Below, one piece after another: positions 1-64,000 of a stretch of DNA of 64,000 bases (within the stretch, counting starts at the first letter, position 1; each line of letters starts with the position of its first letter). Origin of the DNA: Larkinella soli. Lineage in GTDB: Bacteria > Bacteroidota > Bacteroidia > Cytophagales > Spirosomataceae. A program made the position numbers and the translations under genes. The notes under the pieces were generated by a model, which was not told the DNA's origin, made no database searches, and saw only the letters and a list, made by a program, of their open reading frames with translations. The stretch spans positions 1 through 64,000 of the forward strand of contig NZ_QTJY01000022.1 in NCBI RefSeq assembly GCF_003703975.1. Reading direction: 5' to 3'.

Positions 1-256
1 TCTCGCTGGCTGCGGCATCGCCGGGCACGATGGGGTGCCTGCCCGACTTGGCCGGAGCGAGGGCTTCATGCGGGAAGAGCAAACTGAAGTTAGAGGCTTT
101 CTTGACGCCCCCGTGGCAGGCGATGCAGTGCTTGTTCAGAAGGGGTTTGACCTGCGTATTGAAGTCCACCCGGTCTTCGCGGAAGCCCAGCCAGAAGATG
201 GACGACAGGATCGTCAGCCCCAATGCTACCCATAAGAACCGATTGCCCGGCATCAT
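1..256 (-). CDS. c-type cytochrome domain protein, N-terminal part only (runs off left edge)
   Basis: A minus-strand ATG at 254-256 opens a frame that is still open at base 1 after 85 codons, so only the N-terminus is visible. Residues 7-25 form a hydrophobic signal or membrane anchor. They are followed by a haem-c attachment motif CIACHGG (Cys44, Cys47, His48) in the context DFNTQVKPLLNKHC. That context is typical of the planctomycete-type cytochrome domain that heads large DUF1549/DUF1553 proteins in Planctomycetes and Cytophagales. The later domains lie outside the window, so the full architecture is not confirmed. Haem c implies periplasmic exposure. A second ATG follows directly at 251-253 and could be the real start. 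Confidence 0.75.
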   Translation of the reverse strand, partial: MMPGNRFLWVALGLTILSSIFWLGFREDRVDFNTQVKPLLNKHCIACHGGVKKASNFSLLFPHEALAPAKSGRHPIVPGDAAASE

Positions 257-368
257 GTTCGGTAAAAGCGTCTGTTTTTCAACTACAAAGTCGAAACCGC
301 AGCGTTCCTAACCGTCCGGCGGTCACCCGGAGACCGCAACACCGGAACCGGACGATGGGCGGTTTCCG

Positions 369-752
369 TCAGGGAGCCCTGACCCCTTTGAATTCATAGA
401 AGCCCGCATCCGGGCCGCTGGTCATCAGGAACTGCTTCTCCTCGAATCGGATGACGGTCGCCAGTCCGTAGTAGGCGTTGGTTCCCAGAAACTTCAATTC
501 GTGCAGCCGCACCTTACGCACCTCCCGAAAAGCCAGGCCGTCCGCTCCGGTTCCCTTCACCACCTCGATGGTGTCGATGTAGAACGCCAGCACTTGCTTC
601 GTGTTGAAGTTTTCCTTCGTTACCTCACAGATATACTTTCCCACCAGGGCATCGCGGGGGTCGGGGACGGGTTCAGTCGTCGCATTCTTCCTGCAGCCTT
701 AGAACAGGAAGGCGACCGCCAGAAGCAGCGATCCGGAGGCTAACGGTTTCAT
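369..752 (-). pseudogene. small lipoprotein gene with an in-frame stop in the signal peptide
   Basis: From the ATG at 750-752 the frame reads MKPLASGSLLLAVAFLF, then TAA (plus-strand 699-701, codon 18), then GC-RKNATTEPVPDP and a soluble domain of about 105 residues ending at 369. The stop sits exactly inside what would be a lipobox (L-F-x-G-C, lipid Cys20), and the reading frame is intact on both sides. A Ser codon TCA to TAA would explain it by one base. The downstream part also has a GTG (642-644), but starting there would remove the export signal. No family is recognised; the body is beta-rich and charged. It could be a true nonsense mutation, a sequencing error, or a readthrough product. 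Confidence 0.7.
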
Positions 753-849
753 CACGGATTCCGGTTAAATTCTTACGTATGAAATATACTACATAAACTG
801 ATCGATCCGGTGGCCGTAGGAAATTTTCCGTAAACTCTCCGGGGCGGCC

Positions 850-1638
850 TTACCGCACCAGAAAATCGGCCCGGTCCGAAATACCGGCGGCTTCCTCACT
901 CAGCAGGTCGCCCGGCCAGGCTTCGATCGGCGTATAACTGCTAACGTGGACGTCCTTATACGGTTTGTTGGCCACCAGATTATAGGCCGTAATAATCGAC
1001 CAGCGCGGGTATTCGGAGTGGTTGGCGTCGGAGCGGTGCAGGGTGTTGCAGTGAAAAAAAGCCGTGTCGCCGGGTTCCATCTCCAGATAATCGAGCGGCA
1101 TGATCTTCAGGGCCTCCTCCACCTTTTCCGGGTCAGCCCCGATTTGTTCTCCCGAAAAGCCGTGTTCGACGCGGCCCATGCGGTGCGACCCCCGGATCAT
1201 CTGGAGGCAGCCGTTTTCGCGGGTGGCCGGAGACAGGGCGGTCAGCACGCTGAGCATATCCGGAAACAGAAAACCGTTGTTTTTGTACCAGTAGCCGTAA
1301 TCCTGGTGCCACTCCCAGGCCCCGCCTTTCCGGGGTTCCTTCTGCATGAGTTTGGAATGGTAATGGGCCGCCGGCCCGCCCAGAATTTGCTCCACGGCTT
1401 CGACGATGCGCGCCGAGCGGGCAAACTTGCCGTACAGACTGTCGTCGAGCGTATACCAGAGCGTGAGCCGGGTTTTCAGCCCGCCGGCATCGACCCGGTC
1501 GAGGGCGTTCTTCCGGAGCTTCTCGTCCTCCAGCGCCAGCCCGTACAGCCGGTCGATCTCGGGTCGGGAAAACAGATTGCGGACCACGACGTATCCGTCG
1601 CGCTCGTAAGTTTTCAGGTGTTCGTTCGTAAAGGCCAT
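850..1638 (-). CDS. phytanoyl-CoA dioxygenase (PhyH) family protein
   Basis: This 262-residue protein matches the PhyH family of non-haem Fe(II)/2-oxoglutarate dioxygenases. The facial triad is visible as His111-x-Asp113 (WHQDYGYW) and distal His201 (NTLHRSDAN), with Arg212 a candidate for 2-oxoglutarate binding. Start: the frame is open further upstream, but ATG at 1636-1638 (MAFTNEHLKTYERDGY) gives the usual family N-terminus and leaves a 4-bp gap to the preceding gene. It is the last gene of a likely operon with the TIM-barrel isomerase and the Gfo/Idh/MocA oxidoreductase. Such PhyH proteins often hydroxylate small metabolites; the substrate is unknown. No signal peptide, so cytoplasmic. 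Confidence 0.85.
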   Translation of the reverse strand: MAFTNEHLKTYERDGYVVVRNLFSRPEIDRLYGLALEDEKLRKNALDRVDAGGLKTRLTLWYTLDDSLYGKFARSARIVEAVEQILGGPAAHYHSKLMQKEPRKGGAWEWHQDYGYWYKNNGFLFPDMLSVLTALSPATRENGCLQMIRGSHRMGRVEHGFSGEQIGADPEKVEEALKIMPLDYLEMEPGDTAFFHCNTLHRSDANHSEYPRWSIITAYNLVANKPYKDVHVSSYTPIEAWPGDLLSEEAAGISDRADFLVR

Positions 1639-1642
1639 GGAT

Positions 1643-2539
1643 TTAGTCGGTTTGATCGAGTTTTTGCCGGTATTGCCGCCAGACGGCAATGGTATTTCGG
1701 AGGAGTTCGGGCTTGTCGCCCCTGATGTTGTAGCACTGTACGCCGATGGCCCCTTTATAACCCAGGTCGCGGGTCAGGAACCGCAGCAGCCCAAAGGTGT
1801 CGAAGGTGCCCCGGCCCAGCGGCTGGATGTACACGTCCCACATGGCGGCCGTCGAAGGTGCGTCTTCGTCGGAGGCCCCGCAGACCGTGACCAGTTTCAG
1901 GTAGGGTTTCATCGTTCTCAGGTGGTCGAACAGACCCGCCCGGGCGGCTTTCGGCGTCGTCGCCAGCCAGTGGGGCAGGTTGAACGACACCCCGACGTTC
2001 GGGCGGGCGGCCTTCCGAACCAGTTCCAGGGCGTGGTCGGTCCGTTCGACGTAAAAAAAGATATGTGGATAGAGGGCAATGGACAGGCCCGCGGGCCGGG
2101 CCAGATCGGAAAGCTCCCGTAGCAGCCGGACCACCATCGTGTCGGCATCGTGGGTGGACGGAGCAAATTTTTTGGTGTCACTGACGACGTAGGGCGCCAG
2201 CACCGTACCGGACCCTTTCAACGCTTGGATGGCGCCCGGAAGCCGGGGATCGAGGTGTGGTTCTTCCAGCCGGATCTTAAAATAAAAGTAGGAACCCCTG
2301 AACCGGTATTTGTCCAGAGCCGCCTTCATTCCCTCGAATGAATCGATCTGATTAATCTCGACGCCGTCGAAGCCCAGCGACTGAATCAGTTTTACCTGCT
2401 GGTCGAAAGTGCGGTAGGTAGAGTCGCCCCGGATGGCGTTATGGAGGACGAAAAACTCGTTTTTCACCCGCTGTCCCCGGACGGTCGTCGCAGAAAAGGC
2501 AGTCCAGAGCAGGATCGGTAACAGAATACGGTACGACAT
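1643..2539 (-). CDS. secreted sugar phosphate isomerase/epimerase-like TIM-barrel protein
   Basis: A 298-residue protein with a signal peptide (about residues 1-22, MSYRILLPILLWTAFSATTV) followed by a xylose-isomerase-like TIM barrel. Recognisable blocks are SLGFDGVEINQ early, repeated strand-helix units, and GYKGAIGVQCYNI near the end. The family includes isomerases, epimerases and inosose dehydratases. Its export, like the Tat signal of the next gene upstream, suggests a periplasmic sugar modification route. It lies 29 bp after the oxidoreductase gene and 4 bp before the PhyH gene, so the three are probably cotranscribed. I could not assign a substrate or confirm every metal ligand by eye. 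Confidence 0.8.
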   Translation of the reverse strand: MSYRILLPILLWTAFSATTVRGQRVKNEFFVLHNAIRGDSTYRTFDQQVKLIQSLGFDGVEINQIDSFEGMKAALDKYRFRGSYFYFKIRLEEPHLDPRLPGAIQALKGSGTVLAPYVVSDTKKFAPSTHDADTMVVRLLRELSDLARPAGLSIALYPHIFFYVERTDHALELVRKAARPNVGVSFNLPHWLATTPKAARAGLFDHLRTMKPYLKLVTVCGASDEDAPSTAAMWDVYIQPLGRGTFDTFGLLRFLTRDLGYKGAIGVQCYNIRGDKPELLRNTIAVWRQYRQKLDQTD

Positions 2540-2568
2540 GGGTTTGCGGGTTGAATAGCCGGTTTCGG

Positions 2569-3894
2569 TCAGATGGCCCAGGGGTTTCGGGCGGCCGGTG
2601 CGGCCAGCAGGGCGTTGGCCCGGTCGGCCCCTTCAAATTCTTCGCGGGCCGGGTTCCAGCGGAGCTTCTCCCCTACCTGACACGCAATCAGGCCGATCTG
2701 GGAAATCGAGATCGTCCGGTGCCCCACTTCGACAGGTTCAAGGCTCGGTTTTCCGGATTTGACGGCCGCAATGAAATCACCCTTGTCGGTCAGGGTGCCG
2801 GAGAGGTCCAGCTCCCCTTTTTCGGGCTTCCACTGAAGCAGCTTCGGGTCGCCGGCAGTTATGGTGCCTGGGTATCCGTCGATCTGAACCCAGCCGGTGC
2901 TGCCCGTGAACCGGATGGAAGGCTTGCTGTCGGGGGTTTGCCGGGCCGTCATTTCCACCCCGTTGGCGTAACGGTAGCGGACCTCGAAGTTGATCATGCT
3001 GTTCCAGAGGCTTTTCGGAAACTCGCCCCGGCCCTCCACCTCCACCGGCCCGCTGTTTTCGGTATTGTTGGCCCACTGGGCGATGTCGAAATAATGGGCG
3101 CCCCAGTTGGAGATCATTCCCTGGGCGTAGGTGTCGATCCGCATCCAGTTGGGGCGAATTTTCAGGTCGAAGGGCGTATGCACCCGCTTCTCCGTGTAGG
3201 GAACCACCGGGGCCGGTCCCAGCCAGAGGTCGTAGTTCAGCTCTTTAGGAACCGGCATGTCGGGCTGCGGGGCCACGGGGGCGGGGTCGGACGGAAACGT
3301 GATCTCCACCCGCTCCAGCCGGCCGAGCCGGCCGTTTCGGACCAGTTCGACGGCCTGATTGAAGTTCCGGAGCGACCGGAACTCGCTGTCCGTCCGGGTG
3401 ACGACGCCGGATTTCTTCACCGCTTCGCACAGTCTCCTTCCCTGTTTTACGCTCAGACTCAACGGTTTCTCGATACTGAAGGGTTTGCGCGCCTGGGCGG
3501 CCATGATTCCCATCGCCACGTGCCAGTGGTCCGGGGAGGAGATCATCAGGGCATCGATGTCCCGGCGGGCGATGACCTCCCGGAAGTCGTCGTAGGTCCG
3601 GCAGGATTTGTAGCTGCCCGAGGGCGCGGTTTTTCCGTATTGCTGATCGACCACCTGCCGGGCCTGCTCCATGCGCCAGCGGTCCACGTCACAGACCGCC
3701 ACGATCTGCACATCGGGCAGGGAAAAAAATCCGGGCATATTGGCGCCTACCGCCTGACGGCCGGTTCCGATGAATCCGACGGTGATTCGATTGGACGGGG
3801 CATGGGGGCCGAAGACGGAAGCCGGCACGAGGGTGGGCAGGGCCAGTCCGGCCGACAGGGCGGTACCGGTTTTGAGAAAGTCTCTCCGTTTCAT
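2569..3894 (-). CDS. Gfo/Idh/MocA family oxidoreductase with Tat signal
   Basis: A 441-residue protein. The N-terminus MKRRDFLKTGTALSAG has the Tat twin-arginine pattern followed by a hydrophobic core, predicting folded export. Residues 36-50 carry the Rossmann dinucleotide motif (VGFIGTGRQAVG). The family signature EKP is present at 142-144 (FSIEKPLSL), and a C-terminal alpha/beta domain follows. Members use NAD(P) to oxidise or epimerise sugars or to act as glycosidases through redox steps; Tat-exported versions are abundant in Bacteroidota and Planctomycetes. It is the first gene of the minus-strand operon and faces an AraC regulator, with 158 bp between the starts. A TACCTTTG -7 box lies just upstream. 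Confidence 0.9.
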   Translation of the reverse strand: MKRRDFLKTGTALSAGLALPTLVPASVFGPHAPSNRITVGFIGTGRQAVGANMPGFFSLPDVQIVAVCDVDRWRMEQARQVVDQQYGKTAPSGSYKSCRTYDDFREVIARRDIDALMISSPDHWHVAMGIMAAQARKPFSIEKPLSLSVKQGRRLCEAVKKSGVVTRTDSEFRSLRNFNQAVELVRNGRLGRLERVEITFPSDPAPVAPQPDMPVPKELNYDLWLGPAPVVPYTEKRVHTPFDLKIRPNWMRIDTYAQGMISNWGAHYFDIAQWANNTENSGPVEVEGRGEFPKSLWNSMINFEVRYRYANGVEMTARQTPDSKPSIRFTGSTGWVQIDGYPGTITAGDPKLLQWKPEKGELDLSGTLTDKGDFIAAVKSGKPSLEPVEVGHRTISISQIGLIACQVGEKLRWNPAREEFEGADRANALLAAPAARNPWAI

Positions 3895-3921
3895 GGTCAG
3901 GAATCGGGCTTAGCGATAAAC

Positions 3922-3929
3922 CAAAGGTA
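3922..3929 (-). promoter_or_regulatory. candidate Bacteroidota -7 box for the Gfo/Idh/MocA operon
   Basis: On the minus strand this reads TACCTTTG, an exact match to the TAnnTTTG -7 box of the Bacteroidota primary sigma factor, about 28 bp upstream of the start codon at 3894. I see no good TTG at the -33 position, so the promoter may need an activator; the divergent AraC-type gene is the obvious candidate. Confidence 0.4.
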
Positions 3930-4052
3930 GACGATACCCGGGTTTCGATGTTTGATGGAAATTTGCCGATCCTTCCGGTATTTTTGCTTAACTTTTCTCC
4001 ATCAGGCAAATAAGTCCGGATTCATCCTTACAAAGTTTCTGACCTTTCCGCC

Positions 4053-4934
4053 ATGAACAGCGCCCTCCCACTCCTGCTGCGCGTGCAGGAAAGCCCATCA
4101 TCCTCCTTTCACATCCGCCGGGAACAGGTCCCCTATTTTGACAACCCCTGGCATTACCATCCCGAACTGGAACTGACCCTGATCACCGAAAGCACGGGCA
4201 TCCGGTTTGTCGGGGACAGCATCGAGCCGTTCGGGCCGGGCGATCTGGTGCTGCTGGGACCGAACCTGCCCCATTTCTGGCGGAACGATGATGCCTACTA
4301 CCACCCGGAGTCGGAACGACGGGCGGAGGCTCTCATTCTCCGGTTCCGGATGACGGTCTGGGGAAGCGGCTTTCTGGACAATCCGGAGATGCAGCCCCTC
4401 CGGCAGTTGTTTCAGGCCGCCGACCACGGGCTGCATTTCCCGAAAGAAGTGGCCGACCGCATCCGGCCCCGGATGGAGGACCTGCCGGCGGAATCCGGCA
4501 TCGGGCGGGCGGTGGCCTGGCTACGGCTTTTTCAGGCTCTGATCGAAACAGGGAGTTACCGGACGCTTTCCCGGCGGACGTTTTTCGGGCAGCAGCCGGC
4601 CCGCGATTCGGACCGGATGAACCGCATTCTGGCTTATATCCATAAGCACCTGACCGACCCTATTTCGCTGGATGCCGTGGCGGCCGAAGCGAGCATGAAT
4701 CCGGCCGCCTTCTGCCGGTATTTTCGCCGGCAGACCAACAAAACCTTCGTGGACGTCCTCTCCGAACTGCGCATCAATTTCGCCTGCCGGTTGCTGACCG
4801 ACACGCAAAAAGACGTCGGACAGGTCTGCTTCGAGAGCGGATTCCGGAACATTTCCCACTTCAATCAGGTCTTCCGGACCTGCATGGGCCTGACCCCCAC
4901 CGAATTCCGCCGACGCCGGACGGCTTCCGACTGA
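4053..4934 (+). CDS. AraC family transcriptional regulator with cupin sensor domain
   Basis: A 293-residue regulator. The N-terminal part (about 15-140) is a cupin-type ligand domain, with the pattern PWHYHPELELTLI and a later GDLVLLGPNLPHFW block. Residues about 190-290 contain two helix-turn-helix motifs of the AraC/XylS type (DAVAAEASMNPAAFCRYFRR and DVGQVCFESGFRNISHFNQV). It is divergent from the Gfo/Idh/MocA-isomerase-PhyH operon, so control of that operon by a sugar-like ligand is a reasonable inference. Its 3' end lies only 12 bp from the convergent stop of the large kelch fusion gene. Confidence 0.9.
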   Translation: MNSALPLLLRVQESPSSSFHIRREQVPYFDNPWHYHPELELTLITESTGIRFVGDSIEPFGPGDLVLLGPNLPHFWRNDDAYYHPESERRAEALILRFRMTVWGSGFLDNPEMQPLRQLFQAADHGLHFPKEVADRIRPRMEDLPAESGIGRAVAWLRLFQALIETGSYRTLSRRTFFGQQPARDSDRMNRILAYIHKHLTDPISLDAVAAEASMNPAAFCRYFRRQTNKTFVDVLSELRINFACRLLTDTQKDVGQVCFESGFRNISHFNQVFRTCMGLTPTEFRRRRTASD

Positions 4935-4946
4935 AAGCCCGATCGC

Positions 4947-7900
4947 TCATTGAAACCCGTTGAACTTCTCCACCGAAAAGAAGGAGTCTGGCTCCGGCGT
5001 CACCGGCTTTCCCCGCAGGAAATCCAGAACCATCCGGTGAACGGACCGGAAAGCCGTTTCCAGGCGGCCCGTTCGGTCCTGCCGGAGGGTTAATTTCAGG
5101 GCCATCCGGCCCAGGGCGGTCGGGTCGTGGTGCCGGACCTCATCCGGCCGGATCGTCACTTTCAGGATCGGGTTGGAAAGCGTTCGAAACTGCGCGGGAT
5201 CCTCTTCCCGGGCCTGCGCCGACGTGACCACATGCAGGAGCGGAACGCTCAGTTTTTCAGGATGATAGTCCTCGGATAGGGTCGTATGGGACCGGGGTCC
5301 GAAAAAACCGCCGTCCAGATTGACCACCTTCCGGATCAGGGGCGTCCGCATGGCGAGATAGAGGGCCGCCTGAATTCCTCCGCCATGTCCGAAGGCATAG
5401 ACCGAATCTTTCTGAACAAACGGCTGGGTTACCATGAAATGAAGCAGGGATTCGAGCGCGTCGGTGAAACGCGAATAGTGCTTCCCGGTTTCGGGGCCGG
5501 GCGGCTGATCGGAAAACCGACCGCGAACGGCCGCCACCACAAACCCGTGGGCGGCCAGGAACCGGAACGTCTCCTGATAGGAGATCGGATCGGATTGCGC
5601 AATCACCAGCGGATAGGCTCCGGGAAGCAGGGCGGCTTCCGCGAACAGGCCGGCGGATTCGGCCAATACCGCCTGAAAGCCGGGCAGGGTATCCCGACCG
5701 TAGATCCGTTTCAGGAGATCCCGAAAGGAGACCACCGGCAGTGAATCGGGTTCACCCGGGCCGGCCCCGGCGCGAATCAGGTCCCCGACCGACAGGGAAC
5801 GACCGTTGGGCCGGGCCGGATACCAGAGACTGATCAGCAGTGGGGTTCCGTCCCGACCGGTCTGCCGTAAGGTCCGGAAACCCACCGGATAGGGTTCAGC
5901 AGCCGGCGGTGTCTGGTTCAGCTCTTTTGTAAGCCGGTCGATCCGGGCCCGGGAATACCGGCCGATGCGCTCGTTATAAGCCGTTTCCGGTCCCCGGTAG
6001 GCTTCGGCCACCCGCACGGCGGTCTGCGAAACCCGGAGCGCTTCCGGGCGGTTGCCGAGACTCTCGTACAGAGCAGCCAGGTTGTTCCAGAGCCACGCTT
6101 CCCCCGGATGGGATTCCGTAGCGAAAAGCATCAGGGCGAGGGCCTCCCGGGGTTTGCCCTCCTCCCCCAGCTGCTGGGACAACCGGTTCAGCGCATTCTG
6201 ATGCAGAAAGGCCGCCGTCGAATCCAGACGGCGGAACCGGCGGGCCAGCGACAACGCACTATCGGGACCCGCCCTCTGCATCAACGCTTTGAACTCCTGC
6301 ACGGTGGGGGGCGCCTGAATCGCCGGATAATACCGGAGCGAATACAGCGAATCGGGATAGCGGCCCAGCCCGGCACCGGTCCTTAAAACCGCCTGCGCGT
6401 TCCGATCCTGCCGGAGCGTCGCATCGAAAAAATGGAGCAGATACCGGTTCGCCAGCTCGAAGCTGGCCCGAACCGCCGGTTCCCTCTCCCCCCGAACCTT
6501 CAGAACCGTGGTCGAAAGCCGGCCCTCCGTCGCCACATCCCAGTGATGCAGACCGCCGTAATTCAGCAGCAGGTGATAGCGTTCCGAATATTTCTTGCGG
6601 TGAAACTCCTCGAAATGACCGTCGGAGGCTGCGAGCTTTTTCCCGTAAATGTGCAGAAAAGGCACTTTCAGGCTTTTCGGATCGTAGAAATCGGACCGGG
6701 ACAGATAGTCCCAGACGCCGGCTCCGTAGAGGGCGCTTTCCAGATCGGCGAGGGCGCGGATGCGGGAATCATGCATCGCCAGCAGGACCTGCGACAGCCC
6801 GGAGCCGCTGAAGCCGAAGGCGCCGATCCGTTCCTCGTCCGCCAGCCCCCCGTTCCGGAAGTGGCTCATTGCCAGCTGCATGTCCCGGACGTCCTGAAGA
6901 TAGGCTACCTGCGGGTTGGTGCCGTCCTGGCCGGCGCTGTACACCATGGCCACCAGGTAACCGTGTGAAGCCAGCAGTTCGTTGGTGACGGCGGTAGAAA
7001 GGGGTCTCAGGCACCCGACCAGCAGCGGCCACGGCCCTCCGGCCGGAACGGCCTCCTTTCGGGCCAGGAAACCGGCATCCATCAGCCGTTGGTAATCCGC
7101 GTCTGATATCTTCCCGAAAAAATTCTGAAATCCGTTCCTCAGCAGCTCCCGGGTCCGGGCCTTTTCCTCAGCCTCGACGGCCGTACCGATGCGGGACACG
7201 CCATCGGTACGGCCGTATTCCCAATACGTCATCGGTCCGGTGCCGGTATTGGGCCGCGCCGGATACCAGAGATGGATCCGGATGGTCCGGTAACGGTTAC
7301 CGGTTTCTTTTCGGCCCTGAAAATCGTACAGGGCTCTGGTTACCCGGGTCGAATCCGTTAGCGACAAAATCCGGAAGCCGACCGGATGCGGACCCACCGG
7401 CAAATTGGAGAAAACCGGATTCCAGAGCGACCAGGCCCCGTTGCGCCATTCCCAGAGGTCGGCCGAGAGGGTCAGTTTGTCCGGCTCCTCCGGCCTTGGG
7501 ACCGACCCACCGAACAGCAGAAGCCGGTCACCGGCAGCGGCAAAATGGGCGGAATTTCGGGGGCCGGGACCGGTTTCGGCGGCCACGGCCCGCCAGCGGT
7601 CTCCGTCCCACGTCCAGAAATCGCCCACCTGGCGCCGGGCGGTGTTCAGCCCGCCATAGAGATAGGTCACGCGGTCGGCGGGCGACCAGATCAGGGCATA
7701 CCGGGTGCGGGATGTCGGCCCGTCCGTCGGGCTGCGCTTCTGGACCCAGCGCCCGGCCTTCCACTCCCACACCACCGGCGTGTCTCCTTCCCAGTCTACC
7801 ATCACCAGCGTCCGGCGGGCGCGGTCGAAGGTCATCTGGTAAGGGCCGTCGGGATGGGGGCCGCCGTCGGAAAGCTTTCTCCAGCGGCTCCGGCTGTATT

Positions 7901-8390
7901 CCCACAATTCGAAACGCTGGTCAGGTCCGTAGGTCAGCCGGTTCTTATCGCTACCGTCTCCATAGACGAGCAACCGCCGGCGGTCCGGGTCGTACACGGC
8001 CTGCGGCTCCTTCACCGGTACAAGCGTATCCATGCGTCGCCACGACTGCCCGTTCCAGCCCCAGAGATCATACCATATCCGGTAAGGTTTCGTCTTCTCC
8101 GTCACTCCACCGATCAGCAGCGAAAGCTGCCGGGCTTCGTCATACACCAGGGCCGCCCCATTGCGGCCTCCCGGACCCGGCGCATCAAAGGCCCGCCAGC
8201 CCTCCGGGCTCCATTCATACAGAGTGGTATATTCGGTCAGCCGGCCCTGTTCGACCATCCCACCGCCGTACAGGACCAGGCGGTTTCGGCGGGAGTCGAA
8301 GGCGACGTTTTCCAGGTGTCGGGCCGGAGGCTGGGGGGAGGGCATCGACCGGCAGTCGAGGGCGAGCAGCAGCAGAAACAGGAGTCGCAT
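4947..8390 (-). CDS. kelch / dienelactone-hydrolase-like / TPR / degenerate hydrolase fusion protein
   Basis: A 1147-residue protein with an unusual order of parts. A hydrophobic N-terminus (MRLLFLLLLALDC) suggests export. Residues about 25-325 are kelch-like repeats (YGGG, LLIGG, YGGLN, LLFGGS, each with nearby LWEW-type strands). Residues about 333-690 are an alpha/beta hydrolase starting PVGFRIL, with LWYPARPN and a nucleophile elbow GFSGSG (Ser528). About 695-820 holds TPR-like helices (LWNNLAALYESLGNRPEAL). About 832-1135 is a second hydrolase copy, again starting PVGFRTL with LWYPARPN, but its elbow reads GHGGG with Gly1003 where Ser is expected. The two copies look like an internal duplication with one dead site. 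The natural substrate is unknown; esters or acyl groups on exported polymers are possible. It lies 74 bp after the membrane AraC-type regulator gene. Confidence 0.8.
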   Translation of the reverse strand: MRLLFLLLLALDCRSMPSPQPPARHLENVAFDSRRNRLVLYGGGMVEQGRLTEYTTLYEWSPEGWRAFDAPGPGGRNGAALVYDEARQLSLLIGGVTEKTKPYRIWYDLWGWNGQSWRRMDTLVPVKEPQAVYDPDRRRLLVYGDGSDKNRLTYGPDQRFELWEYSRSRWRKLSDGGPHPDGPYQMTFDRARRTLVMVDWEGDTPVVWEWKAGRWVQKRSPTDGPTSRTRYALIWSPADRVTYLYGGLNTARRQVGDFWTWDGDRWRAVAAETGPGPRNSAHFAAAGDRLLLFGGSVPRPEEPDKLTLSADLWEWRNGAWSLWNPVFSNLPVGPHPVGFRILSLTDSTRVTRALYDFQGRKETGNRYRTIRIHLWYPARPNTGTGPMTYWEYGRTDGVSRIGTAVEAEEKARTRELLRNGFQNFFGKISDADYQRLMDAGFLARKEAVPAGGPWPLLVGCLRPLSTAVTNELLASHGYLVAMVYSAGQDGTNPQVAYLQDVRDMQLAMSHFRNGGLADEERIGAFGFSGSGLSQVLLAMHDSRIRALADLESALYGAGVWDYLSRSDFYDPKSLKVPFLHIYGKKLAASDGHFEEFHRKKYSERYHLLLNYGGLHHWDVATEGRLSTTVLKVRGEREPAVRASFELANRYLLHFFDATLRQDRNAQAVLRTGAGLGRYPDSLYSLRYYPAIQAPPTVQEFKALMQRAGPDSALSLARRFRRLDSTAAFLHQNALNRLSQQLGEEGKPREALALMLFATESHPGEAWLWNNLAALYESLGNRPEALRVSQTAVRVAEAYRGPETAYNERIGRYSRARIDRLTKELNQTPPAAEPYPVGFRTLRQTGRDGTPLLISLWYPARPNGRSLSVGDLIRAGAGPGEPDSLPVVSFRDLLKRIYGRDTLPGFQAVLAESAGLFAEAALLPGAYPLVIAQSDPISYQETFRFLAAHGFVVAAVRGRFSDQPPGPETGKHYSRFTDALESLLHFMVTQPFVQKDSVYAFGHGGGIQAALYLAMRTPLIRKVVNLDGGFFGPRSHTTLSEDYHPEKLSVPLLHVVTSAQAREEDPAQFRTLSNPILKVTIRPDEVRHHDPTALGRMALKLTLRQDRTGRLETAFRSVHRMVLDFLRGKPVTPEPDSFFSVEKFNGFQ

Positions 8391-8464
8391 CGGCAGGGGG
8401 TTTGTTCCCCGGCGATTTAGGCCCGAAAAACGCCCGATGCTTCCATTCCGGTCGGACCGGAAAT

Positions 8465-9547
8465 CTATCCGGTCCTCCGGGAGTCTTCCGGCCGGGCCTG
8501 TTTCAGGGAAGATTTTCGAAACAGGGATGGCGTGGTGCCGTACCGTTTGCGGAAGGCCTCGTTGAAGGTGGCAATGGAGTTGAAGCCCGAGTCGAAGGCG
8601 ATGGCCATAATGGTGAACCGGTAGTCGGCCGGGTCGCTCAGCCGCCGGAGAGCCTCCTCCAGGCGCAGGCCGTTCATATAGTCGGCGTAGGTCTTCTGAA
8701 GCCGTTCGTTCAATACCTGAGACAGGTGATGCCGGGTGGTGCCGAGTTTTGCGGCCAGCAAATCGTTGGTCAGTTCAGGGTCGAGGTAGATTTTTTCCTG
8801 GGCCATCAGCCGCAGCAATTCCCGTTCGATCCGGTCGGCTTCTTCGCTTTTGAGGCTTGAATGGGCGTATTTGGGAACCCGGTACCCTTTCGAATTCCCG
8901 GAAGCCGGTTCGGGCCGGGCAAACGGCCCGGTCTCCGAAATGACTTGATAACTCACCCAATAAATCAGCAGGGTGAGGGCCACGAAAAGCAGCCGGACAT
9001 CCGGAAACCGCCCGTTATAGAGAACCATCAGCGCCAGCGTCACGATAATGACCGCTTCGGCCGCGGCCGCCACACTCACAAAGCGCTTTACCGGCCGGTC
9101 GGCCCGGCGCCGGGCCAGAACCGCATACACCCCCAGAAAAACCAGTTGAACGGCGGCCCTCAGCCACGGGTGAGCCTCTCTCCAGGCCCCGTCCGTCAGC
9201 AGGGTCAGCCCGACCCCGGCAACCGACAGCCCAAACGGCACGAAATGCAGAGCGTCGGCCCGTTTGAAACGCCGGTTCTGCCCGGCTCTCGCGTAGAGGA
9301 ACAGCAAAGGCCCGACCAGCAGCGGCATCTGGTACGATAGGAGGTAGAGAAATGGGACGGTATGAAACATCCAGACCTTGGCGATGCTTTTCAGCGTCAG
9401 CTGAATTCCGACGACCATCAGAAACAGCGCCATGTACAGGTGGGCCGGCTCCCGGCGCCGGTTCTTCAGAAACCAGAGGCTCAGCAGTCCGCCCTGTAAC
9501 GCGCCGAAAAGAAGAATAAACAGATTGATCTGGGATGCCATCTTCAA
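8465..9547 (-). CDS. membrane-anchored AraC-type transcriptional regulator
   Basis: A 360-residue protein. About residues 1-220 contain roughly six to seven hydrophobic helices (INLFILLFGALQGGLLSLWF, LYMALFLMVVGIQL and others). The C-terminal 100 residues are an AraC-type DNA-binding domain with two helix-turn-helix motifs (NDLLAAKLGTTRHHLSQVLN and IMAIAFDSGFNSIATFNEAF). This 7TM-plus-AraC arrangement is common in Bacteroidota and Leptospira. The membrane part presumably senses a lipid or small ligand and the DNA-binding part works while membrane-tethered. ATG at 9545-9547 is used; Met3 is an alternative. The kelch/hydrolase fusion follows on the same strand and is a likely target. Confidence 0.85.
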   Translation of the reverse strand: MKMASQINLFILLFGALQGGLLSLWFLKNRRREPAHLYMALFLMVVGIQLTLKSIAKVWMFHTVPFLYLLSYQMPLLVGPLLFLYARAGQNRRFKRADALHFVPFGLSVAGVGLTLLTDGAWREAHPWLRAAVQLVFLGVYAVLARRRADRPVKRFVSVAAAAEAVIIVTLALMVLYNGRFPDVRLLFVALTLLIYWVSYQVISETGPFARPEPASGNSKGYRVPKYAHSSLKSEEADRIERELLRLMAQEKIYLDPELTNDLLAAKLGTTRHHLSQVLNERLQKTYADYMNGLRLEEALRRLSDPADYRFTIMAIAFDSGFNSIATFNEAFRKRYGTTPSLFRKSSLKQARPEDSRRTG

Positions 9548-9726
9548 ACGGTTTTAGGCTGTCGGTTTCGGGAAAGGACAACGGGCCGGTAAATCTACCA
9601 TTCCGGAGGGCCGGCGGATTCCCTCGTTCCGGGGGATGCCGGCCGCTTATCACAATCCCTCGGACTGCGTGATGACATCCGGCCACCGAACCTCCTATTT
9701 TGCCATGCACAATATGAATCAACGCA

Positions 9727-10503
9727 ATGAAAATCAGAACCACAGCCGCCGGATTTTTTTTACTCCTGGCCCCCGCGACCTCCGTCCTTTCCCAATGTAC
9801 GGTCACCAAAGACGACCGGGGCCGGGTAGTTACCATCTGCCGGAACCGGACGGAACCGGACGGCCTGCTGCTGAACCGGGTCGACCGGAATACCGGCATC
9901 GGCAGACCGGTGGTCTATCTCGGCAGCGAATACCTGACCTATCCGGTCTGGCAGGAAGGTACGCTGGAGTTAGGGCCGACCGGTCGGACGCTTTCGTGCC
10001 GGATGGCCTTCAACGTCGTTACCAACCAATTATCGTGCCTTTTCCCCGACAGCCCGCAGCAACAGACTGCGTTTCCCGAAACCTTCTCTCTCGGCGGAGC
10101 CCGTTTCATCCGGGCCGGTGCCGGTTCGGGAAAACGAGGGAAGGGGGTGTATTACCACCTTCTATACGACGGCCCCACCCGCCTGCTCAAGTACATCCGG
10201 TGTTCCCTGAGAGTCGGACGGACTGCCGGTTTTTCGGAGCAGGACGCGTTTGACGGGTTTTTCGAGCGGCAGAACGTCTATTTCGTCGGGTCCGAAAACC
10301 GGAGGCTGCGGCCGGTGCGGCTTTCCCGAAAATCGGTCCTCAGGGCGCTCGAAGAGCCGGCCGGCCGGCTGGCCTCCTATCTCAAAAAAGAAAAACTGAA
10401 TGAGGACGAATTGATCGACGCCCTCCGCTTTCACGACACCCCGACCCGGCCGCCGGAAAAACCCGACCCGTCCCGGACCACCACCTCCGAAGAAATTATC
10501 TGA
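9727..10503 (+). CDS. secreted protein of unknown function
   Basis: A 258-residue protein with a clear Sec signal peptide (MKIRTTAAGFFLLLAPATSV, cleavage probably after LSQ). The mature part begins CTVTKDDRGRVVTICR, with two Cys spaced 15 residues apart that may form a disulphide. The rest is mixed strand and helix, with a charged helix SYLKKEKLNEDELIDALRF and a Pro-rich tail. No family is recognised. The gene stands alone between the divergent AraC-type gene and a small secreted protein. The mature start QCTVTKDD loosely resembles the QCDKELK start of the next gene, but the rest does not align. Confidence 0.7.
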   Translation: MKIRTTAAGFFLLLAPATSVLSQCTVTKDDRGRVVTICRNRTEPDGLLLNRVDRNTGIGRPVVYLGSEYLTYPVWQEGTLELGPTGRTLSCRMAFNVVTNQLSCLFPDSPQQQTAFPETFSLGGARFIRAGAGSGKRGKGVYYHLLYDGPTRLLKYIRCSLRVGRTAGFSEQDAFDGFFERQNVYFVGSENRRLRPVRLSRKSVLRALEEPAGRLASYLKKEKLNEDELIDALRFHDTPTRPPEKPDPSRTTTSEEII

Positions 10504-10518
10504 CCGGACCGGCTTCCA

Positions 10519-10574
10519 GAGTACGACACCCGGAGTGCGACACCCGGAGTGCGACTCCCGGAATGGGACTTCCG
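10519..10574. repeat. four tandem copies of a 14-bp repeat
   Basis: Four head-to-tail units follow the stop codon at 10503: GAGTACGACACCCG, GAGTGCGACACCCG, GAGTGCGACTCCCG and GAATGGGACTTCCG, at 10519, 10533, 10547 and 10561. The middle two differ by one base and the last is most diverged, as expected for a decaying slippage array. There is no coding frame through it. Confidence 0.85.
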
Positions 10575-10629
10575 TTTATCCCGGGATGACACCGCCTGTC
10601 AAATAGCATTGCATAATCAGGTACTATGT

Positions 10630-10661
10630 TTTGCATAGTATCCACCCGGCTTTTACCTTGT
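10630..10661 (+). promoter_or_regulatory. candidate promoter with an overlapping palindromic operator
   Basis: TTTG at 10630-10633 and TACCTTGT at 10654-10661 are 20 bp apart, close to the Bacteroidota TTTG-N19/20-TAnnTTTG promoter with one mismatch in the -7 box. The start codon is 31 bp downstream. A perfect 7-bp inverted repeat, TACTATG-TTTTG-CATAGTA (10622-10640), encloses the -33 element, so a repressor bound there would block RNA polymerase. The promoter is inferred; the palindrome is seen directly. Confidence 0.5.
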
Positions 10662-10691
10662 CCTCAGTTTTACCCTTACCAACAGATACTT

Positions 10692-11123
10692 ATGAAAAAA
10701 CTGCTGTGTACTGCCCTGCTCCTGGCCTCCTGCCTCACCGTTTCCTTTGGTCAATGCGACAAGGAACTGAAGCTTTCCACCTCGAAGACCGAATATCTGG
10801 ATGGTTCGGGAACGGTAACAAAGACGGTCGAAGAAAACAGTATCATCGAGATCGGCAAATCGGAGATCGTGATTCGTCCCGGCAATGCCGACCATAAGAT
10901 GAACGGCCGGATCCAGTCGGCCACCTGCACCTGGAATACTCCATATAAGGAAGGAAAATCGGTGATCAAGGCGCTTTTTACCGACCCCTCGGGAGACCAG
11001 AAAAACGCTACGATGACCATCGAAGGCAAGGAAGGCAAGGTTACCTTCCTGATGGAAATCGCCGAACTGCCCGAGCGGAAGATCCGGGTCAGCGTCGATT
11101 CGTTCGAAGAAAAGAAAATATAA
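10692..11123 (+). CDS. small secreted protein of unknown function
   Basis: A 143-residue protein with a Sec signal peptide (MKKLLCTALLLASCLTVSFG). The mature part begins QCDKELKLSTSKTEYLDGSG and looks like one small beta-sandwich (TWNTPYKEGKSV, KVTFLMEIAELPERKIRV). A longer frame starts at 10626, but the ATG at 10692 gives a proper signal peptide and sits 31 bp after the predicted -7 box. No family is recognised. Two features suggest a regulated, separate transcript: the operator-like palindrome upstream and the 33-bp hairpin at 11168-11200 downstream. Confidence 0.75.
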   Translation: MKKLLCTALLLASCLTVSFGQCDKELKLSTSKTEYLDGSGTVTKTVEENSIIEIGKSEIVIRPGNADHKMNGRIQSATCTWNTPYKEGKSVIKALFTDPSGDQKNATMTIEGKEGKVTFLMEIAELPERKIRVSVDSFEEKKI

Positions 11124-11167
11124 GCTCCGCCGGCGGCATCTCCCGAAAGCGGCCGGCCGGATTTGAA

Positions 11168-11200
11168 CCGACAGGTGGTCTCAGTGAGACCACCTGTCGG
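11168..11200 (+). terminator. perfect 33-bp palindrome, possible terminator
   Basis: A 16-bp arm beginning CCGACAGGTGG is followed by one base and the exact reverse complement, giving 16 bp of perfect pairing before loop relaxation. It starts 44 bp after the stop of the small secreted protein and 24 bp downstream of the convergent 32-residue ORF. Only a short TTT follows, so a Rho-independent terminator is plausible but not textbook; a protein-binding site is the alternative. Confidence 0.5.
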
Positions 11201-11223
11201 CATTTGAAAGCCTCTGTACGAAA

Positions 11224-11322
11224 TCAGTAGTACGTTAAACCGGCGAGGATCAGAAGGCCCAGCATCCCCAACATCATCATGATCACTTTTTCCCAGAAAT
11301 CCCTTCTTGCGCTCACCTTCAT
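11224..11322 (-). CDS. 32-residue single-pass membrane peptide
   Basis: ATG at 11320-11322 to TGA at 11224-11226 encodes 32 residues: a charged N-terminus (MKVSARRDFWEKV), then one hydrophobic stretch (residues 14-29, rich in Ile, Met, Leu and Gly), ending TYY. This is the layout of a small membrane protein with a positive, cytoplasmic N-terminus. An AAAGGA ribosome-binding-like sequence lies 10-15 bp upstream of the ATG. It is convergent with the 10692-11123 gene and separated from it by the perfect palindrome. No function is known; chance occurrence cannot be excluded without conservation data. Confidence 0.5.
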   Translation of the reverse strand: MKVSARRDFWEKVIMMMLGMLGLLILAGLTYY

Positions 11323-11696
11323 GCCCCTGCAGATCCTTTGTTAAACCGAATTCCAAAAGAAGGAAATTTTCCGGCGGGAAGGAAGTAGAAAGATCATACG
11401 GGAAGATGACAAAAGTCAGTTTCCGGTTACTTTTGCCAAACCGGAACAGATTGGCATATCTTTTGGGGGCTATCCCGTATCGTTCAGGCCCATACCGACA
11501 CGGCCGATTCAGCTGATTCCGTACCGAACACCGAAATTTTCTTCAGATTTGGAACACCTTTCGTTTCCCGGTTTTTCTCCTGAAACAGAAGCCGGTCACC
11601 GGCCCGCGCCGTCCGCGTGCCCCGGCGGTCCGGTTCCTTCCGACGCTGCAGGAAGCCAATTTTCAATATTTCAACAGCCCGTTCTCATTCGATGGC
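11323..11696. other. intergenic stretch without a supported gene
   Basis: Between the small membrane peptide and the receiver-kinase gene I find no convincing coding frame, tRNA or strong hairpin. A 60-codon minus-strand frame (11484-11666) is basic and lacks a ribosome-binding site, so it is not called. The stretch probably holds the promoter of the gene at 11697, but no TAnnTTTG box stands out. Confidence 0.4.
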
Positions 11697-12791
11697 ATGG
11701 AAACCCAGATCTTACTGATTGAAGATGAAATGCAGATCCGGGAAAACATTTCGGAACTGCTGACCTTGAATGGATTTCGGGTGGAAACTGCAGCCAACGG
11801 CCGGGACGGCATCAGCCAGGCGATGCTTCACCCTCCCGACCTCATCCTGTGCGACATCATGATGCCGGAAGTGGACGGCTACCAGGTTCTGGACGTCATT
11901 CGCGGCAACCGTTCGCTGGCCAATGTCCCTTTTATTTTCCTGACGGCCAAAACCGACGCCGTGAACCTGCGTCGGGGCATGGTGCTGGGGGCCGACGACT
12001 ACCTCACCAAACCGTTTACCTTCCAGGCCCTGCTGAATACGATTGAAAGCCGGATGAAACGGGAGTCGCAGCGGAAAGCCGACCTGCAGGCCCGGCTCGC
12101 CGAACAGCGCGGCACCATCGCGTCCATGGCGGCCCATGAATACAACACCTGCCTCAACGGCATCCTCGGTTTCTCGTCGCTGCTGATCGACCAGTATCAG
12201 GCGTTCAACGAGGAGGAACTGCTGTCGATGGTCGAAATGATCCGGGTGAGCGGAACGCGGCTGAAACGGTCGCTGGACAACATCCGGCTCATGGACGATC
12301 TGCAGCACCTCAACCCGGAAAGCCCGGCCTACGACTATTATGTCGGGGGCAGCAGCCTCATTTCGGCGGAGCTTTTTCCCAGGCTGGTGTCCCGCGTGGA
12401 ATACCGTCAGGGTCGGGAAATGTTGTACCGGTATGAGGTGGAAACCGCGCGGCTCCGGATTTCGGCCGACAACCTCGCCGTCTGTCTGGAAGAACTGGTG
12501 GACAATGCGGTGAAGTTTTCGGAACCGAACGGTCTGGTGCATCTGTCGGGGGTCGTGGAAGGGGAATGCTACCGCTTTACGGCCACCAATCAGGGACAGT
12601 CGTTTCAGACCGGCGACCTGGACCGGATCGCGCCCTACACCCAGTTCGACCGGAGCCGGTACGAGCAGCAGGGCTTCGGCCTGGGCCTCTCGATCCTGAA
12701 ACAGATTCTGAAGCTGAACGGGGGTAGCCTGAAAATCGAAAGCCGGGGCGACCGGACCGAGGTCTCGATCCGGCTTCCCGTCGCAGCCTGA
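11697..12791 (+). CDS. response regulator receiver fused to a histidine kinase (no sensor domain)
   Basis: A 364-residue protein. Residues 1-122 are a complete receiver (acidic pair Glu9-Asp10, phospho-acceptor Asp53 in LILCDIMMPE, Thr83, Lys105 in LTKPF). A short coiled linker leads to a kinase module with phospho-accepting His147 in an atypical H-box (AAHEYNTCLNGILG). The ATPase domain shows the N box (ELVDNAVKFSEPNG), a G box (GFGLGLSILKQIL) and a GGSLKIES end. It has no transmembrane or PAS segment, so it is probably a cytoplasmic relay whose kinase is controlled by its own receiver. It converges on the 12807-13559 gene, whose receiver is a close paralogue (81 of the first 122 residues identical by hand count, no gaps). 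Confidence 0.9.
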   Translation: METQILLIEDEMQIRENISELLTLNGFRVETAANGRDGISQAMLHPPDLILCDIMMPEVDGYQVLDVIRGNRSLANVPFIFLTAKTDAVNLRRGMVLGADDYLTKPFTFQALLNTIESRMKRESQRKADLQARLAEQRGTIASMAAHEYNTCLNGILGFSSLLIDQYQAFNEEELLSMVEMIRVSGTRLKRSLDNIRLMDDLQHLNPESPAYDYYVGGSSLISAELFPRLVSRVEYRQGREMLYRYEVETARLRISADNLAVCLEELVDNAVKFSEPNGLVHLSGVVEGECYRFTATNQGQSFQTGDLDRIAPYTQFDRSRYEQQGFGLGLSILKQILKLNGGSLKIESRGDRTEVSIRLPVAA

Positions 12792-12824
12792 ACCGTTTCG
12801 GGTCGCTCAGACCCGGGAGGCTGC
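12783..12824. terminator. nested hairpin between convergent signalling genes
   Basis: Outer arms GCAGCCT (12783-12789) and AGGCTGC (12818-12824) enclose an inner stem CGGGTC-GCTCA-GACCCG (12799-12815). The structure overlaps the last codons of both convergent genes (stops at 12791 and 12807), so it may end transcription in both directions. There is no long T run. Confidence 0.45.
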
Positions 12825-13559
12825 CCCGCCGGCCAGCCACTGTTTGAACGGACTGTATCGCGCCCTCGGCAGAATAGCCTGTTCGCCCATCGCCAGGAAC
12901 AGGCAATACTTCCCCTTTTCCCAATAGGCGTATTTCTGCACCATTTTCCGGTGCAGGATGACGTTCCGGTTGATTCTGAAAAACTGATTCGGATCGAGTA
13001 CGGCCGTCAGCCGCTCCAGCGTGAGATCGACCTGAAACGTTCCCAGCGGGTGACGGGCGAAATAGGCCCGGTTCTCCACGAAAAAATAATAACAATCATC
13101 GGCATTCAGGAGCGTACTGCCCCGGGTATCGCGGCCCCGGATCGTCCGGAGGTATTCCCGCTCGCAGGGGCCGGAACCATTCTGCTGCCGCAGCCGCTTC
13201 AGCCGGCTTTCGACGGCCATCAGCAGGTCGACGATGTGAAACGGTTTGGTAAGGTAGTCGTCGGCCCCCAGCACCATGCCCCGGCGAAGGTCCCTCATGT
13301 CGGCTTTGGCCGTCAGGAAGATAAAGGGGACATGGGCCAGAGCGGGGTCGTTCCGGATGTTTTCCAGGACGCCGTACCCGTCCATTTCGGGCAACATGAT
13401 GTCACAGAGAATCAGGTCCGGCGGATACCGGGATGCCAGGGCCACCCCGGCGGGGCCGTTCCCTGCCGTTTGTACTTCGTATCCATTCAGCTTCAGCAGT
13501 TCGGCAATATTCTCGCGGATTTGGTAAGAATCTTCAATCAATAAAATCCGGATCGGCAT
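12807..13559 (-). CDS. LytTR family response regulator
   Basis: A 250-residue regulator: a receiver (residues 1-122, phospho-acceptor Asp53 in LILCDIMLPE, Lys105 in LTKPF) followed by a LytTR DNA-binding domain (about 145-245, with DPNQFFRINRNVILHRKMVQ). LytTR proteins bind paired imperfect direct repeats upstream of their targets. The receiver is nearly superimposable on that of the convergent receiver-kinase, with very different outputs. No histidine kinase is adjacent in operon order, so the convergent receiver-kinase is the best partner candidate. The 150 bp upstream are AT-rich with two possible -7 boxes. Confidence 0.9.
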   Translation of the reverse strand: MPIRILLIEDSYQIRENIAELLKLNGYEVQTAGNGPAGVALASRYPPDLILCDIMLPEMDGYGVLENIRNDPALAHVPFIFLTAKADMRDLRRGMVLGADDYLTKPFHIVDLLMAVESRLKRLRQQNGSGPCEREYLRTIRGRDTRGSTLLNADDCYYFFVENRAYFARHPLGTFQVDLTLERLTAVLDPNQFFRINRNVILHRKMVQKYAYWEKGKYCLFLAMGEQAILPRARYSPFKQWLAGGAASRV

Positions 13560-13618
13560 TTCTTTTCAGGTACAGGGTTTGGCTTACGGAGGGTATGTAA
13601 AGTGGGTGGAAATGCGGG

Positions 13619-13644
13619 CAAATTTACTTAAGTGAACAAATTTA
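13619..13644 (-). promoter_or_regulatory. AT-rich region with two candidate -7 boxes
   Basis: The minus strand carries TAAATTTG twice (plus 13619-13626 and 13637-13644), 18 bp apart, each an exact TAnnTTTG match, 60-85 bp upstream of the LytTR regulator start. No TTG at -33 is seen. The surrounding 13615-13675 is far more AT-rich than its neighbours, so chance matches are likelier here. Confidence 0.3.
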
Positions 13645-13712
13645 TTTTAATAAAATATGTAAATTTTTTCTGCGGTTCCGCGCCCCGGAGGCTAACCTTC
13701 CCCTCTAAACGT

Positions 13713-14168
13713 TCAGGGGGCATCGATCCTGCATTCCATCCGGTACAGGTCGAAGCCGGGCGCCCAGTAGTCCAGGACGACTTCCTTCAGTTCAAAGCCC
13801 TGTTTTTCGTAAAACCGCCACGCCATCTGGGACGTCCGGACCGAGACGGTCTTCACCGACGCATGTTCCTTCAGTTTTTCGATCCGGTACCGGGTGAGCC
13901 GGCTGCCGAGGCCCCGGCCCTGATGCTCCGGATGGAAAAAATCCCAGCTGATCTTCCCGACGGTTCCGTCGTCGGAAAGGTTGAAACCTCCGCAGCCCAG
14001 CATCCGGCCTTCTTCCTCCAGAACGAAGTAGTGCCCGGCGTGATTCTCTAGATAATAAATCAAATCCCCTTCTTCGGATTCGGCAAAGTACCGGGGTGTG
14101 TTCAGGCGCAGCAGCCCGATAACGGCTTCCCGGTCGGCCGGGGTGTAGGGACGGATGTTTATGGTCAT
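13713..14168 (-). CDS. GNAT family N-acetyltransferase
   Basis: A 151-residue protein of typical single-domain GNAT length. It starts INIRPYTPADREAVIGLLR, the first strand and helix. It then has the acetyl-CoA pyrophosphate loop as HQGRGLGSRLTRYRIEKLK (Q/R-x-x-G-x-G/A type) and a late YEKQGFELKEVVLDYW block. These enzymes move an acetyl group from acetyl-CoA to an amine on a small molecule or protein; the acceptor is not predictable. It is transcribed toward the LytTR regulator and divergent from the TonB receptor. Confidence 0.88.
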   Translation of the reverse strand: MTINIRPYTPADREAVIGLLRLNTPRYFAESEEGDLIYYLENHAGHYFVLEEEGRMLGCGGFNLSDDGTVGKISWDFFHPEHQGRGLGSRLTRYRIEKLKEHASVKTVSVRTSQMAWRFYEKQGFELKEVVLDYWAPGFDLYRMECRIDAP

Positions 14169-14310
14169 TGCGGAAACGATGGTAGTATACGCACAAGTAA
14201 TTCATTTTTAAAAAGTTAATTTTATTAAGAATTAATCTAAATAAATTTTGCGTTCAAACGCAGCCTGCTTATGTTTGTCGTCCTATTCAACCAATCTTCC
14301 TGAATTTTCA

Positions 14311-16707
14311 ATGAACCGTACGTTGTACCGAATCGGAAACCCCCTCCGCTTTCTCTTAACGAGCCTCCTGCTGATGCTGTTCACGCCGGGATTTGCGCAG
14401 CAGCTCCGGGGCATTTTATCCGGCAAAGTGACCACCTCCGACGGCAGCCCGGCCGCTTATGTGTCGGTGTCGGTCGTGGGTAGCCGCGCTGGTGTGGCCA
14501 CCGATGAGAACGGGGCTTTCCTGCTCACCAATCTTCCCGAAGGCGAGCAGACCCTGCGGATCAGCGGGGTAGGCTTCGATGCCGTCGAGCAGACCGTCCG
14601 GGTCGGCACCACCCCTGATCCCGCGCTGACGGTCGTGCTTCGGGCCTCGGCCCGGCAGCTGGGTGAAGTCGTCGTGACGGGCCAGAAACGCCGGACCTCC
14701 TCGGCCACCCGCACCAACCAGGAACTGATCGACATCCCGATGGCGATTCAGGTCGTCGGGCAGGAAGTCATCCGGAATCAGAACGCCTTCGACATGGCGA
14801 CCATCGTCCGGAACGTAGCCGGCGTCAACCTGGGCGGGACCTACGGCGGCCAGAACACCTACCAGTATTTCAACGCCCGCGGCTTCAACCTTAACAACTG
14901 GCAGAACTACCGCCGGAACGGGTTCATGATCTGGAACATGGGCACCCATTTCAACGACAACATCGAAAGCGTCGAATTTCTGAAAGGGCCGACTGCCATC
15001 CTGTACGGCGACGTTGCCCCGGGGGGCGTCATGAACCTGGTCACCAAAAAGCCGCTGAACTACCATTACCGCCGGATCGAAACGAAGGTCGGGCAATATG
15101 GCCTATTCCGCCCGACGGTCGACGTATCGGGGCCGATCAACGCCCGCCGGACCCTGCTTTACCGACTGAACGCCACCTATGAGCAGTCGAACAGTTTCCG
15201 CGACTATGTGAAAAACAAGGCCGTCATGGTGGCCCCCTCGGTGCTTTGGAAAATTACGCCCGATCTGGAGTGGAACGTGGAATATACCTTTAAGAAAACG
15301 ACGGCGTCGGACGACCCCGGGCTGGTTTCTCCCGACGGCACCTATGCCGGTCTTTCGAAAATTCCCTACAACCGCTACCTCAGCGAACCCGGTGTCCAGT
15401 ACGGGTTCCACGACCACGGCGTTTACTCGACCCTGACCTACCAGATCAATTCCCGCTGGCGGGTCCGGAACCTGGCGGGTTACAGCTACACCTTCCGGAA
15501 CCCGGCCAGCCTCAGCACCGGCAGCATCCCGGATCCCGACGGCCGGGTCGACCGGTATGAATACAACTACCGCCAGTGGTTCGACATCCGGACGGTTTCC
15601 CTCGAAATCCTGGGCGAAATCACTACCGGCCCCGTCAAACACCATCTGTTTGCCGGAGCCGAATACAACGACTCTTTTTCGCGGTATTCGACGGGGGCGG
15701 GCTACAACCGGGTCGACAGCACCTTCAATATCTACCGGCCCCAGTACGGGCGCATCCGGGTTGCCGACGACACCTCGCCGTACGAGAAATTCCGGTTCTA
15801 TTACATTCGCCGGGGCCTTTACGTCCAGGATCAGATCAGCCTTCTGAACGACCGCCTGCAGTTCCTGCTGGGCGTCCGTTTCAACCGCACCGAGCAGGGC
15901 AACCGCTACGACAACGAGTCGGAACGGCCCGAAACCGACCAGCCGGCCGTGGCCGGCCCGGTGTCGCCCCGGTTCGGGCTCGTATACAAACCGCTGCCCT
16001 GGCTGTCGGCTTTTGCCTCATATAGCAAAAGCTATGAAGTCAATGCCCCGGACCCGGCCGCCGAAAATACGGCCCAGTTTTCGGCCCCCGCCCCAACCAT
16101 CGGCGAACAGGTCGAAGCGGGTATGAAAGGCAATCTGCTGAAGGAACGGCTGGGCGTGACGCTGACCGCCTTCCAGATCGACAAGAAAGACGTTTTCGGC
16201 TATGTTTACCTCGACCCGATCAACCCGGGCAACGCGGATTTCAAATACAACCTCTACAGCGGAGGACACCACCGCAGCCGGGGCGTCGAGCTGGATGTGA
16301 ACGGGAAGGTCAACTCCAACCTGAATCTGATCGCTTCGGCCTCCTACATTGAGGCCGAGGTAGTATCGGACCCGGCCTACCGCTCGGGCAACTGGCTGGG
16401 CGCCCAGCCCCGCAACAGCTACAGCCTCTGGGCCGATTACCGCTTCGACCGGCTGGTGAAGGGCCTGACCCTCGGCTACGGGGTGTTCCACCGCGGCCGG
16501 TTCTACGGAACCACCGAAAACATCACCCTGACCCGCAGTTACACGACCATGGACGCATCGGTCGGTTACCGTATCGGGGGCCTCAGCCTGCTCCTGACCG
16601 TCAGCAATCTGGCAAACCGCAAGTATTATCTGCAATCGTTCAGTCCGACCACCTGGGAGCCGCAATGGGTCCGGCGGGGGGTCCTGAGTGTTGCCTATCG
16701 CTTCTGA
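14311..16707 (+). CDS. TonB-dependent siderophore-type receptor
   Basis: A 798-residue outer membrane protein. The ATG at 14311 gives a signal peptide ending near TPGFAQQ; the frame is open 21 codons earlier, but those lack a signal. Residues about 32-115 form a carboxypeptidase-regulatory-like beta domain (GKVTTSDGSPAAYVSV). This is followed by a plug (IDIPMAIQVVGQEVIRNQN, then EFLKGPTAILYGDVAPGGVM) and a 22-strand barrel ending in a C-terminal Phe (VLSVAYRF). The plug resembles ferrichrome/ferrioxamine-type receptors. The next gene, 4 bp later, is a PepSY membrane protein that typically pairs with siderophore receptors, so iron uptake is likely. The AT-rich leader (14200-14260) fits an iron-regulated promoter but no Fur box is evident. 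Confidence 0.92.
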   Translation: MNRTLYRIGNPLRFLLTSLLLMLFTPGFAQQLRGILSGKVTTSDGSPAAYVSVSVVGSRAGVATDENGAFLLTNLPEGEQTLRISGVGFDAVEQTVRVGTTPDPALTVVLRASARQLGEVVVTGQKRRTSSATRTNQELIDIPMAIQVVGQEVIRNQNAFDMATIVRNVAGVNLGGTYGGQNTYQYFNARGFNLNNWQNYRRNGFMIWNMGTHFNDNIESVEFLKGPTAILYGDVAPGGVMNLVTKKPLNYHYRRIETKVGQYGLFRPTVDVSGPINARRTLLYRLNATYEQSNSFRDYVKNKAVMVAPSVLWKITPDLEWNVEYTFKKTTASDDPGLVSPDGTYAGLSKIPYNRYLSEPGVQYGFHDHGVYSTLTYQINSRWRVRNLAGYSYTFRNPASLSTGSIPDPDGRVDRYEYNYRQWFDIRTVSLEILGEITTGPVKHHLFAGAEYNDSFSRYSTGAGYNRVDSTFNIYRPQYGRIRVADDTSPYEKFRFYYIRRGLYVQDQISLLNDRLQFLLGVRFNRTEQGNRYDNESERPETDQPAVAGPVSPRFGLVYKPLPWLSAFASYSKSYEVNAPDPAAENTAQFSAPAPTIGEQVEAGMKGNLLKERLGVTLTAFQIDKKDVFGYVYLDPINPGNADFKYNLYSGGHHRSRGVELDVNGKVNSNLNLIASASYIEAEVVSDPAYRSGNWLGAQPRNSYSLWADYRFDRLVKGLTLGYGVFHRGRFYGTTENITLTRSYTTMDASVGYRIGGLSLLLTVSNLANRKYYLQSFSPTTWEPQWVRRGVLSVAYRF

Positions 16708-16711
16708 AACC

Positions 16712-17854
16712 ATGAAAACCGGCCGGCAAATCTTTCTGCTGCATTCCTGGGCGGGCCTGATCGCCGGCGGGTTCATTCTGATCTTTTTCCTGACCGGAGC
16801 CGTCATCGTGTTCCGGGAGGAGCTGAACCTCCGGGAGCATCCGCACCTGCTCCGCGTAAAGCCGGCGGGTACCCCCCTGCCCTACCGAACGCTGTATGAG
16901 CGGGTGCGGAGCCAGGTGACCGACACCTGGCTGTATTCCTTCCGGACGCTGCCCCGCCGGCCGGAAGAAACCATCGAGATGCGCATCTACCAGCCCTCGA
17001 CCCGCCGGTACGGGCTGCTGTACGTCAATCCGTATAACGGCCGGGTTCTGGGCCAGACCTTCGACAGCCTGTACGACCAGCTGCTGAGTCTGCACTATAC
17101 GTTCTGGCTGGGAAAGGTCGGAGAGCTGCTGGCGGCCGTATTCGCCCTGGCGCTCCTGGCTTCGGTCGTCTCGGGGCTGTATGTATACCGGAAGTCGCTC
17201 CTGAAAGTCCTGCTGTTCCGGATCGGGGGCCGGTGGACTTCCTGGGCGGGCATCTCCTCCCGGCTGCACCGGATTCTGGGCGTCTGGGGGCTGTTTTTTT
17301 ACCTGCTGCTTGCCCTGAGCGGGTTCTGGATGGTCAAACACGCGCTAAACCTGCCGTCACACTTCGGCAACGGCCTCTCCCCCGGGGAAGCCGCCCCTCC
17401 TCCGGCGATCCGGGTCGACCTGGACCGGCTAGTCCGTCAAACCCGCCAATGGTTCGGCGGGCGGATTCAAAACATCTCCTTTCCCCGCGAAAAAGACGGC
17501 ACGATCCAGATTTATGCCACCGCCCACGGTCAGACCTGGCTGTACGGCGAATATGCCAGCTACGCCGAATTCGACGGAACGACGGGCGCCGTCCGGACCA
17601 TTTTCCGGGAACAGGACCTGACCGCCTTCGAACGCTTTGAATATGCGCTGTATACCCTCCACTTCGGCCAGTACGGCGGGTGGCCGGTCAAGTTGCTCTA
17701 CTGTATTTTCAGCCTGTCGGGGGCCGTCCTGACCCTCACCGGCTTTTTGCTCTGGTATCGCAGAACCCGGTATCCGCCCCGGCTGCGTCGGAAAAAACCC
17801 GACCGCCGGATGCCGGCCGGGTTCCGGGCCCGATCCGATTCCAAAACGGCTTAA
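16712..17854 (+). CDS. PepSY-associated transmembrane protein (putative siderophore-iron reductase)
   Basis: A 380-residue inner membrane protein. The start MKTGRQIFLLHSW lies 4 bp after the receptor stop, indicating coupled expression. It has the PepSY_TM layout: TM1 at about 10-32 (HSWAGLIAGGFILIFFLTGA), a periplasmic domain with a VNPYNGRVLG PepSY strand, TM2-TM3 around residues 140-215 (HRILGVWGLFFYLLLALSGF), a second periplasmic domain, and a final TM near 330-355 (LLYCIFSLSGAVLTLTGFLL). Such proteins are thought to reduce ferric siderophores after import. His residues near the membrane (LHSW, LHRIL, LHFGQY) could bind haem or metal. It ends at a strong bidirectional terminator. Confidence 0.88.
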   Translation: MKTGRQIFLLHSWAGLIAGGFILIFFLTGAVIVFREELNLREHPHLLRVKPAGTPLPYRTLYERVRSQVTDTWLYSFRTLPRRPEETIEMRIYQPSTRRYGLLYVNPYNGRVLGQTFDSLYDQLLSLHYTFWLGKVGELLAAVFALALLASVVSGLYVYRKSLLKVLLFRIGGRWTSWAGISSRLHRILGVWGLFFYLLLALSGFWMVKHALNLPSHFGNGLSPGEAAPPPAIRVDLDRLVRQTRQWFGGRIQNISFPREKDGTIQIYATAHGQTWLYGEYASYAEFDGTTGAVRTIFREQDLTAFERFEYALYTLHFGQYGGWPVKLLYCIFSLSGAVLTLTGFLLWYRRTRYPPRLRRKKPDRRMPAGFRARSDSKTA

Positions 17855-17890
17855 ACGGAAAAGGACCGCGGTCGGGGTCCTTTTCCGTTT
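17853..17890. terminator. bidirectional intrinsic terminator
   Basis: A perfect 15-bp stem (17853-17867 with 17876-17890, arm AAACGGAAAAGGACC) with an 8-base loop begins at the stop codon of the PepSY gene. The T-rich right arm ends plus-strand transcripts. The A-rich left arm becomes a T run for the convergent catalase transcript, whose stop is at 17907. Confidence 0.85.
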
Positions 17891-17906
17891 TCCTGAACCG
17901 TCCGGA

Positions 17907-19562
17907 TCAGTAGGGTTTGGCCGGATGCGACTGCTCCTGCGCCTGCCGAATGCCTTCCTCCGGGTTGGTGGACGCGATGGGGCCGCTTTCCGTTTTGGGG
18001 CTGTCGCCCTGCCGCAGCCCTTCGGCTACCCGCCGGCCGTAGTCTTCGTCACACTGCGTGAACAGTTCGATCATCTTGTCCTGAATCCGCTTGTCGGCCG
18101 GTTTCAGCGTATTGACCAGATTCAGGATCAGGTCGTCGCGCTCCCAGTCCTCAAACATCCGGTAGCGTTCGCCGGCCTGTTTGAAGTCGTTGGTCCGGTC
18201 GATTTTCTGCCGGACGAGGTTCCCTTCATGGCGGGGCGTGTGGTCCGGCCCGGTCCGGGGCGCTTCCTTCAGTCCGCCGAGGGTCGACGGCTCGTAGTTG
18301 ACGTGCGGGTTATAACCGGCCGGCGTATCCACCCGGAAGGTCATCTGGCCGTCGCGCTGGTTGGTCGCCACGTGGGTTTTCGGGGCGTTGATCGGCAGTT
18401 GGAGATAGTTCGGCCCGACGCGGTACCGCTGGGTATCGGAATACGACAGCGTGCGGCCCTGGAGCATCTTGTCGTCGGAGAAGTCCAGCCCGTCCACCAG
18501 CACCCCGGTTCCGAAAGCGGCCTGTTCGACTTCGGCAAAATAGTTTTCCGGGTTGCGGTCCAGCACCATCCGCCCGACGGGCAACCAGGGGAACTGGTCG
18601 GTGGGCCAGAGCTTGGTGTCGTCCAGCGGATCGAAGTCCAGTTCGGGATGTTCGTCGTCGCTCATGATCTGCACCAGCAGTTCCCATTCCGGAAATTCAC
18701 CCCGCTCGATGGCTTCGTACAGATCCTGCGTGGCATGGTTGAAGTTTTTGGCCTGAATCGCTTCGGCTTCGGCCTGCGTCAGGTTCCGGATGCCCTGTTT
18801 GGGTTCCCAGTGGTATTTGACCAGCACGGCCTGCCCCTCGGCGTTCACCCACTTGTAGGTGTTGACGCCCGACCCCTGCATCTGCCGGTAACTGGCCGGA
18901 ATGCCATAGGGCGAAAACAGGAACGTAATCATGTGCATGGCCTCCGGCGTGTTGCTGATGAAGTCGAAGATCCGCTCGCCGTCCTGCCGGTTGGTGACGG
19001 GGTCGGGTTTGAAGGCGTGGACGAGGTCGGGAAACTTCATGGCGTCCCGGATAAAGAACACCTTCAGGTTATTGCCCACCAGGTCCCAGTTACCGTCTTC
19101 GGTATAGAACTTGACCGCAAAGCCGCGCGGATCGCGGAGGGTTTCGGGAGAGTGTCCCCCATGAATGACGGACGAGAAACGGACAAATACCGGGGTCCGT
19201 TTGCCTTTCTGCTGCAACAGTTTGGCGCGGGTATATCTGGAAACCGGCTCGTCACCGACCGTTCCGTAGGCTTCGAAATACCCGTGTGCCCCGGCGCCCC
19301 GGGCGTGAACGACCCGCTCCGGGATGCGCTCCCGATCGAAGTGCGTGATTTTTTCAAGGAAGTGGTAATTCTCCAGCGTAGCAGGCCCGCGGTTCCCGAC
19401 CGTGCGAATGTTCTGGTTGTCATACACCGGATGGCCCTGGCGGGTAGTGATCGTGTGGTCGGCATCACCGGACGGGATGTTCCGGCCGGCATTCTGGTGG
19501 CCGTTCCGGTTGTCGTTGTCGTTTTCGTGCCCGCTGCCCGTCATTCCGTTTTTATTCTCCAT
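17907..19562 (-). CDS. haem catalase
   Basis: A 551-residue monofunctional haem catalase that breaks hydrogen peroxide into water and oxygen. The distal His86 ([12 protein letters not shown]), the distal Asn ([14 protein letters not shown]) and the proximal haem-ligand Tyr region ([14 protein letters not shown]) are all present. The body matches small- to mid-size catalases. The first 35 residues are an unusual Asn/Asp/His/Gly-rich extension ([13 protein letters not shown]) without a signal peptide. The next ATG is in the body, so I keep the start at 19562. It is convergent with the siderophore receptor pair, a sensible link because peroxide and iron stress go together. Confidence 0.95.
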
Positions 19563-19762
19563 GATACTTTTTGTTAAAAAATAGAAAAGTTGAGTTATCA
19601 GGGTGGAAACCTCCTTCAGACCTATGTAACCGGGGCCTTTCCCTATTGTTACGGAAAATTACCCTGAGTCGGGGCCGCCGTGGCTGCCCGCCGGACCGAT
19701 AATACCGGACAGCCGGAAGCCGAAATGCGCTTATCTTGGGGAAAACCCCGAACCCGAGTCCG

Positions 19763-21151
19763 ATGAAAAAGCCCGTCTCCTTTCCTCCTCACCGAACCGG
19801 CGCCTTGTTCTTCCGTCTGCTTTTTCTGCTCCTGGTCCTGAGGTCCCGGGCTGGGGGCCAGCCGTTTCCGGCGGTGGAACCCATTGACGTCCCTCCGGCT
19901 TTCGGCGAGGCTCTGGGACGGACGGCCGGGCTGCTGAACGCGCAGGAAACCGCCCCGTCGCCGGCCGTCCGGGTTCTCGTCTATGGGCAGTCGATCAGTA
20001 TGCAGAACTGGTGGCTGGCGGTGAAGCGGTACCTTCAGGAGCGATACCCGCAAAAACGGATCATCATGGAAAACCGGGCCATCGGCGGTTTCAGCGCGGA
20101 GCGGCTCAGGCTGATGGTCGATAACGACGTGGTGCCGTTCTACCCCGACCTGATCCTGTTTCACGATTACGGTAACGAGCCGGACTACGAAGCCATCATC
20201 CGGACCCTCCGAAGCCGGACCACCGCCGACATCGCCATCCAGACCGACCACCTCGGCATCGGGCAGAACCAGGAGTGGCACGACCGCCATTGCTCCGTCT
20301 GGCTACCGGCCCTCTGCCGAACCTACGGCCTGGGCCTGCTCGACGTGCGCTCGGCCTGGAAAGCCTACCTTAACCGCCATCAGCTGGAAGCCAAAGCGCT
20401 GCTGTCGGACAACGTTCACCTCAACGAGCATGGGAACTTCGTCATGGCGGAGATCATCCGGCACTATCTCGAAAGCCTGAACGGCCGAACCCCGGCCCCC
20501 TCTCCGGCCGTCCGGACGCTGCTTCCCGGCCGGGAGGTGGCGGTTCGCAAAGACCGGGTTCAAATCTCGTTTACGGGAAACCGGATCGACCTGGAAATGA
20601 ACCCGGCCGGACCGGCAACCATCACGGCCCGGCTCGACGGCGCCGACCTCACCGTCCACCCCGCCGGCTATTTCCACACCCGCCCGGCCCTCCGGCCCGA
20701 CGGCTTTTTCCTGACCCACATCGGCCTGCCGCTGACCCTGCGGCTGGGCGGCCAGCCCCGCGAAGAAGACTGGACGATGACCATCACCTCCGTCGACTCG
20801 GTTCGTCAGCAACTCCGGTTCCGGGTCAGCGGATCGCTCACGGGCGAAGATGGAGAAGGCAGTAGCGAGGGGCGGTTCGTTTCCCGCTCCGGCCGGATCG
20901 GGCTGGATTCGGCGGGCTGGTTCCGGCGAAAAAATCCCGGCGACTTCCGGCAGTTCGCCTGGCTGAAACCGGGCGACCGGCTGCACTGGCGGGTCTTCCC
21001 GGCCTTTCAGACGCCGGGTTCCGCCCCCGCCGACGCGTCGGTCACGGTGGTTCTGGGCGTTGAAAACCGGGCACATCGCCTGGAGCTTCGCGGCCCGGGC
21101 GCCCGCCACATTCGGGCAATCCGGGTATTCCGGCCTCCGCTTCAACCCTGA
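19763..21151 (+). CDS. SGNH hydrolase-type esterase with GQS nucleophile motif
   Basis: A 462-residue exported protein (signal peptide about 1-32, ATG at 19763; an earlier in-frame start gives no better N-terminus). The SGNH fold is seen as block I VYGQSIS (Ser77), block II Gly in NRAIGGFS, block III as HDYGNEPDY, and the catalytic pair Asp216-x-x-His219 in LSDNVHLNEHG. GQS instead of GDS recalls sialate O-acetylesterase-like and carbohydrate esterases. Residues about 245-462 are a beta-rich C-terminal domain of unknown role, perhaps carbohydrate binding. I infer deacetylation of a polysaccharide. It converges on a GH2-like gene across a palindromic repeat. Confidence 0.75.
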   Translation: MKKPVSFPPHRTGALFFRLLFLLLVLRSRAGGQPFPAVEPIDVPPAFGEALGRTAGLLNAQETAPSPAVRVLVYGQSISMQNWWLAVKRYLQERYPQKRIIMENRAIGGFSAERLRLMVDNDVVPFYPDLILFHDYGNEPDYEAIIRTLRSRTTADIAIQTDHLGIGQNQEWHDRHCSVWLPALCRTYGLGLLDVRSAWKAYLNRHQLEAKALLSDNVHLNEHGNFVMAEIIRHYLESLNGRTPAPSPAVRTLLPGREVAVRKDRVQISFTGNRIDLEMNPAGPATITARLDGADLTVHPAGYFHTRPALRPDGFFLTHIGLPLTLRLGGQPREEDWTMTITSVDSVRQQLRFRVSGSLTGEDGEGSSEGRFVSRSGRIGLDSAGWFRRKNPGDFRQFAWLKPGDRLHWRVFPAFQTPGSAPADASVTVVLGVENRAHRLELRGPGARHIRAIRVFRPPLQP

Positions 21152-21211
21152 AGTTTTTTGGATTAGGGCCTTGTCATCCGAAAGGACGGGCGGCTTTCAC
21201 CCCCCGCCCCT

Positions 21212-21420
21212 TTAGAGGTTGTTTGGGGAAGCGTTCATCCTGAAGAACGAGAGACGCCGGACCACCCCCCAGCCCCCTCCTTAGCAAGGAGGGGGTGGCT
21301 CTGCAGGACTGAAAAGGGGCAGCGCACTCTCCCCCTCCTTAGCAAGGAGGGGGCCGGGGGGTGGTCAACAGGATGCCAAACCGCCCGGAAGGGCAAAAAC
21401 GCTTCCCCAAACAGGTCCTG
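21212..21420. repeat. nested palindromic interspersed repeat, copy 1 (REPIN/MITE-like)
   Basis: Outer inverted arms GTTTGGGGAAGCGTT (21221-21235) and its exact complement (21398-21412) enclose a second inverted pair (ACCACCCCCC near 21261 with GGGGGGTGGT near 21355). Inside those are two short hairpins of the form CCCCCTCCTT-AGC-AAGGAGGGGG. A second copy at 37411-37636 shares the left half almost base for base. It fills the gap between two convergent genes and its right end touches the stop of the glycosidase gene. Confidence 0.85.
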
Positions 21421-21425
21421 AAACC

Positions 21426-22706
21426 TCATTCTTTCCGAACAAAAAACGGTAGGTTGGCGGTCGCCCAGTGGCCCCGGCCGTCGTAGGCATACACAAAGAG
21501 CCGGTACGCGCCCTCCTCCCGGGGTGCCCGGAAGGAAGGCCGGGCGGTATCAGGCTGGTCGATCAGGCCGGGGATAGCAGGCGGTCGTTTCTCGCCGTTG
21601 CCGCCGTAGGGGAACGACGTGCCTTCCCGCAAAATTTCCCACCGATACCGGATGGGGTCGCCCTCGGGGTCGGTCACCCAGACCTGCGCCCGGTTCGGCT
21701 GCCCTGGCTTCAGGTAGATCCCCTCGAAGGCCGTCCGGCCGTTCAGTCGCACCGAATCCAGGCGGGGGGTGCGGTTGGCGGGCCAGCGACCGGTCCACTC
21801 GTAATGCATCACGTCGACGGCCTCGGTTTCCAGCCCTTCAGCATCGAACATCCCGAACCAGGTGTGGGTCCGCTCCTGGTGCTGCCGCCAGAGAAAAACG
21901 TAAGACCCGAGGCAGCGTTCCCGGTCGGCCCGGATGGCGGTTTCGTAGCGTTTCCGGTATTGATCGGCCTTCACGCTGCTGGTTTCCTCGACGGGCGCCT
22001 TCCAGGGGGTTTTCGGCACCTGCCAGAAACCGGTCGGCCCCCACTCCGTCACGGCGTAGGGCTTCTGCCAGCCGAACCGGCGCAGCCAGGAGGGAATCTT
22101 GTCCAGGTCCCCGTACTCATTGATTCCTAGGAGGTCGAGGTCCGGACATCGCCGGTTGAGATCCTGAATTTTTTCGGCGTTGATCGAACCGACCACCGTC
22201 ATGACCGGGTGGTTCGGGTCCACGCGATGAATCTCCTTCGTCAGGGCGTTCACGGCGTCCCAGACCCTGAGGTTATAGTGATCCTTTTCATTGGCCTGAA
22301 TGAAATCCAGCTCATTGCCCAGCGCCCACATCAATACCGCCGGGTGGTCTTTGGTTTTCCGGACGATGTCCATGACGCGTTCGTGCTGCTTCCGGACGGC
22401 CGCCGTGTCGTCGTAGTTCATGCCGTCGCGTTCGGCCCGGACCGGGAGGTTCACCAGCGCCGTCAGACCAAGGCTGTCGGCCCGGTTCAGGCCGGCGGGG
22501 TGGCTGCCGGTCCGGATGGAATTGCCGCCGTAGCGTTTCAGTTTTTCGAGATAGTCGCTGCCGACGGCCCCCTGGATGAAGTAGGGCTGGTCGTTGCGGA
22601 GAAGCCGATAAGCCTCCCCCGTCTTTTGAAGGACGACCCGGCTCGGCTGGGCAAGGGCCGCCGTAGTCAATGGAAGGACGAGCAGGATGGGAAGCCGGAT
22701 TTTCAT
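21426..22706 (-). CDS. GH2-like (clan GH-A) glycosidase catalytic domain protein
   Basis: A 426-residue exported protein (signal peptide MKIRLPILLVLPLTTAALAQ). After the signal it opens FIQGAVGSDYLEKLKRYGGN, like the start of the TIM barrel in family 2 glycosidases. The acid/base is Glu132 in MWALGNELDF and the nucleophile is Glu221 in AVTEWGPTG. The usual N-terminal sugar-binding and immunoglobulin-like domains of GH2 are missing; instead a C-terminal beta domain (about 330-426) follows. The frame is open much further upstream (to 23321), but the signal peptide fixes the start at 22706. It is likely a periplasmic or surface exo-glycosidase or transglycosylase; the sugar is unknown. Confidence 0.82.
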   Translation of the reverse strand: MKIRLPILLVLPLTTAALAQPSRVVLQKTGEAYRLLRNDQPYFIQGAVGSDYLEKLKRYGGNSIRTGSHPAGLNRADSLGLTALVNLPVRAERDGMNYDDTAAVRKQHERVMDIVRKTKDHPAVLMWALGNELDFIQANEKDHYNLRVWDAVNALTKEIHRVDPNHPVMTVVGSINAEKIQDLNRRCPDLDLLGINEYGDLDKIPSWLRRFGWQKPYAVTEWGPTGFWQVPKTPWKAPVEETSSVKADQYRKRYETAIRADRERCLGSYVFLWRQHQERTHTWFGMFDAEGLETEAVDVMHYEWTGRWPANRTPRLDSVRLNGRTAFEGIYLKPGQPNRAQVWVTDPEGDPIRYRWEILREGTSFPYGGNGEKRPPAIPGLIDQPDTARPSFRAPREEGAYRLFVYAYDGRGHWATANLPFFVRKE

Positions 22707-22925
22707 ACAAGGGTCAGGAATTTCGGGTAATATTCGGAAAAACCGGCGGATCTCAAACCGTCCGGAAAAATTCCGGAACCAAACCGGGCCGGGCGTCGGT
22801 CCCCGGGGCAGCTTCGGTCCGTCGCCCCGAAACCACACCTCACCTCTGCGGCCACACGGCTTACGGAATAACAGGGGGTTCTTTCTTCCTTTCGGCGTAG
22901 TTTCGCCCTGAAATCTCAATCCCGG

Positions 22926-23477
22926 ATGAAACGATATTTTCTGGCCGGCCTCCTTCTGCTGACCCTCCCCGCCCTGACCTCCGGACAGACCCTTGCCGGA
23001 TTTACCCCCACCCCCGACACCCACTACTACGATTTCTGGGAGGGCGACTGGCAGAAGCTGGTCGATGAAAAACCGGACTCCCTTGCGGACCGTTTTCAGG
23101 TGCGCAGGGGTATCCACGAAGCCTCCTTTCAGGAGCAGTGGCTGATGGTTTTTCCGGAAAACCGGGTGGTGCGGGCGCAGGCCCTGCGCGCCTGGGACCA
23201 GACCACCGGCCGTTGGATGTATACCTGGATCAGCGACAACGGGCTGTATCAGGTCTGGGAGGGAAAAAAGGTCGGAAACGACTGGTACATCTACCGGCAC
23301 TTCAACATCAACGGCGATCAATACCTGTCGCGGCAGGCCTGGCTGCCCGACGGACCCGACCGGCTCATCCGGATCAGTGAAAAATCCTACGACGAGGGAA
23401 AAACCTGGCAGCTTCGCTTCCGGGAGCAGTACCAGCGCATGAAACCGGCCGGGTCGGCTGGCGTGCGGAGCCGGTAG
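22926..23477 (+). CDS. secreted protein of unknown function (DUF1579-like strands)
   Basis: A 183-residue protein with a signal peptide (MKRYFLAGLLLLTLPALTSG). The mature part reads FDFWEGDW-like (YYDFWEGDWQKL), then ENRVVRAQALRAWDQTTGRW and a series of strands. This resembles the lipocalin-like DUF1579 group in which a short WxGxW motif opens the fold, but I cannot confirm the family by eye. A near-match -7 box TAGTTTCG lies at 22898-22905, about 20 bp before the ATG. It is divergent from the GH2-like gene, so the two may share a regulatory region. Confidence 0.75.
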   Translation: MKRYFLAGLLLLTLPALTSGQTLAGFTPTPDTHYYDFWEGDWQKLVDEKPDSLADRFQVRRGIHEASFQEQWLMVFPENRVVRAQALRAWDQTTGRWMYTWISDNGLYQVWEGKKVGNDWYIYRHFNINGDQYLSRQAWLPDGPDRLIRISEKSYDEGKTWQLRFREQYQRMKPAGSAGVRSR

Positions 23478-23688
23478 CCGGTGGTTCTCCCCGCTTTTGC
23501 GACCGGTTGACCAACGACACCGAGCGCTCTGCCCAATATCCCTCCCGCATCGGAAGATGGAATCCGACAGCTTTGAATGTACTCCTCAGTATGGTAGACT
23601 AAATGAATGAATTGGTTTCCGAAACAGGCATAGGGGGAAGTGGGTAGGCGCGTGTCATTACCCCAAACAGGACAACAATACCTTGCGA

Positions 23689-26250
23689 ATGACACGCCAC
23701 ACCATTTCTTTTCATTTCAGATTCCTTATTAGTAGGTTGCCGGCGGACCGGCCATCGGTCCGCCATTCTCTATTACTCTTCCTGATCGCCTTCCTGCTGA
23801 CGGCCGGACCGGCCGCCTTCGGGCAGACCCTGACCGGCCGGGTGACCGATGCCGCGACGGGCCAGGGCGTTCCGTTCGCTTCCATCGGCGTTCAGGGCCG
23901 ACCGGCCGGGACGCAGGCCGACGAAAACGGTCACTATCGCCTGTCGATCAGCCGGCCGGCCGATACGCTGCTGGTGTCCGCCCTCGGCTACCGGTCCGCG
24001 CAGGTCGCCGTGACCGCCCCCATTCTGAATATTTCCCTGGCACCGACCCCTTCCGTTCTGGGGGAGGTGGTGGTTCGGGCGGGCGAGAACCCCGCTTTCC
24101 GCATCCTGCGGGCCGTTCACCAGCGTCGGAACACCAATGACTTCCAGCGGCTGAACGGCTATGAATACGAGTCGTATAACCAGCTTTCCATCCGGATGAC
24201 GGACCTGGACGAGCGTTTCAGCCGGCGCCGGCCGGTTCGGACCCTGCTCGAATCGATCCGGGCCGAAAACGGGGGCCGCCTGCCCTCCGAACTGCCGGTA
24301 TTTATTTCCGAAAGCGTCTCCCGGATTTATTCCCGCCGGAATCCCGCCCGCCGAAAAGAAGAAATCCTGAAAACCAACATCAACTCCATCGGCATTACCG
24401 ACGACAGCTTCATTGCTCTCTTCACGGGGGCGGGTTTCAATACGCTCAATTTTTACGACAACAGCGTGGCGGTATTCCGGAAGGAGTTCATCTCCCCGCT
24501 GGCCGAAGGCGGACGCCTGGCCTACCGGTATTTCGTGGCCGATACCGTGCTTCAGGGGGACCATCCCTGCTACGAGATCGACTTCGACCCCATCAACGAC
24601 CGCGACCTGGTGTTTCAGGGAAAAATGTGGATCGATACGGTGAGCTACGCCCTCGTGCAGATCGACGCCCGGATCGGGGCCTCCGCCAACATCAACTACA
24701 TCGACCGGATCGACCTCTCGCAGACCTTCGGGCCGGTTTCCGGCCCCGGCCCGGCCTGGATTCCGCAGGAAACCCGCCTGACCATCGGAGTCGGGGAAGT
24801 GGTGCCGCACACGTTTCGGGCCACGGTGGATTTTACCGGTCTGACCCGCGAGCCGGTCGTCGGGCGGCCCCGGCCCGTCGGTTTTTTCGATCTGGAAGTG
24901 AACCTTGCCGATGACCGCAACGAGGTCCCGCCCGGTTACTGGAGTACGCTTCGGCAAGCAGCCCCGCAGTCGGCGGCCCTGGAGCAGACGCAACGGATGC
25001 TCGACACGCTCCGCCGTCTGCCGGCCGTCAAAACCTATACCCGGGCGGCTCAGTTCGTCATGAACGGCGGTTATCTGCCCCTCACCCGGGGCCTCGATGC
25101 CGGATCGGTCTTTTCGGCCTGGGCGTTCAACCCGGTCGAGGGGCACCGGTTTAGGATGGGCGTGCAGACCAATCCGCAGTTCAGCCGCCACTGGCAGCTG
25201 TCGGGGTATGCCGCCTACGGGACGAAGGATCATGTGTGGAAGAACGGCCTGGAGATCAGCTACATCCCCAAACAACGCCCCCTGACGCTGTTCACCTTTA
25301 AACACGGTTACGATCTGGAGCAGCTGGGGCTTCGGCAGGAAGACCTCGCCGGCAACCCGCTGCTGCGGCTGACGAGCCGGTTCGGGGCCTACCGACAGGG
25401 GTATTACCAGCGGGAAACCGCCTTTACCGCCCAGCGTGATCTGAATGCGGATGTTACCCAGAAGGCCGGGGTGCGGTTCCGTTCCATGAATTTCTTAGCC
25501 CCTTTCGGCGCTGCCTCCTCCCCACATCCGACCGCTGCCGGCATCAGTCTTCAGAATACCGAATATTTTCTGGAAACCCGCTATGCCCCCGGCCGCCTGC
25601 CCAACCGACGGGCGACGAGCCAGCGGGTCACCCGCCGGCCGACCGATACGGCCCCGGTGATCACCCTGCGCTACACCTACGGAACCGCAACCCAAAAAGG
25701 CGGTTCGGCCCTTCCCTATCATAAAATGCAGCTCCAGCTCGACCACGTTCTGCGCTGGGGGCTGATGGGCCGGACGCTGTATACCGTCCGGGCGGGGTAT
25801 ACGCCCTCCGTTCTGCCCTATCCCCTGCTGGAGATGCACCTCGGCAACCAGACGCCCGTCTACAACCGGAACGCCTACAACCTCATGAACTACGCCGAGT
25901 TTGTCAGCGACAGCTACGTTTCGCTGGCAGCGGAGCATAAGTTCGAAGGGCTGCTGACCAACCGCCTGCCGCTCATCCGGCGGTGGGGATGGCGGTCGTT
26001 CGTGACGGGCAATGTCCTGTTCGGCCATGTAAGCCCGCAAAACCGCAGGAACCTGACGGAGCAGGGCGTCACCGGCCCGGCCCGGATGTGGGGAAACCAG
26101 CTGTGGGAGAAACCGTACGCAGAGGTCGGTTACGGCTTCGAGAATGTGCTGAAAACCGTTCGCATTCAGGCTTTGCACCGACTGACCTACCGGGCCGGGC
26201 CGGGCGTGACGCCCTTTGCGGTCAAGGCGTGCTTCCAGCTGGGCCTGTAA
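23689..26250 (+). CDS. DUF5686 / carboxypeptidase-regulatory-like outer membrane protein
   Basis: An 853-residue protein. ATG at 23689 is preferred over an upstream TTG. After a long, basic signal peptide (hydrophobic core SLLLFLIAFLLTAGPAAFG), residues about 45-130 form a carboxypeptidase-regulatory-like beta domain (LTGRVTDAATGQGVPFAS). The remainder matches DUF5686: an AFRILRAVHQRRNTND block, a plug-like middle and a C-terminal series of amphipathic strands ending in a typical outer membrane signature (KACFQLGL). DUF5686 proteins are common in Bacteroidota; their cargo is unknown. No SusD-like partner is adjacent. Confidence 0.85.
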   Translation: MTRHTISFHFRFLISRLPADRPSVRHSLLLFLIAFLLTAGPAAFGQTLTGRVTDAATGQGVPFASIGVQGRPAGTQADENGHYRLSISRPADTLLVSALGYRSAQVAVTAPILNISLAPTPSVLGEVVVRAGENPAFRILRAVHQRRNTNDFQRLNGYEYESYNQLSIRMTDLDERFSRRRPVRTLLESIRAENGGRLPSELPVFISESVSRIYSRRNPARRKEEILKTNINSIGITDDSFIALFTGAGFNTLNFYDNSVAVFRKEFISPLAEGGRLAYRYFVADTVLQGDHPCYEIDFDPINDRDLVFQGKMWIDTVSYALVQIDARIGASANINYIDRIDLSQTFGPVSGPGPAWIPQETRLTIGVGEVVPHTFRATVDFTGLTREPVVGRPRPVGFFDLEVNLADDRNEVPPGYWSTLRQAAPQSAALEQTQRMLDTLRRLPAVKTYTRAAQFVMNGGYLPLTRGLDAGSVFSAWAFNPVEGHRFRMGVQTNPQFSRHWQLSGYAAYGTKDHVWKNGLEISYIPKQRPLTLFTFKHGYDLEQLGLRQEDLAGNPLLRLTSRFGAYRQGYYQRETAFTAQRDLNADVTQKAGVRFRSMNFLAPFGAASSPHPTAAGISLQNTEYFLETRYAPGRLPNRRATSQRVTRRPTDTAPVITLRYTYGTATQKGGSALPYHKMQLQLDHVLRWGLMGRTLYTVRAGYTPSVLPYPLLEMHLGNQTPVYNRNAYNLMNYAEFVSDSYVSLAAEHKFEGLLTNRLPLIRRWGWRSFVTGNVLFGHVSPQNRRNLTEQGVTGPARMWGNQLWEKPYAEVGYGFENVLKTVRIQALHRLTYRAGPGVTPFAVKACFQLGL

Positions 26251-26304
26251 AACCGCATGCATTATTTACTTGAGTAACTATCTGATAAACAACAAATACA
26301 ATTT

Positions 26305-27084
26305 ATGAACGACAAGCGTTATGCCCTGGTTACCGGGGCCAGCCAGGGTTTGGGGAAGGCATTTGCGGTAGAACTGGCCCGGAAAGGTATCGACCTGCTG
26401 CTGGTCAGCCTGCCGGAGCAGGGACTGGCCCGGGTGAGTCAGGACATCCGGGACACCTACAGAGTGGACGTCCGGTATTTCGAAACCGACCTGACGGAAA
26501 TGGAAAACGTGCTTGGCCTCGCCCGCTGGGCCAATGACCATTTCAGAATCTACATCCTGATCAACAATGCCGGAACGGGCGGCACGCGAAAAATTACGGA
26601 GGCCGACGCCGACTACATCCGCCGGATAATTCAGCTCAACGTCCTGGCGACCTCGATGCTGACGCACCAGCTGCTGCCGAACCTGCTCCGGCAGCCGGAA
26701 GGGTACATCCTGAACGTTTCGAGTCTGGCGGCTTTCAGTCCCATCGGCTATAAAACCGTCTATCCGGCCTCGAAATCGTATATTCACTCCTTCTCCAGGG
26801 GGTTGTTTCAGGAGCTGAAAGGCACCAGCGTCTTTGTCAGCGTCGTGAACCCCGGTGCCATGAAAACCAATCCCGAAATCACCAGCCGGGTCGAGAAACA
26901 GGGGCTGTTCGGCCGGCTGACCCTGCTCGAACCCGAAAAGGTGGCCCGCATCTGCGTAAAAAAACTGTTCCGGAAAGACAGTGTGATCGTCGTGAACCCG
27001 ATCAGCTGGTCGGTGCTGCACCTGCTGCCCATCTGGATCAAAATGCCTTTACTGACACGAACCATCAAACGGGAAATTGCCTGA
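26305..27084 (+). CDS. short-chain dehydrogenase/reductase (3-oxoacyl reductase-like)
   Basis: A 259-residue classical SDR. It has the cofactor motif VTGASQGLGKA (residues 9-19), the INNAG strand at 86-90, catalytic Ser139/140, and Tyr153-x-x-x-Lys157 (YPASK). The C-terminal tail (ISWSVLHLLPIWIKMPLLTR) is hydrophobic, as in membrane-associated 17-beta-hydroxysteroid/3-ketoacyl-CoA reductase relatives, suggesting a lipid substrate. Its stop overlaps the start of the next gene by one base, so the two enzymes are translationally coupled and probably act on the same molecule. Confidence 0.88.
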   Translation: MNDKRYALVTGASQGLGKAFAVELARKGIDLLLVSLPEQGLARVSQDIRDTYRVDVRYFETDLTEMENVLGLARWANDHFRIYILINNAGTGGTRKITEADADYIRRIIQLNVLATSMLTHQLLPNLLRQPEGYILNVSSLAAFSPIGYKTVYPASKSYIHSFSRGLFQELKGTSVFVSVVNPGAMKTNPEITSRVEKQGLFGRLTLLEPEKVARICVKKLFRKDSVIVVNPISWSVLHLLPIWIKMPLLTRTIKREIA

Positions 27085-28067
27085 TGAGCCGGAAACACGT
27101 TTTTGTGACGGGTGCCGGCGGCCTGCTCGGTACCAACCTGGTGCTCGAACTGCTGCGGCAGGGGTATATGGTCAAAGCGCTCCTTCGAAATCCCGCCGGG
27201 TTTGCCGGCGGGTCGCATCCGAACCTCCGGCTGGTCCGGGGCAACCTGTTCGAGGATCTCCGCCCCCACCTGGCAGACTGCCGGTATGTGGTCCATGCAG
27301 CCGCCGAAACCGGCCAGAACGTCTTTGACTATGCCGGATACGACCGGACCAACGTGGCCGCCACGGTGCAGCTGCTGCGGGCGGCCCACGAAGCCGGGGT
27401 CGAGCGGTTCGTCTTCGTCAGTTCGGCCAACACCATCGGGTATTATTCCGACGGCATCGGAGGCACTGAACGCTACCCGATCAAACCGCCGTTCACCGAG
27501 TCGTTCTACGCCCTGAGCAAGTGGAATGCCGAGCAGGAGGTGCTGAAGTATGCCGACCGGATGACGGTCTCCATCGTCAATCCGACCTTCATGCTGGGGG
27601 CCTACGACACCAGGCCCAGCTCCGGGAAGATCATTCTGATGGGGCTGGACAAATGGGTGATCTTTTACCCGCCGGGGGGCAAGAATTTCGTCCACGTGCG
27701 CGATGCGGCCTCCGGCATCGTCCGCTGCCTGATCCACGGCATCAATAAGGAACGTTACCTGCTGGCGGGGGAAAACCTCACCTACCGGGACTTTTTCCGG
27801 AAACTGACCGCTCTGAGCGGGGGCCGCCGGCCGGTGCTGGTTCCCATTCCGGCGACGGCCCTCCGGCTGCTGGGCCTGCTGGGGGATGCGGCCCGGAAGC
27901 TGCGCATCCGCACCAGCCTCAGTTCCACGAACATGAAGATTCTGGCCGTCCGGAATTATTACGACAACCGCAAATCGGTCGAGACCCTGGGGCTGACCTA
28001 CCAAAGTCTGGATAAGGCCATCGGGGAAGCCGTGTCCTGGTTCCGGTCGGACGGCCCGGTCCGCTGA
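27084..28067 (+). CDS. NAD-dependent epimerase/dehydratase (dihydroflavonol-reductase-like extended SDR)
   Basis: A 327-residue extended SDR. It opens with VTGAGGLLGTNLVLELL, the nucleotide-binding GxxGxxG pattern. It then has an NVAATVQLLRAAHEAGVERF helix and FVSSANTIGYY strand, a complete Tyr-x-x-x-Lys (FYALSKWNAE), and a hydrophobic C-terminal part (RLLGLLGDAARKL). This fits the dihydroflavonol-4-reductase/3-beta-HSD-like group acting on bulky ketones or lipids. It overlaps the preceding SDR gene (TGATG junction). The pair ends at a short hairpin. Confidence 0.88.
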   Translation: MSRKHVFVTGAGGLLGTNLVLELLRQGYMVKALLRNPAGFAGGSHPNLRLVRGNLFEDLRPHLADCRYVVHAAAETGQNVFDYAGYDRTNVAATVQLLRAAHEAGVERFVFVSSANTIGYYSDGIGGTERYPIKPPFTESFYALSKWNAEQEVLKYADRMTVSIVNPTFMLGAYDTRPSSGKIILMGLDKWVIFYPPGGKNFVHVRDAASGIVRCLIHGINKERYLLAGENLTYRDFFRKLTALSGGRRPVLVPIPATALRLLGLLGDAARKLRIRTSLSSTNMKILAVRNYYDNRKSVETLGLTYQSLDKAIGEAVSWFRSDGPVR

Positions 28068-28080
28068 ACCGGGGCTTTCC
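28055..28080 (+). terminator. short hairpin at the end of the SDR pair
   Basis: CCCGGT (28055-28060) and ACCGGG (28068-28073) pair around a 7-base loop that contains the stop codon, followed by GCTTTCCGTTT. The stem is short and the T tract imperfect, so a weak intrinsic terminator is the best reading. Confidence 0.4.
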
Positions 28081-28195
28081 GTTTAATAAATGAATCGGAC
28101 GGTGAATCCGATAAATACCTATCTTCCACCACGTTCGCTTGGCTACCCTTCCTGTCATTTAACGGTATTTCACCCCTTTCCCTTCCCGCATTATC

Positions 28196-29305
28196 ATGGG
28201 CAAGAACATCGTCATCTGCTGCGACGGAACGGCCAACGAATGGGCCTCTCCCGACAAGACCTCCAATATCGTCCAGCTCTTCTGCATGCTGCGGAAAGAC
28301 CCGGCCAATCTCGAGCAGGTTACCTACTACGATCCCGGCGTCGGCACCCGGGGCTTTGCCCAGTGGATGGACTGGTGGGACCAGGCCACCGGCTGGAGCG
28401 TCGACGAGAACGTGAAGCAGGCGTATGAGTTTCTGATGAACTTCTACGAAGAGGGCGACCGCATCTATCTGTTCGGTTTCAGCCGGGGCGCCTTCACCGT
28501 GCGGGTGCTGTCGGGTCTGATCAGCAAAAGCGGGCTGCTCTTCAAACGGAACGAGAACCTGATCGAATACGCCTTTAAGATTTTCAAGACGTCCAACAAC
28601 GACGAACAGGCCAGGGATTTTCGCAAAAACCTGTCGCGAGAAGTACCGATTACCTTCCTCGGTGTCTGGGATACGGTCAGCGCCATTCTCCACAAGGTAA
28701 CGATCCGGAAGCTGCCCCGGTTTTTTGAGGATACCTGCCTCTCCGACCAGGTGAAATATGCCTGTCAGGCTCTGGCCATCGACGATTTCCGCCGGCCGGT
28801 CTTCAAACCCATCCTCTGGGGGCCGGTGGAAACTACCGACCGCATGGAGCAGGTCTGGTTCGCCGGAGCGCACTCCGACGTGGGCGGGGGTTATCCTGAA
28901 GATGCGCAGGGCCGGCGGCTGGCTCGCGTTCCGCTGCGGTGGATGCTCAAACGGGCGGTCTCCAAAGGGCTTCTGCTGGAGGGTACCGTCGATCTGGAGG
29001 GGACCGCCGAACCCCAGGATCACCTGGGCGACTGCAATCGGCCCGACAAGATCATGCCCTGGGCGCTGATGGCCCCCTGGAACGGCCCCCGGCCCATTCC
29101 CGACTCCCGGCTGAAAGAGAAAAACGGCCCGATCGTGCTGCCGAGAATTCACGTTTCGGTGGTAAAGCGGCTGAAAAACCGGCCCGACTACCGCCCGAAA
29201 AACTTTCCCTCCCGGTACCAGATCGTCGACGACGAAGGCCGGCTGCTCGACCCTGACACCCTCCTGCCGGTGCCCGAACCGCAGGCCATTCCCTTGCCGG
29301 TCTAA
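28196..29305 (+). CDS. DUF2235 alpha/beta hydrolase (Tle1-like phospholipase fold)
   Basis: A 369-residue protein matching DUF2235. It has the N-terminal strand NIVICCDGTANEW, the nucleophile elbow FGFSRGAF (Ser96), FLGVWDTVSAI, and the catalytic acid region WFAGAHSDVGGGY. This family includes the type VI secretion phospholipase effector Tle1, but many members are free-standing cytoplasmic hydrolases. There is no signal peptide, no VgrG/PAAR/Hcp gene and no immunity-like lipoprotein beside it, so an effector role is not supported here. It is a plausible lipid or ester hydrolase following the two SDR genes. Confidence 0.85.
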   Translation: MGKNIVICCDGTANEWASPDKTSNIVQLFCMLRKDPANLEQVTYYDPGVGTRGFAQWMDWWDQATGWSVDENVKQAYEFLMNFYEEGDRIYLFGFSRGAFTVRVLSGLISKSGLLFKRNENLIEYAFKIFKTSNNDEQARDFRKNLSREVPITFLGVWDTVSAILHKVTIRKLPRFFEDTCLSDQVKYACQALAIDDFRRPVFKPILWGPVETTDRMEQVWFAGAHSDVGGGYPEDAQGRRLARVPLRWMLKRAVSKGLLLEGTVDLEGTAEPQDHLGDCNRPDKIMPWALMAPWNGPRPIPDSRLKEKNGPIVLPRIHVSVVKRLKNRPDYRPKNFPSRYQIVDDEGRLLDPDTLLPVPEPQAIPLPV

Positions 29306-29417
29306 GCAACTCTCACGGGCAGGCATTCGATCCGTGCGGTGATTGAAAAGGCAAAACAGCTTTTTTGATTACTTTACGGATCAAATGGTAACGTTTGATC
29401 CATATCAATTCTCCCGG

Positions 29418-30524
29418 ATGCGGAGGGGCGTCGTTTGTGTTTTGACCGGCGTCCTGCTGCCTTTCTTCGCTCCTGCTCAGGGCGTTGCCTCCGGAAAAGG
29501 GGTTTCCGAACCGGATACGGCCTTACGGTCGGTGGTCGAATATTTTCAAAAATACCGGCAGTATACCCGGAAACCGGACCCGTCGCCTGCGCTGCTGGTG
29601 ACCAAAAACTTTACGGTTACGCTGGGAGATTCGGCCCTGCACCTAAGGAAGCGGACGCTGAATCTGATCAACCCGTTCGGGCCGGAGAAATACCCGCTTT
29701 CCTATTCGGTGCTGTATCGGAACCGGCTGGTCAGCCTGCTGGCGCCCGGTTCTTTCGCCTGTTTTCACCCCGAGACCGGGCAACGGGATACCGTCCTCGA
29801 AAACCGGCTGAACACCCGGCTTTTCAGCCGCCACTGGCTGCTCGACGGCCGCCTGGTCGGGCAGTCGGGGCGCAGAAACTTCCAGTTCGACCCGGAGCGG
29901 GGTTGGCGGAAATTTGCCGGGCAGGTGCCCCTCGGTGAGCGGAACAAACTTTTTGAAGACGATACCTATCTGGTCTATAACGACTGCCGGGGCGAGTTCG
30001 GCGGAGAGGTGTTTTTCTATCACAAGCGGACCCGCAAAACCCATGCGGCCACCTCCGTCTGCGCCGTCTGGGTACGTCGCGTATCGGAAGGCTATGAGGT
30101 TCTTTCCAACCTCGGGCATATGACAGGCCACGCCTATAAACAGCTCATTCCTAACCCGGAAGCCTTACCGGTATGGCGTCAGCCTTCGAAGCGCCGGACC
30201 GATCCCCGGGTCGATGCGGTTGGAGCAGTATGGCCCCGGTTTAACTTTTTAGGTTTACAGATTTTCGGTGGGATCGTATGGGGCAATAGGTCGATATACC
30301 TCCTGAACGTGGCCTCCCAGACGTTTCTCGCTACGCAGAATGATCAGACCTTCGCCATCGTCGATCCCTTTTTTACCAAAGATCTTTATGCACACGACCC
30401 GGTAACCACCCACTATCCCGGCATAACCCTGATCAACTTTGGCAGGTATGAACTCGGCGTTAACTACGAAAAAACCTGCTTCCTGTTCAGGGAGGGCGAA
30501 GTGACTCAGATTCTTTGGAAATGA
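29418..30524 (+). CDS. secreted protein of unknown function
   Basis: A 368-residue protein. The frame is open from 29343 (TTG) and also has ATG at 29385, but ATG at 29418 gives a compact signal peptide (MRRGVVCVLTGVLLPFFAPA), so I choose that start. The mature protein has many short strands (NFTVTLGDSALHLRKRTLN, FACFHPETGQRDTV, LLDGRLVGQSGRRNFQF) and no motif I recognise. Two Cys (ATSVCAVW, EKTCFLF) are not obviously paired. The gene stands alone after the DUF2235 gene and converges on the sugar-acid operon. Confidence 0.65.
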   Translation: MRRGVVCVLTGVLLPFFAPAQGVASGKGVSEPDTALRSVVEYFQKYRQYTRKPDPSPALLVTKNFTVTLGDSALHLRKRTLNLINPFGPEKYPLSYSVLYRNRLVSLLAPGSFACFHPETGQRDTVLENRLNTRLFSRHWLLDGRLVGQSGRRNFQFDPERGWRKFAGQVPLGERNKLFEDDTYLVYNDCRGEFGGEVFFYHKRTRKTHAATSVCAVWVRRVSEGYEVLSNLGHMTGHAYKQLIPNPEALPVWRQPSKRRTDPRVDAVGAVWPRFNFLGLQIFGGIVWGNRSIYLLNVASQTFLATQNDQTFAIVDPFFTKDLYAHDPVTTHYPGITLINFGRYELGVNYEKTCFLFREGEVTQILWK

Positions 30525-30627
30525 CGCCAGCTTGCCGGTGGGTCCCTCCTCTCCTAAGCCTTATTGGGTTTCAGCCGGTTGAGGGTAAAACAGACCAGAT
30601 GGTTCGCCGGCGAATCGCAGGCCGGAG

Positions 30628-31929
30628 TTAGCCGTCATACCGGAACAGGGCTTCGTAATGATCGGAAGGGTTCAGAATGCCGCCACTGTGCCGGTAGAAG
30701 TCGTCGTCCAGTTCGAAGACGCCGTTCCTGACCTTCGTCCAGGAAGCTCCGGCGGCCGGGTGGTATTGCTGCATGGCCGACCAGTTCCGGTAGTTCATGT
30801 CGCCGTTGGTTTCCAGCAGGCCCATACCGAGGCCGGGGAAGGGAGCCAGCCGGGCGGCCAGATTTTTGTGCCAGTCGACCAGAATCGGATTGACCGTCAG
30901 GTCGGCGCAGAGGCAGGGCACCCCGCGTTCGTGGGCCAGTTTCGCCAGTTTCAGTGACAGGCTCAGCGTTTTGGCGACGCCTTTCAGCACCAGCGCCCGG
31001 TACCCCTGATCGAGTCGTCGCAGGGCGCCGGCTTCGTCGTGAACGCTCTCGTCGCCGGCCACCGGAATCCCGAGGTCGGAGACGTCTTCCTCGTTTTCCT
31101 CCCGGAGCGGTTCCTCGATCAGCACGATCCGGTCCAGCGCGCCGATGGCTTTGGCGTGGTCGAGGTAGCGCAGCAGCGTTTCCTTCCGCTCGTAACGGGC
31201 GTTGGCATCGAGCGTATACACCACCTTTCCCGTGGGGGTCCGGTCCGTTTCGGCCTGCCCGACGGCGCGGTGAATCTGGGTGAGCCGTTCCATATCCTTC
31301 CGGACCATCTCCTCCTGCGAACCGGGATAACCGGTCTTGATTTTCAGCACGAAATAGCCCTGCGCCACCGCCTGCCTCAGTTCCCCGACCGGCATCCCGT
31401 ACGGAATCTGATACATAACGGCCACCTTGTCGCTGCGGTGGGAAAGGGCGGGCCGGTACGGTTCAGGGATCAGTTCGTCGAAGGTAGTGTACCCGTTCTC
31501 GGCAGCATACAGGCCCCAGGCGGCATTATCGACGCTGATGAGGGCGTTGTAGATGAAGGCCGGGTGCAGGTCGGCTTTTCCCGTCAGGCGGTGAGCTTCC
31601 ACCATCACCTCGGGCAGAATCCGGTCCAGCAGGTCCATCGGGGTAAAAAACGGCGACTGTCTTACCCGCAGCAGCGTCCGTTCGACCAGCGCATACATCA
31701 GGGCGTTGCCGCCGGCTTCGGAGTAAGCCGCAAACAGGTCGGCATCACCGTACAGCACGCTCTGCGTCGCCAGGCCGACGGCGCTGCGGCCCGTGTCGGC
31801 CTCCAGCCGGGCGGCCACCTGCCAGAGTTCGGTCAGGTAGCCGCCCTTGAAGCCGAAGGACCGAATGAGGGGCTCGCGCTCGAAGTTGGAGTCGGTCCGG
31901 GCGACCCGGATGAGGTTCAGGCTGGACAT
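30628..31929 (-). CDS. enolase-superfamily enzyme (mandelate racemase/dipeptide epimerase-like)
   Basis: A 433-residue protein of the enolase superfamily. The C-terminal barrel shows the K-x-K acid/base pair (YFVLKIKTG), metal ligands in YTLDANARYE, VLIEEPLREEN and VAGDESVHD, and a further Lys in LVLKGVAK. This set fits the muconate-lactonising or dipeptide-epimerase subgroup, which takes a proton next to a carboxylate. It is the last gene of a five-gene minus-strand operon (spacings 67, 18, 6 and 9 bp) with a DapA-like lyase. I infer that it racemises or dehydrates a sugar acid whose product is cut by the lyase. No signal peptide. Confidence 0.85.
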   Translation of the reverse strand: MSSLNLIRVARTDSNFEREPLIRSFGFKGGYLTELWQVAARLEADTGRSAVGLATQSVLYGDADLFAAYSEAGGNALMYALVERTLLRVRQSPFFTPMDLLDRILPEVMVEAHRLTGKADLHPAFIYNALISVDNAAWGLYAAENGYTTFDELIPEPYRPALSHRSDKVAVMYQIPYGMPVGELRQAVAQGYFVLKIKTGYPGSQEEMVRKDMERLTQIHRAVGQAETDRTPTGKVVYTLDANARYERKETLLRYLDHAKAIGALDRIVLIEEPLREENEEDVSDLGIPVAGDESVHDEAGALRRLDQGYRALVLKGVAKTLSLSLKLAKLAHERGVPCLCADLTVNPILVDWHKNLAARLAPFPGLGMGLLETNGDMNYRNWSAMQQYHPAAGASWTKVRNGVFELDDDFYRHSGGILNPSDHYEALFRYDG

Positions 31930-31938
31930 GGCGGTTCG

Positions 31939-33012
31939 TCAGAGCAGGACGGTTTCCTGCGTCAGCCACTGCTTCACGAAGGCGTCGTCGTTCAGATGCG
32001 GATAGGCCGCATAGACCCGGTCGATCTCCTCCATCTGGCCGGGCGACAGGTCCTCGGCCGGATTCAGGCACCAGCGGCCCTCCAGCAGACCCTGACGGCG
32101 CAGCACCTCGTGCAGACCGGCGATGCAGCCGTGGAAGGCGTGGCCGGGGTCGAAAAAGGCCGCGTTGCTGTCGGTCACCTCGACGTTCCGGACCAGGAGT
32201 TCGGCCAGTCCGGTGTGGCCGCCGGCCCGGCAGGCTTTGATCTCCGCCAGCAGTTCGACGGCTTTTCTGGTCCAGACGGCCCAATGGCCCAGCAACCCGC
32301 CGACAAAGCTTTTTTCCACCGTCCGGCCGTCGACCGCAAACCGGTAGGTCGTCAGCAGGTCGGCCACGATGTTGTCGTCGTTGCCGGTATAGAGTGCGAT
32401 CTCGTCCCGGCGGCTCGAATGGCAGACCGCCCGCACGACATCCAGCGTCTGGTAGCGATTAAAGCTGGCGACCTTGATGGCGTGAATGTTCGGAATGTCG
32501 GCGAACTCCTTCCAGAATTCGTAGCTGAAGATGCGCCCGCCTACCGAAGGCTGAAGGTAGAACCCGAATACCGGAATGACCCCGGCCACCGCCCGGACGC
32601 GATCCAGAATGGCGGCTTCGGTCCAACCCTGCAACCCGCCCATGCTCAGCAGGCCCAGGTTGTAGCCGTAGCGGAGCGCCAGCCGGGCTTCGTTCAGGGC
32701 CTGTTCGGTCGGGCCGACGAGGCCGGCCACCTTGATGAACGGCCGGTTCAGGGCGGCTTCCGCAATCTCGTCGGCGGCCGTTTTCAGGACGGTTTCGTAC
32801 AGGTTGATCCTGGGATCGCGGATTTCGAACTGGGTGGTATGGACACCCACGGCCACTCCGCCCGCCCCGCCGGCGATGTAATAGCGGGTCAGCCCGCGCT
32901 GTCGTTTTTCGTCGAACCGGCGCGATGCGTTCAGGGCCAGCGGGTGGGCCGGAATGACGGTGCCCTCGTGGAGCAGGGCCTGGATGTCGGGACGTAGGGA
33001 AGTAGCGTTCAT
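31939..33012 (-). CDS. dihydrodipicolinate synthase (DapA) family lyase/aldolase
   Basis: A 357-residue class I aldolase-type TIM barrel. The Schiff-base Lys is Lys180 in IHAIKVASFN, and the usual active-site Tyr is probably Tyr152 in FGFYLQPSVGG. The GGAGGVAVGVHTTQFEIRD block corresponds to the carboxylate-binding GxxGE-type loop, altered here (HTT-Q). It is longer than lysine-biosynthetic DapA (about 290), as in keto-acid aldolases and dehydratases that act on sugar acids or sialic acid. It sits between the SDR-like and enolase-superfamily genes with 6- and 9-bp gaps. I infer a retro-aldol or dehydration step giving pyruvate. Confidence 0.85.
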   Translation of the reverse strand: MNATSLRPDIQALLHEGTVIPAHPLALNASRRFDEKRQRGLTRYYIAGGAGGVAVGVHTTQFEIRDPRINLYETVLKTAADEIAEAALNRPFIKVAGLVGPTEQALNEARLALRYGYNLGLLSMGGLQGWTEAAILDRVRAVAGVIPVFGFYLQPSVGGRIFSYEFWKEFADIPNIHAIKVASFNRYQTLDVVRAVCHSSRRDEIALYTGNDDNIVADLLTTYRFAVDGRTVEKSFVGGLLGHWAVWTRKAVELLAEIKACRAGGHTGLAELLVRNVEVTDSNAAFFDPGHAFHGCIAGLHEVLRRQGLLEGRWCLNPAEDLSPGQMEEIDRVYAAYPHLNDDAFVKQWLTQETVLL

Positions 33013-33018
33013 ACCGGG

Positions 33019-34035
33019 TCAGAATTTACCGTTGCGTACCTGAAAATGAGTCGGTTTGTTGAGTTGACCGCCCCCACCCTGAAGCCAGGCGACGGTCATT
33101 TCCATCATCTGGCGGAGCGTTACGCGTGGATACCCGAACAGCCGGAAGGCTTCCGAGGCATTGCTCAGCAGCGCCGTCGTCTGGGCCTCACCGGTAAACC
33201 GGGGTTCTTTGCCCAGCATCTTCCCGTACTCCTGCGCCAGCCACTGAATCGAGACGGTTTCCGGGCCGGTGACATTCAGCACCCGGGCCGGAACGGAGCA
33301 GTGGCGGAGGGCGCGGAGGGCGATTTCGTTGGCGTCGCCCTGCCAGATGACGTTGGCGTTGCCCATCGTCAGGTCGATCGGCTTTTCGGCCAGGACCGAT
33401 TTGGCGACTTCCAGCAGCACCCCGTAGCGGAGGTCGATGGCGTAGTTCAGGCGGTAGATCAGGGTCGGGGTATTGTTCTTTTCGGCGAAATACTGAAACA
33501 CCCGCTCCCGGCCCAGACACGACTGGCCGTACTCCCCGACGGGTTCGGGCGGGGTCGCTTCCGTGGCTCCTCCGGAAGTGACCGGCGTAAACGGGTAGAC
33601 GTTGCCCGTCGAGAAGGCCACGATGCGCGAGTTCCGGAATTTTTCGGCTACCCGGCCGGGCAGGTAGGCGTTCATCGCCCAGGTGAAGGCTTCCTTGCCG
33701 GTGGTACCGAATTTGGTCCCGGCCAGATACAGCACGTTGGCCACCTCGGGCAGGGCCGCCAGTTCGGACTCGTCGAGCAGGTCGGCGGAGAGGGTTTCGA
33801 TGCCGTCGGCTTCAAGTGCACCCTGCACCGTTTTATCCGAAAACCGGGAAACGCCGATGACGCGTTTCTGCATCCCGGCCTGCCGGATGGCCTGCCGCGC
33901 CAGCCGGGCAAGACTCGGCCCCATCTTGCCCCCGATGCCGAGAATGAGGATGTCTCCGTCGAGTTCATACAGATCGGACACCAGGGCGGCCGAGGGTCGG
34001 GTCAGTTCCTGTTCCAGTGCCTGTAAATCATTCAT
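33019..34035 (-). CDS. NAD-dependent epimerase/dehydratase-like protein with Lys-to-Cys active site
   Basis: A 338-residue extended-SDR fold protein. It has ILGIGGKMGPSLARL as the nucleotide-binding loop (about 31-44), YLAGTKFGTTG after the fourth strand, and FSTGNVYPF for the Ser region. The catalytic Tyr-x-x-x-Lys reads Y169-GQS-C173 (EYGQSCLGRE), so the Lys that lowers the Tyr pKa is Cys. The codon is clear (TGT). It could be a non-redox or substrate-binding homologue, or use another base. It lies second to last before the lyase in the sugar-acid operon and starts 18 bp after the transporter. Confidence 0.82.
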   Translation of the reverse strand: MNDLQALEQELTRPSAALVSDLYELDGDILILGIGGKMGPSLARLARQAIRQAGMQKRVIGVSRFSDKTVQGALEADGIETLSADLLDESELAALPEVANVLYLAGTKFGTTGKEAFTWAMNAYLPGRVAEKFRNSRIVAFSTGNVYPFTPVTSGGATEATPPEPVGEYGQSCLGRERVFQYFAEKNNTPTLIYRLNYAIDLRYGVLLEVAKSVLAEKPIDLTMGNANVIWQGDANEIALRALRHCSVPARVLNVTGPETVSIQWLAQEYGKMLGKEPRFTGEAQTTALLSNASEAFRLFGYPRVTLRQMMEMTVAWLQGGGGQLNKPTHFQVRNGKF

Positions 34036-34053
34036 ATAGAAAACGAGAACAAA

Positions 34054-35319
34054 CTACTTGAAAAACAATTGGTTGACATTACTCAGCGCCAGTCCGAAAA
34101 TCACCAGCAGCCCTAGCCCGGCCGCTATTCGGGCGGCCGTCGAATTGACATACCGGCCCATGATCCGGGCGTCGTTGCCGATGGCGTACATGGCGACGCC
34201 GATAAACGGGACGACCAGAATCGTGACGCTCTGGGCAAAGATGATCAGTTGCAGCGGCAGCTTGCCGAAGATGATGGCGATGGACGCGCCGACCACCATC
34301 ACCAGGGCGATCAGCAGTTTGACGACCTTCGAGCTTAACTGGCTGCCGTAGCCGAGGGCCTCGCCCAGGAGCGTCCCGCCCACGGAGGCATTGCCCACCA
34401 GTGAGGAGAAAGAGGCCCCGAACAGGCCGAGCAGGAACAGACCGGAGGCATACGACCCGAAAATGGGTTCCAGCGCCCGGCCCATGTCCGACGCGCTGGC
34501 GACTTTCAGGCCCTTCGGATGCAGGACGGCGGCCGCGCAGATCAGCACCGTGGCGCTCATGAAACCCATCAGGGCCATGCCCGTCACGGTATCCACCCGC
34601 TGCTCGCGGACCTTCGGGTTGACCCGCACCCGCTCCTGTACCAGATAGGCCTGATAAAAAGCGCCCACAATGGAAAAACAGGAGGCCGTAAAGGCGATCA
34701 CCAGCCCCAGCGACCCCGTCGGGACCGAGGGGACGAAACCCGTCACCACGTCCGAATAATCGGGACCGGAGAGCGCCAGCGTCACCACGAACGCCACCAC
34801 CATTACCCCGATCAGCAGGATCATCAGCTGTTCCAGTACCCTGTAGAAAGTGCGGAAGAACAGCAGCCCGATGCCGAGGGCCGTAAACAGCACAATCCAG
34901 ACGTTGACCGGCGTGTGGGTGGCCTCGGCGATGGAGATGCCTACCCCGATGGAGTTGCCCGCCTGAAAGGAGGTCGCCACCAGGAAGACGCCCACGCCCA
35001 CCGCTACGGCTGCCGGGTTGCCCCACTTCTCCCGGATGGTCGCCAGCAGGGACTGCCGGGTCGCCAGCCCGATGCGGGAGGCCATCGCCGTAAAGACGGT
35101 CATGAAAAAGATGGCCATGACGATGATCCAGAGCAGGGCATAGCCGTATTCGGCCCCCATCTTGGAGGTGATCGTCATTTTGCTCGGCCCGAACACCAGG
35201 GCGGCCGTGATCAGGCTGGGGCCTAAGGAAGACCACCAGCCCCGGAAGGACCGGGCGGGCGTCCGGGCGACGGACGGAGAGGGCGTTTCAGCCGGGGAAT
35301 GCGGAGTTTTGGAAGGCAT
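34054..35319 (-). CDS. NRAMP-fold transporter with a non-canonical substrate site
   Basis: A 421-residue, roughly 11-helix membrane protein of the NRAMP family. The first helix aligns well with MntH-type transporters (LGPSLITAALVF, then GAEYGYALLW), but the metal-binding DPGN motif reads GPSK (residues 44-49, FGPSKM). Helix 6, which normally carries A-x-x-MPH, reads ASCFSIVGAFYQAYLV (212-227). So the Asp, Asn and Met metal ligands are all replaced, one of them by Lys. It is cotranscribed with a DUF4091 protein, an SDR-like protein, a DapA-like lyase and an enolase-superfamily enzyme. I infer an organic, probably anionic, substrate such as a sugar acid rather than Mn or Fe. Confidence 0.82.
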   Translation of the reverse strand: MPSKTPHSPAETPSPSVARTPARSFRGWWSSLGPSLITAALVFGPSKMTITSKMGAEYGYALLWIIVMAIFFMTVFTAMASRIGLATRQSLLATIREKWGNPAAVAVGVGVFLVATSFQAGNSIGVGISIAEATHTPVNVWIVLFTALGIGLLFFRTFYRVLEQLMILLIGVMVVAFVVTLALSGPDYSDVVTGFVPSVPTGSLGLVIAFTASCFSIVGAFYQAYLVQERVRVNPKVREQRVDTVTGMALMGFMSATVLICAAAVLHPKGLKVASASDMGRALEPIFGSYASGLFLLGLFGASFSSLVGNASVGGTLLGEALGYGSQLSSKVVKLLIALVMVVGASIAIIFGKLPLQLIIFAQSVTILVVPFIGVAMYAIGNDARIMGRYVNSTAARIAAGLGLLVIFGLALSNVNQLFFK

Positions 35320-35386
35320 GACGGATTCGGTGTTTACTTCTTGCCGGATCGTCCCGACCGGGGACGAAACCGGGCTCGGCAGTTCG

Positions 35387-37141
35387 TCACAGAGAGTTCA
35401 GCAGGGCTTTGGCAGGCATCAGCTGTGCGGCCGCCGGGGTGCCGGAGAGCTTCTCCACCTCAAAGGCATTCAGGGCTTTATCCAGCTGCGCGGCCTTGTC
35501 GGCCTGGCCTTTCTTCCCGAACTCATCCCGGAGGATTCGGATTTTTTCGTAATCCTGAATGCCTTCGATGAGCCGCTCGAACCGGACGGAAGTGCGCGGC
35601 CCCGGATAGACGATGTAGGTGTCCCCGGCCGGCCAGGTCCGAAAGCGCGAATCGCGGAGGGGATCTTTCACCCAGCAGTTGTAGGCCCAGCGCAGGTAAC
35701 CGTCGTAGCCTTTGTTGGCCGCAAACCAGCTGATCCAGGCGGCTTCGGCCGGGGGCGAAAAGGTGAAGGTGTTCGGATAGCGTTCGGAGCAGCAGGTGTA
35801 GTAGGTAGTATTGAACCCGGCCTGCCGCCGGCGCTGCATCGTGGGCGCATCGACCTCCTGGTTGGTGGCGACACAATAATCGATCAGATCGTTCTGTAAT
35901 TCAGGGTGATACAGCCCCGCCAGCGACAGCTTGAAGTCCTTGTCCACACTTTTGATCAGCGACAGAGCCTGCTGCATGGCTTCCATCGGCCGCTCGTCCA
36001 TGGCGATGGTGGTTTTTTCGAACCAGCCTTTCTCCTTCAGGTGCCGGGCAAAATCCGTCAGCATGGGCCGCCAGTGGGCCTCGTATTCGGGCGTGCCGGT
36101 TTTGGCGATGAGGAAGGTATCCTTCCGGGCGGCTTCGTCGTAGTAACTGAACTTCAGATTCCACGGAATCATGCTGTAACAGTTGATGAACCGGTCGATG
36201 CCGAGGTCCATCATGTAGGTCACCCAGCGGTCGAAAATCGTGTAGTCGAAGGCCCAGGTACCGTCCTTCTTTCGGGTCCACTGCACCATCGAGCCGTACA
36301 CGTCTTCGGTCTGGCTCCGCCAGGGGTCGTTGATGATGGTGGCGGTAATCGACTTCTGCCCGGCGTCGGCCAGCATTTTCATATAAGGCCGCATCAGCTC
36401 CATGTGTTCCGGCGACCATACCTTCACGCCATGCACCCGGGCCACCGAGTACGGGTTCTGCCATAGGTCCAGGTGAAACTTCCAGTCTTTGGGCGCGGGC
36501 AGCGTCCGGTTCAGCACCTCGACGGTGTAGGTCAGCTGCGCCGGCCGGCCCGAGGTTCCGGCGACGGAGACCGTCCCGGTGTAGGTTCCGGCCGGCGTGG
36601 CCGGAGGCACCGAAACGCTCAGCCAGACCGGCTGGGTGGTACGTTGCGGAATGTCCAGCACGCTCGTGAGATCGATGGGGTCGGCCACCAGCGAGGAGTC
36701 GTATTTGCCGGGGGGGCGCTGGTCGCAGCCCCCGCCGGTAGGCGGCAGGCCGTCCGTCATGACATACCGGACAAACCGGGCGGAGATGCTCCCGGCCGGA
36801 ATCGAATTGCCTTTGGCGTCTTTGGCGTCGGTCCAGCTCAGACGGGTTTGCGGCAGGGCCGACGCACTCCAGATCACCGCCTGGGTGTGGACCTTCTCCC
36901 CTTTCCAGGCTTTCGTCGTCCAGGTTTTCCTTAGGCTGGCCGAAACCGGGGCCGCGTGTTTCGCGTAGCGGACGTCGGCGGTGCCGAAACTGAGGTTCAG
37001 CCCCGGTTTCACCGATGCCCAGGCGGCCGCCGGAGCCGGTTTCGGGTCGGGCAGTTCCTGATACCGGGTCAGGTCCACCGGCTGGGCAAAGGCCCCGGCG
37101 GCAGACAGGCAAAGGGTAAGGGCAAGCCAGTACTTCCTCAT
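35387..37141 (-). CDS. DUF4091 glycoside-hydrolase-like exported protein
   Basis: A 584-residue exported protein (signal peptide MRKYWLALTLCLSAAGAFA). The frame is open 21 codons further upstream but only this ATG gives the signal. The N-terminal half is a beta domain; the C-terminal half is a TIM-barrel-like DUF4091 region. It has FHLDLWQNPY, a KEKGWFEKTTIAMDERP block with an Asp-Glu pair that could be catalytic, and ending strands with SVRFERLIEGIQDYE. DUF4091 is related to family GH123 (N-acetylgalactosaminidase-like, substrate-assisted). As first gene of the five-gene operon it probably frees the sugar later handled by the lyase and enolase-family enzymes. Confidence 0.82.
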   Translation of the reverse strand: MRKYWLALTLCLSAAGAFAQPVDLTRYQELPDPKPAPAAAWASVKPGLNLSFGTADVRYAKHAAPVSASLRKTWTTKAWKGEKVHTQAVIWSASALPQTRLSWTDAKDAKGNSIPAGSISARFVRYVMTDGLPPTGGGCDQRPPGKYDSSLVADPIDLTSVLDIPQRTTQPVWLSVSVPPATPAGTYTGTVSVAGTSGRPAQLTYTVEVLNRTLPAPKDWKFHLDLWQNPYSVARVHGVKVWSPEHMELMRPYMKMLADAGQKSITATIINDPWRSQTEDVYGSMVQWTRKKDGTWAFDYTIFDRWVTYMMDLGIDRFINCYSMIPWNLKFSYYDEAARKDTFLIAKTGTPEYEAHWRPMLTDFARHLKEKGWFEKTTIAMDERPMEAMQQALSLIKSVDKDFKLSLAGLYHPELQNDLIDYCVATNQEVDAPTMQRRRQAGFNTTYYTCCSERYPNTFTFSPPAEAAWISWFAANKGYDGYLRWAYNCWVKDPLRDSRFRTWPAGDTYIVYPGPRTSVRFERLIEGIQDYEKIRILRDEFGKKGQADKAAQLDKALNAFEVEKLSGTPAAAQLMPAKALLNSL

Positions 37142-37834
37142 CGAAGAAAAGATTAAAGGTCGGGTTGGGAATCGAATGATCATTTTCAATTTCAATATGG
37201 CCAAAATAATTGAACCAAAGACACCGCCCGGTCGGGAAAGTACCCGATGGGGGCAGCTGACTACCTCTCTCCCGGCGACACGCAGCCGTCGTCCAGGCGG
37301 CCGAAGCGCTCCGAAAAATGAATCTGCTCCTCCACGACCTTATCCTGACCGGGTTTTCAGATTATGCCATGCCCAATTTCCTCGGCCCGTTCGGGGGATT
37401 TGGTGATCCTAAAGAGGTAGTTTGGGGAAGCGTTCATCCTGAAGAAAGAGGGACTCCAGACCACCCCCCGGCCCCCTCCTTGCTAAGGAGGGGGAGAGCT
37501 CTGCCCGATTCAAACTCTGCGGAGCCACCCCCTCTTTACAAAGGAGGGGTCGGACCGGCGCTCCGGCAGGGGGGTGGTCAGCGGGAGGGCAAACCGGTCG
37601 GGAAAGCACCTTTTCCCTTCCCCAAACGACCTCTTTTTAGAGGTAAAGGCCCGGATGCCGGTGATGATGACTGAAACGGGCAGCCAACGCTTTCTCGTCC
37701 CGCAGCGAAACACACCGCAAAACGTCGTTTTCCTGAGGCAGGGCAGATGAATAAGACCTGATTCGTGAATAACTACCGGTGCCGCTTTCCGGTTAAAGAT
37801 AAACCGGCCGCCGTGAGTTTAGAATTTTCGATTT
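37142..37834. other. intergenic region containing repeat copy 2, no gene seen
   Basis: This 693-bp gap separates two divergent genes. It contains the nested palindromic repeat at 37411-37636 and a promoter-like AT-rich stretch just upstream of the DUF4091 gene (37175-37215, with a near-match -7 box TTATTTTG on the minus strand). The short frames across the repeat are low-complexity Pro/Gly/Arg products of the palindrome and are not genes. Confidence 0.5.
37411..37636. repeat. nested palindromic interspersed repeat, copy 2 (REPIN/MITE-like)
   Basis: Outer arms at 37411-37430 and 37617-37636 are inverted complements with one mismatch in 20. Inside are ACCACCCCCC and GGGGGGTGGT arms and two hairpins, the first a perfect 10-bp stem CCCCCTCCTT-GCT-AAGGAGGGGG (37472-37494). 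The left 80 bp match copy 1 at 21212 with only a few changes; the right half and loop differ. No transposase is nearby, so the element must be moved in trans if it is mobile. Confidence 0.85.
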
Positions 37835-38698
37835 ATGCAGTCTGCGTTTATCCAAACGAATCACCTCCGTCTGCATGTCATGCAGGCCGGACCGCCCGAC
37901 GGCCCCCTGGTGATTCTGCTGCACGGCTTTCCGGAGTTCTGGTATGGCTGGCGGCACCAGATCGAACCGCTGGCCGCGGCCGGATTTCGGGTCTGGGCGC
38001 CCGACCAGCGCGGCTACAACCTCAGTGACAAACCGCCGGGCGTTGAATCCTATACGCTCGACCGGCTGGGGGCCGACATTCTGGGCCTGATGGATGCCGC
38101 CGGGGTGCAGAAGGCGAGTGTCGTCGGGCACGACTGGGGCGGGGGCGTTGCCTGGTGGCTGGCCCTGAACCATCCCGAACGGCTTCACCGGGTTGCCATT
38201 CTGAATATGCCCCATTTCAGGGTGCTGTCCCATACGCTCCGGACCAGACCCCGCCAGATGCTCCGAAGCTGGTATGCGGCTTTCTTCCAGCTGCCCAACC
38301 TGCCCGAATGGCTCCTCCGGCGCGGCAACTGGTGGCCGGCCACCCGGATGCTCCGCCGAACCAGCAACCCCGGCACGTTTTCGGACGACGATCTGAACCA
38401 ATACCGGCGTGCCTGGAGCCGGCCCGGCCCCACCGGCAGCCCGGCCCTGCGGACGATGATTCACTGGTACCGGGCTTTCGTACGGAAACACCCGTTCCGG
38501 CCCCGGAGCCCACGGGTCCGGGTGCCGCTGCTGCTGATCTGGGGCCGCCGGGATTCGGCGCTCATTCCGGAGATGGCCCGGCCCAGCATCGATCTCTGCG
38601 ACGGTGGAAAACTGGTTTTCCTGGAAGAGGCCACCCACTGGGTTCAGCATGAAGCCGCCGACCGGGTCAACTCCCTCCTGATCGGGTGGATGCGCTGA
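37835..38698 (+). CDS. epoxide-hydrolase-like alpha/beta hydrolase
   Basis: A 287-residue cytoplasmic alpha/beta hydrolase. The oxyanion motif HGFPEFWYGW (30-39), nucleophile Asp100 in GHDWGGGVA, acid Asp240 (LIWGRRDSAL) and His268 (EEATHWVQHE) are all present. The Asp nucleophile in GHDWGG, the HGxP motif and the Trp after the nucleophile point to epoxide hydrolases or haloalkane/fluoroacetate dehalogenase relatives. Candidate ring-opening Tyr residues lie in the cap (Tyr190, Tyr212). It starts after a 693-bp gap carrying the repeat element and is 121 bp from the SGNH hydrolase start downstream. Confidence 0.85.
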   Translation: MQSAFIQTNHLRLHVMQAGPPDGPLVILLHGFPEFWYGWRHQIEPLAAAGFRVWAPDQRGYNLSDKPPGVESYTLDRLGADILGLMDAAGVQKASVVGHDWGGGVAWWLALNHPERLHRVAILNMPHFRVLSHTLRTRPRQMLRSWYAAFFQLPNLPEWLLRRGNWWPATRMLRRTSNPGTFSDDDLNQYRRAWSRPGPTGSPALRTMIHWYRAFVRKHPFRPRSPRVRVPLLLIWGRRDSALIPEMARPSIDLCDGGKLVFLEEATHWVQHEAADRVNSLLIGWMR

Positions 38699-38819
38699 GC
38701 GGCTGGTCCGCCGTCCGGTGAAAGTTTATGGGCCGCGAAGCATTAAAACCGGCGGGGTCTTTTCCTTTTCGGGAAGAAACCCTCCCGGCTCCCACGCCGG
38801 CCCGTTCCGAAACGCCCCG

Positions 38820-39644
38820 ATGAAGCGACGCCTGATCCTGATTGCCCTTGTTTTTCTGTTCAATGCCTCTACCCGCCGGAACCTGAACTGGGTCGCCATC
38901 GGCGATTCGATCACCTACCTGAACGAGCACCTGAAAGAAACCGGCGACCGGGTGACCAGGGGGTACATGACCCGGGTAATCGAGAAGCTGCCCCACATCA
39001 ACTACGTCAATCAGGGGCATAACGGCTGGACGGCCATCCGGATCGCCGAGCAGATCGACAAGCTGAATCTGACCAAAGCGGACGTGTACTCCATTTTTCT
39101 GGGAACGAACGACTGGTGGGGCAGCCGGCCGCTGGGCCGGCTGAAGGATTACCGGGACAATACCGGCAACGGCACGGTCAACGGAGCCTTCCGCACCATC
39201 GTCGACAAGCTGCGGAGCCTGAACCCCGACGCCCGGATCATCCTGATCACGCCCATGCAGCGGGTCGATTTCGTCTACCTGTTTAACTTCAAAAACAACG
39301 CCTACGGCTCCTATAAGCCTAAAAACGGACAGACGCTGGAAGCCTTCGCCCAGGCCGTGGACTCCATCGGCCGTCTGGAACGCCTGCCGGTGGTGGACCT
39401 CTATCACCTGAAGGGTCTGGGTATGAGGGAGCTGGTCCGGTTCAAACGGCTGAAGGACCCGCAGACAGGCGCCTACCGGAATTATTCCTACCCCGACTTC
39501 ATCGACGTACCCTTCAACCCCGAAACCGACGAATACCCCTACCCCATCGAAGCCGTCGGCAAGACCTACGACGGCCTGCATCCTTCCGACGCCGGCTACC
39601 AGCTCATCAGCCGCCGACTGGTCCGGATCATGAAGAAATATTGA
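38820..39644 (+). CDS. SGNH/GDSL hydrolase
   Basis: A 274-residue exported esterase or lipase-like protein. The ATG at 38820 gives MKRRLILIALVFLFNA, a short signal peptide; the frame is open 34 codons earlier without any signal. All SGNH blocks are intact: AIGDSITY (Ser30), QGHNGW (Gly/Asn region), FLGTNDWW, and the Asp251-x-x-His254 pair in YDGLHPSDAGY. It probably removes acyl groups from a polysaccharide or glycolipid in the periplasm. It converges on the FtsX-type permease gene with a 49-bp gap. Confidence 0.88.
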   Translation: MKRRLILIALVFLFNASTRRNLNWVAIGDSITYLNEHLKETGDRVTRGYMTRVIEKLPHINYVNQGHNGWTAIRIAEQIDKLNLTKADVYSIFLGTNDWWGSRPLGRLKDYRDNTGNGTVNGAFRTIVDKLRSLNPDARIILITPMQRVDFVYLFNFKNNAYGSYKPKNGQTLEAFAQAVDSIGRLERLPVVDLYHLKGLGMRELVRFKRLKDPQTGAYRNYSYPDFIDVPFNPETDEYPYPIEAVGKTYDGLHPSDAGYQLISRRLVRIMKKY

Positions 39645-39693
39645 TGTCCGGAAGCCTAACCGACTTCCCGGGCGGGTTGGCCCGGAGCCGCCT

Positions 39694-42135
39694 TTATTCG
39701 CTCTTCAGTACCTTCGCCGGATTGCTCCGGGCCGCTTTCACGGTCTGCGATCCGATCAGGATGAACGCGATCAGCAATACCGCCCCCAGGCCGATGAACA
39801 ACTCGGCAACCTGCACGGGGGTGTGATACGGAAAGTGGGTAAGCACTACGTTTTCGAAGAAAAGGTACGTTACGGGCAGAGCGATCAGGGCCGATAATGA
39901 CAACTGAACGAGAAAACCGCGGCTCAGTAAGAAGACAAGGCTGCCCGGTCCGGCGCCCATCACTTTGCGGATGCTGATCTCCTTCAGCCTGGTTTCGGTA
40001 GTGAACGCCACCATGCCGAACAATCCCATCGAAGCGATGGAAATGGCGAGGAAAGAGAGGAAGCCGATGATCTTGATCATGGCCGAAAATTCGCTGTAGG
40101 CCTCTTCGATGGCCTCGTCGTAGAACTGAGCCTCGAACGGATGAACCCGATCGATTTCCTTCCATGCCGACTCGATCCTGGCCAGGGTCGCCGGCATATC
40201 GGTACTGCGTATTTTGGCATTGATCGTGGCCCTGTTCTCCGGGGTCCAGGACAGGAAGGCTACCGGCCCGATGAGGTTGTCGACCTTGCCGTAATGAAAA
40301 TCCCTGATGACGCCGACAATGGTCATCTTCCGCGGACTGATGTTGAAACTGCTGAAGGTGATCACCTCCCCGATGGCTTTTTCGGGATCGTTGCCCGCAA
40401 TATTGAACCGTTTCAGGACCTGCTGGTTCACGATCACTTCCGTGGCCGCGTCGGCGGTGGTGGGTCGTGCCTTAAAATTTCCTCCGGCAATGAGCTTGTA
40501 TTCATGTAACGGCAGATAGTTCTCGTCGACGTGGTTGGTCAGGACCAGCACCGAATCCCGCGAGTCCCGGTATTTCATGAAACCGCCCCAGGCGTTGCCG
40601 ACGCTGGTGATGATGTGCGACCGGGACAGGGCGCTTACTTCCGGCATTTCGCTCAGTTTTTTGAGTAGCACATCGGGTTTATTCCCCTGCATATCGATGT
40701 TCAGGATGTTTTCCGTGTTGAATCCCAGATCGAAAGCCAGGATGTTCTTATACTGCACATAGCCGATGGCGGTGGTGGTGATGAAGATCAGGGTGAGCGT
40801 ATACTGAACCACCACCAGGGCGCGCCGGAGGGTTACGTGTTTAAATACCTTCACCGTCGACACATTTTTGAGGGCATTGATCGCGCTGACTTTCGAAAAG
40901 AAGACGGCGGGCATGAAACCGGCCATCACCCCGACGGTGATCGAAAAGAGGATGAAGGCCGCGACCATGGCCGGAGTGAGTTCGAGCTTCACCGTGCGCT
41001 GCATCTCCGGAGCCAGGCTGATCAGCAGCGGCCGCAATCCGAGAAACAGGAAGTAGGACAGAAGCAGGGCCGCCAGGGAGATCATGATGGCCTCCGCCAG
41101 AAACTGCTGCCGGATCTGGCCCTTACCGGCGCCGATCGCTTTGCGAAGACCCACTTCCTTGAAACGGCGCATGGCCCGCGCAATCGACAGGTTGGTATAG
41201 TTGAAACACGCCGACAGGATCACGATGAGGGCAAGCCCGCCGAGGATCCAAAGCACCACCGGGGGCATGTGAGGGCCGATGGAGCCAGGCCCCCCCTCGG
41301 AGGCCCGCAGACTCTCCCCGACGACGATCTCGTATAAAGGAAGGAGTTCGAGCCGGATCCTGGTGGGTTCGCCGGCGAGATTTTCCTGCTTCGCGATGGC
41401 GTCGAGCTGCGACTGAATGGAGGCCCGATCGGCATTTTCCGGCAGCCGGACGTACACGAAGTTCGACGACATGTTTGTCCATTTCTCAAAGCTGCCGTCG
41501 TTTCGGTGGAGCTGACCGGCCGTCGACAGCGATACCAGCGCTTCGAAACTGAGGTGCGAAAAGAAGGGAACGTCCTTCATGACACCGGTCACCTGGTAGG
41601 GAAGTGAATTGAAATGGATGGCCTTCCCCAGCGCCGACCGGCCGCCGAACAGCTTTTTCGCGGCCGTCTCCGTCAGAACGACCGAATAAGGTTCTTTCAG
41701 GGCCGTTTCGGGATTACCCTCCAGCAAGGGAAACGTAAAGATCCGGAATAGCGACGGGTCCGCCCAGAAGCCCCTGATGGGCAGAACCTGGTCGCCCACC
41801 TTGGCGTCCTGCGAAAAATCGTTGCGCAGAATGGCCACTTCTTCGATGCCCGGTACTTTCTCCCGGATCAGCTTTCCGGCCTTGATGGAGGTGGTGGCAT
41901 ACTTGCCCCCGGATCGCGACCCGCCTTGCTCGCCTTCGGCAGTCACGACGCTGGTAATGCGATAAATTCTCTCCCCATCCTTATGAAACCGGTCGTACGA
42001 ACGCAGGTCGAGGACGAACGCGATCAGAAGTAACCCGACGGACATACTGATGGCCAGGCCGACGATATTGATGAAGGAGAACAGCTTGTTGCGCATTAAG
42101 TTGCGTCTCGAAGTTTTGATGTAACTTCCGATCAT
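39694..42135 (-). CDS. MacB/FtsX-type ABC transporter permease
   Basis: An 813-residue inner membrane protein. The layout is two permease halves. Each has a membrane helix and a large periplasmic domain, with FtsX-type helices near residues 285-420 and 680-810 (WILGGLALIVILSACFNYTN; FLSFLAISIASMGLFGMVAF) and RLKEISIRKVMGAG-type coupling helices. Start ATG at 42135 (MIGSYIKTSRRNLMRNK) is the usual family start; an open frame continues 66 codons upstream without likeness. No ATPase or membrane fusion gene is adjacent. It is preceded by a sigma-54-like promoter and two palindromes described separately. It likely exports or moves lipoproteins or peptides with an ATPase encoded elsewhere. Confidence 0.88.
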   Translation of the reverse strand: MIGSYIKTSRRNLMRNKLFSFINIVGLAISMSVGLLLIAFVLDLRSYDRFHKDGERIYRITSVVTAEGEQGGSRSGGKYATTSIKAGKLIREKVPGIEEVAILRNDFSQDAKVGDQVLPIRGFWADPSLFRIFTFPLLEGNPETALKEPYSVVLTETAAKKLFGGRSALGKAIHFNSLPYQVTGVMKDVPFFSHLSFEALVSLSTAGQLHRNDGSFEKWTNMSSNFVYVRLPENADRASIQSQLDAIAKQENLAGEPTRIRLELLPLYEIVVGESLRASEGGPGSIGPHMPPVVLWILGGLALIVILSACFNYTNLSIARAMRRFKEVGLRKAIGAGKGQIRQQFLAEAIMISLAALLLSYFLFLGLRPLLISLAPEMQRTVKLELTPAMVAAFILFSITVGVMAGFMPAVFFSKVSAINALKNVSTVKVFKHVTLRRALVVVQYTLTLIFITTTAIGYVQYKNILAFDLGFNTENILNIDMQGNKPDVLLKKLSEMPEVSALSRSHIITSVGNAWGGFMKYRDSRDSVLVLTNHVDENYLPLHEYKLIAGGNFKARPTTADAATEVIVNQQVLKRFNIAGNDPEKAIGEVITFSSFNISPRKMTIVGVIRDFHYGKVDNLIGPVAFLSWTPENRATINAKIRSTDMPATLARIESAWKEIDRVHPFEAQFYDEAIEEAYSEFSAMIKIIGFLSFLAISIASMGLFGMVAFTTETRLKEISIRKVMGAGPGSLVFLLSRGFLVQLSLSALIALPVTYLFFENVVLTHFPYHTPVQVAELFIGLGAVLLIAFILIGSQTVKAARSNPAKVLKSE

Positions 42136-42310
42136 GATCCGGTTTACAAAAAGGTTGTCAAATGCTGGACTTCGTACCGTTTCGCTTCCGATGACCCTGA
42201 AGGCACCGGCCCCGTCGATCCGCCCGGCGCGACGCGGTCTGATGGGGCATACCTTCCGCCCGATGCTGCGGAGAGCAAGGCCGGGGTTGTTCGTTGGCTG
42301 AAACGAATGA

Positions 42311-42326
42311 ATCAAATCTGGTGCCA
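42311..42326 (-). promoter_or_regulatory. candidate sigma-54 (-24/-12) promoter of the first permease gene
   Basis: The minus strand reads TGGCAC-CAGAT-TTGA (42326 to 42312), matching the TGGCAC-N5-TTGC sigma-54 consensus except for the last base. The GG and the -12 dinucleotide are exactly 10 bp apart. It lies 53 bp downstream of two TGTCC-N6-GGACA palindromes, the usual place for enhancers, and about 190 bp upstream of the start codon. Confidence 0.5.
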
Positions 42327-42378
42327 GCGGCAAAAACGGTCTTTCAGGGGCCCTGACCCATCATCTTCCGGGATACAC

Positions 42379-42416
42379 TGTCCAGAAGCGGACAAGTCCC
42401 TGTCCACGATTGGACA
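42379..42416. promoter_or_regulatory. paired TGTCC-N6-GGACA palindromes, putative enhancer sites
   Basis: Two perfect inverted repeats, TGTCC-AGAAGC-GGACA (42379-42394) and TGTCC-ACGATT-GGACA (42401-42416, extended to CCCTGTCC...GGACAGGG), start 22 bp apart, two helical turns. The same pair with the same 22-bp spacing occurs upstream of the second permease gene at 45384. I infer binding of one dimeric regulator, perhaps a sigma-54 enhancer-binding protein. The rest of 42136-42474 holds no gene. Confidence 0.7.
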
Positions 42417-42474
42417 GGGAAATGAGCGCCAATGGGTATCTCCAAATCCGATAAATACCCCAAAGGGATGGTTT

Positions 42475-45132
42475 TTACTCCGACCGCAGGCTATTCACCG
42501 GGTTGATGAGGGCGGCCCGGACGGCCTGAATGCTGACGGTCAGCAACGTAAGAAGCAGCGCACCGACCCCGGTTACGGCAAACACCCACCACGATAGATC
42601 GGTGCGGTATTCATACTGCCGGAGCCAGTTGCCGAGAAAATAATAGGCAATCGGGACGGCAAGGAAAAAAGCGATCAGCACCAGCACCACGAAGTCTTTC
42701 GATAACAGCCGCCATACGTTCAGAACCGACGCGCCGAAGACCTTGCGAATGCCGATCTCTCTGGTGCGCTGCTCGGCCACGAACGACGACAGCCCAAAAA
42801 GCCCTAAGCAGCTGATGAAAATAGCCAGCATCGCAAACCCCGAAGCGAGGGTGCCGATCCGTTCTTCTGCCGCAAACTTGAGGGCGTATTCCTGATCCGC
42901 AAACGTATATTCAAACGGCGAGGCCGGATTGCGTTTTTTAAAAATAGCTTCCAGGCTCCTGAGGGCGGTGTGGACGCCTGCTTTGGGATGGAGCCTGATA
43001 TGAATGACGTTCAGACCGCGTTCCTTCGTGTTTATCATGAATACGGTCGGTACTACCGGCTCAAACGGTGATCTCATCACCATATCCTTCACGACCCCGA
43101 TCAGTTTCCAGCTCTTATCATGCCACCGGATCGTTTCACCAACCGGCTTTTTCAGACCCGTCAGCTTTACGGCGGCTTCATTCAGCAGAAACGCCAGCGA
43201 GTCACCGGCATACTGCCTTGAAAAGTCACGGCCTTCCTTTATTTTCCAGCCAACCACCTTGCCAAAATCCGGGGTAACGGAGATGGTTCCGAACGAGGCC
43301 GGCCGGTTGGGGTCTTTCCCCCGCCACTCCAGATTATTGGCCGATGACCAGATGCTGGTGATCGGGCTGGAGGATTCAGCCATATCCGCGACGACTCCGC
43401 TGGCCAGTAGTTCCTGGCGGAGTTCCTCGTAGCGGCCCTGAATTTCGGGGGTATTCATCGTGATGTTGATCAGCCCGTCCCGGCTGTAGCCCACCGGGCG
43501 GTTACGGGCAAACTGAATCTGGCGGAACACGACGATCGTTCCGATAATGAGGGTAACCGATACACTGAACTGGACCACCACCAGAACCTTGCGGGGCACG
43601 GTGGCCAGACGACCCGACCTGAATGTTCCTTTCAATACCCGGATGGCCTGGAATGAGGAAAGATAGAAGGCCGGGTAACTACCGGCCACGAAGCCGGTAA
43701 CGGCCATAAAACCGAGGCAGAGGAGCCAGAACACGGGATTCGACCACGGCATGACCAGCCGTTTGTCGGCGATTTCATTGAACAAGGGCAGCATCAGCCA
43801 GACCAGCCCTGTACAAAAACCGAAAGCGGCCGTCACGACCAGGAAGGATTCGCTCAGGAACTGGCCGGCGAGCTGGCTCCGGACCGAACCCAATGCCTTG
43901 CGAATCCCCACTTCCTTTGCCCGCTTTTCGGAGCGGGCCGTGCTCAGGTTCATGAAATTGATGCAGGCCAGCAACAAGACAAACGCGCCGATCATCCCGA
44001 AAAGCCAGACAAACTGGATGCGGCCCCCGGAATTGGTCCCATTCTTAAACTCGTTGTACAGATGCCATTCCGGCATTGGGTACAGAAAAAGCGACGACCG
44101 GGTCTTGTCCTGAATATGCTGATGGAGAACGTTCCTGATTTTGCGGGAAACGTCGGCGGCCTGGCTGCGCGGGCTGAGCAGCGTATAAATTTCAAAGGAA
44201 CTGCTGCGCCAGTCATCCAGGCCCTGACCGGCCTCGAAAAGCAGCCCGATCGGCGCCAGGAAGGCCGCGTTTTTAAAGGTCGAATTGTGGGGCAAATCCC
44301 TGTAAACGCCCGCTACCTGCACCAGGTAGCGATTCCCGATTTTAAGGGCTTTATGCAGAGGATCGCCCGTGCCGAAGAGTGCCTTTGCGGTCGTTTCGGA
44401 AATCAGGACGGAAGTAGGGTCCTTTAACCCCAGACGGCTTCCCTGAATCATGTCAAACGTCATCATTTCCGGGAAGTCCGATTCCACGAAGCCGCCCGAC
44501 CGGGTAAATTTCCGATCCTGAAAAGCAACGATCTGGTCCGTCCAGACGGCGGCAGCGACGGATTTGAAATCATCCGGATACCGGGTTCTCAGCTCCCGGC
44601 TCACGGGCATCGGCAAGGCGGCAAACGTCTGGACGCCCTGCTCCAGCGTTTGGTTTTCCATGACCTGAGCAATGCGGCCGGAATGCTGGTGAAAGCCGTT
44701 GAAGGACAGCTCGTCCCAGATCCACAGACCGATCAGCAGGGCCACTGCCATGCCGCTCGCCAGACCGGTGATATTGATGATGGAGTAGGTTTTCTGTCGG
44801 ATCAGATTGCGCCAGGCGATCTTAACGTAGTTGCGAAGCATAGCCATATGGAAAGAAACGGGTTGAGGATCGTCATGAGTGGGTTTCGTTCGGGGTCGGC
44901 TAAAGGGGCGTATCAACCGCAGGACGGCCAGTGCATACCGCCGGCGGGCGGTCCGCACTCCGACGGTCTTCACCCAGTACGCGTACATTTCCAGCAGATC
45001 GCCCTGTAGTTCATCCTCCAGACCGGGCGGACTGAAGCGGTTCAGTAACCGATCGGCCCAGCGTGGCGGCTTCCGGGCCGACCTTCGGCGATCCGGCGGG
45101 TCTGTACGACGTTCATCGCTCATGCGTCCCAT
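42475..45132 (-). CDS. MacB/FtsX-type permease with N-terminal permease-prefix domain
   Basis: An 885-residue permease paralogous to the 39694-42135 gene. Residues about 20-80 form a soluble permease-prefix domain (WADRLLNRFSPPGLEDELQG, then ARRRYALAVLRLI). After this the FtsX part begins (NYVKIAWRNLIRQKTYSIIN), with helices (TGLASGMAVALLIGLWIWDE; WLFGMIGAFVLLLACINFMN) and two GIRKALGS / GIRKVFGAS coupling helices. ATG at 45132 is used; ATG at 45123 (MSDERR) is equally possible. No ATPase partner is adjacent. Its upstream region repeats the palindrome pair and promoter layout of the other permease gene, so the two are probably coregulated. Confidence 0.88.
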   Translation of the reverse strand: MGRMSDERRTDPPDRRRSARKPPRWADRLLNRFSPPGLEDELQGDLLEMYAYWVKTVGVRTARRRYALAVLRLIRPFSRPRTKPTHDDPQPVSFHMAMLRNYVKIAWRNLIRQKTYSIINITGLASGMAVALLIGLWIWDELSFNGFHQHSGRIAQVMENQTLEQGVQTFAALPMPVSRELRTRYPDDFKSVAAAVWTDQIVAFQDRKFTRSGGFVESDFPEMMTFDMIQGSRLGLKDPTSVLISETTAKALFGTGDPLHKALKIGNRYLVQVAGVYRDLPHNSTFKNAAFLAPIGLLFEAGQGLDDWRSSSFEIYTLLSPRSQAADVSRKIRNVLHQHIQDKTRSSLFLYPMPEWHLYNEFKNGTNSGGRIQFVWLFGMIGAFVLLLACINFMNLSTARSEKRAKEVGIRKALGSVRSQLAGQFLSESFLVVTAAFGFCTGLVWLMLPLFNEIADKRLVMPWSNPVFWLLCLGFMAVTGFVAGSYPAFYLSSFQAIRVLKGTFRSGRLATVPRKVLVVVQFSVSVTLIIGTIVVFRQIQFARNRPVGYSRDGLINITMNTPEIQGRYEELRQELLASGVVADMAESSSPITSIWSSANNLEWRGKDPNRPASFGTISVTPDFGKVVGWKIKEGRDFSRQYAGDSLAFLLNEAAVKLTGLKKPVGETIRWHDKSWKLIGVVKDMVMRSPFEPVVPTVFMINTKERGLNVIHIRLHPKAGVHTALRSLEAIFKKRNPASPFEYTFADQEYALKFAAEERIGTLASGFAMLAIFISCLGLFGLSSFVAEQRTREIGIRKVFGASVLNVWRLLSKDFVVLVLIAFFLAVPIAYYFLGNWLRQYEYRTDLSWWVFAVTGVGALLLTLLTVSIQAVRAALINPVNSLRSE

Positions 45133-45305
45133 CGCTGTTTTACCCGGGTTGAAATCAGACGGAAAGCCTGGGGGGCAGCCCCCGTCGGCAGGGCGGCTTT
45201 TTCAATCTGGTCTAAAAACGTTTCTTTCATAGCCACATTCAGAACATCCGGACGAAAGTCAGGTGCGCCGGGTACCCGGCTCCTGATTAGTATAGGCTTT
45301 GTCGT

Positions 45306-45320
45306 ACAAATAGCCGGCCA
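45306..45320 (-). promoter_or_regulatory. weak sigma-54-like promoter of the second permease gene
   Basis: The minus strand reads TGGCCG-GCTAT-TTGT (45320 to 45306): a TGGC start, an N5 spacer and TTG, with three mismatches to the sigma-54 consensus. It is about 187 bp upstream of the start codon, against about 190 for the other permease gene, and 64 bp from the nearest palindrome, one helical turn more than the 53 bp there. Position rather than sequence is the main support. Confidence 0.35.
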
Positions 45321-45383
45321 AACTTGTCAGCATAGGCAAGCCGGCGAAAATGGGGCTTTTTTTGAAATTGGCAGGTGGTAAGC

Positions 45384-45421
45384 TGTCCAAAAACGGACAG
45401 GCGGCTGTTCAGTAGTGGACA
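45384..45421. promoter_or_regulatory. second paired palindrome set, putative enhancer sites
   Basis: TGTCC-AAAAAC-GGACA (45384-45399, perfect) and TGTTC-AGTAGT-GGACA (45406-45421, one mismatch) start 22 bp apart, exactly as in the set at 42379-42416, and share no other sequence with it. They lie about 250 bp upstream of the second permease start. The rest of the 411-bp gap (45133-45543) holds no gene. Confidence 0.7.
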
Positions 45422-45543
45422 GGAAGGGAACGGGCCTTCGGCTACGCTCCGGAGGAAGTTGGGCCGATTAACCGCCGGAGCTTCCCAAACAACATCCGGC
45501 ATTCGGGAAACCCGGGCGGTAAACGGCAGGGAACGCGGCCCGG

Positions 45544-46347
45544 TCAGATCTGCGAGAAGGCGGCCGGAACCAGGAACGTGCGATGAATATTGGAAAGAAT
45601 GCGATCGTTGGCATATTCGGGCCGGGCGCTGACCTTCTTCCACTCGGGGTCACTGCCGAAAGCCTTCCAGTTCTGGTCGTGTTCTTCCATGTTGTCGAAG
45701 GTCAGCATATAGGTCAGGTTCGGGCGCAGGGGGCCGATCAGGGTTTCCCCGAAAAATACCGGCGTCAGCCCGACCCGTTTGAAGATGGCGATCTCCCCGG
45801 CTTCGTTGAACATCTCGATCTTCTTCTTGCCGGCGGCCTCGCTCGGGCTCTCATACCGGCGTAACTCGAAGATACGGGGCTTTTTCTCAGGGGCTTCCAG
45901 TTTGGGCATGCCGGAAAACGCCTTCAGCAGGGAGCTTTCGATGCGTTCGTAGGCCGGGGTGGCGGCCTCCGCATTCAGGTATTCCGAAGCCGCCTGCTGG
46001 TAGGCCGAATCTTTGGCGAGCTGGTCGGCCGACGCGAAATAACTTTCGAGCGACGGAAAGGGAATCAGCACCACCAGCTTGGTAAATCCTTCGGGAAGAT
46101 AGTCGGAAAACACGCCGATGTTCCGGCTGCCCAGGCGGTTCAGGGCCGGGATGGCGGCCTGCTGCCAGTAGTTCTCGACGACTTTGCGCTGGCGGCCGTT
46201 CTTCAGGGTATACACCCGTAATTCGTAATAATCGGTATCGGCATTCGGTTGAGTTGAGGAGGGGGCGGAAGGCGATTGCAGCGGCTGGATCAAACCCGCT
46301 CCCGTGCCGGTCAGCAGGGAAGCCTTCACAAACGTACGTCTTTTCAT
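45544..46347 (-). CDS. NIPSNAP family protein with Tat-like signal
   Basis: A 267-residue protein. The N-terminus MKRRTFVKASLLTGTGAGLI has a twin Arg followed by a hydrophobic stretch, as in Tat-exported proteins. The mature region carries two NIPSNAP ferredoxin-like repeats: YYELRVYTLKNGRQRKVVEN and later FELRRYESPSEAAGKKKIEM, each with the ELRxY start. NIPSNAP proteins are widespread, often linked with Gfo/Idh/MocA or sugar-modifying clusters, but have no settled enzymatic role. It is followed on the same strand by nothing close; the PQQ-type dehydrogenase gene upstream ends 137 bp away behind a double hairpin. Confidence 0.85.
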   Translation of the reverse strand: MKRRTFVKASLLTGTGAGLIQPLQSPSAPSSTQPNADTDYYELRVYTLKNGRQRKVVENYWQQAAIPALNRLGSRNIGVFSDYLPEGFTKLVVLIPFPSLESYFASADQLAKDSAYQQAASEYLNAEAATPAYERIESSLLKAFSGMPKLEAPEKKPRIFELRRYESPSEAAGKKKIEMFNEAGEIAIFKRVGLTPVFFGETLIGPLRPNLTYMLTFDNMEEHDQNWKAFGSDPEWKKVSARPEYANDRILSNIHRTFLVPAAFSQI

Positions 46348-46422
46348 ATCAATGGCTCTGGGCGTTTGGCGACAAAGGAACGCGCTTTCCGAAAGCCGTC
46401 AAAGTGCCGGGCTGAAAATTCA

Positions 46423-46471
46423 TTCTCCGGCCCGGAGAAACCACCCCCCGGCCGGAGCGCCGGGGGGTGGT
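46423..46471 (-). terminator. two adjacent perfect hairpins after the sugar dehydrogenase gene
   Basis: TTCTCCGG-C-CCGGAGAA (46423-46439) abuts a 13-bp perfect stem ACCACCCCCCGGC-CGGAGC-GCCGGGGGGTGGT (46440-46471). The structure lies just past the dehydrogenase stop (46484). The larger arm shares ACCACCCCCCGGC with the inner arms of the repeats at 21212 and 37411, so it may be a decayed or minimal relative that now works as a terminator. There is no T run. Confidence 0.55.
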
Positions 46472-46483
46472 AATACTCCGCGA

Positions 46484-47716
46484 TTACTTCTTTCCGATCC
46501 GGTACAGGCGGCCCTGGTCGGTCACGGCATACAGGGCGCCGTCCGTCCCCTGGGTGATGTCGCGGAAACGCTGGTTCTCACCGGCCAGCAGCCGCTCTTC
46601 GCCCACGACCCGGTTGTTCTCGATCACCAGCCGGATCACGTGCATCCCGCTCAGGGCGCCGACGAACAGGTTGTTTTTCCATTCCGGAATCTGATTACCG
46701 GTATAAAACGTCATGCCGCTCGGCGAAATGGAGGGATCCCAGTAATATACCGGCTGCTCAAAGCCCTCCTTCTGCTGAATGCCCTCCCCGACTTTCGGGC
46801 CGGCATATTCGATCCCGTAGGTGATGGTCGGCCAGCCGTAGTTCTTCCCGGCTTCGATGCGGTTCAGTTCGTCGCCACCACGCGGTCCGAATTCGTTTTC
46901 CCAGAGGTCGCCGGTAACCGGGTGGATCGCCAGCCCCTGCACGTTCCGGTGGCCGTAGGAATACAGCTCCGGCCGGGCGCCGGATTTACCTTCAAACGGA
47001 TTGCCGGCCACGGGTTTGCCGTCGGTCGTGATCCGGACCACCTTCCCGAGGGCGGCATTGAGGTCCTGGGCTTTCGGGCGGGTTACCAGATCGGAGCGCT
47101 CGCCGGTGCTGATGATCAGGTTGTTGTTGCGGTCGAACAGGATACGGCCGCCGTAATGCAGCGTTCCCTTATAGGCCGGGGCGGCCCGGTAGATGACGGT
47201 GGCTCCCTCGATCTTCTTTTCGTCGGCCGAAAGCTTCCCCTTCGCCACTGCCGTCAGGTTGCCTTCGGCCAGCGGCTCGGAGAATACCCAGTATACCATC
47301 CGGTTCTGGGCAAACGCCGGGTCGACCCGGACGCCGAGCAGACCGCCCTGCCCGTTGGCATTGACGGTCGGAAGGCCCGTGATGTTACCGCTGACCTTGC
47401 CGTCCGCCGACACGATCTTCAGGGTGCCTTCCTTCTGGGTAATCAGGAAGCGGCCGTCGGGCAGGGTGGTGATGCCCCAGGGGCTGTTCAGGTCGGAGGT
47501 CAGCACCTTGCCTTCGTAGGGCGTGGAGGATTTCACACTCCGGACGCGGGTCTGACCGGAAAAAGCCGGTTTATAGGCGGAATTGGCCGCCTTCGTCTCG
47601 ACCGGCGCCCCCGTACTGTCGGCGGAAGTCACTTCGGTGTTGTCGTTGAATGTTTTGCCGCAGGAGGTCAGGCTGATCATGGTGCCTGACACAAGAATCA
47701 AAAGTTCTTTAGTCAT
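46484..47716 (-). CDS. PQQ-dependent sugar dehydrogenase (glucose/sorbosone dehydrogenase family) lipoprotein
   Basis: A 410-residue protein. ATG at 47716 is chosen because it gives a lipoprotein signal (MTKELLILVSGTMISLTSC, lipid Cys19); an earlier start at 47758 only adds residues. The mature part is a six-bladed propeller of the soluble glucose dehydrogenase/Hip-like family: LNSPWGITTLPDGRFLITQK, GQGGLLGVRVDPAF, YSYGHRNVQGLAI and PSGMTFYTG are typical. It would oxidise an aldose at its C1 with bound PQQ and pass electrons on in the periplasm. I see no PQQ synthesis genes in the window. Family members can also be non-enzymatic. Confidence 0.88.
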   Translation of the reverse strand: MTKELLILVSGTMISLTSCGKTFNDNTEVTSADSTGAPVETKAANSAYKPAFSGQTRVRSVKSSTPYEGKVLTSDLNSPWGITTLPDGRFLITQKEGTLKIVSADGKVSGNITGLPTVNANGQGGLLGVRVDPAFAQNRMVYWVFSEPLAEGNLTAVAKGKLSADEKKIEGATVIYRAAPAYKGTLHYGGRILFDRNNNLIISTGERSDLVTRPKAQDLNAALGKVVRITTDGKPVAGNPFEGKSGARPELYSYGHRNVQGLAIHPVTGDLWENEFGPRGGDELNRIEAGKNYGWPTITYGIEYAGPKVGEGIQQKEGFEQPVYYWDPSISPSGMTFYTGNQIPEWKNNLFVGALSGMHVIRLVIENNRVVGEERLLAGENQRFRDITQGTDGALYAVTDQGRLYRIGKK

Positions 47717-47800
47717 ACCAGGTAGAAGGATAAATAAGCACTGCATTGGTAACGACAAAGTACTGGAAAATCTGCGACAATTCGACCGGAAAAGCCGGGT

Positions 47801-48400
47801 TTATCGCGCCCGGTTCCGGCGGAAACCGTAGGCGACCCCCACCGTGAACGCGCCCCGGCCCCGGGCGAAAGTGGTGAAATAACCGGCGGTGAGGTCCAGA
47901 AAACCGCCCACCTTCAGCGGCAGCAGATAACCGGCTCCGGGTTCGATATGCGGGGCGGAGACGGCATGACGGTTCACGGCCAGGTCCACCCCGGCCATCA
48001 GGTCGGCATGCACCCGCTCGCTGACGTACCAGCGCGGCCCGACCTGAATCGGGATGCTGACGGCCGTCACCCGGTATTCGTACCCGTAGAAGTTGTAATA
48101 CAGCGTATTGAACCCGAACCCGGAAATGGGATTGTACCCGTAGCCCAGGTAGGAGGTCGGGACCAGAAAGAAACTGTTGATCCGGTGCAGGTCGAGGCCG
48201 AGGCCGGCCGTTAACGCCCATTTTTCAGCAACCGGATGCTGGTATCGCCCCCGGATCCCACCCCCAAAGTCGATGGCGGAATACCGCGCCGAGCCCTTGA
48301 CGGCCTGCAGGCCGGCGAAGATCAGCGGGTCAGGACGCTGCCCGGCCGACGGAGCGATTGGCAATACCGACAGAAACAATACGACCAGAATGGCTTTCAT
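47801..48400 (-). CDS. outer membrane beta-barrel-like protein of unknown function
   Basis: A 199-residue protein with a signal peptide (MKAILVVLFLSVLPIAPSAG). The mature part alternates polar and aromatic residues in about eight strands (WALTAGLGLDLHRINSFFLV, YYNFYGYEYRVTAVSIPIQV, VGGFLDLTAGYFTTFARGR), as in small 8-strand porin-like barrels. The C-terminus ends NRAR rather than in an aromatic residue, unusual for outer membrane proteins. It starts 21 bp after the lipoprotein gene and is probably cotranscribed with it from the promoter at 48901. Confidence 0.7.
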   Translation of the reverse strand: MKAILVVLFLSVLPIAPSAGQRPDPLIFAGLQAVKGSARYSAIDFGGGIRGRYQHPVAEKWALTAGLGLDLHRINSFFLVPTSYLGYGYNPISGFGFNTLYYNFYGYEYRVTAVSIPIQVGPRWYVSERVHADLMAGVDLAVNRHAVSAPHIEPGAGYLLPLKVGGFLDLTAGYFTTFARGRGAFTVGVAYGFRRNRAR

Positions 48401-48421
48401 AACGATGATGCGGTCGGTTGG

Positions 48422-48856
48422 TCAGCGGGTGGCCGTAAAGGCGAGCCGGGCGTCGGTGGCCTTGACGTCGAAGCTCAGCTTATTGCCGTTCACGGTCGCG
48501 ATCTGGGTGCCGTCCAGCGACAGGTTATACCGCGATCCGCTTTTCTTCACCTCCACGGCCTCGAAATCAAGCGACTCGGCCTGGCCGTCGAAATCCAGAC
48601 TCAATACCATATTCACCTGATTCGGGTCGTCGGTTTCGGTCAGTTCCACCACCCCGGAGTAGGTCGTGCGGCCCTGCTGAACTACGGGCAGGGTCGGGAT
48701 GACCAGTTCATCGTCTTTCGTCTGGTACCGGAATGAAGTAAGTTCGTAAGAACCGGCTACCTCGCCGGCGGGGCCTTTGGGCGCCACGGCGTCGGCGTCT
48801 TTTTTACAGGCGGAAAAGGAGGTCGAAATCAGCAGGATCAGAAGGAGCTTTTTCAT
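48422..48856 (-). CDS. small lipoprotein of unknown function
   Basis: A 144-residue lipoprotein: ATG at 48856 gives MKKLLLILLISTSFSACKKD with lipobox FSAC (Cys17). The KKD after the Cys, instead of an acidic surface-export signal, suggests periplasmic-facing retention. The mature domain (VAGSYELTSFRYQTKDDELV ... YNLSLDGTQIATVNGNKLSF) is a small antiparallel beta fold like lipocalin-like DUF4923/5004 groups, not assigned. The frame extends upstream to 48931 but only this start gives a lipoprotein signal. It has a strong promoter match upstream. Confidence 0.78.
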   Translation of the reverse strand: MKKLLLILLISTSFSACKKDADAVAPKGPAGEVAGSYELTSFRYQTKDDELVIPTLPVVQQGRTTYSGVVELTETDDPNQVNMVLSLDFDGQAESLDFEAVEVKKSGSRYNLSLDGTQIATVNGNKLSFDVKATDARLAFTATR

Positions 48857-48900
48857 GGCGTCGGAGATGTTTTGCGGGTGACCGGGGTTGGTCACCGGGA

Positions 48901-48931
48901 CAAAACTACCGGCCCGGCCGGGGCGGCACAA
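48901..48931 (-). promoter_or_regulatory. Bacteroidota-type promoter of the lipoprotein/barrel operon
   Basis: On the minus strand TTG (48931-48929) is followed after 20 bp by TAGTTTTG (48908-48901), an exact TAnnTTTG -7 box with a correct -33 spacing. The start codon is 45 bp downstream. Confidence 0.6.
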
Positions 48932-48950
48932 TACGCCAAATGCATGATTT

Positions 48951-49586
48951 TTACCGCCTTCCGAGGTACTTGTTCACGGCCTCCACGCGGGTGTGGACCT
49001 GCAATTTTTCGTAAATATTGAAGATGTGTTTCCGCACCGTGGTGGGACTGACGAACAGAGCTTCAGCCACCTCCCGGTGGCTGTGGCCTTTAGCCAGCCG
49101 GTCCAGGATTTCGCGCTCGCGGGGCGTCAGAGTATGCAGTTCATCCCGGGTCGAAGGCGTATCGTGAAACGAACTGGCGATCTTGCGGGCGATGCTGCTG
49201 CTCATGGGCGAGCCGCCCTCGTGGAGTTCCGTAATGGCTTCGAGGAGCTTGTGGGGCGGGCTTCTCTTGAGAATGTAGGCATTGGCCCCCGCCTTGAGCG
49301 ATTCGAAAACGGCTTCGTCCTCGTCGTACATGGTGCACATCATGAACTGGGTGTTGGGGCAGCGGGATTTAAGCAGCCGAACGCATTCGATGCCGCTCAT
49401 GCCGGGCAGGTCGATGTCCATCAGGACGACATCGACGCCCTCGAAAGGCAGGGCTTCCAGAGCCTCCTCGGCCGTTTCGAAGGCGGACCGGCACGAAAAG
49501 CCGTCGGCGCCGTCGATCAGGATCGCCAGCGACTGACGGATCGGCTCCTTGTCTTCCACAATGGCGACGGTAATGGGCGATTTCAT
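48951..49586 (-). CDS. NarL/FixJ-type response regulator
   Basis: A 211-residue regulator: a receiver (residues 1-122, phospho-acceptor Asp57 in VVLMDIDLPG) and a LuxR-type helix-turn-helix (about 145-205, LTPREREILDRLAKGHSHRE then FVSPTTVRKHIFNIYEKL). It is the last gene of a pair with the TPR histidine kinase, 48 bp after it, and is probably its cognate regulator. Such HisKA_3/NarL pairs are common in Bacteroidota; targets are unknown. ATG at 49586 gives the standard receiver start. Confidence 0.92.
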   Translation of the reverse strand: MKSPITVAIVEDKEPIRQSLAILIDGADGFSCRSAFETAEEALEALPFEGVDVVLMDIDLPGMSGIECVRLLKSRCPNTQFMMCTMYDEDEAVFESLKAGANAYILKRSPPHKLLEAITELHEGGSPMSSSIARKIASSFHDTPSTRDELHTLTPREREILDRLAKGHSHREVAEALFVSPTTVRKHIFNIYEKLQVHTRVEAVNKYLGRR

Positions 49587-49634
49587 CCGGCAATATTGCG
49601 TTTATTTCGGCAGGAACGCCATACTCCATTTGCA

Positions 49635-51599
49635 TTATTTTCCGGTAACGGCCACGGCGAACGGATACAGAATTTTGACGCAGGTGCCGGCTTCCGAAGG
49701 GATGATTTCACAGCTCCCGCCCGACTCCGCCATCCGGTTTCGCATATTGCCGAGGCCGTTCCGCTGGCCGGGCTTCCCGCCGGACGCAAAACCCTGTCCG
49801 TTGTCGCACACCTCGATCCGGAGCCGGTCGGATTCCGGCTTCATGACCAGCCGCACCTCGGTGGCCCGGGCGTGCTTGACCACGTTGTTGAGCGCTTCCT
49901 TGACGGTCAGGAACACGTTCCGCCGGTCGACGCCCCGCATCCAGACCTCCTGCGCAGACTCTTCCACCTCCGTCCGCAGACGCAGGCCCGCATCTTCCAT
50001 GAAGTCGCTGGCGTAGGCGCGGGTGTAGGCGATCAGGCCGTTGAGGCTGTCGTTTCCGGTGTTGAGCGACCAGATGATCTCGTTCATCGTCGTTACCATG
50101 TCCGACGAAATGGAAGAGATTTTTTCGATTTCAGGGGTGATGGCCGGTCCCATCCGGGATTTGACCACCTCGCTCAGAAGCCCGATGGCGGTCAGCGAGG
50201 CCCCCAGGTCGTCATGCATTTCCTTGGAGATCCGGAGCCGCTCCTTCTGCTGGCCCTGAAGCTCGGACTGCACCACGGCCAGTTCGCGTTCACGCTCGGC
50301 CGCCAGCAGGGCCTGGCCGGCCGCCCGCTGCCGCTGCCGGTAATAGAGATAGCCGAATGCCGCCATACCGGCAACGGCCGCCGTCAGGATGCCGGCCAGC
50401 CAGAGCCACTGCCGCTGCCGGTTGCGTTCGGTTTCCAGCCGGGCGATCTGCCGCTGCTTTTCGGCCAGATTCTGGCGGGCCTCGGCCTGCTTCAGCCGGA
50501 CCCGGTAGCCTTCCAGCAGTTCCTTGGTTTCCTGATTGTTGATCGAGTCGTCGACGGCGATGTATTTGTCGAGCCAGCCCGCGGTGGCCCGGTAGTCGCG
50601 CAGGCCCTCCGTGGCCAGGGCGTATTCCCGGTAAATGTTGCGCAGTTCAGCCCGGCCGACATTGTTTTTGCGGGCAATGGCGTAGGACTGGTCGAGCAGA
50701 GACCGTGCCCGGCCGAACTCCTTCATGCGGTTATGGGTCTGGGCCATCGCCATCAGCAGGTGGAGTTCATGACGCGGGTTTTCGAGCCGGCGGCTGATGC
50801 GGAGGGCTTCCCGCTGGTAGTACAGCGCCGAGTCGTAGCGGGCTTCCTCGCTGTACTGGTAGGCTATGTTGTTGTAGAGGTTGACGGCAAAATCCAGGTC
50901 GTTCTGCGGGTCGATCCACTGTTTGGCCTTCAGATAGTATTGCTGCGACTCGCGGGACCGGTCCTGCTTGCTGAGGACGTTGGCGATGCTGAAGTAGTCG
51001 ATGGCGACGGACCGCCGGTCGTTCGGGTCGGTCAGGTCGAAGGCGAGGGCTTTGCGGTAATGCGCCACGGCCTGTTCATACATTTCCTGCTGTTCGTAGA
51101 TGTACCCCAGGTTCTGGTTGATGACGGCGACGTTTTTCAGTTTTCCGCTCAGCCGCATGAAGTGGGCGGCCTGCTGGTAATACGGCACGGCTTCGACCAG
51201 CCGTCCGGAATACAGGGCGGTGTTGGCAAGGGCGAAGTAACTCAGACCCAGGTGGCGTTTCGAGGTATCCTGTCGGGCCAGCGTCAGGGCTTCCCGGGCG
51301 ATCTTTCCGGCTTCCGTGTGGCGGCCCATGTTGTTGAGCTGATACACCATCAGCCGGATGCTTTCAAAGTAGCCTTTGGTGAAGCCGGTCTGTTTCGAGC
51401 GTTCGTAGGCCCGGCGGTAATAATCGAGGGCGGTGCTCACCTGCCGGGTTTCTACGGCCTCACCCTTCCGCAGCAGTTCCATGACGAAGCTCGTATCACG
51501 GGGCGACGGACGGGATTCGGCCCGCGCCGGGCCGATCACCGTCAGTACCGGACCCAGCAGGGCAAAAAGACGGAATAGGGAAAAGACACGACGGAACAT
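49635..51599 (-). CDS. TPR-containing histidine kinase (HisKA_3 family)
   Basis: A 654-residue sensor kinase with an N-terminal signal sequence (residues 1-27). Residues about 40-370 are a run of tetratricopeptide-like repeats (LGLSYFALANTALYSGRLVE, AVINQNLGYIYEQQEMYEQA, AVNLYNNIAYQYSEEARYDS), predicted periplasmic. One membrane helix (WLWLAGILTAAVAGMAAFGY) and a coiled coil lead to the dimer domain with phospho-accepting His462 (SKEMHDDLGASLTAIG) and an ATPase domain ending GNMRNRMAES. It pairs with the NarL-type regulator downstream. The TPR part probably senses a protein or peptide partner. Confidence 0.93.
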   Translation of the reverse strand: MFRRVFSLFRLFALLGPVLTVIGPARAESRPSPRDTSFVMELLRKGEAVETRQVSTALDYYRRAYERSKQTGFTKGYFESIRLMVYQLNNMGRHTEAGKIAREALTLARQDTSKRHLGLSYFALANTALYSGRLVEAVPYYQQAAHFMRLSGKLKNVAVINQNLGYIYEQQEMYEQAVAHYRKALAFDLTDPNDRRSVAIDYFSIANVLSKQDRSRESQQYYLKAKQWIDPQNDLDFAVNLYNNIAYQYSEEARYDSALYYQREALRISRRLENPRHELHLLMAMAQTHNRMKEFGRARSLLDQSYAIARKNNVGRAELRNIYREYALATEGLRDYRATAGWLDKYIAVDDSINNQETKELLEGYRVRLKQAEARQNLAEKQRQIARLETERNRQRQWLWLAGILTAAVAGMAAFGYLYYRQRQRAAGQALLAAERERELAVVQSELQGQQKERLRISKEMHDDLGASLTAIGLLSEVVKSRMGPAITPEIEKISSISSDMVTTMNEIIWSLNTGNDSLNGLIAYTRAYASDFMEDAGLRLRTEVEESAQEVWMRGVDRRNVFLTVKEALNNVVKHARATEVRLVMKPESDRLRIEVCDNGQGFASGGKPGQRNGLGNMRNRMAESGGSCEIIPSEAGTCVKILYPFAVAVTGK

Positions 51600-51686
51600 A
51601 CCGGTTCAGCGTAGTTTGGACGAACATACGGCCAAACCGGCAAAATTGCACTACCCGGCACCTCACCGGCAGGGAATCAGGCCCCC

Positions 51687-52124
51687 TTACTCTTCATTCG
51701 ATTGGGTCAGGGGGTGGCCGGGATGCGTCACGAACTGGTTCCAGTATATGCTGAATTGTTCGAACATCTGCACCATCCTGGAAATCTTGTGCGGTTTGAC
51801 GAAATAGCTGGTGGCCCCCAGTTCGTAGGCCCGCTGAATGTCCGCGTCGTAGTTGGAAGAAGAAAAAACGAAAGTCGGTATGGCTGCGGTCCGGGGGTTG
51901 GCCCGAAGAATCTCCAGCGTTTCCAGACCGTTCAGACGGGGCATGTTGATGTCCAGAAAAATAAAGGTGGGCGGGACGGCCGCCGACTCCAGTGCCAGCA
52001 GTAAAGCCTCTCCATCATCGAACACCAGTACCTGGCCTTCGGGGTAAAACTGTTTTAAGGTCATCCGGAACAACAGTGCATCATCCTCATCGTCCTCGGC
52101 CAGGTAAATTTGTACAGGATTCAC
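51687..52124 (-). CDS. single-domain response regulator
   Basis: A 145-residue stand-alone receiver. Acidic residues are in IYLAEDDEDDALLF, the phospho-acceptor is Asp58 in FIFLDINMPRL, and the Lys is in ATSYFVKPHKI. There is no output domain. The IYLAEDDEDD start is typical of Rcp1-like lone receivers in Bacteroidota, which relay phosphate or bind a partner directly. A paralogue with the same layout lies 155 bp away (52280-52705), also without a kinase. A possible -7 box TATTTTTG on the minus strand is at 52169-52176. Confidence 0.9.
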   Translation of the reverse strand: MNPVQIYLAEDDEDDALLFRMTLKQFYPEGQVLVFDDGEALLLALESAAVPPTFIFLDINMPRLNGLETLEILRANPRTAAIPTFVFSSSNYDADIQRAYELGATSYFVKPHKISRMVQMFEQFSIYWNQFVTHPGHPLTQSNEE

Positions 52125-52279
52125 AAAATCAAGTTAGGCGGACTTACTTAATACGGGGTGCAAGTCTACAAAAATAAATGGATTAATTCGGGATAAAAAA
52201 CAGGCTTCATTCATATGGAATACAAATGCCGGCCTGAAAAAAGGGCTGGCATTTATGGGATCCGGTTGCTGGTAAACGA

Positions 52280-52705
52280 TCATTCCTCCGGGCGTTTCGG
52301 AGGGGGGACCGACAGGTTCCAGTACGCCTTGAAACTCTCGGCGAAACTGACCAGACCCGCAAACGTTTCGGGCTTCACGAAGTAGGAGCTGGCTCCCAGT
52401 TTATACGCTGTATTGATGGTTTTCTCATCCTCCGTCCCGGAAATCAGGAAGGTCGGCACGGTGGCGAGCCGGCGGGTTTCCTTCAGTTCGGACAGGGTAT
52501 CGATTCCGTTCTTTATCGGCATATTGACGTCCAGAAAAATAAACGTGGGGAGCACTTCGCCTGAACGGATTTCCTTCAGCAGGTCACCCCCGTTTTCAAA
52601 CACCCGTATCTCACAACCCGGAAAGCACATTTTAAAGGCGAGGGTAAAAAAACCGGCGTCGTCGCCATCGTCCTCGGCCAGATAGATTCTCTTTAAGGTG
52701 TCCAT
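52280..52705 (-). CDS. single-domain response regulator, paralogue of the neighbour
   Basis: A 141-residue lone receiver. It has IYLAEDDGDDAGFF, phospho-acceptor Asp59 in FIFLDVNMPIKNG and Lys in SSYFVKPETFAG. It is clearly a paralogue of the 51687-52124 receiver (same LAEDD start, PTFIFLD core and ASSYFVKP/ATSYFVKP end), arranged in tandem on the same strand. The gap of 155 bp suggests separate promoters. No kinase or output domain is adjacent. Confidence 0.9.
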   Translation of the reverse strand: MDTLKRIYLAEDDGDDAGFFTLAFKMCFPGCEIRVFENGGDLLKEIRSGEVLPTFIFLDVNMPIKNGIDTLSELKETRRLATVPTFLISGTEDEKTINTAYKLGASSYFVKPETFAGLVSFAESFKAYWNLSVPPPKRPEE

Positions 52706-53272
52706 ATCAGTATCGCTGCTGTGGTTTCTACTTAAAGATAACTGCTCAATCCGGCAAACCGGTATGATCTATTTTCATATTAAAAAGTTTTAATTTTTCC
52801 CCTTAATTTCCAGCCGGAGCCGGTCCCCTCCCCTGCCGCTTCCCTTCATTTTCAAGCGGGAAACCGGTAAGGACCGCCAGTCCCGGAATTAAAATGCCCG
52901 AACGAATTAACTCACTTTTAATCCACGGGAAAGGAGAAGGTGGCCGTTCCGGCATCATGTCAGCTCCCGTTTTGACATTCATGGGCCATCTTCATCGTTC
53001 GGCCCGGTCTCGCGGGTGCCTGAAACCGCTTTATTTTCAATTTTGAGCCCTGAACAACAAATCATCCCTTCATGAAACCTGTATCCTCCCAGTTGGTCGG
53101 CAGGGCCTGCTCTGCGCCCTGACCGGCTGGAAGCATACTGAAACGGCCGATGCGACGCAGAATTCCGGATCGAACTGAACCGGGAGACCGGCCGGTAATT
53201 TGCCGGCGGCCGTAGCAATCTTCCCGGCCGGTCCGTTAGTTTTGCGGTTCATCAACCGTCTGGACATACCCC
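52706..53272. other. long intergenic region without a convincing gene
   Basis: This 567-bp gap separates divergent genes. I see AT-rich promoter-like sequence at 52770-52800 and an exact -7 box at 53237. The one trace of coding sequence is a 16-codon frame from ATG 53072 (MKPVSSQLVG) which, with one frameshift, would continue into LLCALTGWKHTETADATQNS to a stop at 53176-53178. That would resemble a tiny lipoprotein with its Cys codon changed to Trp. It is too short to call. Confidence 0.35.
53237..53244 (+). promoter_or_regulatory. candidate -7 box of the M28 peptidase gene
   Basis: TAGTTTTG is an exact TAnnTTTG match, 29 bp upstream of the ATG at 53273. I see no TTG at the right -33 distance. 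Confidence 0.4.
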
Positions 53273-54781
53273 ATGAATTTTCGTCGGAATCAAAGCGGCC
53301 GGACCGGCGTCTGGCCGCTGGTAATCGTCAGTATTTTCCTGATCGGCAGCTCGCTGCGGGCACAGCCGCGCAAACCGGACGGTCCGCCCGCCAACGCCCT
53401 GTCGGCCATTTCGGAACAGGACATCAAACGGGACCTTTTTGCGCTGGCCGGCGACCACTTCCGGGGCCGGGAAGCCGGAACGCTCGATGAGCTGAAGGCG
53501 TCGGCCTGGATTGCCGAACAACTGCGGGCCATTGGCCTGCAACCGGCGGGCGACGACGGCACGTTTTTCCAGTTCTTTCATATTCAGCGCACCCGCATCA
53601 CCGAAACCAGCCGGCTGAGCATCGGGGACCATCGGCTGACGCACGGGCAGGACGCCTTTCTGCTGGCACCGGCCATTGCGTCGGTCAATGCGCCCCTGGT
53701 GTTCGTCGGTAAGGGAACGCCCCAGGAGATGGCCGGGGTAGACCTGAAGGGCAGGGCGGTGGCGCTCGAATTTTCGGGAACCGCGCCGGCCGACATGAGT
53801 TACCGGCGTTTCCTGTTCGGCACGATGCAGCGCCGGGCTGCCGAGCTGGTGAAGGCCGGGGCGCTGGCGGTGGTCTGGGTGTCGGACGAACCGGCCCAGT
53901 ATTATTTCGAACGCTGGACCACCGGCCTCGAAAGGGGTCGGTATGACCTGCCGGGCGGCCCCAACACCCGAATTTTCTCCCAGGCCCCGACCGTCTGGCT
54001 GCCCGCTTCGGCCCTGTCCTGGGTCAGACAGCCCGGTCAGCAGTTTACCAATGTGGTCAACGTGGAGAGCTTCAACTACCCGTCGGTGAACATCGTCGCC
54101 AAAGTGCCGGGCACCGACCCGGCTCTCCGGCAGGAACACGTGCTGTTCAGCACCCATCAGGATCACGACGGCGTTCGCCGGGCCGTAGCCGGTGACTCGA
54201 TCTGGAACGGGGCCGACGACAACGCCAGCGGGTGCGTCGCCACGCTGGCCCTTGCGCGCGCCTTCGTGAAAAAGCCGGGCCGGCGGTCGGCACTCTTCAT
54301 TTTCCACGGCGCCGAGGAGCGCGGCCTGCTCGGCTCCCGGTATTATGTGGCCACGCCCACCGTGCCGAAGGAGTCGATCGTGGCGGTTCTGAACGCCGAG
54401 ATGCTGGGGCGCAATGCCGCCGACAGCGCCTGTATTCTGGGCCAGCAGCCGCCCCACCGCAACTCCGCCGAACTGGTCGATGCCGCCCTGAAGGCCAACC
54501 GCAGTACGGGGTTCAGACTGGATACGCTCTGGGACCGGCCGGACCACCCTGAAGGCTGGTATTTCCGCAGCGACCACCTGCCCTACGCCCGGGCGGGGAT
54601 TCCGGCGATTGCCTTCACCTCCCTGCTCCATGCCGATTACCACACGCCGAAAGACGAACCGGACCGCATCGATACGGCCAAAGTGACGAACATCACCCGC
54701 TGGATGTACCTCACCGGCTGGGACATCGCCAACCGCCCGAAACGGCCTGCCGTGGATCGGAACTTCCAGCTGGAACGCTGA
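53273..54781 (+). CDS. M28 family zinc metallopeptidase
   Basis: A 502-residue exported aminopeptidase-type protein. The N-terminal signal sequence includes WPLVIVSIFLIGSSLRA. A PA-like insert (about 125-255) precedes the zinc domain. The two-zinc set is visible as HQDHDGV (His), GADDNASG (bridging Asp), FHGAEERGLLG (catalytic Glu then ligand Glu), LNAEMLGRN, and a final His in ADYHTPKDEPD. All key residues are present, so it is probably active, cleaving N-terminal residues or dipeptides in the periplasm. It is convergent with the polytopic membrane protein gene, only 13 bp apart. Confidence 0.92.
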   Translation: MNFRRNQSGRTGVWPLVIVSIFLIGSSLRAQPRKPDGPPANALSAISEQDIKRDLFALAGDHFRGREAGTLDELKASAWIAEQLRAIGLQPAGDDGTFFQFFHIQRTRITETSRLSIGDHRLTHGQDAFLLAPAIASVNAPLVFVGKGTPQEMAGVDLKGRAVALEFSGTAPADMSYRRFLFGTMQRRAAELVKAGALAVVWVSDEPAQYYFERWTTGLERGRYDLPGGPNTRIFSQAPTVWLPASALSWVRQPGQQFTNVVNVESFNYPSVNIVAKVPGTDPALRQEHVLFSTHQDHDGVRRAVAGDSIWNGADDNASGCVATLALARAFVKKPGRRSALFIFHGAEERGLLGSRYYVATPTVPKESIVAVLNAEMLGRNAADSACILGQQPPHRNSAELVDAALKANRSTGFRLDTLWDRPDHPEGWYFRSDHLPYARAGIPAIAFTSLLHADYHTPKDEPDRIDTAKVTNITRWMYLTGWDIANRPKRPAVDRNFQLER

Positions 54782-54794
54782 CGGGCCTCTGCGG

Positions 54795-56750
54795 TTATTT
54801 CAGCCGATAGGATTCGACCGTCACCTTCAGGACGGGGCGGAAACCCGTCCGGCCGCGAACCCTTTCCTCAAAGGTGATGCCGGTCAGCGCCTTATTTTTC
54901 ACCCGTCCGGTGGTGAGCAGTTGCCGGGCATCGGACAGATCGTCCACCCGGGCATTGATCAGCATTCCCTTGGCGAGCAGGGATGGAATCGCCCGGTACC
55001 GGACGGCGGTATGGTTTTCGGCCTGGAGGGTCATGAAGAGCTGCGGGGGCTGGAACAGAACATTCAGCAGTTGGCCGTACGGCGAATAGTCGGATCGGAC
55101 GTAGGCCACGTGCAGCAGCGAGTCGGCTTTCGGAAGGACCAGCGTTTCACCCAGCCGGACCGGCACGGTTCGGCTGCGGACAAGTTCCAGCGGCCGTACC
55201 CGGTCCTTCTTTCGGAGGAACAGCGCACGCGGGCTGCGGTCGTCTACCTCATACCGCTGCAGCAGGGCCAGCAGGGTCTGGGTTTCGTCGGCCAGCGGGT
55301 ATTTGCCGTCGATTCCCTCGTACCGGTAGATCACCCAGTCCGGCGCCGAAGCGGAAAGGTATTTTTGCTGGTTCCGCCGATCCAGGTAGGCATTGTAGGA
55401 CTGATAGGACTGAAGCGTCGGGCGGGGATTATAATTCAGCCCGTTGAAATAGATTTCGGAAATATCGTTCGGAACGACGTCGGCGGACTGCCTGCCGATT
55501 TTCCGGCGGATGGATTCAGGCAGGGTAGGCTGAGGCACCGGGTAGATTTCCGAGCTTGCCCGCCGGAAATAAACCGACATGATGTTCAGCCGCTGCACGA
55601 ATAAACTCCCGAAATTGGACGGTATTTTTCCGTAAACCGGCGCATAATAACTGATATAACACCAGCCATTAAAAAGCAGTAATAAAAAGTAGTGATTCCG
55701 TATCCAGGCCACTTTAACACAAGCAATTACCGCCAGAAAAAGAATGCTGGAATGCTTTACGAAAGAGGTGACATGGCCGTCGTCGGCCCGGGTGAAGGCG
55801 TACTTCAGGAGAATGAACGAAATGAACACAACCCATCCTACCGTAAACAGGGTATCCAGGTGCCTTCGCTTCGGTCGGCTTCCTGAAGATAAAACCCGGA
55901 ACACATACCAGATAACCGCCAGAATCTGCAACAGAAAAGTGCCATAGGAAAGCAGGACGAGCCGGAGTTTATGGAGCGGATAAATAGCCTGGGATTCGTT
56001 ATAACCGTCGATGATATAAAAGCTGGAAACCACATACCGGATCAGGTCGGTCCGGAGAAGATAGGCGCCCGTCAGCAGCAGGGCGATAAAAACGGATAGA
56101 TTCAGGGCATACCGCCCGAGGCTCATCTGCCGGGTCAGCCGAAGATAGGTCAATACGGAAAGCATGAAGACCACGCCGATCAGGCCGTAATTCACCTTCA
56201 TAAAGAGGTTGACCACACTCAGGACCAACAAATAATACAGGAACGGCGCCGGGGTGGCGGGCTGATAAAAAAACCGGATGCCGCCGTAGATGACGTAGAA
56301 AAACCAGACAAAATGCACCCACTCGCCCATCATGCCGTTCACGACGGCCCAGATTGAAAAGTAGACAGGCAAGTGCCAGACTCTGAGCGGCTTCGGCAGG
56401 AGGCTATACAGTAAAACGGCCAGATTGAGGGCAAAGAACGAATCGACCAGGAGCAGTTCGAGCGGGGAAGTGGTGATGATGTACCGCTGGAGCCATCGCC
56501 CCAGTGGGCCGTAGGTGAAAATGACATCCTGGCCCCAGACCACGGCTTTCCGGTGAATCAGCTCCAGCGCCATCCGCCAGGAATTGTCGAGGCCGGCCGT
56601 CGGGATATGGGCAAAGTCCAGATAGGGAAAGCTGATCACCATAATAAAGGCGATGAAGCTTAATTTTATGGCGGGATGTTCGATCCTGGTCTGAAGCAGC
56701 CTTCCGGAGGTGTTCCGGACCGGGTGTGGATAATGATCAACCGATACCAT
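54795..56750 (-). CDS. polytopic membrane protein of unknown family
   Basis: A 651-residue protein with about 10-11 membrane helices in residues 25-410, then a C-terminal soluble part (about 420-651) of mixed strands. A conserved-looking block follows the first helix: LDNSWRMALELIHRKAVVWG then DVIFTYGPLGRW. This FTYGPLG pattern with a preceding Asp-rich loop recalls multi-helix GT-C-like membrane proteins of unknown function, but I cannot place it in a named family. It has no kinase, ATPase or transport signature. It ends 13 bp from the convergent peptidase and starts after a 475-bp AT-rich gap. Confidence 0.75.
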   Translation of the reverse strand: MVSVDHYPHPVRNTSGRLLQTRIEHPAIKLSFIAFIMVISFPYLDFAHIPTAGLDNSWRMALELIHRKAVVWGQDVIFTYGPLGRWLQRYIITTSPLELLLVDSFFALNLAVLLYSLLPKPLRVWHLPVYFSIWAVVNGMMGEWVHFVWFFYVIYGGIRFFYQPATPAPFLYYLLVLSVVNLFMKVNYGLIGVVFMLSVLTYLRLTRQMSLGRYALNLSVFIALLLTGAYLLRTDLIRYVVSSFYIIDGYNESQAIYPLHKLRLVLLSYGTFLLQILAVIWYVFRVLSSGSRPKRRHLDTLFTVGWVVFISFILLKYAFTRADDGHVTSFVKHSSILFLAVIACVKVAWIRNHYFLLLLFNGWCYISYYAPVYGKIPSNFGSLFVQRLNIMSVYFRRASSEIYPVPQPTLPESIRRKIGRQSADVVPNDISEIYFNGLNYNPRPTLQSYQSYNAYLDRRNQQKYLSASAPDWVIYRYEGIDGKYPLADETQTLLALLQRYEVDDRSPRALFLRKKDRVRPLELVRSRTVPVRLGETLVLPKADSLLHVAYVRSDYSPYGQLLNVLFQPPQLFMTLQAENHTAVRYRAIPSLLAKGMLINARVDDLSDARQLLTTGRVKNKALTGITFEERVRGRTGFRPVLKVTVESYRLK

Positions 56751-57225
56751 TTTTTAACAGGAAATGAGGTGAAAATTCCGATTCCTTTTGGTTAAAAGAC
56801 ATACCCTGCCCACCGCTTCCGACCGAGCCGAAAGGGAAAGGTAAAGAGCATGAAAGGTGCTTGTTAAAAATCTGGGCCTGCTGATTCCTTCACTAACTCA
56901 TCAACGGGGCAACCCCAGAATCGGAATCCCCGACTCTGCCGGATTGCCGAACTATAAACCAAAGCGCGTGGAAAATAAAAAATCGGGGACGGTAGATTGT
57001 TATGTAATAATTCTCTGAATTAACGTATTTATAACAACTGATTTTTTCTAAATATTTAAAACGTATAGTTTCAATCTGATCTCGGTTTCCTCAAAAATAT
57101 TTTCATAAAACAGGAACTGCAATTTAGGCTTCGGATCACATTCCGGCTATCGTCTTTGAGACAAAAGTTATCCTGTTTGGGACAGAATTTAATTCAGGGG
57201 TAATTTCTTTTCCGGGGAGAGGCAA
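56751..57225. other. AT-rich intergenic region with paired short palindromes
   Basis: This gap holds no convincing coding frame. Bases 56960-57120 are unusually AT-rich for this genome. At 57149-57184 two palindromic 15-bp elements repeat with a 21-bp period: on the minus strand TGTCTCAAAGACGAT and TGTCCCAAACAGGAT. They lie about 400 bp upstream of the membrane-protein gene and just past the TonB receptor stop. Confidence 0.5.
57149..57184. promoter_or_regulatory. tandem palindromes with 21-bp period, possible regulator sites
   Basis: Plus-strand GTCTTTGAGAC and CTGTTTGGGACAG are each inverted repeats, and the surrounding 15-bp units match at 12 positions with a 21-bp offset. Two-turn spacing resembles the permease palindrome pairs but the sequence differs. 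No promoter was found near enough to assign a target. Confidence 0.45.
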
Positions 57226-59766
57226 TCACTGCCGAATAAACGTCAGGTAATAAAAACCACCGACCGACGGGCCTGCCACAAAGGTGACATACGGGCGGTT
57301 CAGGAGGTTGGTGGCTCCCAGCTTCAGGTCGAGCCGTAGGCTGCGGAGCCGATAGCCGGCCTGGGCGTCTACCGTATGGACGGCCGGCACCCGACCGGTC
57401 GCCAGGGACGACTGCCACAGAAAAGCGCTCTGGTGTTTATAGGCCACCGAAACCCCCAGCCCCCGCCATAAGTTGCTGTTGCCGAAACTCAGATTCGTGA
57501 TCCATCGGGGGGTGTTGAAGGCTTCTTCCAGCCCGTCGCCACTCTCCTTGCGGCTCAGACGGGCCAGGGTCGCGTTTCCGGAAACCATCCAGCTGCCCCG
57601 GAAGGAATACCGCAGGCCGAGACCCGCCCCGTAGTTGAAAACCGTGGTTCGAGAGTTGGTCCAGAGCCGATACCGGCTTTGGCGTGTCCGGTCGGCGAGG
57701 TAGTAGGCTACCGAATCGGGATCCGGGCCGTTCGGGATGTTGGCCTCCACCTGGGCCATGAAGTTTCGGTAGACGTTGTAATAGGCGTCGGCGTCGACAA
57801 ACAGCTTATTCTTCAGCCAGTAGCCCTTGTAGCCGATTTCCGCGCTGTTGACCCGCTCCGGCTTGAGGTAGGTGTAGGTGTTCGGTTTCAGCAGCCCCCG
57901 GTTCTTTTCGATAGCCTGGGCGGTGGTCAGCCGGCCGGTATTGACGTCGGAGTTGATGGCCGCCTGAAAAGCGTCGATGGAGGTACGGAAATATGAGCGT
58001 TCGAAGATGCCCCGGGCCATCAGCGGCAGCCCGCCCACCCGCTTCACCCCGCCCGAATTCACGTTGGAAAAGGCTTCGAACAACGACGGAAACCGGTAGC
58101 CGTTCTGATACGACACCCGCACCGAATGGGTTTCGGAAGGCGAAAATACCGCCGAGAGCCGGCCGTTCGTCCGGGCGTTGAAATAAGAGTTCCCGTCCAC
58201 CCGCAGGGAGCCCGTCAGCCGCAGCCGCTCGCCGAAGAACGACCGCGCTGCCTGAACGAAACCCCCGCCCTTCCGGTAAACCAGATTTTTTCCCGGCGAC
58301 TCCGGATTGATGAAATAATTGCAGTCGGGATACACGACGTACTGCCGGAAATCGAATCCGGCCAGCAACTGAAGCCCCGTGCGGTCGGCGAAGGACTTCC
58401 AGAGGACCCGCGTCGGCTCGACCTGACCGTCCAGGTGGGCCATCCAGGTTCGTACCTGCAAAGCTGCCCCCCGGTCCCAGTTGTTGATCTGCCGCAGCGT
58501 TTCCACCTCCTGTTCGAAGGCCGCCGAATGGGGTTGCAGGCGGCCCTGATCGGCCCCGGCCCGGGCCAGTTGGAGGGCAGCCGGGACGGACTGGCCCGCA
58601 GCGGTGGCGGCATTGAACTGACGGCTGAAATCGGCAAACCACTGGTCGTCCGGTTTGAAGCCCCGGTCGATGTTCTCGGCCATGGAGCGGATGTTGTAGG
58701 AGCGTCCGGTATTTTCGCGGGTATGGTAGGCCCGGAACTGTACGGAGGGAGACAGGAGCGTCAGGGCGTGCTGATCGAGCCGGTAGTTCTCCAGCCGGAA
58801 GCGGTTCGTACGCTGGTAGACATTGTCGATGGTGGCGCCCTGGTAGGTATAGGCCAGCTCCAGCCCCGGCACGATGCGGTAATGCAGGGCCAGATCGCCC
58901 CGGAGGTTTCTCAGCCGGTAATCCGTCGTTTCCTCCTCCAGATACCCGGTCCGGGCCACCACATACCGTTTGCCGCCCAGCGTCAGCGTCCGGCGGTTGG
59001 CCGACTCGTCACCATAGGCGTTCACCCGGTCGCGGCCGGGGTTATCCCCCCCGAAAAGCCCCAGGGAAGCGTTGGCGCCGGGATTCAGGTCGGCGGTACT
59101 GCGGGCCAGCCAGTCGTAACCGGTCTGGTAAACCAGATTGATTTTAAAAGCCAGACGGGAACCCGGCGCCAAGGCATACCGAAGACTGGTCTCACTAAAC
59201 AGTCGGGCCCCGGTTCCGGCTTCGCCCACGTGATTGACCCCGGTTTTCTGGCTGACGCTCAGCCCGGGCGAATCGAACGGATTTTTGGTGATCAGATTGA
59301 CCAGACCGTTGAGCGCATTCATTCCGTAGAGCGCCGAGGCCGCCCCCGGCAGCACCTCCACCCTGCTGATGTCCAGGTCGGAAGGAGCCAGCGCCCCGGC
59401 GACGGGTGAGCCGATGTGCGGAGCCTGATTGTCCCGGCCGTCGACCATCTGAACGAACCGGACGTTGGTCGGGTTGGCAAAGCCGCGGGTGTTGTAGACC
59501 TTGAAGCCCAGGCTGGACGTCAGCAGCTGCACGCCCCTCAGATTTTCGATGGCGTCGAACCAGGAAGGCTGGGCCGACTGCCGGATCTGCCGGGCGTCGA
59601 GCCGCTCGATGGCGACCGGCGATTTCAGGATGGTTTCGGGAATCCGGGAAGCGGAAACGACGACCTCGCCGAGTTGAATCCGGCGCAGCGAATCCTGCGG
59701 GGAAACCACACTGTCGGACAGGGCCGGCGGGCCGGCCAGCATGAGCATCAGTAAAGGGAGCGGCAT
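57226..59766 (-). CDS. TonB-dependent outer membrane receptor
   Basis: An 846-residue receptor without the carboxypeptidase-regulatory domain seen in the other TonB receptor. After a signal peptide (MPLPLLMLMLAGPPALS) comes a TonB-box-like stretch (LGEVVVSASRIPETILKSPV) and a plug (RGVQLLTSSLGFKVYNTRGF; VEVLPGAASALYGMNALNGL), then a barrel of about 22 strands. The C-terminus ends YYLTFIRQ, lacking the usual terminal Phe. SASRIPET...SPVAIERLDA is typical of vitamin B12/iron/haem receptors of Bacteroidota, but the substrate is unknown. Nearby genes (deacetylase, membrane protein) give no clear hint. Confidence 0.9.
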   Translation of the reverse strand: MPLPLLMLMLAGPPALSDSVVSPQDSLRRIQLGEVVVSASRIPETILKSPVAIERLDARQIRQSAQPSWFDAIENLRGVQLLTSSLGFKVYNTRGFANPTNVRFVQMVDGRDNQAPHIGSPVAGALAPSDLDISRVEVLPGAASALYGMNALNGLVNLITKNPFDSPGLSVSQKTGVNHVGEAGTGARLFSETSLRYALAPGSRLAFKINLVYQTGYDWLARSTADLNPGANASLGLFGGDNPGRDRVNAYGDESANRRTLTLGGKRYVVARTGYLEEETTDYRLRNLRGDLALHYRIVPGLELAYTYQGATIDNVYQRTNRFRLENYRLDQHALTLLSPSVQFRAYHTRENTGRSYNIRSMAENIDRGFKPDDQWFADFSRQFNAATAAGQSVPAALQLARAGADQGRLQPHSAAFEQEVETLRQINNWDRGAALQVRTWMAHLDGQVEPTRVLWKSFADRTGLQLLAGFDFRQYVVYPDCNYFINPESPGKNLVYRKGGGFVQAARSFFGERLRLTGSLRVDGNSYFNARTNGRLSAVFSPSETHSVRVSYQNGYRFPSLFEAFSNVNSGGVKRVGGLPLMARGIFERSYFRTSIDAFQAAINSDVNTGRLTTAQAIEKNRGLLKPNTYTYLKPERVNSAEIGYKGYWLKNKLFVDADAYYNVYRNFMAQVEANIPNGPDPDSVAYYLADRTRQSRYRLWTNSRTTVFNYGAGLGLRYSFRGSWMVSGNATLARLSRKESGDGLEEAFNTPRWITNLSFGNSNLWRGLGVSVAYKHQSAFLWQSSLATGRVPAVHTVDAQAGYRLRSLRLDLKLGATNLLNRPYVTFVAGPSVGGFYYLTFIRQ

Positions 59767-59782
59767 AGGCGTTATTTCCGAT

Positions 59783-59790
59783 CAAATATA
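59783..59790 (-). promoter_or_regulatory. candidate -7 box of the TonB receptor gene
   Basis: The minus strand reads TATATTTG, an exact TAnnTTTG match, ending 17 bp before the start codon at 59766. No -33 TTG is seen. The leader would be very short. Confidence 0.35.
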
Positions 59791-59829
59791 ACGAGTGCAC
59801 GCTTACGGAAGCCTATTCTTTGTGTTATT

Positions 59830-60591
59830 TCATATGGAGCCGGCCGATGCCCCGGCGGCTTCAGCGTTTGGCCGTTTCCGGTAATGCAGCAATTCCGAAA
59901 CGGTGACGAACCGGTAGCCTCTCTTCTTCAGTCGGGTAATCAGGGCTTTGAGGGATTTCCTGGTCTCGCCGTCGCCGGGGTTCATGCCATGCAGCAGGAT
60001 GATGGAGCCGGGGCGGGTGTGCGCGGCCGTGTAAGCCGCAATGCGGTCGGCGCTGCTCCGCACGTCGGCGAAACTTTCGGGTTCTACGTCCCAGGTGATG
60101 GTTTCCCGGCGGTGTTCATGAAGGTACCGGGGCAGTCCGATGAACTTCTTGCAGTAGGGCGGCCGGAACAGGATGTGGTTTTGCGGGGCGATCCGTCGGA
60201 TCAGGCTATCGGTTTTTTCCACTTCCTGCCGGATAAAAGCTGCGTCTTTGAACACCATCCGGTGGTGGCTGTAGGTGTGGTTTCCGATCTCATGGCCGGC
60301 TGCGGCCAGGCGCCGTCCATATTCCGGATGCTGCCCGATCAGTCCTCCGATCAGAAAAAAGGTGGCCTTTACGCCTTCGCTCCGCAAGACTTCGATCAGT
60401 TCGTCCGTAAATTCCGTCGGCCCGTCATCGAACGTCAGCGCCACGACTTTCCGGCCGGTTTCCACCCGATGGACGATACCGCCATAAAACTGGAACGTCC
60501 GGGAATTGATCAGGAAGTAAAAGGCCGTCAGGGCCGACGCGGCCAGACAGAGCGGTAAGAGAAGGCGGGTGATGAGCCGAAAGAAATTCAT
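59830..60591 (-). CDS. polysaccharide deacetylase (NodB/CE4 family)
   Basis: A 253-residue enzyme with an N-terminal membrane segment (LLLPLCLAASALTAFYFLI) and a NodB domain. Key motifs are intact: LTFDDGP (catalytic Asp55, metal Asp56), H105TYSH109 for the metal, FRPPY, and a final LLHGM block with the second catalytic His. It should remove N- or O-acetyl groups from a polysaccharide or peptidoglycan at the outer face of the inner membrane. Its start region overlaps the non-coding leader of the divergent MgtC gene. No peptidoglycan-specific domain is present. Confidence 0.92.
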   Translation of the reverse strand: MNFFRLITRLLLPLCLAASALTAFYFLINSRTFQFYGGIVHRVETGRKVVALTFDDGPTEFTDELIEVLRSEGVKATFFLIGGLIGQHPEYGRRLAAAGHEIGNHTYSHHRMVFKDAAFIRQEVEKTDSLIRRIAPQNHILFRPPYCKKFIGLPRYLHEHRRETITWDVEPESFADVRSSADRIAAYTAAHTRPGSIILLHGMNPGDGETRKSLKALITRLKKRGYRFVTVSELLHYRKRPNAEAAGASAGSI

Positions 60592-60739
60592 CCTGACAAG
60601 ATCGGGCGAAGGGCTGAATGAACCGAAAGTTCGCTCATTTCGCTCATTTTCCTGCCATTTTTATCGTGGTAAAAAGCAAGTGGCTCCCCGTTGCGGTTAT
60701 CTGACCATTCAGGAACCTCTGCTCAATTTCAATTCAGGA

Positions 60740-61216
60740 ATGGATCATCTTTTGTGGGAAGAAATTTCTTCGGGTTTACCCTCTACCCGGCAACTGGTTC
60801 AGGTGGTGATCCGGCTGCTGGCGGCTACCCTGCTCGGAGCCGCGATCGGGTTCGAACGAAAAAAGGCGCGGAAACCGGGCGGAGTGCGGACGCACGCCCT
60901 GGTCTGCTTAGGGACGACGGTTCTGGTGCTTTCCTGCTGGCAGGTGGGCATGGAACTGGAGGACATCTCCCGGGTTTTGCAGGGAATTATTACCGGCATC
61001 GGCTTTTTAGGTGGGGGAACGATCCTGAAGCTAAGTCAGGAGAAGGACATCCAGGGCCTGACCTCGGCGGCCAGCGTCTGGATGACGGCCGCCATCGGTC
61101 TGAGCGTAGGTCTGGGCGCCATCGGCATCGCGTTGCTGAGTACGGGCCTGGCCCTGCTGATCCTAACCCTCACCGGGCGTTTCGAAAATCGTTCTCCGGG
61201 CCACGGCGATAGGTAG
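60740..61216 (+). CDS. MgtC/SapB family membrane protein
   Basis: A 158-residue protein with about five membrane helices, the short MgtC/SapB type. The signature GAAIGFERKKARKPGGVRTH, ALVCLGTTVLVL, GIITGIGFLGGGTILK and SVWMTAAIGLSVGLG are all present. It lacks the C-terminal ACT-like domain of Salmonella MgtC. The frame is open 57 codons earlier (to 60569), but ATG at 60740 gives the usual start. Family members are tied to Mg or acid stress and F-ATPase control; the function here is not predictable. Confidence 0.88.
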   Translation: MDHLLWEEISSGLPSTRQLVQVVIRLLAATLLGAAIGFERKKARKPGGVRTHALVCLGTTVLVLSCWQVGMELEDISRVLQGIITGIGFLGGGTILKLSQEKDIQGLTSAASVWMTAAIGLSVGLGAIGIALLSTGLALLILTLTGRFENRSPGHGDR

Positions 61217-61351
61217 GAGCGCCTGATTCCTCCGCTTCCTGCCTCCTGTTTACCTTCATAGCAACCGTTCCCGTCAGGGCGGCAATCTGCCAAATGGCTT
61301 TTCAGGATATAAAATCCGGGAACTTACCATCCGGTAAGAAAACGTATACTC

Positions 61352-61381
61352 TTGACATTGAACGCCCGGCGGCTAACTTTG
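61352..61381 (+). promoter_or_regulatory. Bacteroidota consensus promoter of the receiver-like gene
   Basis: TTG (61352-61354), a 19-bp spacer and TAACTTTG (61374-61381) match the TTG-N19-TAnnTTTG consensus without mismatch. Transcription would start near 61388, leaving an untranslated leader of about 100 bases before ATG 61490, long enough for regulation. Confidence 0.65.
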
Positions 61382-61489
61382 TAACTGTTTTCCGCCTTTT
61401 GAGGCCACATAGTTTTCGCCTTACCTCCCGGGTTCCTGGCCGGCCCTCCTGCCGGCACGTTCACCGGCTCATCAACGCACGAAGGAATC

Positions 61490-61915
61490 ATGAGACACAG
61501 CCTGTTTTTGATCGACCCGAAGGCCGATCGCCGACACCAGATTCAGGGTCTTCTGCTGCAACTTTTTCCAAAAGTCCATGTGGCAGGGTTTGAAGACCTG
61601 CTGGCCATGAAGAATCACGTAGCGATGACCGAGCAGTTTCCTTCCGTGCTGCTGGTGAACCTCGAACCGGATCAGGAGGCCATGATTGCCCGGGTAGCCC
61701 GGCTGAAACAGATGACCGACTGGCAGCTGGTGATGGTCATTGGCTGGGCCCACTCCCTCACCTATCCGCAGGTACGGTCTGCTTACCAGGCCGGTTTCAA
61801 TTCAGCCCATAACCTTCCGACTCATCCCGGGGAGATGACCGCTGCCCTGAAGCTGATTGTGGATTACTGGCTGACGGTACCGGTATTGCCGGCCATCCGG
61901 AAAACGGAGCCGTGA
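61490..61915 (+). CDS. degenerate (pseudo-) receiver domain protein
   Basis: A 141-residue single-domain protein with the CheY-like fold order: an opening strand with Asp (SLFLIDPKADRR), a helix, then SVLLVNLEPD where the phospho-acceptor Asp is Asn57. The Thr/Ser strand reads VMVIGWAHS and the conserved Lys-Pro region reads AHNLPTHPGEM, without the Lys. So it cannot be phosphorylated in the usual way and may be a constitutive or ligand-sensing receiver. It has its own strong promoter, an AAGGA ribosome-binding site before the ATG, and no output domain or neighbouring kinase. Confidence 0.75.
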   Translation: MRHSLFLIDPKADRRHQIQGLLLQLFPKVHVAGFEDLLAMKNHVAMTEQFPSVLLVNLEPDQEAMIARVARLKQMTDWQLVMVIGWAHSLTYPQVRSAYQAGFNSAHNLPTHPGEMTAALKLIVDYWLTVPVLPAIRKTEP

Positions 61916-62322
61916 TGCAGGCCCCGGAAAGGCAAAATTCCATTCTTCGGAGCGTTTGGATCAAATATATTTTGGAACCTGCCGGCCGAATCCGGACAAT
62001 TTAAGGTGATTTTAATCTGGCGAATTGATGTACCTACTTGTTTTGTTTCTGGTGTAAACGGCTTTGCAAGCTGAGAAACTGTACATTACAAGATAGATGT
62101 TTCCGACAGGCCCGGCTCCTTGCGCCGGGCTTTGTTTATGATCAGAGCGCACTGGCCCCGTTTTTCCGGTAATCTTCATGGCAAAGGCCTATGTGTATTA
62201 GTTCACCGGCTAATTCATGAACAGCGCTTCCCACCCTGCCCTGAATGCCTGCCCCCCTATTTTGTTACCTCTCACTGATCAACTGCCCCGATCCGGCAAG
62301 CCCGGCGGTCACCAACCTGCCT
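61916..62322. other. intergenic region with a terminator, possible small transcript
   Basis: No coding frame is convincing in this 407-bp gap between two convergent genes. It includes an intrinsic terminator at 62110-62138, about 195 bp after the pseudo-receiver stop. A long untranslated tail or a separate small RNA ending there would fit, but I found no clear promoter. Confidence 0.4.
62110..62138 (+). terminator. intrinsic terminator
   Basis: GCCCGGC (62110-62116) pairs with GCCGGGC (62124-62130) around a 7-base loop and is followed by TTTGTTTA. This is a classic Rho-independent signal on the plus strand. Confidence 0.75.
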
Positions 62323-63033
62323 TTATACGCCCAGTTGTTTCAGGAATGCCTCCCGGTAGGTAGTGCCGATCGGAATTTCGTACGAACCTACAAACACGCG
62401 GTTGCCTTCGATATGGCTGATCCGGGTTCTGTTGACCACAAAAGATCGGTGAATCCGAAGGAACTGATCCGAAGGAAGCAGTTCGAGGAAGCCGGTGAAG
62501 GTCATGCCCGGCACCAGCATCCCGCTGCTGAGAATTATTTTGGTGTAGTTCCCACTCGCTTCGGCGAAAAGGATGCCGTCAAGATTGATTTTATAGATTT
62601 TACCATCCGTTTTCAGGAAGATGGTCTCCTCCTTTTTTGGTTCACCGACCGGGGAAACGACCGCTGGGGAAGGCTGTAACCGTTCGAGTGCCTTGTCGAC
62701 GGCAACGATAAAACGCTCCAGCGAGAACGGTTTGAGTAGATAATCGCAGGCCGCCAGATCAAAGGCGTCGACCGCATACTCTTTATAAGCGGTAGTGAAA
62801 ATGATCTGAGGCTGGTTTTTCAGGGTCTTCACAAAAGCCAGCCCGTTCAGAACCGGCATGTTGATGTCCAGGAACAGAATATCGATGGGCTGTTTCTGTA
62901 GTTCGGTTTTAGCATCCAGGGCATTGTCGCAGCAGGCCGCAACGGTTAGCTGCGGTAAATGCCGGCAGTAGGTTTCAATGATTGCCCGGGCAATCGGCTC
63001 ATCGTCGACGATCAGACAGGCTGCTTTTTTCAT
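62323..63033 (-). CDS. LytTR family response regulator (LytR-like)
   Basis: A 236-residue regulator. The ATG at 63033 (MKKAACLIVDDEPIAR) overlaps the kinase stop as ATGA and is the correct start; the frame is open nine codons earlier. The receiver has Asp56 (DILFLDINMP) and Lys in DYLLKPFSLE. The C-terminal half is a LytTR DNA-binding domain (FLKTDGKIYKINLDGILFAE, then FLRIHRSFVVNRTRISHIEG). It forms a translationally coupled pair with the LytS-like kinase upstream. Confidence 0.93.
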   Translation of the reverse strand: MKKAACLIVDDEPIARAIIETYCRHLPQLTVAACCDNALDAKTELQKQPIDILFLDINMPVLNGLAFVKTLKNQPQIIFTTAYKEYAVDAFDLAACDYLLKPFSLERFIVAVDKALERLQPSPAVVSPVGEPKKEETIFLKTDGKIYKINLDGILFAEASGNYTKIILSSGMLVPGMTFTGFLELLPSDQFLRIHRSFVVNRTRISHIEGNRVFVGSYEIPIGTTYREAFLKQLGV

Positions 63034-64000
63034 GCCGTACGAAGCTGTAGTTGAACCCAATAAAAGCCGTCGGCATCTTCGATGGCTAAATCATGGGCGT
63101 TTGGATACAATAAGTTCAGCCGTTTCCGCACATTGGCCAGCCCTAACCCGCTATGGGGATTCAGGTGCCCGGCAGGCTCCCCGGTTTGAGAATAGGAATT
63201 TTTTACCGAAAACAGAATCGAATTGCCCCAGCGGGTCAGCTTGATATCGATGACAATCTTCTGTTCCATGGTGTTACGGGCATGTTTGAATGCATTTTCG
63301 ACGAAAACGACCAGCAGCATGGGGGCAATCCGGACCGTAGGGTCGGTTACCTCTTCAAGGGCCGTCTTCAGCGAGAGTTTGCTGCCGATCCGCAGCGCTT
63401 CGAAATCGATGTAGTTACGGATGTAGGTCAGTTCGTCGCTCAGGGGCACATAAAGTTCCTTCGTGTCGTAAACCGAATATCGTAACAGTTCGGAGAGCTT
63501 CAGCAGCAGAGACGGGGTTTTATCCGGTTGCGAAATGGAAATGCCGTAGAGATTATTCAATGTATTGAACAGAAAGTGAGGACTTAGCTGGGATTGCAAT
63601 AACTGCAACTCACTCCGGCTGTGCTCCGCCTGGGCTCTGGCGGCCTGCAACTGGCGCTGGACGCGGGTCCGGATCAGTTTGATAAATATACCCGACACAA
63701 GGCAGAAAAGAAACAGGGGCAGCCCCAGAAAAAGGGCATAAGTAAACTTGACATTGTGCTGCAAACTGGAAGCGAAGGTGGCGACCAGGAAGGCAAAACC
63801 AATCATCAGAAGGGGCAGCACTCCCAAAAGCCAGTCGGGAACCGGTTTGCCGGGCGGAGCCCAGATCTGGGCCAGATAACGACCACAGTACCCACCCGTC
63901 AGACAAAAAAGCGCAGCCGCCAGAGCCGCTTCCTCGTCGTACACCGTTGTGATGGTCTTCAGATAAAGCCGAAATACAAAATAAAGCGAAACCCCGGCCA
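63030..64000 (-). CDS. LytS-like sensor histidine kinase, 5' end outside the window
   Basis: The frame is open through the right edge: the codons before the GTG at 63942-63944 read AGVSLYFVFRLYLKTITTV, a membrane helix, so the start lies beyond base 64000. Visible are three membrane helices, a coiled coil (LQAARAQAEHSRSELQLLQS), the His-kinase box LSPHFLFNTLNNLYGI with the phospho-accepting His, the ATPase N box (VVFVENAFKHA) and a G box (SGLGLANVRKRLNLLYP). The stop overlaps the regulator start (ATGA). The 5-helix-plus-HisK layout is the usual partner of LytTR regulators in Bacteroidota. Confidence 0.9.
   Translation of the reverse strand, partial: AGVSLYFVFRLYLKTITTVYDEEAALAAALFCLTGGYCGRYLAQIWAPPGKPVPDWLLGVLPLLMIGFAFLVATFASSLQHNVKFTYALFLGLPLFLFCLVSGIFIKLIRTRVQRQLQAARAQAEHSRSELQLLQSQLSPHFLFNTLNNLYGISISQPDKTPSLLLKLSELLRYSVYDTKELYVPLSDELTYIRNYIDFEALRIGSKLSLKTALEEVTDPTVRIAPMLLVVFVENAFKHARNTMEQKIVIDIKLTRWGNSILFSVKNSYSQTGEPAGHLNPHSGLGLANVRKRLNLLYPNAHDLAIEDADGFYWVQLQLRTA

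Follow-up and report, generated by a model that had tools for sequence, protein, structure and literature searches.

Proteins of the NRAMP superfamily are known as metal transporters, and a member that lacks the residues holding the metal raises the question of what it carries instead. We addressed this question for a gene of Larkinella soli that lies in a row of same-strand genes for carbohydrate-type enzymes, within a 64,000-nucleotide stretch of DNA that was analyzed as a whole (termed the window). An earlier note on this DNA had placed the gene at 34054..35319; these coordinates are correct, and the gene runs on the minus strand (Table 1).

Table 1. Features of the carrier locus in the window, in order of position.
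Feature	Position	Strand	Remarks
Enolase-superfamily (MR_MLE_C, PF13378, 50 bits) dehydratase/cycloisomerase-like, 433 aa	30628..31929	minus	
DHDPS/N-acetylneuraminate-lyase-type aldolase, 357 aa	31939..33012	minus	17.3 bits, below the Pfam cut-off of 22.1
SDR-like, NAD-dependent epimerase/dehydratase (PF01370, 29 bits), 338 aa	33019..34035	minus	
Nramp-related (PF01566) carrier, GPSK clade	34054..35319	minus	421 aa, ATG start, full open frame
Codons of S216-I217-V218 (place of MPH, helix 6)	34666..34674	minus	From alignments; coordinates from residue numbers
Codons of G44-P45-S46-K47 (place of DPGN, helix 1)	35179..35190	minus	From alignments; coordinates from residue numbers
GH123 glycosidase, upstream	35387..37204	minus	ORF bounds, start codon not fixed

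The encoded protein, hereafter the carrier, matches the PF01566 profile with 242 bits over residues 52-393 (cut-off 29.8) and thus belongs to the NRAMP superfamily. It passes the NF037982 model, named 'Nramp family divalent metal transporter', with 98 bits against a cut-off of 50, and fails both the curated MntH model (121 bits, cut-off 430) and TIGR01197 (nramp; 47 bits, cut-off 272.5). The Larkinella genome holds three PF01566 genes, namely the carrier, a DPGN-bearing MntH on another contig, which at 649 bits (MntH) and 415 bits (TIGR01197) is above both cut-offs, and a third gene on contig C1 (locus L158). A good AlphaFold2 model of the carrier, built from an 18-row alignment (pLDDT 83.7, pTM 0.83), has the NRAMP fold, with helix 1 broken between residues 42 and 45, at 43-44, and helix 6 at residue 216, which is the place of the NRAMP substrate site. 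The best PDB match of this model in Foldseek was DraNramp (6d91, TM 0.82/0.87); EleNRMT gave TM 0.80/0.84, and an integrative model of Bacillus subtilis YcsG 0.76/0.79 at 16% identity. The NRAMP fold named in the earlier note is thus borne out by the profile score, the two broken helices and the DraNramp match. A pseudogene or frameshift was ruled out by the full open frame and the clade-wide conservation of the protein.

To compare the substrate site, we used a phmmer alignment to DraNramp together with larger family alignments. The Asp and Asn of DPGN are Gly and Lys in the carrier, as had been observed, and the sequence is conserved on both flanks of the motif. In helix 6, where VGA had been read in place of MPH, the Met and His are indeed absent, but MPH aligns with SIV, and VGA (218-220) is shifted by two residues. 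In the phmmer alignment Asn122 stands opposite E134, the Glu in TM3 of DraNramp, and Asn occupies this place in 42/42 clade rows (the window counted twice). Of the canonical metal ligands that were compared, the carrier retains none. Chance or a sequencing fault was ruled out, since GPSK occurs in 25 distinct full-length proteins, and those included in the trees form one clade.

The helix-1 Asp is absent from 82 of the 119 rows of a PF01566 alignment whose sampling is uneven and favors relatives of the window protein; the Asp-less rows comprise 49 GPG[ST], 24 GPSK and 9 others, and the rest are 27 DPGN and 10 DPSG or DAGG rows. In the main tree (IQ-TREE, 57 rows, bootstrap/SH-aLRT, unrooted), which leaves out the long-branched rows and some near copies of a quick 75-row tree, the GPSK proteins form a clade with 100/100 support (11 rows; 12 in the quick tree). 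This clade joins the GPGS proteins in an operon clade (100/99, 19 rows), and a wider clade adds L007 and two haloarchaeal proteins (100/100, 22 rows). The other clades are supported at 99/97 (GPGT), 100/99 (DxxG), 100/100 (DPGN) and, for DPGN and DxxG jointly, 94/91; the quick tree recovers the same groups. GPGT falls with DPGN and DxxG at the midpoint drawing, and the tree, being unrooted, gives no sisterhood of GPGT to the operon clade.

In both trees the carrier falls outside the DPGN and DxxG clades. Canonical MntH identity is ruled out by the site (GPSK, SIV), the position outside the DPGN clade and the curated scores, so the carrier is not a canonical metal transporter; the earlier doubt of that label holds, given the absent ligands, the place in the tree and 121 instead of 430 bits. 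NRMT identity was also ruled out, because the carrier is without a DxxG and TxxA/T site, the motif given for NRMT in a passage of PMC8806188 (DxxG-TxxA/T), and lies outside the NRMT clade. Three further Asp-less proteins (L008, L078 and L038) pass NF037982 together with the window protein, so that its name is given to part of the Asp-less proteins as well; P0003 and P0004, both GPGF, fail it at 47 and 28 bits. For the carrier, 'divalent metal transporter' is best read as annotation carry-over.

The earlier note described the motif as DPGN changed to GPSK. According to excerpts of the BfraNramp preprint, its rooted tree has Nramp-related proteins, without DPGN and MPH, as paraphyletic and basal to canonical Nramps (PMC12873925). 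With the Asp absent from 82/119 rows and from these basal groups, that description probably has the change the wrong way round, and the carrier lineage probably never had DPGN. Recent loss of DPGN in one organism was rejected because the Gly is clade-wide. The Lys looks derived, a single gain being the simplest reading of the aligned residues, since Ser or Thr stands at its place in relatives beyond the GPSK clade. GPSK is held by records of Larkinella, Spirosoma, Segetibacter and Chitinophagaceae, and GPGS by records of Zobellia, Arenibacter, Maribacter, Ulvibacterium and Cerina and by three genomes of the window's own family.

The genes of Table 1 are closely packed on one strand, with gaps of 67 bp between GH123 and the carrier, 18 bp to the SDR, 6 bp to the DHDPS-like aldolase and 9 bp to the enolase-like gene. 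We assessed the conservation of this order over 38 distinct full-length clade proteins (25 GPSK and 13 GPGS), all neighborhood counts given here and below being raw, irrespective of kinship, and leaving out two truncated copies from genome G409, which lie at contig ends in a genome without an aldolase match. An SDR gene directly follows the carrier in 37/38, and the aldolase gene comes next in 36/38, of which 35 were found by script; in the other, L032, the aldolase is an over-long ORF outside the script's overlap limit, yet directly behind the SDR. The exceptions are L040, which has neither SDR nor aldolase, and L041, where the contig ends. GPSK homologues outside such operons were sought, and none of the 25 full-length GPSK proteins was without an SDR behind it. 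The tie between the carrier and enzymes of carbohydrate or organic-acid type is thus very tight.

The carrier and the aldolase also occur together across genomes. Among 150 genomes of the family, 25 have the carrier, 26 the aldolase and 24 both (thresholds 1e-40 and 1e-45), with the carrier alone in G409 and the aldolase alone in G449 and G462. Among 395 genomes of the phylum the numbers are 5, 6 and 5 (thresholds 1e-30 and 1e-45), the extra aldolase being that of G014 at 35% identity; in the distant G171 the two genes lie on different contigs. The presence of SDR and aldolase without the carrier in G449 and G462 indicates that the carrier is not indispensable to these enzymes, and reading by eye found no other transporter among the ORFs adjoining the carrier-less SDR-aldolase loci (G449, G462 and G171:C71).

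Further neighbors are less constant. An enolase-like gene is found in 7 rows, the window included, many loci having short flanks, and GH123 lies near the carrier in the window, L030, L033 and L101, with SusC/SusD-type genes between the two in L030. Within 8 kb of the carrier, GSDH genes occur at 7, M20 genes at 7 and Gfo/Idh/MocA genes at 13 of 34 raw loci, counted irrespective of kinship and including the two truncated G409 copies. With 42 Gfo/Idh and 21 GSDH Pfam matches over the 6.92 Mb of the genome, about 3.6 and 1.8 of the 34 loci would be expected to have such a gene, where 13 and 7 do, although the loci lack independence, flanks can be shorter than 8 kb and the two counts come from different models. 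These associations, in a minority of loci, are suggestive. At L084 the carrier ORF and that of a GSDH-cytochrome c protein share 11 bp. In the window, the surroundings of the carrier up to 8 kb contain no match to GSDH, Gfo/Idh, M20, NagB, GH20 or the MFS seed. A GSDH match on the minus strand at 46499-47491, 11 kb away, is the best of the 21 in the genome (435.6 bits). The Arenibacter loci L040 and L044 share flanking clusters, L040 being without SDR and aldolase between the carrier and the Gfo/Idh gene.

In the earlier note, all operon partners were called sugar-acid-type enzymes. This stands at the level of folds, but the SDR and the aldolase are remote members of their families (29 and 17 bits) and the upstream neighbor is a GH123 glycosidase. 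The Schiff-base Lys180 of the aldolase, aligned to the Lys of N-acetylneuraminate lyase (NAL), is present in 32/32 rows, in keeping with the DHDPS/NAL family, and Tyr152 in 31/32. The best PDB sequence match is N-acetylneuraminate lyase, and all 50 fold matches listed are of DHDPS/NAL type; the AlphaFold model, being of low quality (pLDDT 63, Foldseek TM about 0.4-0.5, rmsd 16-18), only backs the family. HTTQF stands in place of the GxTGE-type motif. The SDR has GxGGKxGP, and in 38/39 rows Cys replaces the catalytic Lys of YxxxK (EYxQSCLGRER), with Ile in the remaining row; a conserved NVIWQGDANE stretch also marks an unusual SDR branch. With no canonical Lys in the SDR and HTTQF in the aldolase, the reactions of the two enzymes are putative. 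The enolase-like protein has the KxK, DxN, EEP and DES motifs in 7/7 rows. One aldolase match, G510:C1:5801679-5802695, contains a single in-frame TAG.

The oxidative uronate pathway uses a Udh of the SDR type, a galactarolactone cycloisomerase and KdgD of the DHDPS type. The operon draws on the same three enzyme superfamilies, but its sequences are remote from these and the SDR active site is altered, and we do not claim orthology.

Relatives outside the operon clade were compared by their own neighbors. Among the next of kin to the operon clade, L007/L082 has a Gfo/Idh/MocA gene 0.7 kb downstream, and the haloarchaeal proteins L078 (38.5% identity) and L079 (34.8%) adjoin Gfo/Idh/MocA genes; L078 is also near heparinase II/III and sulfatase-like genes. 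In the GPGT clade, which is Asp-less as well, oxoprolinase-type genes lie within 1.5 kb in 28 of 36 cases, PxpA in 21 and HyuA (hydantoinase/oxoprolinase) in 7, with neither in 8. These GPGT proteins came from a similarity or a family search rather than through their neighbors, and a single family (f22) supplies 15 of the 21 rows with PxpA, which are therefore not independent. By the same count, made with flanks of 1.5 kb at most loci and with motif classes assigned by pattern, PxpA or HyuA was found in 0/26 DPGN, 0/11 DxxG, 0/25 GPSK (two truncated), 0/16 GPGS, 0/5 GVSH and 0/5 other loci, and in 3/3 GPGF loci, two of which had been fetched because of PxpA.

The pxp system was reportedly the subject of a study by Niehaus et al. 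in 2017. Excerpts from PMC13274462 describe Corynebacterium glutamicum pxpT, an NRAMP-family gene whose product is 50% identical to YcsG, as needed for growth on 5-oxoproline and able to complement; in the same excerpts the authors do not exclude metal. The YcsG operon serves 5-oxoproline, and YcsG was reported, in a passage of PMC10448178, to be a Mn importer and renamed MntG; the BfraNramp preprint, in part, places YcsG/MntG in a 'G-motif' group (PMC12873925). An organic-acid operon therefore does not exclude metal, and organic-acid function in the NRAMP superfamily has, on these partial sources, a precedent that is disputed. The carrier resembles PxpT and YcsG, by published description rather than by sequence, in being an NRAMP-family protein encoded with organic-acid catabolic genes, and the proteins L168, L171 and L151 at pxp operons lack the helix-1 Asp too (GPGF). 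It differs in its partners, which for PxpT and YcsG are pxpABC, an oxoprolinase gene accompanying none of the 25 GPSK rows.

Other known proteins share parts of this picture. EleNRMT, a Mg2+ transporter, has the same fold and is the best PDB sequence match of the carrier, but has DAGG in helix 1, APW in helix 6 and a clade of its own, and DraNramp/MntH, of the same fold and structurally the closest, has the DPGN and MPH ligands that the carrier lacks. The 'G-motif' groups of PMC12873925 and the Slc11 outgroup of Cellier (PMC9606685) are likewise described, in excerpts, as PF01566 proteins without the canonical site, and the GPSK clade presumably belongs among such Nramp-related groups, which in those excerpts are entirely uncharacterized except for the NRMT-like and 'G-motif 3' groups (PMC12873925). 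The passages available from these two papers name neither a GPSK clade nor this operon nor an organic substrate. A figure legend in PMC6431674 lists a 'Nramp, metal-ion transporter' among the genes of Alteromonas alginolytic systems. A search of the open-licence literature by title or abstract found no paper on a GPSK Nramp or such an operon.

On balance, these observations favor, by a modest degree of confidence, a carrier that imports a small organic acid. The reading draws on the conservation of the operon, the co-occurrence of carrier and aldolase, the GSDH-type and Gfo/Idh/MocA genes near part of the loci, the Gfo/Idh/MocA genes beside kin, the fold matches of the aldolase and the oxoprolinase genes beside GPGT proteins, the role published for pxpT (in part, PMC13274462) and the separate MntH of the genome. 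In the mechanism that we propose, a protein of LeuT-type NRAMP fold without the metal site would import, rather than export, the acid, whose breakdown would then fall to the three downstream gene products (SDR, type-I aldolase and enolase-like protein). The cargo would then probably be an oxidized sugar, aldonate- or keto-deoxy-aldonate-like and possibly derived from an amino sugar; taken as a claim in its own right, a sugar acid in particular has somewhat less than an even chance. Lys47 might pair, for example, with the substrate carboxylate at the place where Asp and Asn hold the metal in MntH.

Several readings compete with import of a sugar acid. An importer of divalent metal (Mg2+/Mn2+) whose site has been rebuilt, and which would provide the enolase-like enzyme with its metal, would suit the superfamily and a fold common to MntH and the Mg transporter EleNRMT. 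In a passage of PMC8806188, EcoDMT still carried Mn after three residues of its site, other than the Asp, had been replaced by their NRMT counterparts, and the report on YcsG/MntG as a Mn importer (PMC10448178, in part) points the same way. We nonetheless regard this reading as unlikely, since Gly, Lys, Ser and Val occupy the places of the Asp, Asn and Met ligands and of the helix-6 His, the enolase-like gene is confined to those seven rows (many loci, again, with short flanks) and the genome has its own MntH. The Pfam-scanned neighbors also include no metal regulator, whereas mntR and a metal-dependent regulator lie beside the DPGN loci L132 and L138. A cyclic amide or carboxylate resembling 5-oxoproline, such as PxpT-like relatives are thought to carry, is suggested by the oxoprolinase-type genes of 28/36 GPGT relatives and appears very improbable for the carrier, with no PxpA or HyuA at GPSK (0/25, two truncated) or GPGS (0/16) loci and an SDR and an aldolase as partners instead.

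The Lys itself bears on a third alternative. In some LeuT-fold carriers of amino acids and carnitine, such as ApcT and CaiT, a Lys or Arg replaces the coupling ion. By analogy, Lys47 might be a built-in cation of this kind and not an anion ligand, in an importer of a neutral or zwitterionic sugar derivative. This would agree with the rise of the Lys within a clade whose operon is unchanged and with the lack of a fixed acidic residue arriving with it: over 26 GPSK rows (window twice) and 13 GPGS rows, the two groups differ at only six positions that are conserved to at least 85% in each (46, 47, 232, 254, 296 and 407), and at none of these does an acidic residue accompany the Lys. With a looser criterion, GPSK proteins are richer in acids at just two places, 190 (50% of rows) and 417 (62%), so that an uncompensated positive charge at Lys47 is possible from the alignment. 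As those carriers have the basic residue at a Na2-like site and not at the substrate position of helix 1, we judge the built-in cation quite improbable.

The Lys had been taken earlier to suggest an anion. It argues for one only faintly, since GPGS orthologues with Ser have the same SDR-aldolase pair in 11/12 testable cases; because they share the operon, the Lys is neither needed for the operon link nor explains it, and it is a clade-specific refinement rather than the basis of that link. The earlier note thus stands in its doubt of the metal label and, for the most part, in its operon; it is weak where it takes DPGN to have changed into GPSK and the Lys to speak for an anion.

If an organic acid is indeed imported, a branch of a family known as metal transporters would feed carbon catabolism, and genes named 'Nramp family divalent metal transporter' would be partly misnamed, NF037982 passing four Asp-less proteins with that of the window. 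The operon is small and testable, and it offers a way to ask how the metal site of NRAMP proteins would have evolved from an APC-superfamily ancestor with an organic substrate. A bolder proposal, which we offer tentatively and hold to be rather doubtful, is that the Asp-less side of the NRAMP superfamily consists largely of organic-acid carriers (5-oxoproline, sugar acids), that metal transport came later with Asp and Asn/Gly in helix 1, and that in the GPSK clade the fold would have its first importer dedicated to sugar acids, in which Lys47 binds the carboxylate at the place of Mn2+ in MntH.

Three further PF01566 proteins or groups were observed. L082 encodes, at 11837-13564, a divergent Nramp-like protein (GGGS, 46 bits to PF01566) behind the Gfo/Idh/MocA gene and about 2 kb from the GPGS carrier. 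The third PF01566 gene of the Larkinella genome (L158, G000:C1:206500-216000) has GPGSV in helix 1 and VPYN in helix 6, and groups with the GPGT proteins; its neighbors include a HyuA-type gene less than 1.5 kb away and, by eye, a cyclase-like gene. In Bacteroidota, L152-L156 form a long-branched group with GVSH in helix 1 and WMPxPxD in helix 6.
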